Source of the DNA: Candidatus Mcinerneyibacteriota bacterium
GTDB lineage: Bacteria > Macinerneyibacteriota > Macinerneyibacteria > Macinerneyibacteriales > DSCS01
Length of the DNA: 64,000 bases
Assembly: GCA_016937175.1 (NCBI GenBank)
Contig: JAFGWL010000018.1
Coordinates: 27,649-91,648 of the forward strand
Direction: 5' to 3'
The notes under the pieces were generated by a model, which worked only from the letters and a program-made list of their open reading frames with translations, had not been told where the DNA came from and made no database searches. The position numbers and the translations under genes are program-made. Positions 1-64,000 of this stretch are shown piece by piece (position 1 is the stretch's first letter; each line of letters opens with the position of its first letter).

Positions 1-5
1 TTCAT

Positions 6-662
6 CTATCGTCCTTTGGAATAGATTTCATTGGTAATGACCAGCCCTCCGGAAGAACGCTCCACGCGGAGAGGTGTTCCGGAAGCCGTCTGCCCCCCCG
101 CCTCCCTGAAGAGCCGTATGATCTTTTCCACATAACTCATGGTCTCCGGATAGGGCGGGACTCCCCCGTACATCTCCACCGCAGCAGGGCCGGCATTGTA
201 GGCAGCCAGAGTCAGGCGGAGATTGCCGCTGAAACGGTTGTACAGAGACTTGAAATAACGGACCCCGGCATAGACATTCTCTTCGATATCAAAGGGGTTG
301 GATACCCCCAGCTGACGGGCGGTCTCCGGCATGAGCTGCATCAGGCCCATGGCCCCCACACGGGAGACGGCATAAGGTTCGAACTGAGATTCCACCTGGA
401 CCATGGCCGCGATCAGGCGTGAATCGACATTGTAATGACGGGCGGCTTTCCGGATGGTCTCATAGATGGACCCCCCCTTTTCCCGCAGGGGGGCTCTGCT
501 GGCATACTGATATCCGGAACGGAGAGGAGTCTCCGTCATATCAGGATCCTCTTCTTTTATAAGGGACATGGTCTTGGTATCTGCCTTCTGGATCACGATC
601 TCTGCCTGAAGAGAAAGTGTGGCGAATAAGAGAAAAACAAAGATCCCCGGCAGGCGCATCAT
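6..662 (-). CDS. Lytic transglycosylase (SLT domain), secreted
   Basis: Signal peptide MMRLPGIFVFLLFATLSLQA; SLT-type motif IAAMVQVESQFEPYAVSRVGAMGLMQLMPETARQLGV and AAYNAGPAAV. Confidence 0.9.
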   Translation of the reverse strand: MMRLPGIFVFLLFATLSLQAEIVIQKADTKTMSLIKEEDPDMTETPLRSGYQYASRAPLREKGGSIYETIRKAARHYNVDSRLIAAMVQVESQFEPYAVSRVGAMGLMQLMPETARQLGVSNPFDIEENVYAGVRYFKSLYNRFSGNLRLTLAAYNAGPAAVEMYGGVPPYPETMSYVEKIIRLFREAGGQTASGTPLRVERSSGGLVITNEIYSKGR

Positions 663-2449
663 TCTCCTAACGAAACAGGTTTCAGCTGTTTCAGGTCTGT
701 GACAAAGGCCCGGACAAGGCCCGTATCATCTCCGGCCACAACAGTATCCCCCCAAACAAGAGGAGTCCCGTGGACAGGCCCGCCCATGGGCCCTTTCCAG
801 ACCAGTTCTCCTTTTTCGGCATCCAGGGCATAGAGTGATCCGTCATAACTCCCGATATAGAGGATCCCGTTATGGAGAGAGGCCCCGGACCTGACGACTC
901 CTTCCGTGGCAAATTTCCATATAAGAACCCCGCTTTTCTTATCCAGGGCATAGACATGATGGTCTTCTGACCCGACATAGACGGCTTTTTCCCCTGCTGT
1001 GACCTTGCTCCCGATCTCTTTTTGGGCCTCAAAAGTCCATAGCACTTTCCCGGTGGTTGTATCCAGGGCATAGAGCCGATGATCGTCACATCCCACATAA
1101 AGTACTCCCTCGGAAAGAGCAGGGGTCGAATAGATATCGTCTCCCAGTTTTTTTGTCCAGAGGGGTTTGCCTGTTTCGGTATCAAGTGCATAGATCGTGT
1201 CGTCCAGAGAGGCAGCGAAGAGGATTCCTTCTCCCAGGGCCGGGCCGCTCCAGACAGGGTTTTTGGTGGGATAACGCCAGGCCATCTTTCCGTCGTTATT
1301 CCTGACTGCATAGACAAAACCGTCCATGGAGCCGAAATAGACCTTTTCTCCGTCACTCACGGCCTTGGAGATGATCTTCTCTCCTGTTTTGAATTTCCAT
1401 ACGATCTTTCCGGTGGACAGAGAGAGCCTGTAGAGATACCCCTTGAATGTTCCGATGAAAAAGGAATCGCCCTCTGCTAAAGGGGCGGCGGCGATCTCAT
1501 ACGCCATGGGAGCTCGCCAGGAGAGTTCATGGCCGGGATAGGGGTATGCATAGATATAAGTATCTTTTGAAGCGATGAGAAGGATGTCATCGGTGCCGGA
1601 CGGGGAAGCTGTAATACTGCCTCCATACTTCTTTTCCCACGCGATCTTCGCTTCGAGGGGTAGGTTCTTTTCAAGGTAGGTGACCTGGGCGGGAGGATTA
1701 TCCCCGGGCGGGGTAATATCCCCCTGAGGACCCTCTCCCGGGCCCGAATGCAAATAACCGCGGATAAGGTTGAATATCAGAAAGGAAAGGAGGAGAACAG
1801 CAGCCAGGACCCCCAGAGCTCTCCAGGGAATCATAATCCCGGGTGCAGAAAATTCCAAAGTCAGGGTCAGGACTTCAGACTGGCCCAGACCATCCTGCTC
1901 GTAGGCTCTTTTAGACAGTTCGCGGGCAGCCACCTGGATCGTATATTCATCGAGGATATCGGCAAAAGGACGTTCAGAGACAGCTTCAGCGATATTTTCC
2001 GAGACGACAGCGATCTTGTCTCCCGGGAAAATGGTATATTCTCCGAACTGGACATGCCCTTCCCAGTGGCAGCGGTCATTGCTCTCTCCGTTCACATGCC
2101 AGAGCTGGTCTTTCCGGGACAGAAAGGCCTTATAACGATCGGTGGTAGCAAAATAGAGGGTCTTATGGGAAATGATCCCGATAAAAAAATCCCCTTCCTG
2201 GGCCAAATCCCTGAGAGTCAGTTTCAAAGCCATGAGGATCCCTGTCTTTTCGGTCCGTTCCAGATACTGGTCGATGACCGAGACGATCCACTCTTCCTGG
2301 ATCAGCGGATTGGCAATCACAGAAAAGAGGTACCCATAGCGGGACATATCTTTGCGGGTATAGACGTTGTGATAATGAAAATGCTTTTTCCCGAGGGTCT
2401 CGCTTTTAAGCGGGATCGCTTCGCCCACAATAACCGGATATTTCGCCAT
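659..2449 (-). CDS. Membrane protein: N-terminal PP2C-like domain, one TM, C-terminal PQQ-type beta-propeller
   Basis: Repeated propeller blades (YALDTETGKPLWTKKLGDD, YALDTTTGKVLWTFEAQ); TM ALGVLAAVLLLSFLIFNLI; 4-nt overlap with the SLT gene. Confidence 0.8.
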   Translation of the reverse strand: MAKYPVIVGEAIPLKSETLGKKHFHYHNVYTRKDMSRYGYLFSVIANPLIQEEWIVSVIDQYLERTEKTGILMALKLTLRDLAQEGDFFIGIISHKTLYFATTDRYKAFLSRKDQLWHVNGESNDRCHWEGHVQFGEYTIFPGDKIAVVSENIAEAVSERPFADILDEYTIQVAARELSKRAYEQDGLGQSEVLTLTLEFSAPGIMIPWRALGVLAAVLLLSFLIFNLIRGYLHSGPGEGPQGDITPPGDNPPAQVTYLEKNLPLEAKIAWEKKYGGSITASPSGTDDILLIASKDTYIYAYPYPGHELSWRAPMAYEIAAAPLAEGDSFFIGTFKGYLYRLSLSTGKIVWKFKTGEKIISKAVSDGEKVYFGSMDGFVYAVRNNDGKMAWRYPTKNPVWSGPALGEGILFAASLDDTIYALDTETGKPLWTKKLGDDIYSTPALSEGVLYVGCDDHRLYALDTTTGKVLWTFEAQKEIGSKVTAGEKAVYVGSEDHHVYALDKKSGVLIWKFATEGVVRSGASLHNGILYIGSYDGSLYALDAEKGELVWKGPMGGPVHGTPLVWGDTVVAGDDTGLVRAFVTDLKQLKPVSLGE

Positions 2450-2541
2450 AGTTTTTTCCTCCTTGGATAATTATATAGTAAATACCTTCTATATCAAGAC
2501 TTTTCAACAACAGAAGGCCATCCGCCTCCTTTCCTGTTGCA

Positions 2542-4062
2542 ATGCCTCTCATTATGGGTATAATCCTTTTTATGGTGTCTTTTCTTTGTGCAGCAGCCTT
2601 TTTCAGAGCAGAGAACACGCCGGGCTTTATTTCAGCCCTTCTGGAACTGGCCGGAAAAATATCCTCTTTTATCCTCTCAATCAGGTTTTCCCTGGAGGAG
2701 CGTTTTCTTCTGCTGACCAATGCCCTGTGGCTTTTTCTCCTGTGTGTCACACTGGCCATGGCAGCCTACCTCGTTTTCCTCAGCTACAAATATCTGGATA
2801 CCGTCAAGTTCCGGGCGCTAAGAAGCTTTTTCAACGGCAGTCCCTCTCCCTGGGTGATCCTCATCGTCAACATCGCCGTCAGCCTTGCTTTTTTCCTGGG
2901 AGGCTGGATCCTGGTCTTTTTTCTGAACCTTCATAACTTTACAAAAAAAGAGCTCAGGACTCTCACCATCTGGGCCCTTTTTATCTTTATCCCCTTTGGG
3001 GTCACGGTGACACATGCAGGCTGGTTCGACGCTGTGGCAGCCCGCTCTCCCCTGGCTCTTTTAAAAGCTTTTGACCGGGAGGATATCTCCCTTTTAAGGG
3101 AATACCGGGAAGACGCTTTTGTCCGGGACAACCCCCTCTATCTTTATCTCATGGCCACAGGCCGGGGAACTCCTGCTGAAGGGACCTCTTACAGACGGAC
3201 AGCGTCACTCCTTCAAAGAGCCGTTGCAGGGGGCTATGAGTCGGCAGCTGTCTACAATAACCTCGGGAATGCCCTGCTCATGCTGGATTCCTCAGAACAA
3301 GCTTTGGCCTATTATGAACGGGCACTCTCCGCCGCCTCCCGAGATCCTGTCATCCTCTACAATATCTCCCAGTATTATCTCTACCGGGATGACTATGATA
3401 CAGCAAAGATCTTTTATGACAAAGCTTTCGCCGCCAAGGGGCAGCTCGAACTCCCTGTACTGGACTGGGAGAATATCATCCTTCTGGAAAAGAAGATCGC
3501 TCCTTCCTTTGTCTGGCATTCGTTTTTGCGGGATACCGCCCGCTGGGATTTTCCTGTCAAAGCTCTCTCTTACAGCAAACTGGCCTTTTTCCCGGCCTTT
3601 TCCGCGATCCTGCTTATCCTTATCCTGTTTCTCTTCCCCCTGACAGTCAACTGGGCCTCATTTGTAAGGTGTGAATCTTGCGGCATCCCTATCATTCCGG
3701 GATCTGCCACCACTTCCCATCGGGGGCGCATCTTCTGTTCACGGTGTCATCTCATGCTGCCTGTCTATCTTCACCAGAAGGCCGGAAGGCATTCCATGGC
3801 CCGGAAGATCGATACTTTAAAGACCTATTTCATCAACCTGATCTACCCGGGGAGCGGCTATATTATCAAAGGAGCCACGGTCTCAGGTTCGATCTGGGTC
3901 TTTTTGACCACCTCTCTTATCACTACTGCTCTTTTCAGCCGTTATCTCCTCATTTCCGACCTGAGGGCGATTTCTTCACTGAATGACCTGCTCCTCTTCT
4001 ATCCTCTCTTTTCCCTGGTTTCCACGGTGATGCTGCCTTTCTTTGCCAGGAGGAGCCTATGA
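2542..4062 (+). CDS. Multi-pass membrane protein with TPR-like repeats and a CxxC...CxxC zinc ribbon
   Basis: NNLGNALLMLDSSEQALAYYERAL, ISQYYLYRDDYDTAKIFYDKAF; CESCGIPI...CSRCHLML; several hydrophobic segments; exact start uncertain. Confidence 0.65.
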   Translation: MPLIMGIILFMVSFLCAAAFFRAENTPGFISALLELAGKISSFILSIRFSLEERFLLLTNALWLFLLCVTLAMAAYLVFLSYKYLDTVKFRALRSFFNGSPSPWVILIVNIAVSLAFFLGGWILVFFLNLHNFTKKELRTLTIWALFIFIPFGVTVTHAGWFDAVAARSPLALLKAFDREDISLLREYREDAFVRDNPLYLYLMATGRGTPAEGTSYRRTASLLQRAVAGGYESAAVYNNLGNALLMLDSSEQALAYYERALSAASRDPVILYNISQYYLYRDDYDTAKIFYDKAFAAKGQLELPVLDWENIILLEKKIAPSFVWHSFLRDTARWDFPVKALSYSKLAFFPAFSAILLILILFLFPLTVNWASFVRCESCGIPIIPGSATTSHRGRIFCSRCHLMLPVYLHQKAGRHSMARKIDTLKTYFINLIYPGSGYIIKGATVSGSIWVFLTTSLITTALFSRYLLISDLRAISSLNDLLLFYPLFSLVSTVMLPFFARRSL

Positions 4063-5438
4063 TCGACCATCCCGTCCTACTGGATTATTCCTCCTTTAAA
4101 AAAGCCGTGGAGAATATATCTCTTCTTGAAAAGACAGGTACGCTGGATATCCGCGATAAAAAGACAGAACAGTCTTATTACTTTTATATTAAAAACGGGG
4201 AGATCATCTATATCGAGGAGCATCCGGTCTGCCTTGAAAACAGGATCGGCGACACCCTTCTGCGGCAGGGATTGATCACAGAAACCCAGCTTCAGCAGGC
4301 CCTGGAAAAACAGAAAAAGAATACCTATGAGTTTTTGGGAGACCTTCTTTTGAAAGAGGGGTATATCTCCCCCAGGGAGCTGCTGGCTTCGCTGACTTAC
4401 CAGATTGAGAATGTCCTCTTCTCTATTTCCCTGATCCGGGACGGCGAGTTTGTCTTCAGGGAAGGCGAGACTCCCGACAGGATGCCTCAGATCCCCTACA
4501 CGATCACTCTCAGCAACCTTCTGCTGATCTTTCTGAACTCCTCGGAGATCCTTGTCAAAATGCCTTTCCTCATCGAAGGGCTCGATATATCTCTGAGAAT
4601 CGACTCTGTAGCAGTCAATATCCATCAACTCAACCCCATGGAGCAGTCAGTGATCGACGACTTCAGAAAAGGCCGTTCTATCAAGGATATCCTCGAGAAT
4701 GCCGGGGAGACCAACCACATTACCATGTTGAGCGTCATCGCCGACCTCTATGACAGAAACATTCTTCGTCCTCCCGGCGAGAGTATGAAGAGTCAAAGCA
4801 AAACAGCACCTTCTGCTGCCCCTGAAGAAGCTCCGAAAAAGGAAACTCCTGTAACACCACCTGAAAAAAAGCCGGAACCGGAAAAACCCGCTCCTCAGGA
4901 AAAGACACCGGCTTCCCGGCCTCGCTATACGGAAGAGCCTATCCAGTTTGTCTATAAACCCGAACCTCAGCAGACGCCGGTGGCACCGGCCCCTCCCCCG
5001 CAACGGGAGATTCCGCATCGCCAGACACCTCGGAAGAGAACCCCGGCACCTCCTCAGAAGAGAATTCCTCCTCCCCGTCCGGCCGTTTCTTCCTCAGCCC
5101 GGCCGCCCAGGCCTTTGCAGCCCCCCCGTCCAGGGACATATGCCCTGGTTGAGGCCCTGTCCTTTATCTCAGTCCTCTTCCTTCTCATCCTCTACCTGGC
5201 CCTTTTGAAGCCTCTGTTTAAGACGCCTGTGACAGATCACTTAAGTATTATGAATCCGGAAGCTTTCCGGGAGATCAAAAAAGAGAGGACTCTTCAAATG
5301 GGAACAGTCTATACACGGGATGAACTTCTGAATCGGCGTGACGGGTGGCACAATCCCTTCTCGGCCCGGGGAGAGGATATTTATTCATCGGGAGCTGACG
5401 GGATCCCGGATACTCCTGATGATTTCCGCGTCAAATAG
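4059..5438 (+). CDS. DUF4388/PatA-like protein with Pro-rich linker, TM helix and pseudopilin (GspG)-like C-terminus
   Basis: LLEKTGTLDIRDKKTEQSYYFYIKNGEIIYI; Pro-rich residues ~250-350; TM; C-term NPFSARGEDIYSSGADGIPDTPDDFRVK. Confidence 0.7.
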   Translation: MIDHPVLLDYSSFKKAVENISLLEKTGTLDIRDKKTEQSYYFYIKNGEIIYIEEHPVCLENRIGDTLLRQGLITETQLQQALEKQKKNTYEFLGDLLLKEGYISPRELLASLTYQIENVLFSISLIRDGEFVFREGETPDRMPQIPYTITLSNLLLIFLNSSEILVKMPFLIEGLDISLRIDSVAVNIHQLNPMEQSVIDDFRKGRSIKDILENAGETNHITMLSVIADLYDRNILRPPGESMKSQSKTAPSAAPEEAPKKETPVTPPEKKPEPEKPAPQEKTPASRPRYTEEPIQFVYKPEPQQTPVAPAPPPQREIPHRQTPRKRTPAPPQKRIPPPRPAVSSSARPPRPLQPPRPGTYALVEALSFISVLFLLILYLALLKPLFKTPVTDHLSIMNPEAFREIKKERTLQMGTVYTRDELLNRRDGWHNPFSARGEDIYSSGADGIPDTPDDFRVK

Positions 5439-6771
5439 GACTGAACCCCTCACTGTCGTTTTCAATGGGATTTACATGTCCCGCCATCTGGACGATATCT
5501 TTTGAAAGTTTTCGCAGCCTTTCCTTCAGAATTACAGGGCAATCGTAGATGGTGACATCTTTTCCGATGATGATATCCTCAGCCAGGTCGTAACAGGTAG
5601 GACAACCGCACATCCCGCAATTCAGCTGGGGGAGGAGCCGGTTGACTTCTTCGATCTTCTTCATCTTTTTCAGAGCTTCCTTGATATCCTCATCCAGGGG
5701 GCTGATCGGGCGGGGCTTAAGAGGCATTCCGATGGAACAGATCTCATCCCGGTCGAAGGGAAGCGCCAGGGCGGGTTCATCGGGAAGTCCTTCGGCGATC
5801 TTTTTGATCCTGTATTCACTGATAAAGGCATCTTCCTTGGTAAAGACGCCCCCCACACAGGAGTTGTCACAGGAATACATATCGACGAAATCAATATCCT
5901 TGATCTCCCCGTTCTCAAGACGCTCTAAAAAGCGGATGGCATTCTGTATCCCGTCTATTCTGAGAGTCACGGATTCGTTGAATTTGTTCTCGACATCTCC
6001 CAGGGCGCTCCAGCGAAGGGCGAATTTGGAAGAGACGATCTCCTCTTCCATATCCATCTCGGAAAAGTCCTGTTTTTCCATGATCCTCCGGATCTCATTA
6101 TACATGTCCCCCAGGCTGAAGACCCCGTCAAAGATCCTCTTTTCTTCGGCTTCGGGCTGATATATCGCCACCACTTTGGCAGGACAGGGCGAAAGGTAGA
6201 AAAGGCCGATCTCATCATCGGAAGCCCCTGTCTTCTCCTGATAGACATGCTTCAGATATTCTCCTGCCACATCCATAAGGTTGCGCAAAGGCACAAGGTG
6301 ATTGATCAGCGAAGGGAACTTGACCTGGATCAACCTGACAACTGCGGGACAGTTGGTGGAAATATAGGGACGGTAGATATTCTTTTTGTCTTTGAGGAAA
6401 TTCTTGATGATATCCGATATGATCATTCCGCCTGTATCTACTCCGATGATATCGTCAAACCCCAGGAGTTTGAAGATTCCCAGGATCTTTTTGACATTGT
6501 CGGTCTTCCTGAACTGCCCGAAGAAGACCGGAGAGTAGACAAGGAGTTTATGTTTGTAGGCAGAGATGATCTCCAGGGTGTCGACTTTCGCTGAAATGGC
6601 CTTCTGGGGACAGACTCGGATGCATTCTCCGCAATCGATGCACTTGTTTTCCAGGATATTGGCCTTCCCGTGACGGATGCGCATCGCCTGGGTAGGGCAG
6701 ACTCTCAGACAACGTGTACATCCGTTGCAGCGGCTCTGGTCAACGTAGACAGCATGAAAATAGTCCAACAT
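5431..6771 (-). CDS. [FeFe]-hydrogenase-like large-subunit-domain protein with 2x[4Fe-4S] and C-terminal Fe-S domain (sensory type)
   Basis: CNGCTRCLRVCPTQ, CIDCGECIRVCPQ; ISTNCPAVVRLIQ, LSPCPAKVVAI, MYSCDNSCVGGVF; C-term LNCGMCGCPTCYDLA. Confidence 0.85.
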   Translation of the reverse strand: MLDYFHAVYVDQSRCNGCTRCLRVCPTQAMRIRHGKANILENKCIDCGECIRVCPQKAISAKVDTLEIISAYKHKLLVYSPVFFGQFRKTDNVKKILGIFKLLGFDDIIGVDTGGMIISDIIKNFLKDKKNIYRPYISTNCPAVVRLIQVKFPSLINHLVPLRNLMDVAGEYLKHVYQEKTGASDDEIGLFYLSPCPAKVVAIYQPEAEEKRIFDGVFSLGDMYNEIRRIMEKQDFSEMDMEEEIVSSKFALRWSALGDVENKFNESVTLRIDGIQNAIRFLERLENGEIKDIDFVDMYSCDNSCVGGVFTKEDAFISEYRIKKIAEGLPDEPALALPFDRDEICSIGMPLKPRPISPLDEDIKEALKKMKKIEEVNRLLPQLNCGMCGCPTCYDLAEDIIIGKDVTIYDCPVILKERLRKLSKDIVQMAGHVNPIENDSEGFSPI

Positions 6772-6780
6772 AATGCTCTG

Positions 6781-7206
6781 TCATCCTTTCTCTATGGTAA
6801 AGATCATCGTGACCTCGGTCCCTTTGTCGATCTCACTGGCGATCTCCATCTCATCACTGTTCCGTTTCATATTGGGCAGCCCCATTCCGGCCCCGAACCC
6901 CATCTCCCGGACTTCGGGGCTTGCCGTGGAATATCCCTCTTCCATAGCTTTATCGATATCCGGGATTCCCGGGCCCTTATCCCGGACGACAACCTTGACT
7001 TTGGTCTCATCCATATAGAAAGCGATGGTTCCGCTATAGGCATGGGCGACGACATTCAGTTCGCCCTCATAGGCAGCGATAAGCACCCTGCGGATAAAGG
7101 CCGGCGGCAGTCCCAGCTTTTTAAGGTACTCTTTTATGACTCCGGAGGACTCTCCTGCGTTAAGAAAATCCCCGCCTTTGATTTCAAATTCCATGAGTAG
7201 TTCCAT
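6781..7206 (-). CDS. HATPase_c anti-sigma/serine-kinase-like ATPase
   Basis: VRDKGPGIPDIDKAMEEGYSTASPEVREMGFGAGMGLPNMKRNSD. Confidence 0.85.
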   Translation of the reverse strand: MELLMEFEIKGGDFLNAGESSGVIKEYLKKLGLPPAFIRRVLIAAYEGELNVVAHAYSGTIAFYMDETKVKVVVRDKGPGIPDIDKAMEEGYSTASPEVREMGFGAGMGLPNMKRNSDEMEIASEIDKGTEVTMIFTIEKG

Positions 7207-7216
7207 AGTCCCGCCT

Positions 7217-7768
7217 CTAATCAGTCAAGTCCAGTTCCTTCAGGCCGCTTTGAATATCCTCTTCCAGAGCTCCCAGAACCTGGGGTGTAGCCAGGCTGAC
7301 ATCGCCCAGGATCTCCCGTATGATACGTGTATCGAATTCATATTTGGTTCCGTCTTTTTTAACCATGACATAGAGATCGATCTCCGGATGTCCCACGATA
7401 AGAGACAAAAGGGTATCCGTGATATTCCCCAGGGGAGGCCGGTCGATGTGGGATAATCTCATCTCCACGCTGACCCTTGTATAGGAACCCTCTTTGGATT
7501 CGATGGAGAAGCCTCCGTCGCAGGTTTCAGCTGTCTGCATAAAGAGGGGTATTCCCAGGCCCCATCCTTTCCCTTTTTTTGTAGAAAAGAGAGGATCCAT
7601 AGCCTTTTCTATCATTTCCGTATCCATTCCCTTCCCGTTATCCACCACAGTGATCTTCAGCCGGTCTTCTGCTGTATCGACCTCGATGAAAAGGTCAAGA
7701 TGCCAGGCCCCGGCAGCGATCCCGTTTTCCATAATATCCATGATATGGAGGGAGAGTTCAGGCATCAT
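7217..7768 (-). CDS. HATPase_c domain protein
   Basis: DIMENGIAAGAWHLDLFIEV...VVDNGKGMD...STKKGKGWGLGIPLF. Confidence 0.85.
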   Translation of the reverse strand: MMPELSLHIMDIMENGIAAGAWHLDLFIEVDTAEDRLKITVVDNGKGMDTEMIEKAMDPLFSTKKGKGWGLGIPLFMQTAETCDGGFSIESKEGSYTRVSVEMRLSHIDRPPLGNITDTLLSLIVGHPEIDLYVMVKKDGTKYEFDTRIIREILGDVSLATPQVLGALEEDIQSGLKELDLTD

Positions 7769-8495
7769 AGATGATCTTCCTTCCCCGGGCCCCTTTCAAA
7801 GCCAGCCGGAACTCTTCAAACGTGGGAGCTTCAAGCTCGTAAGTAGTGGACACACAGCCCACATCGTCGATAAGATGCGCATCGGAGTTTGTGATAAAGG
7901 GGAAATGGGTATACTCCTCGTATCGGCTGCGTGCCTTTTCCAAAGAGAGATGCCTGGAGATCTCTATCCCGTCTACAAGGGTATCTTCGGGAATAAACCC
8001 CAGCTGTGAGATAACGCTGAAGGTATCCCGGTCTATATGAGAAAAAAATACCAAGCCGCCCCGGCTATGTACCTCTTCGGTTATCTCTTCGATCTCCATA
8101 TTCACAGACTGTAAAAGCAATTTTTCCTCCATACGGATGATCTGGTCCCGGGCATCCACAACCACCTGATCCCCGAAGTAGTCCGGATTATTGGGTATCA
8201 TAGGCAGCCGGGGATAGAGAAGACCTCCCATGTCTTCAGCACTTTTTCTCTCTCCGAAAAGGGCCAGGAGATGAGTCTCGGACGCACTCTGGATCTCCAG
8301 GCCGAAAAATAGGGCGATCCTGCCCCGGGCAGCCTCTTCAAGGGCTTCCAGGTTCCCGGCGCTGTTATGGTCTGCAAGGGCGATGATATCGATTCTCTTT
8401 TCCAGGGCTTTCTGCACGATGGCTGCGGGAGACATGTCGAGCCCCCCGCACGGTGAAAGCACAGAATGGATGTGAAGGTCAGCCCTGAAACGCAT
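7758..8495 (-). CDS. PHP-domain metal-dependent phosphoesterase
   Basis: MRFRADLHIHSVLSPCGGLDMSP...IALADHNSAGN; ITNSDAHLID. Confidence 0.9.
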   Translation of the reverse strand: MRFRADLHIHSVLSPCGGLDMSPAAIVQKALEKRIDIIALADHNSAGNLEALEEAARGRIALFFGLEIQSASETHLLALFGERKSAEDMGGLLYPRLPMIPNNPDYFGDQVVVDARDQIIRMEEKLLLQSVNMEIEEITEEVHSRGGLVFFSHIDRDTFSVISQLGFIPEDTLVDGIEISRHLSLEKARSRYEEYTHFPFITNSDAHLIDDVGCVSTTYELEAPTFEEFRLALKGARGRKIIYDA

Positions 8496-8828
8496 CTACT
8501 TCACCAGAGCATACAACATCCCAGCACAGGTAAAGGCATCTTTTTCCGTTACAAAAAGGGGTACTCCGATTTTTTCAGCGGCTTCTACCAGATTTTGTTC
8601 AGGCTCTACGCCGTTGACGACGACGATCCCCGCGATATCTTTAGCTGTAGCTACGGCGATGACGTTTTTGTGCCGCTGGATCGTAAACCAGAGAGAACCG
8701 CTTTTGGCATGGGCCAAAACATCACTTAGCAGATCCCCGCTGTATCCTCCCGTTACTTCTGTATCATCGATCTCACGCTGAGTCAGGGCCCTGAGTCCCA
8801 GCTTTTCTGCAGCTTCTTTCAATTTCAT
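8496..8828 (-). CDS. DRTGG-like domain protein
   Basis: VTGGYSGDLLSDVLAHAKSGSLWFTIQRHKNVIAVATAKDIAGIVVVNG. Confidence 0.75.
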   Translation of the reverse strand: MKLKEAAEKLGLRALTQREIDDTEVTGGYSGDLLSDVLAHAKSGSLWFTIQRHKNVIAVATAKDIAGIVVVNGVEPEQNLVEAAEKIGVPLFVTEKDAFTCAGMLYALVK

Positions 8829-8829
8829 C

Positions 8830-9198
8830 TTATACCTCGCTTGCAGGACGGTTTTTACACGGCCTTACGCCGTTTTTATATAAGATCCCGCTGGTCTCAA
8901 ACATGGTCTTTCTGGTGACGATCATGGGTATGTTCAGCCGCTTTCTGGCCACATCCATGACATCCTCCGAAGGCTGCTTCCCGCGGATGAATATGATCGC
9001 AGTGATCCCGAGGATCTCTGCTACGCGGATCACCTGAAGGGTCACAGTCCCGGTGATCAACAATGTATCTCCCTCGGTCAGAGCCAGGACATCACTCAAA
9101 AGGTCAGCGCTGTAGGCAGAAGAGACCTCTATATCCAGACTCTCCTCTCCTGCGATGACATCTCCATCCAGCAAATCAATGATCTCTTTGATACGCAT
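8830..9198 (-). CDS. DRTGG-domain protein
   Basis: EVSSAYSADLLSDVLALTEGDTLLITGTVTLQVIRVAEILGITAIIFIRGKQP. Confidence 0.8.
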   Translation of the reverse strand: MRIKEIIDLLDGDVIAGEESLDIEVSSAYSADLLSDVLALTEGDTLLITGTVTLQVIRVAEILGITAIIFIRGKQPSEDVMDVARKRLNIPMIVTRKTMFETSGILYKNGVRPCKNRPASEV

Positions 9199-9213
9199 GG
9201 GCCCTCCTCACGC

Positions 9214-11283
9214 TCAGCGTGATATCATAATCACGTCGACGCGCCTGTTGTTCGCCCGTCCCTTTGCATTCTTGTTGGTATCGACGGGCATATCTTCTCC
9301 GTAGGCAACGGTGATAATCCGCTCTTCGCTCACCCCTTTATCCACAAGGTATTTTTTTACCATTTCTGCGCGTTCACGGGAGAGCTTCTCATTAGCCTGC
9401 CTTGTCCCCACATTATCCGTATGTCCTTCCACCCGGACCTTAGCCTCCGGATAAAGGGCCAGTGTCTCCACAGCTTTATCCAACTGGCTCTTCTGGGAAG
9501 CATCGAGGGTATAAGCATTCTCCGCAAAGCGTATCCTGGCCATGAGGAAGAGAGCCGGGACAGGAGGCTTCTCCTCGATAACGGGGGTCTCGATCACTTC
9601 CCCGGCAGGAGCAGTAACCGGGAGGGCGATGATCAGGCTTTCTCCGCTGTTTCCCGCTTTATCGGTGATACGGGCATAGACATCGAGTGATTCTCCTTCA
9701 GCCGGAACTGACCCGTCAGCCAGATACCCGCTCCACTCGAAACCGTCTTTCAACCCGTTATAAATGATCTCATGGACCGTCTCTGTTCCCTTTTTAACAA
9801 TAATACGGGTCTCTGTGACATCCACCGCTTCGTGAGGAGTAACGTTAAACGTGACTCCGGCTCCGGGGGAAAGGGCCTCAGGCATGACAGTCAATGTCAC
9901 CCCCGGATTCTTTGCCCGTGCGGAAAACTGGACGGTATTACTGCTCCCTTTGTTGCCGAAACGGTCCTTGACCGTCATTACGGCCGTATAGGCACCGTCG
10001 GAAACATTTTTCCCCTTATCATCTTTTCCGTCCCATGTGATAAAGGGCGGGAAGGGCTTTTTGCCCTTATATTCTCTTTTTTCATTCCCGTTCTCATCGC
10101 TGATGACCAACTCCCAGCGGGTGATGATCTCGGCGTCTTTGCTGTCGGTCAGGATCCTGACCTGGTCTTTTACTCCGTCATTATTGGGTGAGATCCACTC
10201 GTTTTCGGCCATGATACGGACCACAGGAGGGATCTTATAGGCTGATGCCATGGTCTTTTCTCCGGTATAGGCTACCTGAAACGCCATGGATGACCCGGTG
10301 TACTCTCCTGCCAGGGCATAGCCGGCGGCGATCTCAAATCCGCTGAAACGGAATCCCAGCCCTGCTGTTATCTGCCCTTCTCCGTCATAGACGGGATCGG
10401 TGGGAACCCCTTCAAAAAGGGCTCCGCCGTCCTTATAAAAGGTATTTTGCAGATATCCCGCCCTGAGGGCGATGGTATTGTTGAAGAACCACTCTTCAGC
10501 TCCTACATGAAGAGCCGAGGAGTTGGCATGGTTCATCAGGTAGTCGGCCCCCAGAGAAAAAGCTGCTTCCCCCATGAGCTGATGGTTCACTTTAAGGCCC
10601 ATTCCCACGTTGATCCCCATGGCCACATCCATGGGAGCTATGACATCCAGAAGAGAGAGGCCCAGGTTGAAGGTAGACCCCTCTTCGGTGAGAGGGACAC
10701 GGGCCAGGAAAGATACATCTCCTCCCATGGCTCCGTCTACATAATTATCAGCCGCCGAAGGGACTTCATAAGCTTCGCCAAGGGTGGGCATGATATATTT
10801 TCCGGTAAAAGCCAGGGAGAGGTCGAAACCACCCATGTTGGCTTTCCGGATCAAAGAAAGCATGGCCATATCCACAGTACAGTCATCCGGATTACTCTCA
10901 TCGATGGCTCCTGTTGTCCCGTCAGGAAGCAGAAGAGACGTTCTGACTCCGGTGATGTTCACCACGAACCAGTCTTTAAGGGGAAATGTAACCCCTCCGT
11001 AAATATTCTTATAGAGGTCAAGATCTGTATTGGGTTCTTTCATAAAAAGGCCCATCCCTCCAAAGGCATCGATCCCGTAAGAAAAACCGTATCCGGCAGG
11101 GTTGAGCAGATTACCGGTACTCCGGATCAGTCCGATGCCGGCACCCCCCATTCCCAGAGAAACGGCATCGGTATAGCCGATCCTGGTGTTCTCGTAAAAA
11201 GCTGAAGCCGGGTTCTCCCCGTCCACTGCCCACACAGAGAGGCTCAGGGACACCATTAGAACCAACAGCAAATATCTTTTCAT
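9214..11283 (-). CDS. OM beta-barrel, FlgD/Ig-like repeat and OmpA C-terminal domain protein
   Basis: Signal peptide MKRYLLLVLMVSLSLSVWA; OmpA motif VEGHTDNVGTRQANEKLSRERAEMVKKYLVDKGV; FlgD-like FITWDGKDDKGKNVSDGAYTAVMTVKD; start set at internal ATG 11283. Confidence 0.85.
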   Translation of the reverse strand: MKRYLLLVLMVSLSLSVWAVDGENPASAFYENTRIGYTDAVSLGMGGAGIGLIRSTGNLLNPAGYGFSYGIDAFGGMGLFMKEPNTDLDLYKNIYGGVTFPLKDWFVVNITGVRTSLLLPDGTTGAIDESNPDDCTVDMAMLSLIRKANMGGFDLSLAFTGKYIMPTLGEAYEVPSAADNYVDGAMGGDVSFLARVPLTEEGSTFNLGLSLLDVIAPMDVAMGINVGMGLKVNHQLMGEAAFSLGADYLMNHANSSALHVGAEEWFFNNTIALRAGYLQNTFYKDGGALFEGVPTDPVYDGEGQITAGLGFRFSGFEIAAGYALAGEYTGSSMAFQVAYTGEKTMASAYKIPPVVRIMAENEWISPNNDGVKDQVRILTDSKDAEIITRWELVISDENGNEKREYKGKKPFPPFITWDGKDDKGKNVSDGAYTAVMTVKDRFGNKGSSNTVQFSARAKNPGVTLTVMPEALSPGAGVTFNVTPHEAVDVTETRIIVKKGTETVHEIIYNGLKDGFEWSGYLADGSVPAEGESLDVYARITDKAGNSGESLIIALPVTAPAGEVIETPVIEEKPPVPALFLMARIRFAENAYTLDASQKSQLDKAVETLALYPEAKVRVEGHTDNVGTRQANEKLSRERAEMVKKYLVDKGVSEERIITVAYGEDMPVDTNKNAKGRANNRRVDVIMISR

Positions 11284-11298
11284 ATTTCCCCCTTTCAC

Positions 11299-12090
11299 TC
11301 ATTTACCCAAAAGCAATCTTTCGGCAAGTATATACGGCAAAGGCAGTTCTGCAAGTTTCTGCTGCGTTTTACGCACATCATAATCCAGCCGGACATATCG
11401 GATCGTCTTCTGTTCCGTATCCCATATGAGAAAAGAAGACATATAATTCCCGTCGCGGGGTTGTCCGACACTCCCCGGGTTGATGATATAGGCTGCCGTC
11501 TCATCCAGCTTCCAAGTTTTATCTTCAGGTTCATGCCCGGTCACCCGCTCACTGTCCATCTTTTTAATATAGAGATAGGGTTTATGGGTATGGGCGACAA
11601 AGGTCAGTTTTCCCGTATGGCCGAAAGATTCCCGGGCCATTTCACTTGAATCCAGATAATACCAGTTCTCAGGCATCTGGGGAGTGGAGTGATAAAAAGA
11701 ACCTCCGTGAAACCGTGCCGAATAGGGAAGGGATTTGACAAACCTCTGATGAGACAGGCCCATCTCTTTTTTGGTCCATATGATCGCTTCATAGGCGATC
11801 CTGTTAAAATAACTGATATCCGTAAAATTGATGACGGCAGCGTCATGGTTACCCATGATGAGATCCGCTGAGAAGCCTGAAGCCAATTCAAGCTCGCCAG
11901 GTTCCAGTTTTTCGGTCTTTTCTCCGGCCATGGCCATAAAAAGCTCCAGACACTTCACAGGATCCGGGCCATATCCCACGACATCTCCCACGTGTACGAT
12001 CCTGCGGATCTTCTCTTCCCGCAGGAAGCGGAGTACAGTCGTGAAAGCTTCAAGATTCCCGTGTATATCGGCCATTACAGCTATTCTCAT
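11299..12090 (-). CDS. Metallophosphoesterase (YfcE/calcineurin-like)
   Basis: MRIAVMADIHGNLEAF...VHVGDVVGYGPDP...IMGNHDAAV...VAHTHKP. Confidence 0.9.
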   Translation of the reverse strand: MRIAVMADIHGNLEAFTTVLRFLREEKIRRIVHVGDVVGYGPDPVKCLELFMAMAGEKTEKLEPGELELASGFSADLIMGNHDAAVINFTDISYFNRIAYEAIIWTKKEMGLSHQRFVKSLPYSARFHGGSFYHSTPQMPENWYYLDSSEMARESFGHTGKLTFVAHTHKPYLYIKKMDSERVTGHEPEDKTWKLDETAAYIINPGSVGQPRDGNYMSSFLIWDTEQKTIRYVRLDYDVRKTQQKLAELPLPYILAERLLLGK

Positions 12091-12099
12091 AATATCTTC

Positions 12100-12513
12100 T
12101 TACTCCAGGCTGTCCACATAGGCATGCAGTTTTTTGTCAAAATTCTGAGAGGCATACTTGTCGCTTAGACGAAGCCCCTCTGATATCACCAGTTTTTTGT
12201 CTGTCTTCAAGACAGTCAGCTCAAAGACACAAAGATAGATGAGAGCCTGCTCCACAAGGTGCAGCTCCCGGAAAGACCCTGTGAATGTCCGTTGAATGTA
12301 GGCCTCTATCTCCCCCATCCGCCCCTCAAGAAGAGAGATCGCTGTATGAAAAGATGCCGCTTTTCGGCTTTCCATTCCCCCGAAAAGGACCTCTTCTCCC
12401 CTCGGTTTTGCCGCCTCCCCCTCTTCGCTTTTAGCAAAAAGGTAGGCATAGAGCCATTGGAGAAGGCTGTCACGGACAGCTTTTTTGTCTTTGACATCCA
12501 TGGCGGCCATCAT
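12100..12513 (-). CDS. nusB: NusB transcription antitermination factor
   Basis: Size and C-terminal pattern LVEQALIYLCVFELTVL...ISEGLRLSDKYASQNFDKKLHAYVDSL; follows ribH. Confidence 0.75.
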   Translation of the reverse strand: MMAAMDVKDKKAVRDSLLQWLYAYLFAKSEEGEAAKPRGEEVLFGGMESRKAASFHTAISLLEGRMGEIEAYIQRTFTGSFRELHLVEQALIYLCVFELTVLKTDKKLVISEGLRLSDKYASQNFDKKLHAYVDSLE

Positions 12514-12977
12514 TATTTCATCTTTGCGGACAGATCCATGAGCTCAATAAGAGAGAGCGCGGCATCCCACCCTTTATTGCCCATTTTGGTCCCGGCTCTT
12601 TCAATGGCCTGTTCCACAGAGTCAGTGGTCAGGACACCGAAGGCCACAGGGATCTTCCCCTCCATAGAAATATGGGCGATCCCCTTGGAGACTTCCGAGG
12701 CGACATATTCAAAATGGGGTGTCCCCCCGCGAATGACTGTCGCCAGGCAGATGATCCCGTCGTAAGCCCCCTTGTCCACAAGTTTCCTCAGCAGGTACGG
12801 GATCTCAAAGGCTCCCGGGACGGGATAGACGTCCATATCGGCGCTTTTCCCGCCGTGCCGGACGAAGCAGTCCTCGGCCCCTTCCAACAGCTTTTTGTTG
12901 ATGAAATCATTGAACCGGCCGATGATCACGGCCACCTTTTTTTTATCCGCGTTTAAATGGCCTTCGATGACACGCAT
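12513..12977 (-). CDS. ribH: 6,7-dimethyl-8-ribityllumazine synthase
   Basis: [20 protein letters not shown]...[14 protein letters not shown]...[19 protein letters not shown]...[20 protein letters not shown]. Confidence 0.95.
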
Positions 12978-12993
12978 AAATCCCCCTTTTTAC

Positions 12994-14211
12994 TCAGATT
13001 TCGTCGATGAGATGGCCCATCTTCTCTTTTTTCGTCTGCAGATACTTTCTGTTATACTCTGATATCTTACCATAGATCGGGACACGTTCCACAACTTCCA
13101 TACCGTATCCTGATATCGCTACCATTTTTTTCGGGTTATTGGTCAATAGGCGGATCTTCCTGACTCCCAGGTCATGGAGTATCTGAGCCCCTATTCCGTA
13201 TTCCCTGAGATCCGGAGGGAACCCCAGAGCTACGTTGGCTTCCACAGTATCCATTCCTTTTTCCTGAAGATGGTAGGCATGGATCTTATTGATGAGTCCG
13301 ATACCGCGACCTTCCTGACGAAGATAGACGATAACGCCGCGGCCTTCCTGTTCGATGAGTTCCATTGACCTGTGGAGCTGGTCTCCGCATTCACATTTCA
13401 GGCTTCCCAGAGCGTCTCCTGTGAGGCATTCGGAATGGACCCTGACCAGGACCGGCTCTCCGTCACTCACATCTCCCTTGACTAAAGCAATATGCTCTTT
13501 ACGGTCCAGTCTGTTTTCATATCCGTAAAGAATGAATTTCCCATATTCGGTCGGCATCTCAGCTGAAGCCTTCCGGACCATGAAGGGCTCATGGCTCAAC
13601 CGGTACTCGATAAGGTCCGCTATCGTCAAAAGGAGAAGGCCGTGCTTTCGGGCGAATTTCCTGAGCCCCGGGAGCCGCATCATATGGCCGTCCTCCTCCA
13701 TGATCTCACAGATGACTCCCGAAGGATTCATCCCGGCTATCCTCATGAGATCAACAGCGGCTTCCGTATGCCCTGCCCGCTCCAGGACACCCCCCTCTTT
13801 AGCTTTCAGGGGAAAGACATGGCCCGGTTTCACAATATCCGCGGGAGAAGCTTTGGGGTTGATAGCCGTCTGAATGGTCTTTGACCGGTCAAAGGCTGAT
13901 ATCCCTGTGGTCACTCCGTGCCGGGCTTCTATTGATTCTGTAAAGGCCGTCTCGTGACTGGACTCATTCACGTCAGTCATCATCTTCAGCCCCAGCCGTT
14001 TCACCTGGTCTGATGTGAGGGATAGGCAGATGAGCCCTCTGCCGTTTGCAGCCATAAAATTGACCGCTTCCGGGGTTGCTTTTTCAGCAGCCATGAGAAG
14101 GTCTCCTTCGTTCTCTCTTTTTTCGTCGTCGACGACGATGATCATCTCTCCCTGACGTAAAGCCTCAAGGGCTTGTTCCACGGTGCAAAAGCCGCCGCTT
14201 TGATTTACCAT
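12994..14211 (-). CDS. ribBA: Bifunctional DHBP synthase / GTP cyclohydrolase II
   Basis: VVDDEKRENEGDLLMAAEKATPEAVNFMA; RVHSECLTGDALGSLKCECGDQLHRSM; YLRQEGRGIGLINKIHAY. Confidence 0.97.
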   Translation of the reverse strand: MVNQSGGFCTVEQALEALRQGEMIIVVDDEKRENEGDLLMAAEKATPEAVNFMAANGRGLICLSLTSDQVKRLGLKMMTDVNESSHETAFTESIEARHGVTTGISAFDRSKTIQTAINPKASPADIVKPGHVFPLKAKEGGVLERAGHTEAAVDLMRIAGMNPSGVICEIMEEDGHMMRLPGLRKFARKHGLLLLTIADLIEYRLSHEPFMVRKASAEMPTEYGKFILYGYENRLDRKEHIALVKGDVSDGEPVLVRVHSECLTGDALGSLKCECGDQLHRSMELIEQEGRGVIVYLRQEGRGIGLINKIHAYHLQEKGMDTVEANVALGFPPDLREYGIGAQILHDLGVRKIRLLTNNPKKMVAISGYGMEVVERVPIYGKISEYNRKYLQTKKEKMGHLIDEI

Positions 14212-14840
14212 TCTTTTAATGCCTCCTCAAGGGACCGGGATCCTTTGCCGCCCGTTATCCCTTTTAATGCCTTGTTGACATATTTACCGATCATATCATA
14301 TTCCAGATGGAGACGGTCCCCCTCTTTTTTCTCCCTGAGAGAGGTATTCTCCCAAGTGTGAGGGATGATCCCCACCCGGAAAGAATCGTATCCCGCATCG
14401 ATCACGGTGAGGCTGATCCCGTCAACAGCCACAGATCCTTTTTCTGTGACAAGAACGCTCTGTTCAGGGGAAAAAGCGATGGTCAGGATGCGGCTCTCAC
14501 CGCGCCGTTCGATGGCCCTGATCACACCGGTCCCGTCCACGTGTCCCTGGACAAAATGGCCGTCCAGCCGGCTTCCCACAGAAAGAGCACGCTCCATATT
14601 GATCTTTGTCCCCGGGGGCATCTCTCCGAAAAGGGTCCGTCGGACAGTCTCCTCCATGATCTCAAAACAGAGGGAATCCTTTGTGACGTCCACGACGGTG
14701 AGACAGGCTCCGTTACAGGCCACAGAGTCTCCGGCTTTCACATCCGGCCAGACCGAAGCGGTGATCTCCACGGCAAGGACCATTCCCGAAAGCCGTTTGG
14801 TTTTAAGAGTTCCCACCTGTTCAATGAGGCCTGTAAACAT
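14205..14840 (-). CDS. ribE: Riboflavin synthase alpha chain
   Basis: MFTGLIEQVG...GDSVACNGACLTVV; repeated lumazine-binding domain GHVDGTGV, VDGISLTV. Confidence 0.95.
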   Translation of the reverse strand: MFTGLIEQVGTLKTKRLSGMVLAVEITASVWPDVKAGDSVACNGACLTVVDVTKDSLCFEIMEETVRRTLFGEMPPGTKINMERALSVGSRLDGHFVQGHVDGTGVIRAIERRGESRILTIAFSPEQSVLVTEKGSVAVDGISLTVIDAGYDSFRVGIIPHTWENTSLREKKEGDRLHLEYDMIGKYVNKALKGITGGKGSRSLEEALKEW

Positions 14841-15897
14841 CGTGACACTTCCCTTTCAACATGATATCTTCTCCGACCTTGCGCCAAACAGGGTCTTTCA
14901 GTGGACGGGCCATTTCCATCTTCGGCACGCCCCGGCCGCCGGCCGGTGAAAGCCCTCCTCCCAGGATCCTGGGAGCGATAAAGACGACGACTTCATCAAC
15001 GAGGCCTGCTTCAAGCAGGATATGGATCGTATGAGCGCCTCCCTCGATCAGAAGGGAATAGAGGCCTTCTTTCCATAAAACTTCTGTAAACTCCCGTCCA
15101 GATAAAGCAAATCCCCCAGGGAGAGTATAATTTCTAAACCCCTTGATATCAAGATATTTTTCCTGTTGGGTCAGAATGACACCTTTCCCTTCGAAGACAT
15201 GGAACTCCGGAGAAGAGATCTCTCCCAGGGGGTCATAGATGACTTTCACCGGCTGCCACCCCCGGGGGTCGAGACGGGCGGTCAGCCGGGGATTATCCCG
15301 GAGGACAGTCCCGGCCCCTACCATGATCCCCTTGACATTGTGACGGAGCCGGTGGACCACTTCCCGGCTCTCTTCACAGGAGATCCATTTGGAATCACCG
15401 GTGCAGGTCGCGATATATCCGTCAGCGGTCATAGCATATTTCAAAATGATATAAGGTCTCTTCTGAAGGATGTTTTTTATGAAAATGCGGTTCAGCTCCC
15501 TGGCCTTCTTCTCCTGAAAACCGACACGGACTTCAACTCCGGCATTTTTTAACTTTCTGAAGCCCTCTCCGGCTACAAGGGGATTGGGGTCTTCCATGGC
15601 GGCATAGACAGCCCGGACTTTTTTTTTGATGATGAGGTCTGTACAGGGAGGAGTCTTCCCATGATGGCTGCAGGGTTCCAGAGTCACGTAAAGATCACAT
15701 CCCTCGGCCAGGCGTTCATCGATATCCAGGGCTTTCACTTCAGCGTGGGCCTCTCCGAAACGGCTGTGAAACCCTTCCCCCACAATATGGCCATCTCTGA
15801 CAGCCACGGCTCCCACATAGGGGTTAGGCTGCACAGCGGCGTCGGCTGAAGCCGCCAGTTCCAGAGCCCTTTTCATAAAACGGGGTTCATACGACAC
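14821..15897 (-). CDS. ribD: Bifunctional pyrimidine deaminase/reductase RibD
   Basis: HAEVKAL...YVTLEPCSHHGKTPPCTDLI; reductase domain ILKYAMTADGYIAT; start set at GTG 15897 preceded by AGGAGG. Confidence 0.93.
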   Translation of the reverse strand: MSYEPRFMKRALELAASADAAVQPNPYVGAVAVRDGHIVGEGFHSRFGEAHAEVKALDIDERLAEGCDLYVTLEPCSHHGKTPPCTDLIIKKKVRAVYAAMEDPNPLVAGEGFRKLKNAGVEVRVGFQEKKARELNRIFIKNILQKRPYIILKYAMTADGYIATCTGDSKWISCEESREVVHRLRHNVKGIMVGAGTVLRDNPRLTARLDPRGWQPVKVIYDPLGEISSPEFHVFEGKGVILTQQEKYLDIKGFRNYTLPGGFALSGREFTEVLWKEGLYSLLIEGGAHTIHILLEAGLVDEVVVFIAPRILGGGLSPAGGRGVPKMEMARPLKDPVWRKVGEDIMLKGKCHDVYRPH

Positions 15898-17008
15898 CGG
15901 TAAGCCTCCTGAACTCATCCAGGGCAAACCGGTCTGTCATTCCGGCGATGTAATCGGCAATAGCCCGCTCGGGGGAAGAGGCCTCCACCTCCCGCCGGTA
16001 ACGTCCGGGCAGAATATTGGGATATTTCTTGTAGAGAGAAAAGAGGGTCTCAAGACAACCTTCTGCGCTGATGCGCATCCGCTCCACACGGGGATGATTA
16101 TAGAGGTTGTCGTAGAGATATGTCTTCAGCTGCTGTCTTTTGTCGTCGATGGCGGGACTGAATCCCACCACCCGGATGTTTTTCCTTTTGATCTCTTCGA
16201 GGTCCCGGGCCTTGTTTTCATCAATATTCTTCTGAGTAGTCTCGATCAGATCGTTGATGAAAAAGGCGATGAGGGCACTTATAGTCCGGTATTTCAGGAC
16301 CTTGCCCCCGAGCCCGGCATCATCGCGGCGGGCCTCCTCCATGGCTTCTGTCCAGATAGCGATCTCTGACAGGTCATCCCACTCCAGCAGGCCCGATTCC
16401 AGGCCATCATCAAGGTCATGGTTCAGATAGGCGATCTCGTCGGCATAGTCGATGAGCTGGGCCTCCACCGTGGGGACCCGCCCCAGGTCGAAGAGCTCTT
16501 CCAGGTCTTTTGTGGATGGCTTGTCATAGGGCGTAGAGTGTTTGATGATCCCCTCCAGGGTCTCATAAGAGAGGTTCAGCCCCCTAAACGACCCGTAGCG
16601 CTCCTCCAGGTAAGTGACGATCCGATAGCTCTGCCTGTTGTGTTCAAATCCGCCGTGTCCCTCCATAAGCCTGTTGAGGACTTTCTCTCCGGTATGGCCG
16701 AAAGGAGTATGCCCCAGGTCATGGGCCAGGGCGATAGCCTCCACCAGCTCCATGTTCAGCCTCAGCCTTTTTGCCATGCTCCTGGCGATCTGGGAGACCT
16801 CCATAGTATGGGTCAGCCGCGTCCTGTAATAATCTCCTTCATGGTTGACAAAGACCTGTGTCTTGTACTCGAGTTTCCGGAACGCTTCGCAATGAATGAT
16901 CCGGTCGCGGTCCCTCTCATAGATCCCCCGGTTATCGTGAAAATTTTCTTTATTCAAACGTCCCCGGCTCTTCTCGTCTCTCATGGCATAATTTGCATAT
17001 AATTCCAT
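15887..17008 (-). CDS. dgt: dGTP triphosphohydrolase-like HD-domain protein
   Basis: RDRIIHCEAFRKLEYKTQVFVNHEGDYYRTRLTHTMEVSQIARS...ALAHDLGHTPFGHTGE. Confidence 0.9.
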   Translation of the reverse strand: MELYANYAMRDEKSRGRLNKENFHDNRGIYERDRDRIIHCEAFRKLEYKTQVFVNHEGDYYRTRLTHTMEVSQIARSMAKRLRLNMELVEAIALAHDLGHTPFGHTGEKVLNRLMEGHGGFEHNRQSYRIVTYLEERYGSFRGLNLSYETLEGIIKHSTPYDKPSTKDLEELFDLGRVPTVEAQLIDYADEIAYLNHDLDDGLESGLLEWDDLSEIAIWTEAMEEARRDDAGLGGKVLKYRTISALIAFFINDLIETTQKNIDENKARDLEEIKRKNIRVVGFSPAIDDKRQQLKTYLYDNLYNHPRVERMRISAEGCLETLFSLYKKYPNILPGRYRREVEASSPERAIADYIAGMTDRFALDEFRRLTGVV

Positions 17009-17071
17009 AGTTAGCCTCCTTTTTCAGCATAACACAGCCCCTCCATTTTTGCAATCATTTCTCGATTTTGC

Positions 17072-18500
<1,429 letters not shown>

Positions 18501-18527
18501 TTCTTTGAACCTGGCTTATCTTTATCG

Positions 18528-18558
18528 GGGCGGTCCTTCGGGCCGCCCTTTTTTTTTC
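18528..18558 (+). terminator. Intrinsic terminator of gdhA
   Basis: GGGCGGTC-CTTCG-GGCCGCCC stem followed by a T9 tract. Confidence 0.9.
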
Positions 18559-18609
18559 TTGCTCCCTTAGCGATATGCACTTATAATCATAACGCTAAAG
18601 GAGGTTAAT

Positions 18610-19578
18610 ATGCGTAGAACACTTTTGATCCTGTTTGCTGTTGTCCTGTTACTCACCGCCTGTTCCCAGGCCGGCCGTACTCCCAGGGAAGATACCCTTG
18701 TAGTAGTCCATGCCGGCAGCCTTTCTGTTCCCTTCGCGGAACTGGAAGCTGAATTTGAAAAGGCCAATCCCGGGGTGGATGTGCTGAGAGAAGCCGCCGG
18801 CAGCCGGAAATGCGCCCGCATGATCTCAGAACTGGGAAAAGAAGTCGATATCTTCGGCAGTGCAGATTACTCTGTCATCGAAAATCTTCTTTTCGATGAA
18901 TACGCCACATGGAATATCTCATTTGTGACCAATGAGATGGCCATCATGTATTCTGATAAAAGCCTCTACCGCGACGAGATCAACGGGGAAAACTGGATGG
19001 ATATCCTGCTGCGCCCCGATGTCTCTGTGGGACGAAGCAATCCCAACGCGGATCCCTGCGGATACCGTGCTCTTCTCACCTGGCAGCTGGCTGAACGCCA
19101 TTACAACCGTCCCGGCCTCTATGACAAACTGGTGAATAAAAAGAAGACCTTCATCCGCGACAAAGAGACGGATCTCATCGCCCTTGTGGAAGCCGGAGAA
19201 CTGGATTATCTCTTTATCTACCGTTCTGTGGCCCAGCAGCACCATTCACCCCACGTCATCCTGGACGATGAAATCAACCTGAAATCGCCGGCACAAGCCG
19301 ATTTCTATTCATTGGCTAAAGTAGACATCTCCGGGAAAAACCCCGGTGAAAAGATCACACAGACAGGCGCTCCCATGATCTACGGGATCACCATCCCCAG
19401 GAATGCACCTCATCCGAAGCTGGCTGAGAAGTTCCTTCTCTATCTCTTTTCCGAGGAAGGAGTCTCTATCATGGAGAAGAACGGACAGCCTTTTATCCGT
19501 CCTCCTTACGTGACTGGTAACACTGACGATGTCCCCAAAGCCGTGAAAAAGGCCTTCTCAAAAATCACTTCTGAATAG
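18610..19578 (+). CDS. Tungstate/molybdate-type ABC substrate-binding lipoprotein (WtpA/ModA-like)
   Basis: Lipobox LLTACSQ; VVVHAGSLSVPFAELEAEFEKANPGVDVLREAAGSRKCARMISELGKEVDIFGSADYSVI. Confidence 0.85.
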   Translation: MRRTLLILFAVVLLLTACSQAGRTPREDTLVVVHAGSLSVPFAELEAEFEKANPGVDVLREAAGSRKCARMISELGKEVDIFGSADYSVIENLLFDEYATWNISFVTNEMAIMYSDKSLYRDEINGENWMDILLRPDVSVGRSNPNADPCGYRALLTWQLAERHYNRPGLYDKLVNKKKTFIRDKETDLIALVEAGELDYLFIYRSVAQQHHSPHVILDDEINLKSPAQADFYSLAKVDISGKNPGEKITQTGAPMIYGITIPRNAPHPKLAEKFLLYLFSEEGVSIMEKNGQPFIRPPYVTGNTDDVPKAVKKAFSKITSE

Positions 19579-19586
19579 ATACAGAG

Positions 19587-19617
19587 AGAGCCGGCATCAG
19601 CCGGCTCTTTTTTTTCT
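19587..19617 (+). terminator. Intrinsic terminator
   Basis: AGAGCCGG-catca/g-CCGGCTCT stem followed by a long T tract. Confidence 0.88.
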
Positions 19618-19641
19618 TTCTATTAATGAGAATCTCTATCT

Positions 19642-20478
19642 TTATCCCAGAAGGTCCCGGACGAAATTGGGAAGAGCAAAGGCCGCCGTATGGACCTCTC
19701 TGTTGTAATACTTCAGAATATCAGCAAAAGCAGGACATTCCTCCGGCACCCTCGGATCCCTTTTTTTGGAGGCAAACCCGAAGAGCCAATGTCCGCTGGG
19801 GTAGGTAGGGATAAAAGCTTGATAAAAGGAAAAGACCGGAAAGATCTTTTTCAGTTTTCCGGCAATCCCCGTGACCCACTCCGGGGAATAATGGGGGTTC
19901 TCCGCCTGGTTGATGATGATACCCTCATTACTGAGAATGTCAAAACAGGACTGATAGAAAGGTGTCCCGAAAAGGCCTTCTCCCGGGCCTACGGGATCTG
20001 TAGAATCTATGATGATCAGGTCGTAGGGTTCTCCCGAATACTCTTTGATGTAAGCGACGCCGTCCCGGACCATAAGACGGACCCGGGGATCATGGTTTCC
20101 TGTAGTGAGAGAAGGAAGGAAACGTTCGGAAAGCTCTACGACAGTGCCGTCGATCTCCACCCAGTCGATGGTTCGGATATTGTCGTACCGCGTCAGTTCC
20201 CGGATCGTCCCACCGTCACCGGCTCCGATCACAAGAACCCGCTGAATACCGGGATGGACAGCCATGGCAGGATGAACGATCATCTCATGATAGACGAATT
20301 CGTCCCGGGTAGTCAGCATAGTCACTTCGTCGATGACCATGACACGACCAAAAAACGAGTTCTCGAAGATCATGATCTCCTGATAAGGACTCTTTTCACG
20401 ACAGAGGAGCTTGTCGATCTTAAATCCCAGAGACGCCTGATTCTGATAGGTTACCTCTTCCCTGAACCACTCTCCCAT
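19642..20478 (-). CDS. speE: Spermidine synthase
   Basis: VLVIGAGDGGTIRELTRYDNIRTIDWVEIDGTVVELSERFLPS...DLIIIDSTDPVGPGEGLF. Confidence 0.95.
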   Translation of the reverse strand: MGEWFREEVTYQNQASLGFKIDKLLCREKSPYQEIMIFENSFFGRVMVIDEVTMLTTRDEFVYHEMIVHPAMAVHPGIQRVLVIGAGDGGTIRELTRYDNIRTIDWVEIDGTVVELSERFLPSLTTGNHDPRVRLMVRDGVAYIKEYSGEPYDLIIIDSTDPVGPGEGLFGTPFYQSCFDILSNEGIIINQAENPHYSPEWVTGIAGKLKKIFPVFSFYQAFIPTYPSGHWLFGFASKKRDPRVPEECPAFADILKYYNREVHTAAFALPNFVRDLLG

Positions 20479-20499
20479 ACCTCTCCCCCTTTTATACCT

Positions 20500-20919
20500 T
20501 TATCTGACGTTGATCTCTTTCTGGGGTTTGTGGGTCAGCTGGACCTGGTCGATATGAGAATATTTTTTGACCTTTTCCACGATCCCCCGGGAGATCTCCT
20601 GTGTCTCTGTATGCTCGGCAGCAAAGACTTCTTTAAGATATTCGAACCCCACCCAAGGATTTACATCGTCTCCGCAGGTAAAAATATCGATGGCAGCGTA
20701 TTTGTATTCGGGCCAGGTATGGATACTGAGATGCGATTCCGAGATCACCACCACTCCGCTCACCCCCCAGGGTTCGAATGTATGGAAGTTTGTCCCGATT
20801 ACCGTTGCGCCGGCTATCCGCGCAGCTTCGGCCATAGCCGATTCTATGAAACTGACATTGTTCATGACGCTTTCGCTGCAATTGTAAAACTCCGCAAGGA
20901 TATGTCTTCCCAGCCTCAT
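20500..20919 (-). CDS. speD: S-adenosylmethionine decarboxylase proenzyme
   Basis: [14 protein letters not shown]...[30 protein letters not shown], with the conserved ESH(L)SIHTWPE processing site. Confidence 0.95.
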
Positions 20920-20956
20920 AGCAGCCTCCTTTCAATAGGGAGATATTGAAATGCAA

Positions 20957-20986
20957 GCCGTATGTTGCGGATACCATCCGCACGGC
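20957..20986 (-). other. Structured hairpin in the speD 5' leader
   Basis: Nested pairing GCCGT/ACGGC enclosing GCGGAT/ATCCGC with competing GTTGC/GCAAC pairing. Confidence 0.5.
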
Positions 20987-21050
20987 AACCTCATCTGTGA
21001 TGAACCAAACTTCAATACTTCCGAGGAAATATATGATGTAAAGCCGATTA

Positions 21051-21078
21051 ATTATAAAAAGCGCACCCCCCCTGTCAA
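21051..21078 (-). promoter_or_regulatory. sigma70-type promoter of speD-speE
   Basis: TTGACA-16 nt-TATAAT on the minus strand (plus coordinates 21073-21078 and 21051-21056). Confidence 0.75.
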
Positions 21079-21116
21079 GTTAAAATTTAACAGAAAGAGA
21101 TCTCTTCTATTTTCAC

Positions 21117-21803
21117 TTAATCGGGCAGATTTTTTTCTGATGCATCCCGGTGTATCAGCGAAAGGGTAACCTCAGGGTTCTCCTCCCACGAGAGCCCAAG
21201 TTGTTCTGGACCCGAAAGAGTCCAGATGAGAGCCCCCTTCTCTTTTTGACGGGTCAGAGGCCCCTGAACGGATATCCTGCACTTATCGGGATCAAAAAGG
21301 GTGAATCTCTGGATACTGTCCCTGAACTCCCTACCTGAATGAAAAAGATATCGGAGAGTTGCCGATGAGACCGCAAGTTCCCATTCCAGCTCCAGGATCA
21401 TCTGGCTTTCCGCCCTCCCCATACGAAACGTGACTAAGGGGAGATCACCGGATAAACCCTTCTCTTCATAAAGCTCGTAGGGGAAGCCATCCTGTTCTCT
21501 GTCACTGAGAAGAACCAGCCTTCTTGTCTCCGGATCACGCCTGACAATACTCCTGCGGATAAAACGGAACTCGCAGGATCCGGATATGGTGACTCCCAAC
21601 AGGGGATATAGATAAATGGGCCCCTCTTTCAAGATTTTTACCACTTCATACCCCCGGATACGAAAGCCTTCCGGGCCCGGATAGACCTCATGTTCTCTGG
21701 CTATGGATACGTAAGGGAGATTGTCCTCTCTTTTCCCTGCTCCCTGGAGAAGGAGCATGAGAAGCAGGAAGATGCCACCGGAAAGGATTCTGTGTTTAAT
21801 CAT
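21117..21803 (-). CDS. Secreted hypothetical protein
   Basis: Signal-like MIKHRILSGGIFLLLMLLLQGAG; start set at internal ATG 21803; no recognised family. Confidence 0.6.
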   Translation of the reverse strand: MIKHRILSGGIFLLLMLLLQGAGKREDNLPYVSIAREHEVYPGPEGFRIRGYEVVKILKEGPIYLYPLLGVTISGSCEFRFIRRSIVRRDPETRRLVLLSDREQDGFPYELYEEKGLSGDLPLVTFRMGRAESQMILELEWELAVSSATLRYLFHSGREFRDSIQRFTLFDPDKCRISVQGPLTRQKEKGALIWTLSGPEQLGLSWEENPEVTLSLIHRDASEKNLPD

Positions 21804-21849
21804 AGCGACAGTATACCAAACAAAAGAGCGAGAGCAAGCAAGGTTTTCA

Positions 21850-21877
21850 TTGACCATAAGAGACAAAGGTTTATACT
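21850..21877 (+). promoter_or_regulatory. Promoter preceding the cobalamin riboswitch
   Basis: TTGACC (21850-21855), 16 nt, TATACT (21872-21877). Confidence 0.7.
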
Positions 21878-21883
21878 CACTCT

Positions 21884-22045
21884 GTTCAAAAGGGAAACAG
21901 GTGAAAAGCCTGTGCTGCCCCGCAACTGTAAGCGGAACGAAAACCTAATCCAGCCACTGTGTGTGATACACGGGAAGGCAGGTGAGTAGGCTGCCGCGAG
22001 CCAGGACACCTAATGAACAGAGGTTATCACTTTTCACCAACTCGA
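21884..22045 (+). ncRNA. Cobalamin (B12) riboswitch
   Basis: GGGAAACAGGTGAAAAGCCTGTGCTGCCCCGCAACTGTAAGCGG...GCCACTG...CGGGAAGGC...GCGAGCCAGGACACCT match the core cobalamin element including the B12 box. Confidence 0.95.
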
Positions 22046-22056
22046 GGGGGTTGACT

Positions 22057-23991
22057 ATGCGTGTTGTTTTTTTGTTCATTCTGTTCTTGTCTGCCACACT
22101 TTCATCCGCTTTTCCTGAAGAATACCTCATCACGGCCAACCGGATCAAAGAAGATCCGGAAGAGGTCACAGCGGATGTCACCGTCATCGACGAAGAGGAG
22201 TTCAATGAAAAGGCCTTCAACGACCTTGATGCTCTTCTCTCTTCACTTCCGTTCTTTACAGTAGCGGAGTACGGGCCCTGGGGCGTCTCTTCTGTCCGGT
22301 TGGGCGGAAGTGCTTCAAAGAACCTTCTTGTCCTCCTGGACGGAGTCCCCCTGACCAACACGACGGGGATCGACCGAGGGTTCAGCCTCCCGAATTTCTC
22401 CCTGGCAGGTGTCAGCCGTGCCGAAATCGTCCGGGGGGGCAACAGCGCCGTTTATGGCTCCAATGCCGTCACCGGAGTCGTCAACCTGATGACAGAACCG
22501 GCTGCGGACCCGGCGTTGACGCTCTCTCTCGCAGGAGGGAGTTACGGCCTTTTTTCAGGGAAAACTTCCCTCTCCCACACTTTTCTGAACACCGCCGCCA
22601 CACTTACGGCAGAGGTCATGACAGCAGAGGGTTATAATCTCTCCCCGGAGGGGCCTGAAAAGGACGGGGCCCGGGGATACACCTTCACCGCTTCACTGGA
22701 ACGTCCCCTCTCTCCTGACTTCTCTCTCACAGGAAGAGCTCACTATATGAACTCCTCTTTGGATTACGACAGCTGGACCCATCAGGCCTCCGATGCTCCG
22801 CTGACAGAAGAGAACAGAAACTTTCTGGCCATGGCCCGGGGAGAAGGAGAGATCTTTCACGGACATCGGAGTCTTTTAACCCTAAGCTATAACCGGACTG
22901 ACCGTATCTACAAAGACGCCGAGGTCGAAACAGACCGGTACCGGGGCTCTTCGTTACGCGTCTCTCTCCAGGACGACATCTCCGCCGGAAGGGCCGTCTG
23001 GTCGCTGGGGGGAGACTTGACTTATGAGGAGGCTCGTCAGAATACTTCCTATGATTATGACATGGAAAAAGAGACCATGGCTCTTTCGGAAATATACACA
23101 GGCCTCTTCAGCTCCTTTTCCGAAAATCTTTCTTTCGATGCTGCAGCTCGGATCCTGCTCCCTCATACAGAGAGCAGCGATACCGCCCTGGTCTATAAAG
23201 CCGGAGCGCGTTGGAACCTTCTCAAAGCTCCCTGGGAGACTCAGCTCTATGTCAATTACGGCACCTCCTACAATCTTCCGACTCTTTTCCAGCTTTACGG
23301 AACAGCAATCGACTGGATGACCTCAGACCCCGTCACCGTTGGGAACCGGGACCTCAAACCGGAAAAGGGGACAAATCTCAATATACGAATGGCCAATAAG
23401 CTTTTTGGCGGACGTGCTATGATCGATTTTTTCTGGAGCCGTGAATTTTTTGAAGATTATATCACCATGGATTATGCTGCGAACCGTTATATCAACAACA
23501 AAAGGGCCCGCATCGACAATTTTGAGATCCGCTCCTCTCTCTTTTTCCATCCCGGTGCATGGAGACTCCGTCTTTACGGACACTACCTCATCACTACGGC
23601 CCGGGATATCACAGGGGGAGCTCAGGCCAAGATACCCATGGTCCCGGAAAACTCCTCTCAGATAGGGCTGCATCTCTCCTCTTCCCGGATCGCTGCAGAT
23701 ATCTCTTTGAACACGACGGGAGAACGCCTCTCCGGATATCCCATCCTCACCATGCCCCCCTATTCCCTTGTTTCGGCTTCCCTCACCTGGGATCTCTCTG
23801 AAACGATTTCCCTGAATCTCAAGGGAGACAACCTCACAGGAGAGGATTATCACCAGACAGTGGAGATGGTTGATGCCGGCTTCGGCCCTGCTCCCATGAT
23901 CACCGAAGTAAGCGGATATGTCCATTATCCCGGATACAGGACACCTGAACGTTCCTTTGAGCTCCGCGTGACCTACCGGCTTCCTCTGTGA
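22057..23991 (+). CDS. TonB-dependent receptor, BtuB-like, riboswitch-controlled
   Basis: Plug domain EEYLITANRIKEDPEEVTADVTVIDEEEF...VLLDGVPLTNTTGIDRG...EIVRGGNSAVYGSNAVTGVVNLMT; C-terminal barrel; start set at ATG 22057 after the riboswitch. Confidence 0.9.
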   Translation: MRVVFLFILFLSATLSSAFPEEYLITANRIKEDPEEVTADVTVIDEEEFNEKAFNDLDALLSSLPFFTVAEYGPWGVSSVRLGGSASKNLLVLLDGVPLTNTTGIDRGFSLPNFSLAGVSRAEIVRGGNSAVYGSNAVTGVVNLMTEPAADPALTLSLAGGSYGLFSGKTSLSHTFLNTAATLTAEVMTAEGYNLSPEGPEKDGARGYTFTASLERPLSPDFSLTGRAHYMNSSLDYDSWTHQASDAPLTEENRNFLAMARGEGEIFHGHRSLLTLSYNRTDRIYKDAEVETDRYRGSSLRVSLQDDISAGRAVWSLGGDLTYEEARQNTSYDYDMEKETMALSEIYTGLFSSFSENLSFDAAARILLPHTESSDTALVYKAGARWNLLKAPWETQLYVNYGTSYNLPTLFQLYGTAIDWMTSDPVTVGNRDLKPEKGTNLNIRMANKLFGGRAMIDFFWSREFFEDYITMDYAANRYINNKRARIDNFEIRSSLFFHPGAWRLRLYGHYLITTARDITGGAQAKIPMVPENSSQIGLHLSSSRIAADISLNTTGERLSGYPILTMPPYSLVSASLTWDLSETISLNLKGDNLTGEDYHQTVEMVDAGFGPAPMITEVSGYVHYPGYRTPERSFELRVTYRLPL

Positions 23992-23997
23992 AATCAA

Positions 23998-24023
23998 GCC
24001 CCTCCCTTACCCGAGGGAGGGGC
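23998..24023 (+). terminator. Hairpin after the TonB receptor gene (possible terminator, poor T tract)
   Basis: Perfect 10-bp stem GCCCCTCCCT-TACCCG-AGGGAGGGGC. Confidence 0.5.
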
Positions 24024-24078
24024 ATCGCTCTCTGTCTGAGCCTCTTTACTTTACTCTCCCCTATGGTAATATAAAGTC

Positions 24079-25242
24079 ATGGAACGGTATGATACAGCGT
24101 TGATCACAGGATTGTCTCCCAAAGGTTTCTTTACAGGGCAGGGCAGTTCAGGACGCGATCTTCTCTGCCTCTATACCGATATCGGCGAAGAGACGTCGGG
24201 GCCCTGGTTCAGAAAAAAGAGAAAGAATTACCTCAGAAGCGAACATGTTCTCAGCAACCCCTCCCCTTCCCGTATCGACCCTGTCTGTCCCTTCTTTACC
24301 CAGTGCGGAGGCTGCGACCTTCAGCATCTGAGCCTTGAACGGGAACATGAGATCAAGGCTACCCTGGCCCGGGAGCTGTTGGGAAAGCCTTCCACAGGGT
24401 TTATATCCTCTCCCCTCACTTTCGGTTACCGGAATAATATGGAATTCTCTTTCAGCCACGGGGCCATAGGCCTTCACAGAAAGCTTTCCAGGCGCCTTCT
24501 GGATATCCGCTCCTGTCCCCTTGCAGACCCTGATATTGACCAGGCCCTGAGCCGTTTTCGTCTCTCCGATACACCTGAAGAGGGTGAAGTCCGTTTCGTG
24601 ACCACAGATGAAGGGCTCCTGTCCCGCGTCTATCCCAAATATGTCTCCAAGGAGACCGATAAGGACCATCTGTCTGCCGGGCCCAAAAAGCTGGACGGCC
24701 TTACCTATTTCGTCTCTCCGGACACCTTTTTCCAATCCAATGATTCTGTCATATCGCCATGGCTGGCAGTTATCCTCGCCTGGGCTGGGGAAATCGCTGA
24801 ACCCGGTTCATCCGCTTTGGACCTCTACTGCGGCTCGGGAACCATCACCATGAAACTGGCGACCCATTTCAGTCATGTGACAGGGATCGAAAGCAACCCC
24901 CTCTCTCTTTTTCTCTTTGAGAAAAGCCTCCGGGTCAACGGGTTTTCCCCTTCGGAAGTCTCTCTGATCCAGGGAGACCTCTTTACCCATGACCTGAAAG
25001 AACTGCACCCCGATTTCCTCGTCGTCAACCCGCCCCGGGGAGGGCTCTCCCCCCTGGTCCGCTCCTTCATCCGTGAAAAGAGGATCCCCTATATCATCTA
25101 CAGCTCCTGTAATGTGGCCTCTTTTGCCAGGGATTTAGCTGAGATGACCTCTTATCAGCTTGAAAAATATATTATCGTCAATATGTTTCCCCGCACTTTT
25201 CATTTCGAAGTAGTCGGCCGCTTAAAATTAAAGGAGGAGTGA
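24079..25242 (+). CDS. Class I SAM-dependent RNA (uracil-C5) methyltransferase, TrmA/RlmD-type
   Basis: CPFFTQCGGCDLQHLSLEREHEIK; SALDLYCGSGTITMKLA; VVNPPRGGL; IIYSSCNVASFARDL. Confidence 0.92.
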   Translation: MERYDTALITGLSPKGFFTGQGSSGRDLLCLYTDIGEETSGPWFRKKRKNYLRSEHVLSNPSPSRIDPVCPFFTQCGGCDLQHLSLEREHEIKATLARELLGKPSTGFISSPLTFGYRNNMEFSFSHGAIGLHRKLSRRLLDIRSCPLADPDIDQALSRFRLSDTPEEGEVRFVTTDEGLLSRVYPKYVSKETDKDHLSAGPKKLDGLTYFVSPDTFFQSNDSVISPWLAVILAWAGEIAEPGSSALDLYCGSGTITMKLATHFSHVTGIESNPLSLFLFEKSLRVNGFSPSEVSLIQGDLFTHDLKELHPDFLVVNPPRGGLSPLVRSFIREKRIPYIIYSSCNVASFARDLAEMTSYQLEKYIIVNMFPRTFHFEVVGRLKLKEE

Positions 25243-25244
25243 TC

Positions 25245-25718
25245 GTGGTAGAAAAAACATTCATTATGGTGAAGCCCGACGGGCTTCAAAGGGCTCTGGT
25301 AGGTGATATCATCTCAAGGTTTGAGAACAAGGGATTGAAACTGGTGGCGCTCAAACTTCTACTTCTGGACCGGGAACGCGCAGAGCATCACTATGCTGCC
25401 CACCAAAAGAAATCCTTTTATGACGCTCTAATCGAATTCATCACATCAGGCCCCGTCGTGGCCATGGTCTGGGAGGCCGACAATGCCGTCTATATCGGAA
25501 GAAAACTCACAGGGCCTACCACTCCCAATGAAGCTCCTCCCGGAACCATCAGGGGAGATTACTGTCTCAATACCCAGTTCAATGTGATCCATGCCTCCGA
25601 TTCCGTAGAAAATGCGCGTCGCGAAATCGATATCTTCTTTCAACCGCAGGAGATCATCCGTTATGACAGGAGCATTAAGCACTGGCTGGGACTGGATGGG
25701 ATGGAACCGGCCCTCTGA
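25245..25718 (+). CDS. ndk: Nucleoside diphosphate kinase
   Basis: EKTFIMVKPDGLQRALVGDIISRFENKGLKLVALKLL; NTQFNVIHASDSVENARREIDIFF; GTG start after AAGGAGG. Confidence 0.93.
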   Translation: MVEKTFIMVKPDGLQRALVGDIISRFENKGLKLVALKLLLLDRERAEHHYAAHQKKSFYDALIEFITSGPVVAMVWEADNAVYIGRKLTGPTTPNEAPPGTIRGDYCLNTQFNVIHASDSVENARREIDIFFQPQEIIRYDRSIKHWLGLDGMEPAL

Positions 25719-25736
25719 GGCCGGTTCCCGTAAGAA

Positions 25737-26369
25737 TCAAAACATCAGAATATTGAACCCGACTCGGAACATCAGCCCGGATGAGTTGAGTGTCGTGTAA
25801 TAACCGCCTTCCTCATCCTTTTCAAATTTTGCTCCGTTATAGATCATTTCTCCGATGAGGCTGGAACGGGACCCGATCCTGTAGAGGATGCCCCCGCCGG
25901 CCTGCCAGACAAGGCCTGTATATGTCAGGGAGTCCTCCTGGGGGTCTGTCCCGTCATTGGCAAGGTCAGTAAAGGAGATATGGGTATATCCGATCCCCAG
26001 GCCCGCTGTCACAAAAGGTTTCAAAGACGAGTAATTGTCCAGAGGGATAGCCATCCTGATCTTTGCGGTCAGGGGCATATGGAAACCCTTCCATTTGCTG
26101 AGATAACGGCCCGTCTCCAGATTGACGCCCACACTTTCCGTATCGCCCAGGTCTTCTTTGTCTTCTATGGTCTTCCAGTAGAGATCCCCCCCGAAGAGGA
26201 GAGAGACATTCTCGTCAATGGCATAGCCATATTCCAGTCCCCAGATGACCCCGGCTTTAAGCTCCGCCGGAGCATAGAGTCCCACCTTGAAAGTCATATT
26301 TTTGCTGGCATGGGCCGTTGAGAGGGCTGCAGCCAAAAGGATAACCGTCAGTAAAAGTGATCTTTTCAT
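25737..26369 (-). CDS. Outer-membrane beta-barrel protein
   Basis: Signal peptide; KPFVTAGLGIGYTHISF; alternating barrel-like C-term ending VGFNILMF. Confidence 0.75.
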   Translation of the reverse strand: MKRSLLLTVILLAAALSTAHASKNMTFKVGLYAPAELKAGVIWGLEYGYAIDENVSLLFGGDLYWKTIEDKEDLGDTESVGVNLETGRYLSKWKGFHMPLTAKIRMAIPLDNYSSLKPFVTAGLGIGYTHISFTDLANDGTDPQEDSLTYTGLVWQAGGGILYRIGSRSSLIGEMIYNGAKFEKDEEGGYYTTLNSSGLMFRVGFNILMF

Positions 26370-26430
26370 GAGAATTCCTCCTTGTATTATTTTTAAGATT
26401 ATAACGGAGGTTCAAAGGATTCACAAGGTA

Positions 26431-26586
26431 TCAGTCTGTTTTTTTAGACCGGATGATAGTGCAGTTCCCCGCTGCGGGACATCCTGAACAAACGCCCCCG
26501 TGACAACGCCCCTTCCTTTTTTTCATCATGAGATAAAGAGCAAAGCCGGCCAGAAGCCCCACAGCGGCAATAAGAATATCGGTCAT
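26431..26586 (-). CDS. FeoB-associated Cys-rich membrane protein
   Basis: 51 aa MTDILIAAVGLLAGFALYLMMKKRKGRCHGGVCSGCPAAGNCTIIRSKKTD; overlaps the feoB stop. Confidence 0.88.
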   Translation of the reverse strand: MTDILIAAVGLLAGFALYLMMKKRKGRCHGGVCSGCPAAGNCTIIRSKKTD

Positions 26587-28748
26587 GCTCCCCCCCATCC
26601 TATGAGAAGCCCTCCCTGATAGACAAGAAAGGAGGCCAGCCAGGGAACGATAAGGGTCAGAAGAAGGACATAAAACAGCATCTTCCAACCGAACTCGTGT
26701 TTCACCGCAGCAAGTACAGCAACACAGGGGACAAAAAGGAGGATGAAGACCATATAGGAGAGAGCAGAGAGAGGAGTGAAGTCTTTTCCTATGCGCCGGC
26801 TCAACCCGGTCTCTTCCTCCTCGGGAAGGTCAAAAGCAGAAAGGGCCCGGATACCGAAAACACCCTTTACGGAATCCAAAGCCGCACGTCCCAGCCCAAC
26901 TGCTTCCCGGGCCATGTCCTGCAGAGGCCTTAAAGGCTCGTTCTCTTGAACCGGCCCCTCTTCTGTCTCATGATACATCTGTCCGAGAGCCCCCACGACG
27001 ACCTCTTTGGCGACGATTCCGGGGATCAGGGCTGCCACGGGCTCTACCTTGCCGAACCCGTTAGGTTTGAAGGCCGGTGTAATGATCCGGGCTCCGCGTC
27101 CCAAAAGCGTATTCTCCACAGGTGTTCCGTAGGGCAGGTTCATCATCACCCAGAGGATGACCATGGTAACTAAGATCAAGCTCCCCGCTTTCCGTACAAA
27201 GGACCTTGTCCTGATAAAAATGGAGTTCCATATCATTTTCCCCGTAGGAATCCTATACGGGGGAAGTTCCATGATAAGAGGGGTCCCCTCGCCTCTGACA
27301 AAAACCTTTTTATATATAAGGCCGATGATCATAGCCACAGCAATACCGCCGGCATACAGGCCAAAGATCACACCCGTTGCAGAATCTTTAAAGAAAACTG
27401 CTGTAAATAGAGCATACACCGGCAGCCGGGCTGCACAGGACATAAACGGAGTCAGCAGAGCTGTGAGCTTGCGCTCTTTCTCGCTGTCCAAAGTACGGGA
27501 GGCGTAAATGGCCGGGACATTACATCCGAATCCGATGAGAAGAGGGACAAAGGCCTTTCCGGGTAAACCCACAGCTCTCATCACCCGATCCATAACAAAC
27601 GCTGCACGGGCCATGTAACCGCTCTCTTCCAAAAGGCCGAGGAAAAAATAGAGAAAGGCCATTAACGGGACAAAGGAGAGGACAGCACCTACACCACCTA
27701 CGATTCCATCCCCCACCAAAGCCCGAATCCATTCAGCGGCACCTGCAGCTGACAAACCAGCATCAATATAACGGCCTACAAAAGAGGTCAAAAAAGAATC
27801 GGTCCAATCAATAAAAGGGCCGCTTCCTTCAAAAGTAAACCGGAACATCAGATACATCATAAGAAAAAACAGAGGAATGCCGAAAAAAGGGTGTAAAGCC
27901 ACCGAGTCGATCAAATCGGTCCATTGTCTCCTTATTTTGCCTGACTGTTTCAAACATGTCCTCAGCAGGCCTTTGATATACCCTTCTCTGATATCAGAAA
28001 AAACGTCCGGGACGTCTTGTTTATGATATTTTCGGATCTCTTCCCGCAAAGGTTCGAACTGATCCTCGATTTCACATCTCTTGAGCCGTTCAAGGGTCTC
28101 CCGGTCCCCCTCCAGAGCTTTGACACTCATCCAATGAAGAGGATAACGTCCTTCAAGCCCGCACTCTTCCAGGATCTCAGAGGCCGCTATTACTTTTTCC
28201 TCAACCATAGTGTCTGTCATATGTTTATAAACCGGGACTTTGGGAACATAAGGAGCATCCGCGATCTTAACTACTTCCAAAATGAGATCATCGACGCCTT
28301 CTCCTGTGCGGGCTACAGTCTTGACCGATGGAAGCCCGATCTCCTGTGAAAAAAGTCCGATATTAAAATCCCCCCCGAGATGTCCGAACTCATCCCACAT
28401 ATTCAGAGCCAATACCATGGGGATCCCCAACTCCATAAGCTGAAGTGTGAGGGAAAGGTTTCTCTCTACATTGGTCATATCGATCACATTGACGATGATA
28501 TCGGGACGTTCTTCCAGAAGGAAGTCACGCGCTACTTTCTCTTCCATTGAATAGGGGGTCAATGCATAAATACCGGGAATATCCACTCCCCGAAACCGTT
28601 TACCGTTTCGGTTAAAAACAGCCTCTTTCTTTTCGACTGTCACACCCGGCCAGTTACCGACCTGGAGAGAACTGCCTGCTATGGCATTCATCAACGCGGT
28701 CTTCCCTACATTGGGATTCCCTGCAAAGGCGATTACGACTTCTTTCAT
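26583..28748 (-). CDS. feoB: Ferrous iron transporter B
   Basis: GNPNVGKTALMNAIAGSSLQVGNWPGVTVEKKEA; LIGFGCNVPAIYASRTLDSEKERKLTALLTPFMSCAARLPVYAL. Confidence 0.97.
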   Translation of the reverse strand: MKEVVIAFAGNPNVGKTALMNAIAGSSLQVGNWPGVTVEKKEAVFNRNGKRFRGVDIPGIYALTPYSMEEKVARDFLLEERPDIIVNVIDMTNVERNLSLTLQLMELGIPMVLALNMWDEFGHLGGDFNIGLFSQEIGLPSVKTVARTGEGVDDLILEVVKIADAPYVPKVPVYKHMTDTMVEEKVIAASEILEECGLEGRYPLHWMSVKALEGDRETLERLKRCEIEDQFEPLREEIRKYHKQDVPDVFSDIREGYIKGLLRTCLKQSGKIRRQWTDLIDSVALHPFFGIPLFFLMMYLMFRFTFEGSGPFIDWTDSFLTSFVGRYIDAGLSAAGAAEWIRALVGDGIVGGVGAVLSFVPLMAFLYFFLGLLEESGYMARAAFVMDRVMRAVGLPGKAFVPLLIGFGCNVPAIYASRTLDSEKERKLTALLTPFMSCAARLPVYALFTAVFFKDSATGVIFGLYAGGIAVAMIIGLIYKKVFVRGEGTPLIMELPPYRIPTGKMIWNSIFIRTRSFVRKAGSLILVTMVILWVMMNLPYGTPVENTLLGRGARIITPAFKPNGFGKVEPVAALIPGIVAKEVVVGALGQMYHETEEGPVQENEPLRPLQDMAREAVGLGRAALDSVKGVFGIRALSAFDLPEEEETGLSRRIGKDFTPLSALSYMVFILLFVPCVAVLAAVKHEFGWKMLFYVLLLTLIVPWLASFLVYQGGLLIGWGGA

Positions 28749-28764
28749 TACTGCGCTCCGTCTA

Positions 28765-29010
28765 TCAACTGAGGCGGCAAAGGATCTTCATCGCCTGCTT
28801 ATACCCCAGGCCGATACGACAATTACCGACCTTCACCAGAAGCGGCCCGGGGCCGCCTTTCAAGACTTCTATTTTTTTTCCACGGGACAGCCCTAATGCC
28901 TGAAGCCTGTAAATAAATTGGCAACCGCCCTGGATCTCCTCAATCGTCAGAAGACTTCCCTTTTGAAATTGCGCTAATGGGGCCACGGCTCCACCTTTCT
29001 TTTCTACCAT
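28765..29010 (-). CDS. feoA: Ferrous iron transport protein A
   Basis: 81-aa FeoA pattern, YRLQALGLSRGKKIEVLKGGPGPLLVKVGNCRIGLGYKQAMKI; directly upstream of feoB. Confidence 0.9.
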   Translation of the reverse strand: MVEKKGGAVAPLAQFQKGSLLTIEEIQGGCQFIYRLQALGLSRGKKIEVLKGGPGPLLVKVGNCRIGLGYKQAMKILCRLS

Positions 29011-29104
29011 AGGAGGCTCCTTAAATTATCCTCAGCTAACTTTATGAGTTAAAAATAACACCATTCATTTTTTTGTCAAGGGAATTTGGGTAAAAATCTG
29101 CGTT

Positions 29105-29920
29105 TTAAAAAATATCTTCGGGTATTCCGCCGTAGACATCGTCAGCAGCCACCTGGATCAATGTCCCCAGGCCGGCCTGCTTTAAGTCGATACCCTCTTG
29201 TTTTAAAAGAAGGTTCAATTGTGCTGCAGCTCTTTCGTCATCCGTCACCCCGAAATAGACTTTGTTATACTGACCCCGGGATTGTCCAAACCCCATGGCT
29301 GTAAAATATGAAAAGATCCCCAGGCCGGCACTCAGGTTACGTCCCTGGAGTTCTGTGACAAGCCCTGCGCCGATCTCTGCAAAAAACGATGAGATCTTGG
29401 CTTCTTCAATATCATGATTCAAACTGAGAAGAAGAAAATACTTTTTTTGCTTCTTCTCATCAGCCTTGACCTGAAGACAATACTTTTTTACAGCATACAG
29501 AATATCATCCTTTAACTCAGCCTGCTTGATATCTTCCAGAAACGCATCATTACTCACAAGACGTGAGATCGACGCCAAAAGCTTCAGATAGTTCTGATCA
29601 CCCTCAGGCACCCCGATATAAAAGACAAGCTCAGCTTTCTTCCCCTTAGCTCCTTCGTAAGGTATTCCATGAGGAGAATACGCTACCAGGGCAAAAAGAG
29701 AATTGACGAAGCTGCCCCGGGCGTGGGGGAGGACAATATGGGGTTTAAGCTCAACGATCCCTTCGCTCTCCTTCTGGCGGACACTTCTGTTCATCTCTTC
29801 TACTGATGTGATCCAGCCTTCATCCAGGGCTTTTTGCCCCATTATTTGAAAAAGAGCTTCTTTATCCTCTGCTTTAGGTTCAAAAAAGATCTTTGAAACG
29901 TCCAAAAACCGCTGGAGCAT
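29105..29920 (-). CDS. PTS EIIA (fructose/PtsN-type) domain protein with C-terminal extension
   Basis: LKPHIVLPHARGSFVNSLFALVAYSPHGIPYEGAKGKKAELVFYIGVPEGDQNYLKLLASISRLV. Confidence 0.8.
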   Translation of the reverse strand: MLQRFLDVSKIFFEPKAEDKEALFQIMGQKALDEGWITSVEEMNRSVRQKESEGIVELKPHIVLPHARGSFVNSLFALVAYSPHGIPYEGAKGKKAELVFYIGVPEGDQNYLKLLASISRLVSNDAFLEDIKQAELKDDILYAVKKYCLQVKADEKKQKKYFLLLSLNHDIEEAKISSFFAEIGAGLVTELQGRNLSAGLGIFSYFTAMGFGQSRGQYNKVYFGVTDDERAAAQLNLLLKQEGIDLKQAGLGTLIQVAADDVYGGIPEDIF

Positions 29921-29931
29921 AAAACCCTCCT

Positions 29932-31089
29932 TTAATCTTTAAAAAGAAACTTCAATAAAAACGGTGTAATCAACGCCGTCACGGCTACCATAATCACAAC
30001 AGCACTGAAATGAGTGTCTGTAAAATGGACTCCCTTCATCTCCGTTGCCACAAGCGAAGCCAATACCAATGCTACTTCTCCACGCGGGATCATCCCGGCT
30101 CCGATGGACAGGGAACGCCGCCAGCCGAATCCGATTCCCCGGGCGGTGAATCCTGCTCCCAATAATTTCCCTGCAATAGCTGCCAGAATAATAAACAGAG
30201 TGAAAAGCACATTAAGATTCGCCACTTTCAAATTGGTCTCAACCCCTATAAAAATAAAAAAGAGGGATATAAATACGGTGTGCCCCACCATGGAGACCCC
30301 TTCGTTGATCCGATGGCGAAAGGGAGTCTGCCCCATAAAGAGCCCGGCCAGGTAAGCTCCTGTAATGGCAGCGATTTCTGCTTTCTGAGCGGCCCAGGCA
30401 AAACAAAACAGCAGGGCAAGGGAAATAGAGACCACAGGGCGGTCAGCTTTCATTTTGCTGGCGAAATTAAGTAAGCGTGGAAAGGCAAAAATCCCCAACA
30501 AAGCCGCTCCGACAATATAGAGAAAAATGACAGCCAGCGAAGAGAAGAGCCCCCCTTCCGAAGTCCCCGAAAAACCAAACAGAAAAGTAAGCATCAGAAT
30601 TCCCAAAATATCATCTATGATGGCGGCCCCCAGAATAATATTGCCTTCGACGGTTTTTAGTTTTTTCATGTCCATCAAAGTCATAACCGTAATAGAGACC
30701 GATGTGGCTGTCAGGACCACACCCATGATAAGCGAGGCCATAATAGAATGGTAAAAAAGATAGGTCACGCCAAACCCCAGGCCCAGAGGGACAAAAACCC
30801 CGGCCAACGCTACCAGAAGAGCATTTTTCCCCACACTCTTCATTTGTCTGAGATCTGTCTCCAATCCTGCCATGAAAAGAAGGATCGTTACGCCGATATC
30901 GGCAAAAAACTTTAATTTTTCATAATCAGCCGTTTCAGGGACGATAAAAGCAAACCCGCTTGGCCCCAGGATCAGCCCGATGATGATCATCCCCAGGACA
31001 GGGGGAAGATTGATCTTATAGAAAAAATCGGTCAGCAGCTTTGAAAAGAAAATAAAGGCTGCCAGAAGAATCAATGCATTACTGACCAC
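29932..31089 (-). CDS. CPA2-type Na+/H+ (cation:proton) antiporter
   Basis: INLPPVLGMIIIGLILGPSGF; MTLMDMKKLKTVEGNIILGAAIIDDILGILML; IGAGMIPRGEVALVLAS. Confidence 0.92.
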   Translation of the reverse strand: MVSNALILLAAFIFFSKLLTDFFYKINLPPVLGMIIIGLILGPSGFAFIVPETADYEKLKFFADIGVTILLFMAGLETDLRQMKSVGKNALLVALAGVFVPLGLGFGVTYLFYHSIMASLIMGVVLTATSVSITVMTLMDMKKLKTVEGNIILGAAIIDDILGILMLTFLFGFSGTSEGGLFSSLAVIFLYIVGAALLGIFAFPRLLNFASKMKADRPVVSISLALLFCFAWAAQKAEIAAITGAYLAGLFMGQTPFRHRINEGVSMVGHTVFISLFFIFIGVETNLKVANLNVLFTLFIILAAIAGKLLGAGFTARGIGFGWRRSLSIGAGMIPRGEVALVLASLVATEMKGVHFTDTHFSAVVIMVAVTALITPFLLKFLFKD

Positions 31090-31147
31090 GCTTTTCCTTC
31101 CTCTTTAAGGCTATTATAGTCATTTAGAAATAAAAAGCAATGAAAGA

Positions 31148-31172
31148 GAGGGCGCCCGGAAAGGGCGCCCTT
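31148..31172 (-). terminator. Probable terminator of the subtilisin gene
   Basis: AGGGCGCC/GGCGCCCT stem, followed on minus strand by a pyrimidine-rich tract. Confidence 0.55.
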
Positions 31173-31178
31173 AACAAA

Positions 31179-32357
31179 TCAATGATGGGCAATGGGATCG
31201 GGATTTCCGTCAGGGTCGTTGACAGCATACCCGTCCGCATGGACAGACCCGAGAAGAAGAAGGCCGGCCACATGGGGCGAAGCCATTGAGGTCCCGTCCA
31301 GAGTCGCCGTTCCACCGTTTTTATAGAGGGAGAGGATCCCAACACCGGGAGCGGCATAATCCACAGGAGGATTGGCATAATTAGAAAAATAAGCAAACCG
31401 GTCGGATGAATCGATAGCAGAGATCGTGTAGACATTGGTGTGATTGACACGAGCCGGTGAGCAGTTATTGGCATTCTGGGCTTCATTACCCGCAGCGATG
31501 GCGAATTTTATCCCGTTAGCAGCGGCATTGAGGACTGCTTCGTCCAGGGCTGTCGAGATCCCTCCGCCGAGGCTCATATTGGCCACATCACCCGGGGCGC
31601 CATTGGCAGCCACATAATCGACTCCGGCGATGACTCCGTCAGTCGTTCCGCTTCCGCGGCGGTCGAGGACACGGACAGCGATAACCGTGGCGTTGGCGGC
31701 TACACCGACGACTCCGATACTGTTGTCCTTAGCCGCGATGGTTCCGGCCACATGTGTCCCATGGCCGTTTTCATCGTTGGCATCTTTGCTCCTCACCACA
31801 AAAGTCCGGCTCCTGTTTGTATCCACATTGAGGTCCGGATGATCCAGGTCGATTCCTGTATCGATGACCCAGGCGACAGCACCTGTCGCATCCACACCAC
31901 CGCCCACACGGGTAATACCCCAGGGAACGGCCTGGCCTGCAGGATCATCATCCGGAGGGACAACGGGTTTTTTGACGATTCCCACGACCTGGACAGGCTC
32001 GATATAGGCCACATCGATATCGTCAGCCAGCTTCTGCAGCTGATTTTCATTCAACCGGGCGGAAAAGCCTTTGAGGGCCGTTCCGAAGACATGCTTTTTG
32101 ACTGCGGGGAAATCAACACCGTGACGGGCAGCCAATTTTTCAGCCACACGGGTCACAGCCTCGACGCCCCTGGATGAGGCATGGCTTTTCAGGACGACGA
32201 TATACTCACCGGGGACAGATTGTCCCGGTACAGCGTTCATGGGAGCACTGAGGCTTCCCACACTGACCGATTCAGAGTTAAGCATATCACTGGCTTTCGT
32301 ACACCCGAAAGAAAATGCGACCATCAGAACCAGGGACCACAAAAGAACTCGTTTCAC
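31179..32357 (-). CDS. Subtilisin-like (S8) serine protease lipoprotein with I9 inhibitor prodomain
   Basis: Lipobox [17 protein letters not shown]9 pattern; catalytic Asp [13 protein letters not shown], His [13 protein letters not shown], Ser [15 protein letters not shown] start 32357 after AGGAGG. Confidence 0.93.
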
Positions 32358-32496
32358 ATGATACCTCCTTTTTATCTCACACACCGACTTAAATAATTCT
32401 TGCGGAAAACTAAACATAATAAATTTCCAAAGAATTATTTTCCCATATTCATAATATATTAAGGCAAAGAGAAGGTATGTCAATTAATTTTTCACT

Positions 32497-32524
32497 TTGA
32501 CGGTTGATTATTTCTGTGTAGACT
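32497..32524 (+). promoter_or_regulatory. Candidate promoter placing the TSS at the start codon of the next ORF
   Basis: TTGACG (32497-32502), 16 nt, TAGACT (32519-32524), ATG at 32531. Confidence 0.5.
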
Positions 32525-32530
32525 TATCTG

Positions 32531-32968
32531 ATGATACGCCATCTTTTAGAAGCTATGCTTGTCATCCGTTTTGTCCGGTTTGAAGACCTTACCGGGATTC
32601 TTTTCCGCTTCGTAGCAAGGCGTGACGGCCACTTTTCAAAAAAAGAAGCAGCCCGGCTCTGGCGGGGATTTGACACGACTTCAGCCCCGGCCGTCAAGGG
32701 CTTTATCCTGCTTCTTGAAAAAGCTTACGGAATCAGATGGCGGGAAAATGATTTTTCGCTGAAAGAAGAAGAGAAAAGGGCCCGAAGGGTACGAAGCGAT
32801 ATCATCCATGCCAAGGGCCCCTCATCCTGCCGCCTTCTTTTGGGAAGTTTGAAGACAGTGAGAAAGCTTATAAAGAAGCGGAAAAAGATCATCTTAAACC
32901 TCAAAAGAAGCTCCTGCCGCCTGGATACGGAAACCATGCGACGGGAAATCAGGGAACTGACCAAGTGA
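32531..32968 (+). CDS. Hypothetical basic protein, no recognised family
   Basis: 145-aa ORF in a gap between divergent/convergent genes; candidate promoter upstream and hairpin downstream. Confidence 0.55.
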   Translation: MIRHLLEAMLVIRFVRFEDLTGILFRFVARRDGHFSKKEAARLWRGFDTTSAPAVKGFILLLEKAYGIRWRENDFSLKEEEKRARRVRSDIIHAKGPSSCRLLLGSLKTVRKLIKKRKKIILNLKRSSCRLDTETMRREIRELTK

Positions 32969-32973
32969 GGAAA

Positions 32974-33001
32974 GCGGGGGAGTCCCCCGCGAACCTTATT
33001 T
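32974..33001. terminator. Likely terminator between convergent genes
   Basis: GCGGGGG-AGT-CCCCCGC stem; T-rich run downstream on plus strand. Confidence 0.6.
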
Positions 33002-35032
33002 TTTTGCTGCTTTCTTCAAAGACTGCCGGACAAGATCCGGGTCGGGGATATAGGGCAGGGTGATATGGTCCTTCCCCCTGAATGTTTTATTATACTCCAT
33101 ACTCGTGGCCATGGCATTCTCATTCCGGGCCCAGGCCCTGCGGGCGACTCCACCCATGACATCCCAGGGAATGGCATTCCGGATGATCTCGTCAGTTTCT
33201 TCTCTTCCGTCCAGAAGAAGCCCGAAGCCGCCGTTGATGGCTTTCCCGATCCCGACACCGCCTCCGTTATGAAGCGCGATAAGAGTCATCCCCCGGGCAG
33301 CATTTCCGGCGAAACAGTTGACGGCCATCTCCGCCATGACATTACTGCCGTCTTTGATATTGGCAGTCTCGCGGAAAGGAGAATCCGTCCCTCCGGTATC
33401 ATGGTGGTCGCGACCCAGCATGACAGGGCCTATCTCCCCGTTGCGGACCATCTCGTTAAACTTCAGGGCGATATTCATCCGGCCCAGGGCGTCCTGATAG
33501 AGGATCCGCGCCTGGGTCCCCACCACAAGGTTATTTTTATCGGCATCTTTGATCCAGACATGATTATCCCTGTCCTGATAGCGGCGGTTGGGATCGATGC
33601 AGGCAGCCGCAGCGGCATCGGTCCTGAGAAGGTCCTCCTTCTTCCCCGAAAGACAGACCCACCTGAAGGGGCCGTATCCATAGTCAAAGAGTTGAGGGCC
33701 GAGAATATCCTCCACGTAGGAGGGAAACACAAAGCCCTCTTTCTCATCTTTTCCATTTTTGGAGATCTCGGTGACCCCTGCATCGAAGACCGCTTTCATA
33801 AAGCTGTTCCCGTAGTCGAAAAAGTAGACACCGCGCCCGACCAATGTCTTGATAAGCTCATAATGTTTCTGAAGAGAGCGGTCCACCAGCTTGACAAAGG
33901 TCTTTTTATCCTGTTCCAGAAGACGCGTCCGCTCTTCAAAGGTAACGCCCTGGGGGCAGTATCCTCCGTCATAAACAGCATGACAGGAAGTCTGGTCAGA
34001 GAGCAGGTCGATATGTCTCTCCGCCTTGACGGCATACTCCAGCAGGTCCACGATATTTCCGTGATAGGCTATAGAAAGTGCCTTTCCCTTCCGGGCAGCC
34101 TCTTCAGCCAGCGAAAAAGCTTCTTCAGGGCTTTGGCACACGACAGAGACCCATCCCTGGGAATGGCGGGTTTCGATGCGTGAAGCATCCACTTCAGCAA
34201 AGATCCCTACACCGTTGGCGATCTCCACCGCTTTGGGCTGAGCACCGCTCATCCCCCCCAGGCCTGAAGAGACAAAGAGTTTCCCTGTCAGGTCTCCGTC
34301 GGCGGGGACCCCCAGCTTCATCCTCCCGGCATTGAGAATGGTGCTGTAGGTGCCATGGACGATCCCCTGAGGCCCGATATACATCCAGCCCCCGGCGGTC
34401 ATCTGCCCGTAATTGGCGACTCCCATAGCTGCAGCGCGGTTCCAGTTCTCCACATCGTCAAACATCCCGATCATAAGGGCATTGGTCAGGATCACCCGAG
34501 GCGCACCGGGATGGGAGTGAAAAAGTCCTGCCGGATGCCCTGAATGAAGGACCAGTGTCTGTTCTTCCGTCATCTCCCGGAGATAGAACTTGATGAGATG
34601 ATACTGCATCCAGTTTTGACAGACCTGTCCCGTCTCGCCGTAGGTCACCAGTTCATAGGGGTAGAGCGCTACGTCAAAATCAAGGTTATTGTCGATCATC
34701 ACCTGAAAGGCTTTACCCGCCAGTGTCTTTCCCGGATACTCTTCCACCGGTTTCCCCTTGAGAGATCCCTGAGGACGAAAGCGGTATCCATAGATCCGGC
34801 CCCTGGTAATCAACTCTTCGGCAAATTCAGGAGCCAAAACCTCATGCCACTTTTCCGGGATGTAGCGGAGGGCATTGGCCAGAGCCAATTCCATATCGTG
34901 TGCAGAAAGGTTTAACTCTCTTTTGGGGGCTCTCCGTATCCCCTCCCGGAATACCGCAGGCGGGGGCAGTTCTTTAAAGACAGCATCCAGTTTAATGTCC
35001 ATGGATTGCGAGATATCATGATTGGATAGCAT
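32996..35032 (-). CDS. hutU: Urocanate hydratase
   Basis: LFHSHPGAPRVILTNALMIGMFDDVENWNRAAAMGVANYGQMTAGGWMYIGPQGIVHGTYSTILNAGR; GRDHHDTGGTDSPFRET. Confidence 0.95.
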   Translation of the reverse strand: MLSNHDISQSMDIKLDAVFKELPPPAVFREGIRRAPKRELNLSAHDMELALANALRYIPEKWHEVLAPEFAEELITRGRIYGYRFRPQGSLKGKPVEEYPGKTLAGKAFQVMIDNNLDFDVALYPYELVTYGETGQVCQNWMQYHLIKFYLREMTEEQTLVLHSGHPAGLFHSHPGAPRVILTNALMIGMFDDVENWNRAAAMGVANYGQMTAGGWMYIGPQGIVHGTYSTILNAGRMKLGVPADGDLTGKLFVSSGLGGMSGAQPKAVEIANGVGIFAEVDASRIETRHSQGWVSVVCQSPEEAFSLAEEAARKGKALSIAYHGNIVDLLEYAVKAERHIDLLSDQTSCHAVYDGGYCPQGVTFEERTRLLEQDKKTFVKLVDRSLQKHYELIKTLVGRGVYFFDYGNSFMKAVFDAGVTEISKNGKDEKEGFVFPSYVEDILGPQLFDYGYGPFRWVCLSGKKEDLLRTDAAAAACIDPNRRYQDRDNHVWIKDADKNNLVVGTQARILYQDALGRMNIALKFNEMVRNGEIGPVMLGRDHHDTGGTDSPFRETANIKDGSNVMAEMAVNCFAGNAARGMTLIALHNGGGVGIGKAINGGFGLLLDGREETDEIIRNAIPWDVMGGVARRAWARNENAMATSMEYNKTFRGKDHITLPYIPDPDLVRQSLKKAAKK

Positions 35033-35047
35033 AGAGACCTCCTTTTC

Positions 35048-36574
35048 TCAGGGCAGCAACGGCTTCCCCAGAGCTTTTTCCACAATTTCGATAAAATCAC
35101 CGGAATAGAAAAGATCCCGGACAGCCTCGATCTCCGGCTTGAACCAGCGGTCTTCGTTCAGAGGAGGCATCTTGTCCAGAATAAGGGAAGCGGCTATATC
35201 GACTCCTTCCCCGCCTCTGTGGGGTTTTCTATAGGTGAGTCCCTGGGCAGCTGCCATGGCTTCGATAGCATATATATAGTAGACATTCTCTGTGATCATC
35301 TGCAGCTGACGGGCAGCGATAGTCCCCATGCTTACATGGTCCTCCTTCCCGGCCGATGTCGGGATGGAATCAACAGAGGCCGGGTGGGCCAGGACCTTGT
35401 TCTCAGAGACCAGGCTCGCAGCCACATATTGGGGGATCATCCAGCCGGAATTCACCCCTCCTTTTTCAGTCAGGAAAGCCGGCAATCCCCTGTTGTAAGC
35501 AGGATGGACCAGTCGGTCGATACGGCGCTCGGAAATATTACCCCATTCCGCTACAGCCGTCTTCATAAAATCCATGGCAAGGGCCACGGGCTGGCCGTGA
35601 AAATTCCCCCCGGAAATTGCCTCATCCTCAAAGATCAGGGGATTGTCTGTAACGCTGTTGATCTCTGTCTCCACGACATTGACGGCATACCGCAGGGCAT
35701 CTTTCGAGGCTCCATGCACCTGGGGCATACACCTTAAAGAGTAAGCGTCCTGCACCTCGTCACAATCGAGGTGGGAAGCCCGGATGGCACTCCCTTTAAG
35801 CAGCTCACGCAGATTGGTTGCTGCCGCCCCCTGTCCCCGGTGAGGACGAAGCAGGTTGATCCGCTCATCAAAAGCCTTGTCTGTCCCTAAAAGAGCATCC
35901 AGGGACATGGCGCCGACGATATCGGACAATACAGAAAGCCTTTTCACCCTGTAGAGAGCCAAAGCTCCTATGGCCGTCATGACCTGGGTCCCGTTGATGA
36001 GAGCCAATCCCTCTTTGGCCAATAGGGTATGCGTCTTGATGCCGGCCCTTTTCATGGCCTCTTTGCCGGCAAGGCGCTCGCCCCGGTAATCGGCCTCTCC
36101 CTCGCCCATAAGGACAAGCATGACATGGGCCAGAGGAGCCAGGTCTCCGCTTGCGCCCACGGAGCCCTGGGAGGGGACCACAGGATGGACTCCTCTATTG
36201 ATCATTTCTGTAAGGGCCTCCACAGCCTCCAGAGTAATACCGGAAAAACCCAGCGCGAGGGCGTTGATACGCAAAAGCATAATGGCCCGCACAGTCTCCG
36301 CGGGAAGAGGAGTGCCCACCCCAACGGCATGGGACAAAATCAGGTTTCTCTGAAGCAGCTTGAGCTCTTCTCCCGAAATACGGACATTGCTGAAATTCCC
36401 GAATCCTGTATTGATCCCGTAAACGGTCTTCTTCTCTTCAAGGATCTTTTCTACCCGCCGGCGCGATTCCAGGATATTCTCCCGGGCTGAATCATCCAGG
36501 GAGACTTCTTCTCCCAGGACAGCCACACGCCAGACATCTTCAATTGTCAACGGATTTGACCCGATAACGGCCAT
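35048..36574 (-). CDS. hutH: Histidine ammonia-lyase
   Basis: YGINTGFGNFSNVRI; MIO motif SQGSVGASGDLAPLAH; NPLIFEDEAISGGNFHGQPVALAMDF. Confidence 0.96.
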   Translation of the reverse strand: MAVIGSNPLTIEDVWRVAVLGEEVSLDDSARENILESRRRVEKILEEKKTVYGINTGFGNFSNVRISGEELKLLQRNLILSHAVGVGTPLPAETVRAIMLLRINALALGFSGITLEAVEALTEMINRGVHPVVPSQGSVGASGDLAPLAHVMLVLMGEGEADYRGERLAGKEAMKRAGIKTHTLLAKEGLALINGTQVMTAIGALALYRVKRLSVLSDIVGAMSLDALLGTDKAFDERINLLRPHRGQGAAATNLRELLKGSAIRASHLDCDEVQDAYSLRCMPQVHGASKDALRYAVNVVETEINSVTDNPLIFEDEAISGGNFHGQPVALAMDFMKTAVAEWGNISERRIDRLVHPAYNRGLPAFLTEKGGVNSGWMIPQYVAASLVSENKVLAHPASVDSIPTSAGKEDHVSMGTIAARQLQMITENVYYIYAIEAMAAAQGLTYRKPHRGGEGVDIAASLILDKMPPLNEDRWFKPEIEAVRDLFYSGDFIEIVEKALGKPLLP

Positions 36575-36660
36575 ATACGCCTCCTTCTCTTCAAGCTCTG
36601 TGATTTCAGGGCTATTCTATAACAGAAGAAGTTGAGAGGCAACCAAAAAGCATGCCGTGT

Positions 36661-37224
36661 TTAGAAATAGAGTGAGAGCCCCAGAGAGAAGTGTTCGGGG
36701 TCAAGAGACCCTCCTCCCGGGAACTCGTCTTTATCGATAACATCATCCAAAGATTTGAAATAGCGCCCTTCGAGGATATAGTGGCTGTCCAAAAAAAGCT
36801 GCACGCCGAAGGTTACTCCTGAATAGAAGGATTTCAGGGCTCCGGAATCCAATTTCGTCTCACTCCCGCTTATGAGATAATCTCCCCGGCAGGCCATGTG
36901 CCATTCTATCCCGGCACTGACAGAAAGAAAAGAGAGAAGGAGGACTTTCCCTTCTCCAAAAAGGAACGGGCCGAAGAGACGCAGGCTTTCTCCTTCAAAA
37001 GAGAGATCGTATGAAGCGACGGCATACCCCCCTCCGAAAGTAATCGCTGCTCTGTCCAGCAGCGCTTTTTGAAAAAAGAGGGCTGCTTCTCCCCCCGGCC
37101 CCTCTTCACCTCCGCTCCAGAGAGCGGAGATGCGAAGCCCGGGGCCCAATCCTTCCGCCCGGGCACTGCTGACCCCCAGCGAAAAAACCATAAGCAATAT
37201 GATCAAGACATATCTCATACGCAT
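36661..37224 (-). CDS. Putative outer-membrane beta-barrel protein
   Basis: Signal peptide MRMRYVLIILLMVFSLGVSSARA; alternating barrel pattern ending FSLGLSLYF. Confidence 0.65.
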   Translation of the reverse strand: MRMRYVLIILLMVFSLGVSSARAEGLGPGLRISALWSGGEEGPGGEAALFFQKALLDRAAITFGGGYAVASYDLSFEGESLRLFGPFLFGEGKVLLLSFLSVSAGIEWHMACRGDYLISGSETKLDSGALKSFYSGVTFGVQLFLDSHYILEGRYFKSLDDVIDKDEFPGGGSLDPEHFSLGLSLYF

Positions 37225-37272
37225 ATCCCTTATCTCCTTACAGATTTGAGGATAGCACGCTTTCGCTTTTTT

Positions 37273-37320
37273 GAAAAGAAAAATCCAGCACTCAGTTTTG
37301 GAACCAAAACTGAGTGCTGG
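37273..37320 (-). terminator. 17-bp-stem terminator of OMP paralogue A
   Basis: CCAGCACTCAGTTTTGG-tt-CCAAAACTGAGTGCTGG then ATTTTTCTTTTC on the minus strand. Confidence 0.88.
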
Positions 37321-37352
37321 ATGGATAATCAGGTTCTTGAGAACCGATTAAA
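37319..37352 (-). repeat. 3' UTR module copy 1, includes palindrome GGTTCTCAAGAACC
   Basis: GGATGGATAATCAGGTTCTTGAGAACCGATTAAAA nearly identical to 39584-39617. Confidence 0.85.
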
Positions 37353-37947
37353 AGAGATAACCGACAGTAATAGAGATCGTCCTGGATTTAATCTCCGGAG
37401 CGCCCTCTTCCTCATCATCGGGGATATTTGTCAGTCCCATGTTGTAACGGGCATCCAGGAGGATGTTTTCCGTGGCCATGAACTGGGCGCCGAAATTAAG
37501 GGAGAATTCTGTGGATTTAACAAAATCCTTGATGTCATCACTTCCTCCGGGGTATTCTTCTTCTGCAGCCATGATAAAGCCGAAGCCGGGGCCGGCATAG
37601 ATGCCGAAGGCATCCGCGAAGGCATACTTCATCATCGCGTCGAACTGGAGATAGTCGAGCTTCATGGTCACCTCTTCGTCCATATATTCGAAGCCGACGC
37701 CCTTCTGGATATAAGCGCCTTCACCGATGAAGACCATGCTTTCCCCTACGGGCATATGCATCATGGCCCCGAAGGTCATCCCCATGCGCATTTTTTTCTC
37801 AAACTCTGCAGGCATCCCCATGTCTTCCACATCCTTGTCCACATTCCCCAGAGTGAGGCCGGCTTTGGCGCCGAAACGCATGTCAGAGGCCTGGACCATG
37901 CCCACAACCAGGATAAGCGCCAACACAACAAAAATCATTTTCTTCAT
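37348..37947 (-). CDS. Small OM beta-barrel protein, paralogue A
   Basis: Signal peptide; FGAKAGLTLGNVDKDVED...GEGAYIQKGV...TEFSLNFGAQFMATENILLDARYNMGLTNIP...TVGYLF. Confidence 0.85.
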   Translation of the reverse strand: MKKMIFVVLALILVVGMVQASDMRFGAKAGLTLGNVDKDVEDMGMPAEFEKKMRMGMTFGAMMHMPVGESMVFIGEGAYIQKGVGFEYMDEEVTMKLDYLQFDAMMKYAFADAFGIYAGPGFGFIMAAEEEYPGGSDDIKDFVKSTEFSLNFGAQFMATENILLDARYNMGLTNIPDDEEEGAPEIKSRTISITVGYLF

Positions 37948-37977
37948 AACTCCTCCTTTATGAGTGTTTGATAATCT

Positions 37978-38005
37978 AATATAACATACTCTTGTAAAAT
38001 TTCAA
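37978..38005 (-). promoter_or_regulatory. Promoter of OMP paralogue A
   Basis: Minus-strand TTGAAA-16 nt-TATATT. Confidence 0.6.
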
Positions 38006-38044
38006 AGAAAAGTGTAAAAAAAGAGAGTTATCCTTTCAATTTAG

Positions 38045-38079
38045 AAAAAGGGCACTCACAGGCTGGCTTGTGAGTGCCC
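38045..38079 (-). terminator. Terminator of OMP paralogue B
   Basis: GGGCACTCACA...TGTGAGTGCCC 11-bp stem, then TTTTTC on the minus strand. Confidence 0.82.
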
Positions 38080-38106
38080 GGGGAAATCATCTCCTAAAAA
38101 AGCTTC

Positions 38107-38700
38107 TCAGAAAAGATAACCTACTGTAAAGGAGATCGTCCGGCTTCGCAGCTCGAATCCTTCATCTTCCTTTGGGATATCGTTCATTCCCATGTTGTAG
38201 CGGGCATCCACAAAGATGTTTTCTGTGGCCATAAACTGCCCTCCGAAATTGAGGGAGAACTCTGTGGAGCTGACCTCATCTTTCAGGTCAAGGCTGCCGC
38301 CTTCCCACACTTCTTCGGCGGTCATGACAAAACCCATTCCGGGGCCCGCATAAAAGCCGAAATTAGGAGAAAAGAGATACTTGACCAGGGCATCGAACTG
38401 GATGTAGTCAAACTTCATCGTCATCTCATCGCCGTCGTCATCAAAGGTGACCCCCTTCTGGATATAGGCCCCTTCCCCCATGAAGACTGTGTTGTCGCTC
38501 AACGGCATGTGCATCACCGCCCCGGCGGTCATCCCCATGCGCATCTTTTTATCGATTCCCGACGGGAATCCAAAGTCATCCACATCTTTGTTGATATTTC
38601 CCAGTGTCAAGCCTGCTTTAGCCCCGAAACGCATGTCGGCAGCCTGCATCGTCCCCACAACCAGGATCATCGCCAAAACAAGAAAAACCGCTCGTCTCAT
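38107..38700 (-). CDS. Small OM beta-barrel protein, paralogue B
   Basis: Extensive similarity to paralogue A (DMRFGAKAGLTLGNINKDVDD...QFMATENIFVDARYNMGMNDIP...TVGYLF). Confidence 0.85.
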   Translation of the reverse strand: MRRAVFLVLAMILVVGTMQAADMRFGAKAGLTLGNINKDVDDFGFPSGIDKKMRMGMTAGAVMHMPLSDNTVFMGEGAYIQKGVTFDDDGDEMTMKFDYIQFDALVKYLFSPNFGFYAGPGMGFVMTAEEVWEGGSLDLKDEVSSTEFSLNFGGQFMATENIFVDARYNMGMNDIPKEDEGFELRSRTISFTVGYLF

Positions 38701-38802
38701 AAGATACCTCCTTATCTTTGATTATAATTATATCATCCGCCCGGGATATTACCAAGGAAGCCGGTGTTATTTTCTGCCTGAACGAAGAGCTGACAATAGA
38801 GA

Positions 38803-38835
38803 AAAACAAGGCTCCCGGAGAAGAATCTCTCCGGG
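38803..38835 (-). terminator. Terminator of OMP paralogue C
   Basis: CCCGGAGA-agaatc-TCTCCGGG stem; T run on minus strand. Confidence 0.65.
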
Positions 38836-38870
38836 CGTCTTGCCTGATCCAACAAAATATTTCACAGGAG

Positions 38871-39452
38871 TTAAAAAATGTATCCCGCTGAAAGAGTGAG
38901 GGTGTTTGTCTTGATGCTGAAATCCCCTCCATTGATGGAATCATTGATGTCGGTCAACCCGAAGTTGAACCGGAGATCAAAGACAAACGATTTCACATCG
39001 GCCTGTCCGCCGATATTCAGAGAAAACTCGCTCCCCTTGAAATCATCCGTGAGGTCATCTGATCCCGATCCGTCCTGTTCGATCTCGGCTTTCGTCAGTA
39101 AAGAGAGGGAGGGGCCCAGATATATTCCCACATGGGGAAGAAGAGGGTACTTGCCGAGAAGAGCCATTTCGAAATAGTCCATCTTGATATCAGCATCAAA
39201 CCCCTCTTCTTCGAAATGAGCCCCCTTCTGGGTATAAAGGGCTTCACCGATCACAGTAAGAGGCATCCCCGTCACCGGGATCCGCAGAAATGCGCCGATA
39301 AGAAAACCCGTCTTAAACTTCGGTGCAAGCCCTTCGACCTTGTCTGTGTACTTTGAGAAGGCCAGCCCCAACTTCGGCCCGTACTCCAGAGCAGAAACCC
39401 CGCTCAGAAGAAAAGTCAGGCAAAGTATCATCATCACCATTTTTTTCATCAC
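38871..39452 (-). CDS. Small OM beta-barrel protein, paralogue C
   Basis: YGPKLGLAFSKYTDKVEGL...GSEFSLNIGGQADVKSFVFDLRFNFGLTDIND. Confidence 0.82.
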   Translation of the reverse strand: MMKKMVMMILCLTFLLSGVSALEYGPKLGLAFSKYTDKVEGLAPKFKTGFLIGAFLRIPVTGMPLTVIGEALYTQKGAHFEEEGFDADIKMDYFEMALLGKYPLLPHVGIYLGPSLSLLTKAEIEQDGSGSDDLTDDFKGSEFSLNIGGQADVKSFVFDLRFNFGLTDINDSINGGDFSIKTNTLTLSAGYIF

Positions 39453-39544
39453 ATCCTCCTTGGTTTGGATATTTCAGTATAAAAGAAAAGAAGGGGATTG
39501 TCCAAAGAAAGTTTTTTGTGTTGTGTTGAAGGGAAGGGAGAAAT

Positions 39545-39585
39545 AAAAAACCCCGCACTCAGTTTGCATGCAAACTGAGTGCGGG
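39545..39585 (-). terminator. 17-bp perfect palindromic terminator of OMP paralogue D
   Basis: CCCGCACTCAGTTTGCATGCAAACTGAGTGCGGG followed by GTTTTTTATTTC on minus strand. Confidence 0.88.
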
Positions 39586-39617
39586 ATGGATAATCAGGTT
39601 CTTAAGAACTGATTAAA
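39584..39617 (-). repeat. 3' UTR module copy 2, includes palindrome GTTCTTAAGAAC
   Basis: GGATGGATAATCAGGTTCTTAAGAACTGATTAAAA nearly identical to 37319-37352. Confidence 0.85.
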
Positions 39618-40185
39618 AAAGGATGCCGGCGGAGATAATGAAAGTACTGGTCTTAAGATTTTGATCCCACTCAGAAACATCATTCATGTCCGTCAGGCCC
39701 ATATTATAACGGCCGTCCAGAAGTATGGGGCCGAGTTTTCCCTGGGCGCCGATATTGAGAGACATCTCTGAGCCCTTGATCTCGTCTTTGATATCAACGG
39801 TCTCTCCGTCAAATTCGACTTCAGCTGAAGCTGTAAAAGCCCAGGAGGGGCCGGCATAGATCCCCACCATGGGAAGGACATTATACTTGGCCAGGGCAGT
39901 CAGTTCGATAAAATTGGTGTTGAAGAAAAATTCATCACCGCTCTCCTCAAACTTTGAGCCCTTCTGGACGTAGTTGGCTTCACCGATAATAGTCAGGGGA
40001 AGAGCCGGCAGCGGCATATGGATCATCGCGCCGAACAGAAGCCCTGTATTCACACCGGGCTCCACACCTTCGAAGTCTTCGGTGAACTTGGACATGACAA
40101 GGCCCGCTTTCACGCCGAACTGTGTAGCCGATACCATGGACACAGCCAGGACCATCAAAACCACGATCATTAACATCTTTTTCAT
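39613..40185 (-). CDS. Small OM beta-barrel protein, paralogue D
   Basis: FGVKAGLVMSKFTEDFEGV...GSEMSLNIGAQGKLGPILLDGRYNMGLTDMND. Confidence 0.85.
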   Translation of the reverse strand: MKKMLMIVVLMVLAVSMVSATQFGVKAGLVMSKFTEDFEGVEPGVNTGLLFGAMIHMPLPALPLTIIGEANYVQKGSKFEESGDEFFFNTNFIELTALAKYNVLPMVGIYAGPSWAFTASAEVEFDGETVDIKDEIKGSEMSLNIGAQGKLGPILLDGRYNMGLTDMNDVSEWDQNLKTSTFIISAGILF

Positions 40186-40340
40186 AACACACCTCCATTT
40201 GTTTGGTAATGTATACTATAACCCGGTTTTCAAAAAATATAAAGGCTCAATTTCCAATTTTTCTTTTTTTCTAAAATTTTGCTATAGGATTGAAATTTCT
40301 TCTTTGTGAAGGCATACTTAAATATAAGAAAGGAGCTGCT

Positions 40341-41276
40341 ATGCCCCACTCCCTCCACGAATTCATGCATAAGCTGAACCGGGCCACAAGCCACGAAGAG
40401 ATGCTCTCAGGCATTATGGATTCTGCGGTCCATCAGCTTCACCTGGCCGGATGCGCCATCAGCCTTAAAAAAGGCAATCAGTTTAAAATAAAGATCTCCC
40501 GCGGATACTCCTCTCATTTCCAGCGCCATTACAACCCATGTGAAGAGGATCCCCCCTTCTCCCGCCTTCCCGGATGCGCCGAAGGGCTCCTCTTTACCGA
40601 CGGCGGCCCCTTCCCCGAAAAAAAGGGAGACCATCTTTTCCTGTTCCCCCTTCAGTTCAAAGGCTCCTGCCTGGGCTTTTCCGCCATGGCCCGAAGCACC
40701 CCCTTTACAGAAGAGGAGATCATGACCTTTGAGAACCTGAGTATCCTGGCGGCCTTCATCCTCCATGACGAGCTCCTCGAAGAGAAGCTCCGCCACAATT
40801 CCATTTTCGATGACACCACAGGCGCTTACAATGCCTTCTACTTCAAACTGAAAATCATCGACGCCCTGGGATATCTGGAGCGTTACGGCCACGGGTTCGC
40901 CGTTCTGGGCCTGAAATACCGCTCCACGGTCTCACTGAAACGCCTCTACGGAAACCGCCGAGTCGCAGAAAGCTTACGCCTTCTCACAGGGAAGATCCGT
41001 TCCATCATCCGGAATATCGATACCCCAGCGCGTTTTGAAGAGTCCACCTTCCTCATCCTCCTCCGCTCTCCGCAGGAAGCAGCCGCCGCCGGCCTGGCCG
41101 AACGCGTGGTCGCCGCCGTAGGCGAGGGGCTGAAAGAAGCAGGGATCGAAGCCCGTATGGACTATGCCCTCCTCTTTATCGAAGAAAAGACCTCCTATAA
41201 AAACATCATCCAATCCCTGGAAGAGGCTCTGGACGAATCCGAACGGGCCGGGGGCTTGGTCATCGCCTATCCCTGA
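40341..41276 (+). CDS. GAF-like plus degenerate GGDEF-like domain protein
   Basis: IFDDTTGAYNAFYFKLKIIDALGYLERYGHGFAVLGLKY... typical diguanylate-cyclase fold pattern but FEESTFLIL replaces GG[DE]EF; ATG 40341 after AAAGGAG. Confidence 0.7.
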   Translation: MPHSLHEFMHKLNRATSHEEMLSGIMDSAVHQLHLAGCAISLKKGNQFKIKISRGYSSHFQRHYNPCEEDPPFSRLPGCAEGLLFTDGGPFPEKKGDHLFLFPLQFKGSCLGFSAMARSTPFTEEEIMTFENLSILAAFILHDELLEEKLRHNSIFDDTTGAYNAFYFKLKIIDALGYLERYGHGFAVLGLKYRSTVSLKRLYGNRRVAESLRLLTGKIRSIIRNIDTPARFEESTFLILLRSPQEAAAAGLAERVVAAVGEGLKEAGIEARMDYALLFIEEKTSYKNIIQSLEEALDESERAGGLVIAYP

Positions 41277-41376
41277 ACCTCTTAAAAAAAAAGTCTTCCC
41301 TTTCCCCTTTACCTTTGAATTTCGCTTTCCACATGATATAATAGGGTGAAGTTCAAACTAGCTAAAAGGGGGTAAT

Positions 41377-42912
41377 ATGAAAAAAGTCATTGCCATACTG
41401 CTTATGGCCGTTCTGGTTGCAGGGATCGTCTCTGCAAAAGAACTGGAAACCTATGAGAGGAAATCTCTCTTTCTCTTCCCGGCGCAGTTCAGCGCCGACA
41501 TCGACCCGGCCCTGGTGACTCCGGAGCGCCGTGAAAAGATCGACACTGAGATCTACGACATGGTCGTTAAAGAGTTTACCCGCGTGGACTTTTTCGATGT
41601 CCAGGCGGAACAGTCTTTCACAGCCTTTCTGGAAAACGCCGACGCCTATATCCGGGACAATGCCCGGGACATCGCGTCCCAGCGCATGGACGCCGACGGC
41701 AAATTCAAAGAGGCCATGGTCACCCTGGATGACCTGCTCAAGACCCTGGAAAACTCCTACACCCTGGTTCCCTATGTGGACTCCATTAAAGAAGAGGTAA
41801 AGACCAAGGCTTTCCAGGAAGGCGACAAGGAAGTGGATCTTCCCGTCTCCTATAAATATGTCATCTATATGCACCTGGACCTCTACAGCACTTCCACCGG
41901 AGCCAAGTTGCGGACCATCAAAGTCAACAACGGCTCTAACCTCATGGGGATGCTCTTCTCCAGTGTGGGAGATTCCTTGGTCAACGACGACAGCCGCAAG
42001 ACAGAAGATGAGCTGGAAGCCTTGAAGACACGCCAGTTCAACGCAGCCGTGAGCGGTCTCCTTACTGTCCTGAAAAAAGACATGCGCGCGATTCCTGAGT
42101 TCCAGATCAAAGCCGTAGCCTCTACAGTCACAGCAGGCTCCATCGGCTTCGACATGGGCAAAGACACGGGGATCCGTATGGACCAACGCTACAAAGCCTA
42201 TACGTATGACGCTGAGGGCAACCGCCACATGACCGCCTTTGCCAAGATCCGCAAGATCGACGCCAACTACTCTGAAGCCCAGGTCCTCATCGGCCGGAGC
42301 GAAGAGGGCGACCAGATCATAGAAGACCCCAAACTGGGGCTCAACATCTACGCGGGGTTGGCTTTCGTGCCTTTTAACCTCTCTATAATGAATGACGGCC
42401 CGGTCTTAATCGAAGGACAGCATGCCGCCTTCCTGGCAGGGGCCGAGTACAACCTGGCTTCTTCTCTGAACATCTCGGAGCTCTACCTGACCGCCAACGC
42501 CAGGATCTCCGCCCCGTCATTTGAAGATCCTGAAGGAGCGCCCGGTATAACTGATGAATGGTCCATGAACGTTTCCACAATCGACGTGGGGCTTATGAAG
42601 AAGTTCTACCTGTCCCGGCTGGCCATTACAGCGGGCCTTTCCGGGACCTACTCCTCCTATTCATGGACCACCGATGATGAAAGCTGGGAATACACAGCGC
42701 ATTCCATGGGGATGACCGTCCGCGGCGGAGCCGAGATCCTCATCACTCCTGAATTCACCGCCTTCGCCCAGCTCACCTATGATGTCCTTGGAAACCCCAC
42801 AGACATCACTGAAGAGGTCTCCGGGGATACCGTATCCATGGAAGATCAATGGCTTGAAGATTTCAACGCCGGCGGGGTCGGGATGGCCTTCGGGATCGGC
42901 ATCACATTCTAA
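41377..42912 (+). CDS. Envelope protein with N-terminal TolB/FlgT-like region and C-terminal beta-barrel
   Basis: Signal peptide MKKVIAILLMAVLVAGIVSA; GIRMDQRYKAYTYDAEGNRHMTAFAKIRKIDANYSEAQVLIG; C-term GGVGMAFGIGITF. Confidence 0.6.
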   Translation: MKKVIAILLMAVLVAGIVSAKELETYERKSLFLFPAQFSADIDPALVTPERREKIDTEIYDMVVKEFTRVDFFDVQAEQSFTAFLENADAYIRDNARDIASQRMDADGKFKEAMVTLDDLLKTLENSYTLVPYVDSIKEEVKTKAFQEGDKEVDLPVSYKYVIYMHLDLYSTSTGAKLRTIKVNNGSNLMGMLFSSVGDSLVNDDSRKTEDELEALKTRQFNAAVSGLLTVLKKDMRAIPEFQIKAVASTVTAGSIGFDMGKDTGIRMDQRYKAYTYDAEGNRHMTAFAKIRKIDANYSEAQVLIGRSEEGDQIIEDPKLGLNIYAGLAFVPFNLSIMNDGPVLIEGQHAAFLAGAEYNLASSLNISELYLTANARISAPSFEDPEGAPGITDEWSMNVSTIDVGLMKKFYLSRLAITAGLSGTYSSYSWTTDDESWEYTAHSMGMTVRGGAEILITPEFTAFAQLTYDVLGNPTDITEEVSGDTVSMEDQWLEDFNAGGVGMAFGIGITF

Positions 42913-42931
42913 GACGAGACAAACGAAAGAT

Positions 42932-42966
42932 GCAGGGCGGAGCATGCTCCCCCTGCGTTTTTTTTT
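42932..42966 (+). terminator. Intrinsic terminator between first and second gene of the envelope locus
   Basis: GCAGGG-c-GGAGC-at-GCTCC-CCCTGC followed by T9. Confidence 0.85.
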
Positions 42967-42981
42967 GCAAAGGAGGATACA

Positions 42982-44166
42982 ATGAAAAAGACAATTATTC
43001 TGATGACGGCTCTTTTCATGGCGGTCTCCTTCGCTGTGGCTCAGATCACGCCCATCGACGAGAAGACTGTGGAAGTCCGCTCTACCGGGCGCGGGATGAA
43101 CACCGAGGAGGCCAAGATCGATGCTTTGCTCAATGCCGTGGACAGCGTGGTCCTGGATATGCTCACCATGACCGAAGAGCAGATGAAATACCAGACCAGT
43201 AAAGAGGCTGTCCTGGCCAATGCCCTGAACTATCAGATAGGCGGAGCCAAGATCAACGGCAAGATCACAGCCAAAAAGACACAGGAGTTCAACGGGAAAA
43301 AGTTCAAAGTCTCCATGACACTGACTTTCAAGCTGAACACCGAACAGATCCGCAAAGATTTGGAGATGATGGGGATCATCGCTTCATCCAAGGACCTGCG
43401 TAAACAGCTGGACAACTTCTCCATCATGCCCTATGTGGATGAGAAGACATCCGATCCGGCCTTCTATAAAAGAAAAGACCTGGCCTATGCCAAGATCGGC
43501 TCTTTCCTTCAGAACCAACATATTCCCTTTATCGGGGAACAGGAGATCAAAGAGATCGAAGCCAATGAAGAGCTTATCAACCTTGAAAAAAGCGCCGGAT
43601 CCATGGAGACCGGGGAAGAAGACATGATGCTTACCCTGGCCCGGAACACCAACGCCGACTTCTACATCAAAGTCGTAGGTGACGTTGAAGAGGCCGTCTC
43701 CCAGGGGATGAGCGCCGTTAAAGTCAGCATCTCCATCAGCGCCTATACGGTCATGACCGGGGAAAACATCGCTTCCCAGACAGGTTATTCCCGCCCCCTG
43801 ACTCTGAGCTCCAAAGATGCCTCCATCTCAGCCGGGATGGAAGAGGCCATCAACAGCGCCATGGGCGACATCATGAACAAACTGCGCCTTTTCTGGAAAG
43901 ACTATGTGGCCGACGGCCGTCCCTATAAACTGGTCTTCTACGACTATTCTTTCGGCGAGATCGGTTCCATCCGCCGTGTTTTGAAAGACATGACCAATCA
44001 GATCAAGCTTGGGACAAAAGCCGGCAATGTCACATCCTTCACCGTCTGGTATGACGGCCAGCTGGATGATCTCCTCTTTGAGATCCCCGGCCGCATGGAA
44101 CTCAACCTGAAGGAAGACCCCGTTGTCCTCGGAAACACCATCCGCTTCTTCAGGGAAGCCCAATAA
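42982..44166 (+). CDS. Secreted LPP20/FlgT_N-like protein 1
   Basis: Signal peptide; VEVRSTGRGMNTEEAKIDALLNAVDSVVLDMLTM; FKVSMTLTFKLN. Confidence 0.6.
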   Translation: MKKTIILMTALFMAVSFAVAQITPIDEKTVEVRSTGRGMNTEEAKIDALLNAVDSVVLDMLTMTEEQMKYQTSKEAVLANALNYQIGGAKINGKITAKKTQEFNGKKFKVSMTLTFKLNTEQIRKDLEMMGIIASSKDLRKQLDNFSIMPYVDEKTSDPAFYKRKDLAYAKIGSFLQNQHIPFIGEQEIKEIEANEELINLEKSAGSMETGEEDMMLTLARNTNADFYIKVVGDVEEAVSQGMSAVKVSISISAYTVMTGENIASQTGYSRPLTLSSKDASISAGMEEAINSAMGDIMNKLRLFWKDYVADGRPYKLVFYDYSFGEIGSIRRVLKDMTNQIKLGTKAGNVTSFTVWYDGQLDDLLFEIPGRMELNLKEDPVVLGNTIRFFREAQ

Positions 44167-44181
44167 AAGGGAGGGAAACGT

Positions 44182-45384
44182 ATGAAACGGACACTACTTA
44201 TTCTTATCGTCGCCGTTCTGTTCGCTGCGGCCGCCGCTGCCCAGACGGTCGTCACAGCCTCAGGCATAGGCACGACAAAGCGGGATGCAGAGATGGCAGC
44301 CCAGCGCGCGGCTGTGGAACAGGGGATCGGGACTATGATCGATTCCGAGTCCCTGACTCAGAATTTCATGCTCGTTGAAGACAAGATCCTCTCCAAAGCC
44401 CGCGGGTATGTGAAAAATTATAAACTCCTCAGCGAAAAACAGGAAGTGGACGGGACATGGACTGTCACCATCGAAGCCACTGTCTCTCAGGGAGATCTGA
44501 AAAACGATCTCAATGCCCTGGGGATCCTGCGCGAGAAGATGGGAAATCCCAGGATCCTGGTTCTCTATGACCCCACGGTAAGCGATTCTCTGGATAACCC
44601 GAGAAACCCCGTGGTGGCAGAAGCCTATGACGGGATCATCGAATATCTCACCGAAAAAGAGTTCCCCGTTGTGAGCAAACGCATCGCCGACCAGTTCACA
44701 TTGAGGAAATTCGCCTCTTCTGAAGAGATCTATAAAGAGTCTGTAGGCTTCGGGCTGAACAATCAGGCTGAATATATCCTGGTCTTCAATGTCAAATCCC
44801 AACCTCAGAACAAGACCAATACCTTCCACCGGGCCCGTGTGATGATCTCTGCAAAGATCATCAATACCTCCAGCGCCCAGATCTATGCCGCTGACACGTT
44901 CAAAGCCACCGGCATCGACAAAGATTCTGTGGAATTCGCTCTGAAGAAAGCCGGCCGTAAAGGCGGCACAGCCATCGGGAAATTCATCTCTGAAAAACTT
45001 ATCAAACGGTGGGAGTCCGAATCTGTCTCCGGCCGGGCTGTGACCCTGGAGCTTCTCAATGTCGCTGATTTCTCCATGCTCATGGAATTCAAGGCCAAAC
45101 TGAAAGACGCCGATGGGGTGAAAAACCTCATGCAGCGCAACTCCACCCGTAATTCCGTAGAGTATGAGCTGACCTTTGTTGGTGATATGGGCAATCTGAA
45201 AGAAGCCGTCTACAAGATCTTCGAATCCATGTCCGTGAAGATCGCTCCTCCCGTAAGCGGCGGAGACAGGATCACCGTTGATTTCTCCAAAAACCCCAAT
45301 GAAGTCCCTGAAGAAGAAGAGACGGTCATGGAGCCGGGAAATGACGACGGAACAGCAGATGCCGAAGAAGAGATGACTGAATAG
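44182..45384 (+). CDS. Secreted LPP20/FlgT_N-like protein 2
   Basis: Signal peptide; VVTASGIGTTKRDAEMAAQRAAVEQGIGTMIDSESLTQNFMLVEDKILSKARGYVKNYKLLSEKQEVDGTWTVTIEATVSQGDLKNDLNALGIL. Confidence 0.65.
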   Translation: MKRTLLILIVAVLFAAAAAAQTVVTASGIGTTKRDAEMAAQRAAVEQGIGTMIDSESLTQNFMLVEDKILSKARGYVKNYKLLSEKQEVDGTWTVTIEATVSQGDLKNDLNALGILREKMGNPRILVLYDPTVSDSLDNPRNPVVAEAYDGIIEYLTEKEFPVVSKRIADQFTLRKFASSEEIYKESVGFGLNNQAEYILVFNVKSQPQNKTNTFHRARVMISAKIINTSSAQIYAADTFKATGIDKDSVEFALKKAGRKGGTAIGKFISEKLIKRWESESVSGRAVTLELLNVADFSMLMEFKAKLKDADGVKNLMQRNSTRNSVEYELTFVGDMGNLKEAVYKIFESMSVKIAPPVSGGDRITVDFSKNPNEVPEEEETVMEPGNDDGTADAEEEMTE

Positions 45385-45404
45385 TCTCTTTTTGATACAG
45401 TTCG

Positions 45405-45437
45405 AAAAGGGGGAAGAGTTCTCTTCCCCCTTTTTTT
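45405..45437. terminator. Bidirectional intrinsic terminator between convergent genes
   Basis: AAAA-GGGGGAAGAG-TT-CTCTTCCCCC-TTTTTTT. Confidence 0.88.
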
Positions 45438-45948
45438 AATCTAATCCTTTGGCTTTTATCTCAGGGGGAACCTCGTCATAATGGATCAGGTGTTCGAATG
45501 AGGAGGGAAGGTTGCGGAGCCTCTCTTTCAGAAAAGAAGGATAGCATTCCACCGAGGAGGCTTCTTCAGGAGACATCCAACGAAAAAGCAGGGTCTCGTT
45601 TCCCTCTTTCCGTTCCAGAGTCCCGTCCAGTTTATAATAGGTTTGCGCTTCAGGGCCTGCGAGTTCGGCCAGATAGGTGATCCCGAAATGCTGATGCTTT
45701 GTCCCCTGATGGATAAAAAAATTCTCCACCGCCCACAACGGGCGAATGATCCTGACGGACACCCCCATCTCTTCACGGATCTCTCTTATAAGAGCTTCGG
45801 CCGTGCTCTCCCCGAGATGGACCCGGCCTCCGGGCAAAACCCAGAAATCATTTCCCCGGACGGTGTGAAAGAGGACCGCTTCTCCTCTTCGAATGAGAGC
45901 GGAAGCCCGCAGGTTAAAGGCCCTGTTATTTTTGCAAAATGAGATCAT
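45436..45948 (-). CDS. NUDIX hydrolase
   Basis: FWVLPGGRVHLGESTAEALIREIREEMGV. Confidence 0.93.
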   Translation of the reverse strand: MISFCKNNRAFNLRASALIRRGEAVLFHTVRGNDFWVLPGGRVHLGESTAEALIREIREEMGVSVRIIRPLWAVENFFIHQGTKHQHFGITYLAELAGPEAQTYYKLDGTLERKEGNETLLFRWMSPEEASSVECYPSFLKERLRNLPSSFEHLIHYDEVPPEIKAKGLD

Positions 45949-45960
45949 GGCAATCTTTTT

Positions 45961-46296
45961 CTATCGAGCCGTCAGAGCCGGGCCCGGATTCTTTTTTCGG
46001 ATTACATCCAGATAACGTGAAAAGCCTTCAAGCGCCTGGGGTTCTGTCTGTGCCCAGTGATGTAAAGCCCGTTCCAGTCTCACATGGTCACGCACCGTCA
46101 GAGGGAAACTGCAAAGCTTTTCAAGGGCTGCTTCCATGAGAGGGGCATCATTGAAATAGGGAGCTTCACAGAGAAGAAGAGTCTTCGTATACCCGGTTAC
46201 AGGCAGTTGACGAAATTTCCCCCTGGCTTTTTCTTTTTCTTCCGGAGTACCCGTCGCCATCTTACGGATCAGCTGACGGCAATGTTGGGGATTCAT
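45961..46296 (-). CDS. Hypothetical helical protein
   Basis: ORF with ATG 46296 preceded by AGGAGG; helical repeat-like composition. Confidence 0.5.
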   Translation of the reverse strand: MNPQHCRQLIRKMATGTPEEKEKARGKFRQLPVTGYTKTLLLCEAPYFNDAPLMEAALEKLCSFPLTVRDHVRLERALHHWAQTEPQALEGFSRYLDVIRKKNPGPALTAR

Positions 46297-46344
46297 ATAT
46301 CCTCCTTGATTTTTATATAAGAACATTCAAGGGGGTGTTTTGTT

Positions 46345-46803
46345 TCACCGGAAACTTCGTTTCCCGCTGGCTTCGATGATAACCGCTCTGAGGATCAAAA
46401 CCCCGTCAAGGCTTTCCGGAGAATAATCGACCCCCGAGATACCTCCCGCCTGAGCTGTAATAAGGTTGAGTGCATCGTTTTTCTCACTTACCTCTGTCAC
46501 TTCCATGACCTCAGCCTTCCCCGTGACACTTTCATAATGCATGGTCATGGAACAGGGGTCCTTCTTATCTCCGAAAAGCTCAACAGAATCTGCGACCCAG
46601 AACCCCGCGCGTTTATTCTTCCTGAAGAGCGTGGCCTTTTTCCCCCGGGGAGAGGCGTGAAAGTAGAAGGCTCTTTCCCTGTATCCGTAATTCATGGCAA
46701 AAAGATAAGGAGCTGTTTCATCTTCAAGGGCCAGGGTGCAGATGAAATTTTTCTTTAGGATCTCTTCGATCCTGTGAAACTCTGTAAAGGTCTCTCTCGG
46801 CAT
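46345..46803 (-). CDS. Pyridoxamine 5'-phosphate oxidase-like flavin-binding protein
   Basis: FICTLALEDETAPYLFAMNYGYRERAFYFHASPRGKKATLFRKNKRAGFWV; SD AGGAGG before ATG 46803. Confidence 0.85.
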   Translation of the reverse strand: MPRETFTEFHRIEEILKKNFICTLALEDETAPYLFAMNYGYRERAFYFHASPRGKKATLFRKNKRAGFWVADSVELFGDKKDPCSMTMHYESVTGKAEVMEVTEVSEKNDALNLITAQAGGISGVDYSPESLDGVLILRAVIIEASGKRSFR

Positions 46804-46816
46804 CTCCGCCTCCTTT

Positions 46817-47578
46817 TCACATCCGTCCGGCAATGGCCTGAATAAAATAGGAGAAGAGTCTCAGTTGTACCGGCCGGCTTTCAAACATCATCTCTGGGTG
46901 CCATTGCACAGCCATAAGGAGATCCTCTCCCTCTCCTTCCAGCCCCTCGGCCAGGCCGTCGGAGGAGGTAGCTGTTATACAAAGGTCCCGGCCCATGGCC
47001 TTCACCGCCTGATGATGAAAACTGTTCACCTGAACCGTCTCCGTTCCGTAAGCCCTGTTCAAATGACTCCCCAGAAGAAGATGAACTTCATGCACCGTCT
47101 CCTCTTTCGGCCTTTTCCCCCAATGCCTCACAGCACTTGCCCCCTGGCTCTCGATATCCTGGTAGAGAGTCCCCCCGAAAAAGACATTGATGAGTTGAAA
47201 ACCCCGGCAGATCCCCAGGACAGGCTTCCCCGTCTTCAACGCTGTCTCCAAGACCGTCCATTCGAAAGCATCCCGCTCGGGGACCACCCGCCCCAATCTG
47301 GGATGCAGTGCTTCTCCGTAGCGGGAGGGATGAAGATCCGCCCCTCCTGTCAGAATCACCCCGTCAGATGTCTCAATTATTTTTCGGATATAGTCCCGGT
47401 CATTGATGGGAGGATAAAGCACGGGGAATCCTCCTGCAGCGAAGACTGCCCGGGGGTAATCCATGGTGGAGAGGAAGATATCCTGATCCTCCTTGGTGCA
47501 GGGCCGTTTCCCCGGCCACTGTTCCCGGGAAAGATAATAGCCTGTAAGGGCGATGGCTGGTTTTATTTTGTTCATCAC
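46817..47578 (-). CDS. Gamma-glutamyl-gamma-aminobutyrate hydrolase family (peptidase C26)
   Basis: VILTGGADLHPSRYGE; GKPVLGICRGFQLINVFFGGTLYQDI; AVQWHPEMM. Confidence 0.92.
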   Translation of the reverse strand: MMNKIKPAIALTGYYLSREQWPGKRPCTKEDQDIFLSTMDYPRAVFAAGGFPVLYPPINDRDYIRKIIETSDGVILTGGADLHPSRYGEALHPRLGRVVPERDAFEWTVLETALKTGKPVLGICRGFQLINVFFGGTLYQDIESQGASAVRHWGKRPKEETVHEVHLLLGSHLNRAYGTETVQVNSFHHQAVKAMGRDLCITATSSDGLAEGLEGEGEDLLMAVQWHPEMMFESRPVQLRLFSYFIQAIAGRM

Positions 47579-47620
47579 TCAATTATAAGAGTGAAACGAC
47601 TCGGAGAAAACAGCAAATGT

Positions 47621-50035
47621 TCAATTCACCGGAGCCAATGCAGAAGCGGTTTCTCTTTTTTGGCCCATAAGCCCGGAGAGGTTTTTGTCCCAGTCATAAT
47701 TCAGCTTCACATTCATAACAGCAGCTTCTTTCATCTCCCGGTACCCCGACAAGGGGTTTTCGACCATATGGGTCGCATGGATGACAGCCTCTTCCCACGC
47801 GGTTATATCTTCTCCCGGGAGGACAAAACCCGTCTGGCCGTCATTGATGATCTCCCTGGGGCCTCCCTGGTCCGTAACGAAAGCTGGAAGCCCGCAGGCT
47901 TGCGCTTCCAAAACAGACATCCCGAAGGTGTCTGTGAGGCTGGGAAATACAAAGAAGTGCGCCGCCGAATAGAGATTAGGCATCTCCTGTTGCGTCACAG
48001 CCCCGATAAAAATGATATTCTTCTTATTTTTATATTTTTTCTGCAGACTCTCGAGGTCAGGCCCGTCTCCGGCCAGAACAAGCGAGACATCAGACAAAGC
48101 ATGTACATCTTCAAAGACACGGCATAAAAAGTCGATATTTTTATCTTTTGAGATGCGCCCCGTATAGAGAAACGTATATTTGCCCGTCACTCCGTAATTC
48201 TTCATCAAGTAATCGCCTTCCAGGCGTCTCGGATAGAAGTGGCGCAGATCCAGCCCTCTTTTAAAGAGGCTGAGTTTCTGAGGCTGATAACCCCGTTCTG
48301 ACAGGAGGCTGATATAGGCTTTTGTGGGAACAAGGATCTCATCCATCTGATGATAGAACCAGCGGACATAGCTCTTGACGATCCCTAAAATCGGATCATC
48401 TCCGATCATCTTCTGAAATTCAGAAGTAAAATCAGTATGATAGATCCCCTTCACCGGGATCTGCAGAAGACGGGCGGCCAGAAGTGCTGTCAGCCCCAAA
48501 GGCCCCGGGGTCGAAATGATCATCTCATCGGGAGCTGCCTGGCTGATGGCCTTGAGGGCCCCGAGCAGGCTGGGGATCTTTAATGCCACAGTATGGTAGA
48601 TCTCCGGACGAATGGAAGCAAGCTGCGGGATCTCGATGATATTGCCCTGACTCACAACTTCTGAAGCATCAGCCCCTTTGACCGTGACCACAGAGAGTTT
48701 CAGCTCCTTCTCTTTTGCCAGTTCAGCCACTTTTTGCAAGGTCACCGAGACGCCGTTCAAATCAAAAAGGGTGTCGGTAAACCACAGGATCTGCTTACGT
48801 CCCTTTTTTCTTTCATCTGTATAATCTTTTTTGAATGCTTCCAAAAGAGGCCGCTCTGCTGACATATGCTTCAGGGACGTGAGAAAGGGTAGGGCAAGCA
48901 TGACTCCGAAGACAGAAGAAGACAACTTTCTGACAAAGGTGATCAGATCCATTCGGTTAAGATCCCTCATGGCTGAATTGACAACTGACTGAAAATAGAA
49001 ATCGGACAATTCCGTAAGAGAATCGTATAACCGGTCCATCCAGGTTTCAACATTCTCTGTGATACTCCGCCGGCTCTCTTCTGCCATCCGGAAAAGGATA
49101 TCCATCACTTTCTCATTTCTTTTCTGGTATCTCCTCTTTACCTTTTTAAACAGAAATCTCTCTTTTGCTGTCTCTTTTGCCTCATTAAAAATGAGCTGAT
49201 TGATCTTGGTCAGAAAAGAGTCTTTCTCGCGGGCTCCCTCTTTGGCCAGATGATCATATCCGATCTTATAAAGAGCCAGGGCAAAAGAGCGGTAGTCATT
49301 CACCCGGCCGGCTCCGTGCCCCTTTCTTTCTGCTACAGCTGAGAGGAAACCGGCCATGGTGTCTGCCTTCGCCGAAGTAAAAGTCTTTCCGATAAACAAA
49401 CCGGCATGATCATCCGACCCCCCTGTAAACCCTTTTACCCACGGAGTCATCCCAACAGGTTCGATATGATGTTTTTTCTCAAGGCGCTTCAGGTGTTCCG
49501 GTGTCAGATGGCTCAGGATCTCCTGCCATGTCCTGTTGCCGTAGGCTCCTCTGCCGCCGTTTACTGTCTCAAAAATATTGAACAGAAGAAGAAGCCGTTC
49601 CAGATGTTCCGCTTTGAGTTTATTGTTCACTGAATACGTGGCATGGGCGACAGAGGTCAGTATCTTTTCAGCATGAAGATATTCCCTTAAGTGATAGATG
49701 TCTTGACGTAATTTCTCTATCTTCTCAAACTGCGCCGGGGTAAAACCGTAACATAAAAGATGGATCTTACAGTTGTCTTCAGGAAAATAGGTGGTTACCT
49801 CCACGCCGGTAAAGACATCGTCCGGGTAACGCTCCTTGAGCAGGAGGACTCCGTCGATCCTGTTGTGATCTGTGATGGTCACAAAGTCCATCCCCGCTGT
49901 TTTAGCCTTATGGTAGATATCCATCGGATCAGTATAAGATTCTTTGGTGCCCATGGTCTTCAGGATCCACTCTCCGGGCCGTTCCGAATAAGTGGAATGG
50001 ACATGCATATCACATTTGACGGTTTTTCCCATCAT
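47621..50035 (-). CDS. Fusion of PHP domain and GT4-type glycosyltransferase
   Basis: N-term KCDMHVHSTYSERPGEWI...FVTITDHNRIDG; C-term TFLYTGRISKDKNIDFLCRVFEDV...VFPSLTDTFGMSVLEAQACGLPAFVTDQGGPREII. Confidence 0.9.
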   Translation of the reverse strand: MMGKTVKCDMHVHSTYSERPGEWILKTMGTKESYTDPMDIYHKAKTAGMDFVTITDHNRIDGVLLLKERYPDDVFTGVEVTTYFPEDNCKIHLLCYGFTPAQFEKIEKLRQDIYHLREYLHAEKILTSVAHATYSVNNKLKAEHLERLLLLFNIFETVNGGRGAYGNRTWQEILSHLTPEHLKRLEKKHHIEPVGMTPWVKGFTGGSDDHAGLFIGKTFTSAKADTMAGFLSAVAERKGHGAGRVNDYRSFALALYKIGYDHLAKEGAREKDSFLTKINQLIFNEAKETAKERFLFKKVKRRYQKRNEKVMDILFRMAEESRRSITENVETWMDRLYDSLTELSDFYFQSVVNSAMRDLNRMDLITFVRKLSSSVFGVMLALPFLTSLKHMSAERPLLEAFKKDYTDERKKGRKQILWFTDTLFDLNGVSVTLQKVAELAKEKELKLSVVTVKGADASEVVSQGNIIEIPQLASIRPEIYHTVALKIPSLLGALKAISQAAPDEMIISTPGPLGLTALLAARLLQIPVKGIYHTDFTSEFQKMIGDDPILGIVKSYVRWFYHQMDEILVPTKAYISLLSERGYQPQKLSLFKRGLDLRHFYPRRLEGDYLMKNYGVTGKYTFLYTGRISKDKNIDFLCRVFEDVHALSDVSLVLAGDGPDLESLQKKYKNKKNIIFIGAVTQQEMPNLYSAAHFFVFPSLTDTFGMSVLEAQACGLPAFVTDQGGPREIINDGQTGFVLPGEDITAWEEAVIHATHMVENPLSGYREMKEAAVMNVKLNYDWDKNLSGLMGQKRETASALAPVN

Positions 50036-50083
50036 GACTTCCTCCTCTTTTTCCCAATATATCCCCGTACTGTAAAGGGGCCG

Positions 50084-50923
50084 TTAAGGTTCTTTTCTTT
50101 TTGTGTTAATTGAATCACCGGAAAGAAGAGCCAGAAAGGACATCAAAAGAAAGAGAAGGCCCAGAAGAGCCCAATCCAAAGAAGAGACGGGAATACCCAG
50201 GGCCGGAGCAGAAAGTAAGGCGGGATAGAGCAAGATAAATGCGTATCGGCCCGGAATAACGGAAAGAAGACGGCCTGTAGCATATCCGTATTGCAAAGCG
50301 CCGAAGGAGAGCCCTGAAAAAATAATGTAGAGAAGCAGCAGCAGAAGGCGGGAGGCAAAACTATCGACACCTTTTTCAAAAACGACAAAAAGATCCAGGA
50401 TAACCACCGCGAGGCTACCAAAGATCCCTGAAAGAGCCCCTGCAACAAACGGCTTCCTGAACCAGGGGAAAACGAGTGCTGCCAGGACAAAAAGAAAGGG
50501 AAAACCAGCAAAAAGAAATAAGGATCCGGGATCATACCCGTTTCCGGGAAGACTTTTTTTCTGTAATCCGATGAGAGCCACATTAATACAGATGAGAAAG
50601 GATAACCATAGAGTCTTTCCATGAAGCGGTTCTTTGAGAAAAACCCGTGTCCCCCAAAAGATAAAGACAAGCCCCACTCCGTTAAAGGCTCCGACAATAT
50701 GCGGCGGAAGAAACTTCAAAGCTCCGGCCAGGGGGAAAAAATAGAAGTTATTGATAATAAACCCGGCTATCCATATTCTTTGGCCCTTTTTCCTCTTTTG
50801 AGGAGACCCCTTCAGGGAATAGCCCTTTTTCATCAGGAGAATCCCCGAGGAAAGGAGGGCCTGAGAAAAAATACCGAAAATAGACCCGTAAATCAGATTT
50901 GCTGAACCTACTCCCATAAGCAT
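50084..50923 (-). CDS. DMT/EamA-like multi-pass transporter
   Basis: About ten hydrophobic segments; PPHIVGAFNGVGLVFIFWGTRVFLKEPLHGKTLWLSFLI. Confidence 0.65.
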   Translation of the reverse strand: MLMGVGSANLIYGSIFGIFSQALLSSGILLMKKGYSLKGSPQKRKKGQRIWIAGFIINNFYFFPLAGALKFLPPHIVGAFNGVGLVFIFWGTRVFLKEPLHGKTLWLSFLICINVALIGLQKKSLPGNGYDPGSLFLFAGFPFLFVLAALVFPWFRKPFVAGALSGIFGSLAVVILDLFVVFEKGVDSFASRLLLLLLYIIFSGLSFGALQYGYATGRLLSVIPGRYAFILLYPALLSAPALGIPVSSLDWALLGLLFLLMSFLALLSGDSINTKRKEP

Positions 50924-50978
50924 CAGGATAAAACAGCCATATGAAGCAGATGTTAATGTATCGTGAATTACGGCGTTA

Positions 50979-52529
50979 TCAGTCTAAAAAAAGCGGATTG
51001 GAAAAGGCGATCTTCCCTGTTTCTGTCTCAGCTTCGATCCGGACATAACGGAATCGGGCTTCTGCCTTTCCCTCAAGAGCTGCAGTAAAACCCCCGGTAA
51101 AATCCTCTTCAAAGGTGGCCTCTCCCGTCCCGTCCCTTTTTCCCCCGATGAGAGCAACCCGCCTGAAAGATCCGTATTCTGCCGTGGAAAGAGCTTTGGC
51201 TGTAATAATGATCCCTTCGGCGGCCTCTACTGTATCTCCCATCCCTTTTTCAGGGAAGCCCTTCACCTCCAGGCTCAGAGCCGGGCCGTCGGTTACATAG
51301 CAATGCCCCTTTTTGAGATTTTCCAGAAGAATAGCTTCATTAGGGACCTTCCTGCATTGGACATGGGTCTGGACCGCTCCCGTCAGATGGTCCCGGGAGG
51401 ACCCCATTTTCAAGAAAGGGACCTCGATCTTAAAATAGCGGATAAAATCACCATGGGCGTCACTCCCCCCATAGGCATAGATCTTCTGTCCCTTAAGAAG
51501 CCGTTCGATCCACTTCTTCTTTCCTTTCTCAAACCCTTTCCCCCGGTTTCCGTTGTAAAATTCCATCCCGTCTGCCAGCTCCAGGTCCTTATCGCTCCAT
51601 GTACCCCGCCGGAGAAATAGATAGGGGAGGAGGTGAGCCCCTTCGTAGGGATGAGCTGCGATAATAAAGTAGCCCTCTTTCCGGACGGCCTTCAGACTGT
51701 TATCAGGCCTGTTTTGCAAGGTGGCCTCAGCCGAGTCTCCGCTCCCGGGGACAAACTGATGATTCCCCAAGATAAGGGCATGGACATTCCTCCCCTTTTC
51801 ATTTCCCAGAGAAGCCTCTTCCCCGCGGATCAATGTGAAGTCGACGCTCTTCTGGTTCATCCGGTCGACGCTTTTCTGGAGGTCCTTCCATTTGGAAAGA
51901 TGAGTATCCTTCTCTCTGTGGTTCTGATAAAGGTCATCCAGATCATAGGAGTGATCGGTCACCGCGATAAAATGGAGGCCCATGACAGACGCCAGTGGGC
52001 GGACCAGCTCAACATCCATCCCAAACTCCACATCGTCACAGCTCATGGAAGAGTGCCAATGAATATCTCCCGCATACCATCCGGGGAACAGCGGCCTCGA
52101 TTCCTCGGCAAACCGGGTCATCCAAAGTTCAGGCTTGATCTTCATATAATTATGATTGGTAATGATCTTTTCCCGGCCTCCGATAAAATAGCGGACTTCT
52201 ACAGCCACGGGCACTTCTCCCGAATACGAAGCTCGAAGGGGAGTCTCAAAAAGAAGTTGCTTCAGAGGCTTGTTGACCAGCATCTTCCCCTTAAAGAGAG
52301 ATTCTTCATGTTTAGTCCGGGGAAAGAGGAATTTTAATGCCACCTCCACGATAAATATCGGGAAAAGATGAGCATCTTTCACCGAGATGATTACCGGGAA
52401 CTCCCTTGTTCCCGGCTCTATGCGCCGGGGAAAGTCACAGAAGATCTCGGGCTCATTCTGCCAGAGAAAGTTCGGCAGCCTTCCTCGCCGATGATGGACT
52501 TCAGCATATCCGATAAAAGGAAATAACAT
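50979..52529 (-). CDS. CehA/McbA-type PHP metallohydrolase
   Basis: WYAGDIHWHSSMSCDDVEFGM...FIAVTDHSYDLDDL...GNEKGRNVHALILGNHQF...IIAAHPYEG; YGGSDAHGD. Confidence 0.82.
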   Translation of the reverse strand: MLFPFIGYAEVHHRRGRLPNFLWQNEPEIFCDFPRRIEPGTREFPVIISVKDAHLFPIFIVEVALKFLFPRTKHEESLFKGKMLVNKPLKQLLFETPLRASYSGEVPVAVEVRYFIGGREKIITNHNYMKIKPELWMTRFAEESRPLFPGWYAGDIHWHSSMSCDDVEFGMDVELVRPLASVMGLHFIAVTDHSYDLDDLYQNHREKDTHLSKWKDLQKSVDRMNQKSVDFTLIRGEEASLGNEKGRNVHALILGNHQFVPGSGDSAEATLQNRPDNSLKAVRKEGYFIIAAHPYEGAHLLPYLFLRRGTWSDKDLELADGMEFYNGNRGKGFEKGKKKWIERLLKGQKIYAYGGSDAHGDFIRYFKIEVPFLKMGSSRDHLTGAVQTHVQCRKVPNEAILLENLKKGHCYVTDGPALSLEVKGFPEKGMGDTVEAAEGIIITAKALSTAEYGSFRRVALIGGKRDGTGEATFEEDFTGGFTAALEGKAEARFRYVRIEAETETGKIAFSNPLFLD

Positions 52530-52530
52530 A

Positions 52531-53526
52531 TTACCGTCCTCTCTTCATTCGCCTGAAGAATTGTGTCATCGGCCTCAGGCCGTATCGGAGCCATGCATAT
52601 TTCGCCCGCCCCGAAAGGCTGGAGACCATCAACTTGTCCAGATGGTATTCAAAAGAGGGGTCGAAATAGCAGTTGATGGTACAGCCTTCACAAAAATCAA
52701 AAGATCCCTGTCGCTTTTCATACCAGCGCCTCAGAGAGGAGCGATAAGCTTTTTCAAGAGATCCCGTCACAGGGATAGAATCTACTGCTTTATGATAACA
52801 GGGCAGAAGCATCTCTCCCGAAGGGTCGATGACGATTTGAGAAGAGACCGCCCGGCAACGGGGGTCTATGGAACGATTTCCTCCCGAAGCAATGAGCTTC
52901 AACTGTGCACGGTTCATATAGATCTTGCTGTAGACGGCATATTCGTCGATGAGTCTGATATCATCAGCTGTGAGCCCTTCATTCCCGAAATAGGAAAAGA
53001 CAGGATTGATCTGAAGAATAAGTTCAAATTCAGAGGCCACTGAAGCCACATGTGGGATCATTTTGATGTTCTCCCGGGTCACCGTCATGAGTATATCAGG
53101 CCACTCGCCCAGGCTTCTGGCCTTTTTCAGACTCTCCAGTACAGAGTCATAGGAAGTCACCCCTCTGTTTCTGTCATGAAACTCACGTGTCCCGTCCAAT
53201 GAAAAGAGAAGAAAATCCACCAGCCCTGCGATCTCCTCCGCCCTTTGGGGGTAGAGAATACCGTTCGTCGTCACAGATGTCCTGAGCCCAAGCTCTTTTG
53301 CGGTTTTGAGAAGTTCCGGCAGAGGCTCATAGAGAAGGGGTTCCCCTCCTGTAAAATCGACAAAAAGTGGCCCGAACAGGGATCTGGCCTCTTTCAGGAT
53401 CTCTTTGAATTGTTCCGGATCGGCATCCCGAGGGTTTTCTTTTTTCCAGATATTGCAGAAACCGCATTTGGCCTGGCAGCGCTCTGTGACATAAAGTGTC
53501 AGAAGCACAGGTTTCTTACACTTCAT
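52531..53526 (-). CDS. Radical SAM/SPASM protein
   Basis: TLYVTERCQAKCGFCNIWKKE (CX3CX2C); C-terminal CRAVSSQIVIDPSGEMLLPCYH...FCEGCTINCYFDP. Confidence 0.9.
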   Translation of the reverse strand: MKCKKPVLLTLYVTERCQAKCGFCNIWKKENPRDADPEQFKEILKEARSLFGPLFVDFTGGEPLLYEPLPELLKTAKELGLRTSVTTNGILYPQRAEEIAGLVDFLLFSLDGTREFHDRNRGVTSYDSVLESLKKARSLGEWPDILMTVTRENIKMIPHVASVASEFELILQINPVFSYFGNEGLTADDIRLIDEYAVYSKIYMNRAQLKLIASGGNRSIDPRCRAVSSQIVIDPSGEMLLPCYHKAVDSIPVTGSLEKAYRSSLRRWYEKRQGSFDFCEGCTINCYFDPSFEYHLDKLMVSSLSGRAKYAWLRYGLRPMTQFFRRMKRGR

Positions 53527-54595
53527 GCTTTCCCCCTTCAATACGGTCGATATACTCTTTGATCAGGGCAAAGGCCCGCTCATAGTCAATAGACGTCCCT
53601 CCGTAAGGGTCGGGGACATCGCATCCATTATTCTTTACAGGGCCCATTCCCCAACGGCCGTTTTCTCCTACAAAGCCTTCTGAAAGGGCAAAGTCACCTA
53701 ACCGAATGACTTTCCCGTCTCCATATTTTTCATGGATGATCCGGACATGCTCCTCCTCCATGGCAAGGATCAGATCCGCTCTTTCATACGACTCCCGGTC
53801 CAGAAATAAGGAACGTTTCTCTTTTTGAGTATAGCGACGCATGATCTTCAGCGCTTCAGGTGAGGGCTCCAGTCCGGATAAGGTGCTCACTCCCGCTGAA
53901 AGGCATTGCGCCTTCAGCTTCACCGAGGCATAGCTTTCAGCCATGGGGGAGCGGCATGTATTCCCTGTGCAGACAAAGAGGGCCAGGGTCTTGAGGGGGA
54001 TGACTTTCCGGATATCCTCTTTTGGCAATGCGCCCAGCCGGATGAGAAAAGGCTCCTTTTCCATAAAAGAGATGATCGTCGAAGGCCTCTCCCCTCCGGG
54101 AGTTCCCTCCACGACTCCGTCCAGGATGGAGCCCAATTCTTTTTCAACCTCTTCGGCATGACTGAGGACGGGGTATCCAGAACGGTTGGCCGATGTTGCG
54201 GCCAGGGGAGACCCGAGCTCTCTCATCACCGCTGAAAGAAAAGGGTCGTCGGGAATGCGAAAAGCGATGGACCCGTCCGGAGCTGCAAAAGCGCCCCAAG
54301 TCGGAGCAGCAGGAGCTACAAAAGTCACCGGGCCGACAGGAAGCCTCTCCAAAGCCTCTTCCAGAAAGGGGGATAAAGGGGTTTTAACTAGGTTTTGCGC
54401 CATCTCACGCCCGGCCGCCAGAAAGGGGATCTTTTTCTCTTCAGGACGTCCCTTGACAGTAAAGATCTTTTGCAGGACATCCGGATCCCCGGCCTTTCCC
54501 ACAATCCCGAAAACAGTGTCTGTGGGGGCGGCGACGATCCCACCCCGGGCAAGGACCTCGACGATCTTGTTTATCTCACTTTTCTTATAAAGCAC
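53516..54595 (-). CDS. Sua5/YrdC/YwlC fused to low-molecular-weight protein tyrosine phosphatase
   Basis: GGIVAAPTDTVFGIVGKAGDPDVLQKIFTVKGRPEEKKIPFL...LAATSANRSG; then LALFVCTGNTCRSPMAESYA and DVPDPYGG. Confidence 0.92.
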   Translation of the reverse strand: MLYKKSEINKIVEVLARGGIVAAPTDTVFGIVGKAGDPDVLQKIFTVKGRPEEKKIPFLAAGREMAQNLVKTPLSPFLEEALERLPVGPVTFVAPAAPTWGAFAAPDGSIAFRIPDDPFLSAVMRELGSPLAATSANRSGYPVLSHAEEVEKELGSILDGVVEGTPGGERPSTIISFMEKEPFLIRLGALPKEDIRKVIPLKTLALFVCTGNTCRSPMAESYASVKLKAQCLSAGVSTLSGLEPSPEALKIMRRYTQKEKRSLFLDRESYERADLILAMEEEHVRIIHEKYGDGKVIRLGDFALSEGFVGENGRWGMGPVKNNGCDVPDPYGGTSIDYERAFALIKEYIDRIEGGKHEV

Positions 54596-54645
54596 AATCC
54601 ATCCTTAAAGCCGGTCAGCAGGTCTTCCCGCCGCGGCAAGAAAAC

Positions 54646-55896
54646 CTAAAGAGATCCGATATCTTTCCTATAATAGATCCCTTCAAAGGTGATCTTCTCC
54701 AATTCCCGATAAGCGGTCTCGCGAGCTTCTTCAAGCGACTCCCCCAGAGCTGTGACGCCGAGGACCCGCCCTCCGGAAGTATAGACTTTTCCGTCCAGCT
54801 TACGCGTTCCGGCATGATAGACCCGGGCGTGTTTCACGTTTTCCAGGCCTGTGACCGGTTTCCCCTTCTGGTAAGTCCCCGGGTATCCGGCCGAGGCAGC
54901 TACCACACACACCGCAGCTCGGTCATCCCAATCCAGGGTCAAGTCATGCAATCTTTTTTCATGGACGGCCCGGATGACCTGGCTTAACGGAGTCTTCAAA
55001 CGCGAGAGGATCACCTGGGTCTCGGGATCTCCGAAACGACAGTTGAATTCCAGGACCTGCGGGCCACGGTCAGTCAGCATCAGCCCGGCGTAGAGGACTC
55101 CTGTAAAGGGGATCCCGTCTTTTTTGAAACCTTCCACAGCCCTTCGTATGATCGTCTCCTGGATCGTCTTTTCCAGGGGAACATCCACCAGGGGAGAGGG
55201 AGAAAATGTCCCCATGCCTCCGGTGTTCAAACCCCGGTCTCCGTCATAGACTTTCTTATAATCTTTGGACGTGGCCATGGGCAGAAAAGTCTCCCCGTCA
55301 CAGAAGACCAGATACGAAGTCTCTCTCCCGCGAAGGAACTCTTCTATCTCCACCAGGTCTCCGGCAGCACCGAACTGCTTCTCCACCATAATATTCAGGA
55401 GAGTCTGCTCAGCCTCCTCGGGGGTCGCTGCTATGATCACACCTTTTCCCGCAGCCAGGCCGTCGGCTTTGATCACAAGGGGATATTTCTCTTCTTTTCT
55501 GATATAGGCACGCGCTTGTTCAAAGGAATCAAAGACACGGTGCGCAGCTGTGGGGATCCCGTGCCGTTCCATAAACCTTTTAGCCCACACTTTTGAGCCT
55601 TCGATCCGGGCGGCCTCGGCTCCCGGCCCCAGGGTCACCACTCCTTTTTCACGAAGGCAGTCTGCCAATCCGTCCACCAGGGGTTTTTCGGGGCCTATGA
55701 CAGCCATCTCGCATTGCTTCTCAAGGACAGCAGCCAGGATCTCCTCAGCGGAGCCCTCCGGGACAGGAACATTCTCCGCGACACCGTCAGTGCCTCCGTT
55801 TCCGGGAAAAGCAAAGATCTCATGATTCTTTTCCCGGGCCAGGGTTTCCACAATGGCATGCTCCCGGCCTCCAGACCCGATCACAGCTATACGCAT
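54646..55896 (-). CDS. purD: Phosphoribosylamine-glycine ligase
   Basis: MRIAVIGSGGREHAIVETLA; VIKADGLAAGKGVIIA; LNTGGMGTFSPSPL; start set at ATG 55896. Confidence 0.96.
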   Translation of the reverse strand: MRIAVIGSGGREHAIVETLAREKNHEIFAFPGNGGTDGVAENVPVPEGSAEEILAAVLEKQCEMAVIGPEKPLVDGLADCLREKGVVTLGPGAEAARIEGSKVWAKRFMERHGIPTAAHRVFDSFEQARAYIRKEEKYPLVIKADGLAAGKGVIIAATPEEAEQTLLNIMVEKQFGAAGDLVEIEEFLRGRETSYLVFCDGETFLPMATSKDYKKVYDGDRGLNTGGMGTFSPSPLVDVPLEKTIQETIIRRAVEGFKKDGIPFTGVLYAGLMLTDRGPQVLEFNCRFGDPETQVILSRLKTPLSQVIRAVHEKRLHDLTLDWDDRAAVCVVAASAGYPGTYQKGKPVTGLENVKHARVYHAGTRKLDGKVYTSGGRVLGVTALGESLEEARETAYRELEKITFEGIYYRKDIGSL

Positions 55897-55906
55897 ACTT
55901 TTCCTT

Positions 55907-57448
55907 TCAGTGTCTGAAATGGCGGATCCCTGTAAAGACCATGGCCATCCCGTGTTCATCACAGGCTTCGATCACTTCATTGTCCCGGATTGAACCTCCG
56001 GGCTGGATCACGGCTTTGACGCCCAGACGATGAGCCTCATCGATACTGTCCCGGAAGGGGAAAAAGGCATCTGACGCCAGGACACATCCCTTGATCTTCA
56101 ACCCGGCCTGTTCAGCCTTCTCAATAGCAAACCTCACAGAGTCGACCCGGCTCATCTGGCCGGCGCCGATCCCCACTGTCCCTGTCTCATCCGCCAGGAC
56201 AATGGCATTGGACTTGACGGTTTTCACCACATTCCAGGCAAAAAGAAGGTTTTTGACCTCTTTATCGTCCACTTTTTTCTTCGTCACGATCTTCAATTCA
56301 CGGGGAGAGACGATATAATCATCGATCTCCTGGACCAGAAGCCCGCCGCGTATGCTTCGGTATTCCATATATTTGAACCGGCCGAAATCCTCCAGGGGAA
56401 CGCGTATGATCCTAAGATTCTTCTTTTTCTTTAAAATCGCCAAAGCTTCTTCTGTAAAGCCCGGAGCAATCAGGACCTCGACAAAAGCTGTCGAGAGTTC
56501 CCGGGCAGCCTCTTCATTGATCTCCCGGTTGAAGCCGACAATGCCCCCGTAGGCTGAGATCGGGTCTGTGGCCAGGGCCCTCTTATAGGCCAGGGCCGCT
56601 TTTTCATGGATACCCACGCCGCAGGGATTACTGTGCTTCATAATGGTACACAGAGGCTCCTGGAAGGAATAGGTGAGATTGAGGCATGCTTCGGCATCCA
56701 TGAGATTATTGTAGGAAAGGGGCTTGCCCCACAGAATTTCTGCATTCACCAGAGAGGAGGTATCATCCGGGTTGAGGCGATAGACCCCACCCTTCTGATG
56801 GGGGTTTTCTCCATAGCGAAGCTCCTGGACCTTTTCCCCTTTAATAAGAAGCTGTTCGGGAAACTCATCGTTTTCCAGATAGTTGGCAATAGCTGCATCG
56901 TAGGCTGATGTCCTTTTGAAGACTTCAATTGCCAGCTTCCTGCGGGTTTCCAGGGGGATCTCCTTCCCCTCGCTGATGAAACGGGCTGCTTCTGCATATT
57001 GGCCGGGATGGCACAGGACGATGACATCTTTATAATTCTTTGCAGCAGACCGGATCATGGAGGGGCCGCCGATATCGATCATCTCGATGGCTTCTTCTTC
57101 AGAGACATCAGGACGGGCAGATACCGACTCAAAGGGATAGAGGTTCACAACGACCATATCGATGGGGCTGATCCCATTGGTGTCCAGCTCCGTCATATGC
57201 TCTTTTTTCTCCCGAACCGCCAAAAGGCCGCCGTGTATCCTAGGATGAAGGGTCTTGACCCGTCCGTCGAGGATCTCGGGAAACCCCGTGATCTCCGAAA
57301 CCTGGGTACAGGGGATTCCTGATTCTTCCAGAAGTCGAAAAGTCCCTCCTGTGGAGATGATCTCCCATCCCTTCTCTGTAAGAGTCTGCGCAAAGGGGAC
57401 GAGCCCTTCTTTATCCCAAACGCTGATCAAAGCCCTTTTTACGGTCAT
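55907..57448 (-). CDS. purH: AICAR transformylase / IMP cyclohydrolase
   Basis: ALISVWDKEGLVPFAQTL; RVKTLHPRIHGGLLA; NPCGVG; PGGSIRDNEVIEACDEHGMAMVFTGIRHFRH. Confidence 0.97.
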   Translation of the reverse strand: MTVKRALISVWDKEGLVPFAQTLTEKGWEIISTGGTFRLLEESGIPCTQVSEITGFPEILDGRVKTLHPRIHGGLLAVREKKEHMTELDTNGISPIDMVVVNLYPFESVSARPDVSEEEAIEMIDIGGPSMIRSAAKNYKDVIVLCHPGQYAEAARFISEGKEIPLETRRKLAIEVFKRTSAYDAAIANYLENDEFPEQLLIKGEKVQELRYGENPHQKGGVYRLNPDDTSSLVNAEILWGKPLSYNNLMDAEACLNLTYSFQEPLCTIMKHSNPCGVGIHEKAALAYKRALATDPISAYGGIVGFNREINEEAARELSTAFVEVLIAPGFTEEALAILKKKKNLRIIRVPLEDFGRFKYMEYRSIRGGLLVQEIDDYIVSPRELKIVTKKKVDDKEVKNLLFAWNVVKTVKSNAIVLADETGTVGIGAGQMSRVDSVRFAIEKAEQAGLKIKGCVLASDAFFPFRDSIDEAHRLGVKAVIQPGGSIRDNEVIEACDEHGMAMVFTGIRHFRH

Positions 57449-57530
57449 TTTCCCTCCTTATTTCGCTTATGTTCAAGTATAAGCGGAGATAAGGAAGCTG
57501 TCAATTGTGTTAGTCTGTACAGGGTTCCCT

Positions 57531-59132
57531 TCAGAGGCTTGTTCTGAGATAAACACTCCACCGGTTTTTATTATCCGGGGAGGGCCATTCATAACGGTAA
57601 CGGGCGGAAAAGAAAAGATGACGCCCAAGATGACATGATCCTGAAGCCACCGCAGCTTTATCCCACCCGTATGCTCCTCCGTAACGAAGGTCCAGGCTCA
57701 CCCGGAAGGGATATCGGCTGTAATCCAGGCCCAGATAGATCTTTTGCGCCCGGCTGTAGTAGAGGAGGTATTCTACTGATGAGCGCCAGGAACCTTTCTT
57801 CACACGTAGCTCCAGAGAGGTGTAATAAAGGCCTCTCTGATAATGATACCGCAAGGCTTCAAGTGTTATTCCCGGCTGGAGGGCCCATCGGGCAGAGGCC
57901 CTGTATTTCAGATTGTCATCCTCCTCCTCTTTTCCATTATAGGAACGGATTGAAAGAGTGACCCTTCCCCTTGAGAAATCCTTTCTTAAGGAACCTTCCC
58001 AATAGGAATCGAGCTTCCCCCGGACTGAATCCGTCAAGGGAAGTGCCACTCCCCTGTTTTCATAAAACAGAGCCCGGCTCTCGATCTCCCGTCCGGTGTG
58101 TATCAGTGCTGCCTGCCACGCTCCTCTCTTTCCATCGGTCACCAATTCTCCCTCAAAAGAGAAAGCCGACATCATGTATCTCCACCCCACACTCCCCAGC
58201 CGGTACACCTTATCTTCTTTTTCATGGTAAAGGCCTGTCAGAGCGATTCCCCCTTTTTCCCCCTTCCAGGAGGCCTCCCCGCCCACACTCTCTGTGGTAA
58301 TCACCCGTTCACATTCAAAAACGTCATACTCCTCTTCTTCCTCGACCAGGAGAGGGATCTTCTCTCCTTTTTTGAACCGCGAGTAGAGGACTCTCCCCTG
58401 AAAGGGTCCCCGGCTGAATTCCACTGCCGCTCCTTTGAAATATTCACGCCCACCCGTCTCTCCCCTCAGCCCTTCAGGAGAACGGAGGCTTCCTCCGCAA
58501 ACAGCCAGCCCCTGGGCAAAATGGGCCTTAAACGATCCCGCCAGCAGAGAAAACTTGTCCCTCTTCCAGCTGAGGTACCAGTCTTCCGGGACGATTCCCT
58601 GCGTGACCTTTTTCAGCCGGTATTCAGCTCCCGGAAGGAACTCAGCCCGGTCCCGGTAATCTGCACGCACCTCTCCCTCCAAAGAGCCTACAGATAGAGA
58701 GGCCCGAGATGAGACAGAATCCCGGTCTGCTGAAGTCCTGATACTTCCTTTTACTTTACGTATCCAGCCGGCCCTGACAAAGGGGCGGATCAAACTAAGG
58801 GTGCGGCGTGTGACCAATTGCTCCGACAGGAGCTGGCTCAAAGAAAACAAGACTCTTTTCCGGCAGAAGGAACGGATCCGCCGGGCCTCTTTTTCGTTCA
58901 GATAGGGAACGGCTTTCAATTCAGACAAAGTCGCTGTGTTCAGGTTCACTTTGTCCCTGTAGAGTGATAGCAGCTCTTCCAAAGCCATTCCCTCGAAATA
59001 TCCCTCCTCATAATACCGGATCAGCTCCTCTTCGCTCCGGATATCCAACTCATAGGGAAGCGGAAATCCCGCTGCCCGGCAATAGAAGAGGATTGTCAGG
59101 GCCCAAAGTAACAGGATACACCTCGTCACCAT
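57531..59132 (-). CDS. Helix-hairpin-helix protein with large C-terminal beta-barrel-like region
   Basis: Signal-like N-term; ComEA-like HhH KVNLNTATLSELKAVPYLNEKEARRIRSFCRKRVLFSLSQLL; C-term alternating aromatic strands ending RYRYEWPSPDNKNRWSVYLRTSL. Confidence 0.75.
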   Translation of the reverse strand: MVTRCILLLWALTILFYCRAAGFPLPYELDIRSEEELIRYYEEGYFEGMALEELLSLYRDKVNLNTATLSELKAVPYLNEKEARRIRSFCRKRVLFSLSQLLSEQLVTRRTLSLIRPFVRAGWIRKVKGSIRTSADRDSVSSRASLSVGSLEGEVRADYRDRAEFLPGAEYRLKKVTQGIVPEDWYLSWKRDKFSLLAGSFKAHFAQGLAVCGGSLRSPEGLRGETGGREYFKGAAVEFSRGPFQGRVLYSRFKKGEKIPLLVEEEEEYDVFECERVITTESVGGEASWKGEKGGIALTGLYHEKEDKVYRLGSVGWRYMMSAFSFEGELVTDGKRGAWQAALIHTGREIESRALFYENRGVALPLTDSVRGKLDSYWEGSLRKDFSRGRVTLSIRSYNGKEEEDDNLKYRASARWALQPGITLEALRYHYQRGLYYTSLELRVKKGSWRSSVEYLLYYSRAQKIYLGLDYSRYPFRVSLDLRYGGAYGWDKAAVASGSCHLGRHLFFSARYRYEWPSPDNKNRWSVYLRTSL

Positions 59133-59905
59133 GTGATACCCACCTCGGTGGAAATATAACGTGGTAAAACCCGCGGCACGACATAAGCCAGCTTAAGAGA
59201 AAAGGCTCCCCGGGCCAGGTCCAGGATACAGCGGTGTTCTCCGTTTCCTGTATTGAGCCCGTATCCAAGGGAGAGCATAGGGCTTAATTCATAAAAGAGG
59301 GAGATGACTCCGTAGGAGTTCCCTTCATGGGTAGAGGCCCCTTTCACAAAGAGATGCAATGGCGGACGGTGGAAAGCTCCTCCTGCTACAACCGTATGGG
59401 TGACCTCCTCCTTGAGGACAGGATGTTCTCCGTTGAGAATGCTGACATGGAATCCCAGAGAATCCACCGACCAGACAATTCCCAGATCCCAGGAGAAGGC
59501 ATACAGAGCCTCCTCCATTAGGACACCATACAGGCATTTGAGGCCCACGCCTCCACGAAGGCCTTCAGCCAGGCGAAAACTCAGGGACAAAAGCCCTTCA
59601 TTCTCCTGAAGAGGCCTTTTTTGATACTGACGAAGCAGGATACCCCACCGTATTCTCTCTCCGCCTCCGGACCAGGCAACTGTTTTCAAGTCCAGTTCTC
59701 TGAACCCGTACTTTCTGCTGTATAGGGCTCCCATCCGGCTTTTTCCACTGATAAGAGCAGGGTTCTCCCGGAACACAGCTACCGAAGCCCCCGGCCCCCA
59801 TCTTCCGGTCAGCCCGGAGACTCCCTCATCGGCATAGAGGAAAAAAGCCTTTGAAGAATGCACCAGAAAGAGAATACAAAAGAAGAGAAAGCCCGCGCGT
59901 CTCAT
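59126..59905 (-). CDS. Putative outer-membrane protein
   Basis: Signal-like RRAGFLFFCILFLVHSSKAFF; barrel-like; 7-nt overlap with downstream gene. Confidence 0.6.
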   Translation of the reverse strand: MRRAGFLFFCILFLVHSSKAFFLYADEGVSGLTGRWGPGASVAVFRENPALISGKSRMGALYSRKYGFRELDLKTVAWSGGGERIRWGILLRQYQKRPLQENEGLLSLSFRLAEGLRGGVGLKCLYGVLMEEALYAFSWDLGIVWSVDSLGFHVSILNGEHPVLKEEVTHTVVAGGAFHRPPLHLFVKGASTHEGNSYGVISLFYELSPMLSLGYGLNTGNGEHRCILDLARGAFSLKLAYVVPRVLPRYISTEVGITW

Positions 59906-60288
59906 TCTTTGTCTTGAATATCCTGATCGATCTTGTTGCGCAAACCGGAGATCATTTTACAGATCCCGACAGCCTCATCCTCCAGGGCACGCCCTTCTTC
60001 TTCTTCAAAGAGGCCTGTTTCTTTCAGAAGCCCGATAAAATATTTCGCTCCCGCCGCCCGGGCAAAGGCCCGGTCAAGCGAAGGGCGGAACTCTCCTTTC
60101 CCTGTATAGGCCCCTTCGATCAGAGCGATATTCACTCCGGTTCCGTATTTCAGAGCTTCACTCACCAGAAACCGTTCTTCAGCCTGAACCCCCTTTCTTT
60201 TGTCGATCAGCCTGACATTGAGGCCATGGGCTTTTTTGAACAGGTCATACTCTTCGATAGGTTTCATCTTCACTCCTTTCTTTGTCAA
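59902..60288 (-). CDS. Four-helix-bundle (S23/IVS-protein-like) protein
   Basis: YDLFKKAHGLNVRLIDKRKGVQAEERFLVSEALKYGTGVNIALIEGAYTGKGEFRPSLDRAFARAAGAKYFIGLLKETGLF; 4-nt overlaps on both sides. Confidence 0.65.
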   Translation of the reverse strand: MTKKGVKMKPIEEYDLFKKAHGLNVRLIDKRKGVQAEERFLVSEALKYGTGVNIALIEGAYTGKGEFRPSLDRAFARAAGAKYFIGLLKETGLFEEEEGRALEDEAVGICKMISGLRNKIDQDIQDKE

Positions 60289-62408
60289 TAGACGATAAAT
60301 GTCTTTTGGATATTTCCCGGCTCTTCTCCCTGCCGGAAAGAGACTAAAATGATATAGCGCCCTCGCTTCCCGGGGAGAGGAAGGGCTATCTCCCCCTCTC
60401 CTGCAAGGTAGACTTCTTTTTTTGAATGTCTGAACCCTGCTGTATCGAACAGAAAGATTTCGACTTCCGTCATACGATCCAGATAATAGGCCAGTGGCAA
60501 TGCCCCCTCTTCCAGGGGAACGGCTTCCGGTAAGTGAAAGCTCACGTTTTCCCCGACAGGGTCCATGCTACCTGGAGTCGCTCCAGCCAGCATCCAGACT
60601 CCTTGGCGATATTGAAATGAAAGGGTTTTATCAGGCTCCTCAAAAAGAAACGGGCTGATGCCGGCCTCTCTCAGAAAAGCAAAGTCGTCTTGTTCCCCGG
60701 GGCTCATCGCCTTATATTTTTCCCTCCATGCAAATGCGTCCACGACCCTCTCTCTCCGCAGGAGACAGGCTTGGTCTCCCTGTGAACTCAGAGATAAATC
60801 CTTGAACAGGATAACCTCGCCGGGAAAGGCGATCTCTTTCGGGAAGGCCGTTTCTCTATCCAGGTCTGTCAGGATATAATCAAAAAAGAGGGCACCCCGC
60901 CCTTCGGTCCCGTCATCCAGGATCAGGCATTCCACATACTCCTCCTCAGTAAAAGGAGAGACTTCCCGGAGCAGGATTTTCCGCTCCCCGTTCAGCATCC
61001 CATCCACGCGGTTGACTCCTCCCGGAGTGGGAGTCTGAGTGCTGTAGAAGTTCTCCGCCCCCGACGGCTCCCGGGGCATGATCCGTTCAAAGGAGGCCGG
61101 CCGATCACCAGAGTACCAGTCTGACCCGAATTCCACACGGTCGCAGACACTCTCTCCCAGAAAGAGAGAGACGATATCACCTGTATCATTCAGGGAAGGA
61201 AAGGAGGAGATCTCCACAACGGGAAGCTCCTCCCCCCAGAGCGAAGAGAAAGCCACTTTATCCTCTGTCAAAACCAGATAATCATCGAAATGCACACGTT
61301 CTGCTTCAAGGGGCACACTTCCGGTGTTATCCCCCAGGGACATCCCCCGGAGAGTCACTTCCCCACCGGCCAGAGACCGCACTTCGATCCATTCGGGAGC
61401 CCCGAAAGGGGCAAACTCTGAGATCCGGACACTTTCGGGGCCCGGAAATGACAGGGATACTTCGCCGGGGCCCGAGACGGAAAATTCCTTATAGCGCCCG
61501 ATGAACCCTTCTACACATGCATAGACGCTGTAATCCCCGGGGTAGAGCTCAAGGGCCGTATTCTCTTCCACTACCCCGGTGAAGATATCCGTCCCCGCAC
61601 CTACAATGGTGACCTCCGCTTGCCCAAGGGGAACTCCTGCATTGTCAAAAAAACGGAATGTGACAGCTGACGGATCCGGCAGAGCCAGTTCCACATCCCG
61701 GCAGTAATCTTCCAGGAGAAGGAGAGTATCCCTGTAGAGGACATCCCCGTTATAGCTGATTTCCATAGTATAAGTAAAACCTGCGCTCAACCCCGAGACT
61801 CTCCAATGTCCTGTACACGGGCCGTTGTAAGCTTCCTCCCCCTCCCGGAAAAGCCGCCCCTCTTTGACAGCTGTATCCGCAAAATCAAGAAAGATCATCA
61901 GGTGAGCTTCTCCCGGAGTCCCCCCGGGTTCCGTCCCGTATTCCCAGAACCCCTCTGAGTAGAGGAGGATGGTATTGTCTTCTGCCTCTCCCTCATCAGC
62001 GGGATAACCCCTCTCTGCCGCGATAACCCCGGAGCTGTCGGCGACCGCCAGTGAGCCGCCCCCGTTCACCAGGGAGAAGGAGGCCTCCACGCAGGGATAC
62101 TCCTCTCCCGGAGCATCCCCCCAGACCCCGTTTTGGTTCCCGTAGGCCGAGGCAAAGGAGTCCTCTCCTTCAGCCTGACGGACGATCACGCCACAGGAAT
62201 AAGCATCAAGAGTCATGGAAAAAGGAGACCCGTTCACAGTCCAATCTTCCATGATGAGGAGATCGGGGCTGTTATTGTAGAGCTCGATCCATTCGAGCCT
62301 GAAATCCGAGTGGGAGTCGGGGTCTGTCATCACCTCTGTGACCGTCAAAGAAAAAAGCGGGGATACTGTACAGATAAGCGTAAAAAGAAAGGCCCCTGTT
62401 TTCAGCAT
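60285..62408 (-). CDS. Secreted lamin-tail-domain (LTD) protein
   Basis: VTEVMTDPDSHSDFRLEWIELYNNSPDLLIMEDWTVNGSPF plus a second LTD-like VRISEFAPFGAPEWIEVRSLAGGEVTLRGMSLGDNTG. Confidence 0.82.
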   Translation of the reverse strand: MLKTGAFLFTLICTVSPLFSLTVTEVMTDPDSHSDFRLEWIELYNNSPDLLIMEDWTVNGSPFSMTLDAYSCGVIVRQAEGEDSFASAYGNQNGVWGDAPGEEYPCVEASFSLVNGGGSLAVADSSGVIAAERGYPADEGEAEDNTILLYSEGFWEYGTEPGGTPGEAHLMIFLDFADTAVKEGRLFREGEEAYNGPCTGHWRVSGLSAGFTYTMEISYNGDVLYRDTLLLLEDYCRDVELALPDPSAVTFRFFDNAGVPLGQAEVTIVGAGTDIFTGVVEENTALELYPGDYSVYACVEGFIGRYKEFSVSGPGEVSLSFPGPESVRISEFAPFGAPEWIEVRSLAGGEVTLRGMSLGDNTGSVPLEAERVHFDDYLVLTEDKVAFSSLWGEELPVVEISSFPSLNDTGDIVSLFLGESVCDRVEFGSDWYSGDRPASFERIMPREPSGAENFYSTQTPTPGGVNRVDGMLNGERKILLREVSPFTEEEYVECLILDDGTEGRGALFFDYILTDLDRETAFPKEIAFPGEVILFKDLSLSSQGDQACLLRRERVVDAFAWREKYKAMSPGEQDDFAFLREAGISPFLFEEPDKTLSFQYRQGVWMLAGATPGSMDPVGENVSFHLPEAVPLEEGALPLAYYLDRMTEVEIFLFDTAGFRHSKKEVYLAGEGEIALPLPGKRGRYIILVSFRQGEEPGNIQKTFIVY

Positions 62409-62563
62409 AGTTACAGGTTAAAAATGATCAGCCTTATTTCAAGGATTTTCCGACAAACGGGCTTTATAGGCTGACAAACGACATCAGCCCCGCCCCGACC
62501 CTTTTCAGGGCCGGGTCTGCGGAGTTGGAGTTGTGTGGATGAAAGGTGAGTATTCCTTTTATG

Positions 62564-63559
62564 TTAAAGGGCCCTGTAAAAAGCCCTGATTGTAAACTCC
62601 CGGTATTGGGGGGCGGCAAGTCCTGAATACTTTTCTAAAGTGATTTTTTCGATAGCCTCCTCTTCTGTCATCCCCTTTTCTTTGGCATTAGCGACCTCTT
62701 GGCGGGCATACTCAAGATAACGCGCAAAATCCCTGAGGCCTTCTGTCCCCCGCACCACAGGGCCGTGACCGGGGATCACCGCAGCATAATCTTTTTCACT
62801 CTCTTCTTTGACGATTTTCAGGAGATTCATGGCATCGCCGCCTGAGCGGATATCGATATAAGGGAACATCCCGCTGAAGAGGTTGTCTCCGGTGATCAGG
62901 ATATTCATCTCCTCAATACGGACCATGGCGTTACCGTTGGTATGGGCCGGGCCGGGGAAAAAGAAGCGGACCGTGTATCCACCCAGCCGGATGGTCTTTT
63001 CTTTATCAAACGTCTCGTCGGGATAACGGAGAGTAACACTCTTATAAGCTTCCAGTCTCTTTTTCGCTGCTTCGACCTGAGCTTTGGCTTTTTGCACCTC
63101 CTCATCGTTGACTCCTTCATTCTGAGCAATATACTCTTCCATCTCTTTGAAATACTTGGGATAGCCCACTTCGATGACATGCTTCCTGTTGACCTCTTCG
63201 ATGTTTTTCAGGTTTTCTGCCGTCATCTTTGTCGCGATGACAGGGACATCGGCCGGCATGGCGCTAAGTCCGTAAGAGTGATCACTGTGATAATGGGTAA
63301 GCAGGATAACTTTGAGGGGTTGATCCGTAAGCTGGGCAATCTCCTTGAGGACAGTCTCTCCGTCTTTCCGGGTATTCCCGGCATCGATGAGCAGGACACC
63401 CTCTTCTGTAATGAGGACAGTGATGTTTCCGCCAAGCCCCTGGATCACATAGAGGTTGTCGTTCACTTTCTCCACGTGGGGACCGTCTGCAGCCATAAGC
63501 ATTCCTCCTGTTCCGAGAAAAAGAAGTGTCATCACCATAAGGACAACGAATTTTTTCAT
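62564..63559 (-). CDS. Secreted metallo-beta-lactamase-fold hydrolase
   Basis: Signal peptide MKKFVVLMVMTLLFLGTGGMLMA; THYHSDHSYG (HxHxDH); ITGDNLFSG; IPGHGPV; start set at ATG 63559 after AGGAGG. Confidence 0.88.
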   Translation of the reverse strand: MKKFVVLMVMTLLFLGTGGMLMAADGPHVEKVNDNLYVIQGLGGNITVLITEEGVLLIDAGNTRKDGETVLKEIAQLTDQPLKVILLTHYHSDHSYGLSAMPADVPVIATKMTAENLKNIEEVNRKHVIEVGYPKYFKEMEEYIAQNEGVNDEEVQKAKAQVEAAKKRLEAYKSVTLRYPDETFDKEKTIRLGGYTVRFFFPGPAHTNGNAMVRIEEMNILITGDNLFSGMFPYIDIRSGGDAMNLLKIVKEESEKDYAAVIPGHGPVVRGTEGLRDFARYLEYARQEVANAKEKGMTEEEAIEKITLEKYSGLAAPQYREFTIRAFYRAL

Positions 63560-63751
63560 AGATCCTCCTTTGAACCTGTAATAATTTTCGTCCATTTCAG
63601 GACAAATTCAATAGAACAAAAGTTTTAATTTACCTTTTGGGAAGCGAAACTTTAGTTTGAGACGGGGTTATAATGTCTCTCTTATGGGACGGGAGAGATC
63701 CTAGCATAAAAAAAGATTGAAAAAGGACTCAATCAACGACAGAAGGAATGA

Positions 63752-63847
63752 CCCGCACTCAATGATTAAAAACTTTTGGAGAAATATTCGGTTTTAAAAT
63801 TTCCTGAAGACACCCTGTTTATCTGTCCAGTTGTCAGTGAGTGCGGG
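63752..63847. repeat. 14-bp inverted repeat (one mismatch) spanning 96 bp
   Basis: CCCGCACTCAATGA (63752-63765) versus TCAGTGAGTGCGGG (63834-63847). Confidence 0.75.
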
Positions 63848-63921
63848 AGATCCGGCTACCGTTACTATTTCAAAACCACCACCCGGTAGATCGGTCGATG
63901 ATCGAGTGCCGGGCGCGACCC

Positions 63922-64000
63922 CTATAACCCTAATCGGGTATAGATCTTGTCCACGTTGCGGAGGTGGTAGTTGTAGTCGAAGGCTTTTTCGATCTCTTCT
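63922..64000 (-). CDS. C-terminal fragment of an ORF running off the window edge, identity unknown
   Basis: In-frame ...EEIEKAFDYNYHLRNVDKIYTRLGL* on the minus strand. Confidence 0.45.
   Translation of the reverse strand, partial: EEIEKAFDYNYHLRNVDKIYTRLGL

Follow-up and report, generated by a model that had tools for sequence, protein, structure and literature searches.

A four-gene cluster of Candidatus Mcinerneyibacteriota that pairs an HhH-bearing barrel with a FadL/PorV-like barrel: a candidate outer-membrane DNA-handling complex

Introduction

How DNA crosses the outer membrane is an open question in transformable Riemerella anatipestifer (Bacteroidota), in which an HhH protein, an outer-membrane barrel and a DUF5689 protein (RA0C_RS02645, RS04915 and RS04920) are needed for transformation and have no homologues in the known outer-membrane uptake machinery (PMC8459023). 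Here we describe a cluster of four genes, encoding P0001 to P0004, in a 64,000-nt stretch (the window) of contig JAFGWL010000018.1 from a Candidatus Mcinerneyibacteriota genome. Likened by description, the Riemerella set shares with this family an HhH protein, an outer-membrane barrel and DUF5689, the last of these occurring in a paralogous cluster, while the Riemerella HhH differs in lying at residues 236-301 and is predicted to be periplasmic (PMC8459023).

Two better known systems offer further points of comparison. P0001 shares with ComEA an HhH_3 domain, and its family profile matches solved ComEA chains, but here the HhH is fused to an outer-membrane barrel and has lost its GhG motifs, and the host carries a separate canonical ComEA. 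The pairing of a large barrel with a small barrel of PorV/FadL fold recalls the SprA-PorV translocon of the type 9 secretion system (T9SS), from which P0001 differs in its approximately 22 strands, its HhH, the linkage to ComEC in several lineages and the lack of any SprA domain in our searches. The extracellular nuclease ExeM contains a lamin-tail domain (LTD); P0004 has this secreted domain in common with ExeM-type nucleases but differs in that Pfam finds no nuclease domain in it. Our literature search found no description of such a barrel pair or domain combination, with one DNase paper featuring an HhH surfacing.

Results

Gene layout

The ORF list of the window contains the four minus-strand genes that the first-pass annotation had placed at 57531-62408 (Table 1). 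That annotation had also proposed a coupled operon with overlaps of 7, 4 and 4 nt, of which the 7-nt overlap (59126-59132) and the first 4-nt overlap (59902-59905) stand, whereas the third, between P0004 and P0003, requires a TTG start of P0003 at 60288. The P0003 homologue of the same genus begins at the equivalent of an internal ATG at 60267, which is preceded by a good Shine-Dalgarno sequence (AAAGGAGTGAAG-ATG); this ATG is the probable start, so that a 17-nt gap to P0004 is likelier than an overlap. Because a strong promoter-like site, a consensus match only, sits between P0001 and purH, the operon probably ends at P0001. In the one same-genus genome compared, the order LTD, four-helix, small barrel and HhH-barrel is kept, the HhH proteins are about 50% identical, and purH and purD follow the cluster as they do here. 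The secreted MBL-fold gene reported just upstream is indeed present and is kept upstream in the same genus; given the gap of 155 nt to P0004, and a transposase-like gene that separates the MBL and LTD genes in the same-genus genome, it is probably outside the operon.

Table 1. Features of the cluster and its flanks (window positions)
Feature	Position	Strand	Basis
P0001: signal peptide, HhH_3 (residues ~60-120), ~22-strand beta-barrel (126-532)	57531..59132	-	Pfam, AlphaFold2, PDB fold matches, family HMM
P0002: 14-strand FadL/PorV-like outer-membrane barrel, predicted P0001 partner	59126..59905	-	Model and fold matches; upstream homologue in 61/80 family loci
P0003: four-helix bundle (TIGR02436/23S IVP-like)	59902..60267	-	Family matches, same-genus homologue, Shine-Dalgarno
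P0004: secreted, two lamin-tail domains, C-terminal region weakly FlgD_ig/T9SS sorting tail-like	60285..62408	-	Pfam; LTD neighbours in other lineages
Sigma-70-like promoter TTGACA-17-TATACT, between P0001 and purH	57476..57504	-	Consensus match only
Secreted MBL-fold hydrolase gene, SoxH-related, upstream of cluster	62564..63595	-	ORF and family matches

The HhH-barrel protein P0001

The HhH_3 domain of P0001 (PF12836, residues 60-120) scores just over the Pfam cut-off, and the AlphaFold2 model, run with 55 sequences, comprises helices at residues 31-118, those of the HhH at pLDDT >90, followed by about 22 long strands up to residue 532 (mean pLDDT 71, pTM 0.51). Nearly all of the best 50 PDB fold matches are outer-membrane beta-barrel proteins (LptD, ushers, BtuB, porins) with low TM-scores, so strand number and barrel closure are approximate. 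The many amphipathic strands, together with a signal peptide judged by eye, fit an outer-membrane beta-barrel, closure lying beyond the quality of the model. By sequence search the barrel had no relative in the PDB; the full-length comEA model TIGR01259 gave 14.3 bits, below its cut-off of 152.35. PHROGs and PADLOC gave no match.

The first hairpin of P0001 reads YLN in place of GhG, and among about 113 relatives with an HhH fused to a large barrel the second glycine is found in 0% at HhH1 and ≤2% at HhH2. The net charge of the domain has a family median of -2 and is +8 in P0001 itself. With the GhG DNA-binding hairpins lost, the earlier expectation of ComEA-type binding of dsDNA is unsupported for the HhH of this family. 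Since the hairpin glycines are lost across the family, we surmise that the HhH on the large barrel may have a structural or contact role, in which case DNA would be held by the partner barrel, by ComEA or by the pore.

P0002, P0003 and P0004

P0002 is modelled as a 14-strand barrel (pTM 0.73), and its best PDB fold matches are chain F of type 9 translocon structures, which we take to be PorV, and then FadL; strand number and fold match together give the FadL/PorV-like assignment. Its sequence had no NCBIfam match at E up to 1, and hence none to a PorV family model. P0003 scores 19.9 bits against TIGR02436, under the cut-off of 24 yet with a clear full-length match, and also weakly matches PF05635; among the lineages compared it was found in such a cluster in the same genus only, and it is probably a hitchhiker. 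P0004 carries two LTD stretches (PF00932, 39.7 bits vs. a cut-off of 34.3) and ends in a tail weakly similar to FlgD_ig and T9SS sorting tails. These results bear out the first-pass reading of the products as a secreted HhH domain joined to a barrel-like region, a second putative outer-membrane protein, a four-helix bundle protein (by weak matches) and a secreted lamin-tail protein, with structure prediction and Pfam yielding both the barrel and the HhH whose absence had been named as grounds for dropping the proposal.

Family distribution and barrel pairing

A two-sequence P0001 profile found relatives in diverse genomes and a 17-sequence profile many more, at full length; a search with PF12836 alone was uninformative, its best matches being mostly long frames, presumably Tex, that are not P0001 relatives. 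A GTDB contig scan with a profile of five closer members, in which two peptide patterns gave the confirmed loci, yielded at least 401 of them. The 80 kept for analysis of neighbourhoods span KSB1, TA06, Ignavibacteria, Gemmatimonadota and Bacteroidota (such as Pedobacter, Emticicia and Pontibacter), the last of these predominating. A P0002-type barrel of about 275 residues lies just upstream of the P0001-type gene in 61 of these 80 loci (in three of the 61 as the next gene but one), no other neighbour family occurring in more than 11; it is also found at -1 or -2 in 18 of 38 further loci. Of 31 lineages, 8 have a same-strand LTD gene within 6 kb, vs. 0.39 expected (7/30 without the window); LTD genes are near-absent beside the 80 mostly Bacteroidota loci. 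Co-conservation of all four genes, put forward earlier as a refuting test, was thus seen for the HhH-barrel, the small barrel and the LTD gene, but not for the four-helix gene, confined as it is to the genus.

Linkage to ComEC

In seven Pedobacter loci, ComEC is the next gene downstream of the P0001-type gene. In the G064 family, Bacteroidota-like by sequence, the HhH-barrel occurs in 89 of 111 genomes, and 77 of the 87 having both genes carry ComEC directly downstream. The Competence domain starts a median of 726 nt after the barrel match ends, a distance accounted for by the N-terminal DUF4131 portion of ComEC. In genome G244 ComEC likewise lies directly downstream, and in G210 it is three genes away, these genomes belonging to two distant lineages; Pfam confirms the identity of ComEC in four linked proteins. 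Taken together, the linked cases perhaps count as three or four independent lineages rather than 80 separate events. Most family loci outside these lineages do not have ComEC adjacent. Its mere co-presence is uninformative because ComEC is near universal (261/280 genomes); G148 and G192, near-complete genomes with the barrel, gave no ComEC match. The ComEC linkage, seen as gene order in several lineages, speaks for a role involving DNA.

The partner barrel bears one or two canonical GIG-hairpin ComEA-type HhH at its C-terminus in about seven genomes. In G244 a single row of genes encodes two LTD proteins, a pair of small barrels, of which one carries two HhH domains, the HhH-barrel and ComEC. 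There are also paralogous, type-2 clusters, in which a tandem-HhH barrel of 760-850 residues sits beside LTD or DUF5689 proteins and 5'-nucleotidases; the order in three genomes is small barrel, tandem-HhH barrel, second barrel and 5'-nucleotidase, with LTD or DUF5689 upstream in two.

Competence and secretion genes of the host genome

The statement that no ComEC or canonical com gene is in view applies to the window but not to the genome, which encodes a short ComEC, ComEA, a ComF-like protein and type IV pilus components, PilQ among them. We considered the barrel as a stand-in for a missing secretin in the host and rejected this, as PilQ and PilMNO-like genes were found. Because the host has PilQ, ComEA, a ComF-like protein and a short ComEC, the complex would be an addition there rather than a substitute. 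Two PilMNO-like sets are present in the 1.9-Mb genome, on contigs C71 and C35, and both include a secretin (758 and 424 aa).

An SprA_N match was obtained in 11 of 17 genomes checked, located away from the barrel loci and weak in the host. The host match (contig C27:20282-20656; 23.8 bits, below cut-off) lies in a 1692-residue open frame, which is possibly a divergent type 9 translocon of this lineage. In each of G060, G138 and G119, a small HhH gene, which could be RuvA or ComEA-like, lies ~2-3 kb from the SprA_N match.

Discussion

The reading that we rank first, and to which we give about an even chance, is that the operon encodes an outer-membrane DNA-handling complex. P0001 would be the large barrel, its HhH domain facing the periplasm, and the FadL/PorV-like P0002 barrel would pair with it; exported P0004 may act at the surface, e.g. 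as a receptor associated with DNA or with a nuclease. The barrel pair would help dsDNA or fragments to cross the outer membrane, after which these would be handed to ComEA/ComEC. The domains, the barrel folds, the P0002-P0001 pairing, the LTD linkage and the ComEC linkage in several lineages come from sequence or model; the union of both barrels in one complex, DNA as the substrate and the direction of transport are our inferences. The first-pass proposal of a surface complex binding or importing DNA is upheld insofar as domain structure and ComEC linkage support DNA handling, and is weakened by an HhH without GhG hairpins. We further postulate, tentatively and with more doubt than belief, that HhH-barrel and PorV-like partner together make up a secretin-independent outer-membrane DNA channel for ComEC that is widespread in Bacteroidota and other phyla.

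The fold of P0002, closest to the presumed PorV chain and then to FadL, could instead point to a T9SS-related export or anchoring module, with P0002 in the role of PorV-like shuttle, the LTD protein as cargo bearing a C-terminal sorting tail, P0001 as anchor or translocon barrel and the HhH as a structural element. FlgD_ig-like tails end the LTD partners in most lineages, that of P0004 being weakly similar, and the SprA_N matches, weak one in the host included, are in keeping with such a module. We nevertheless consider it unlikely, as it leaves the ComEC linkage and the canonical HhH fusions on the partner barrel unexplained, most Bacteroidota loci carry the two barrels but no LTD gene, the SprA_N matches are at other sites in the genomes, and P0002 is without an NCBIfam match.

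The type-2 clusters, with their 5'-nucleotidase and upstream LTD or DUF5689 genes, raise the prospect of nutrient scavenging rather than transformation, in which DNA fragments or nucleotides are taken up and the LTD/DUF5689 proteins and 5'-nucleotidases serve extracellular digestion, in line with the LTD of ExeM. As the window cluster is without a nuclease or nucleotidase gene and the ComEC linkage points to strand import, we hold this to be improbable. An ordinary outer-membrane porin pair of unspecified solute, with the HhH a leftover fold for protein contacts and the neighbours there by chance, would accommodate the lost GhG motif, a domain acidic across the family and barrel-bearing genomes without ComEC, but is likewise improbable given neighbour statistics far from chance.

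On the preferred reading of a DNA-handling complex, the operon may represent an unrecognised route for DNA through the outer membrane. A large family of HhH-barrels, otherwise known by a generic HhH domain match alone, now has partners and a candidate role that can be tested, and a conserved barrel pair abutting comEC in dozens of genomes makes the question raised by Riemerella, how DNA crosses the outer membrane, directly testable.
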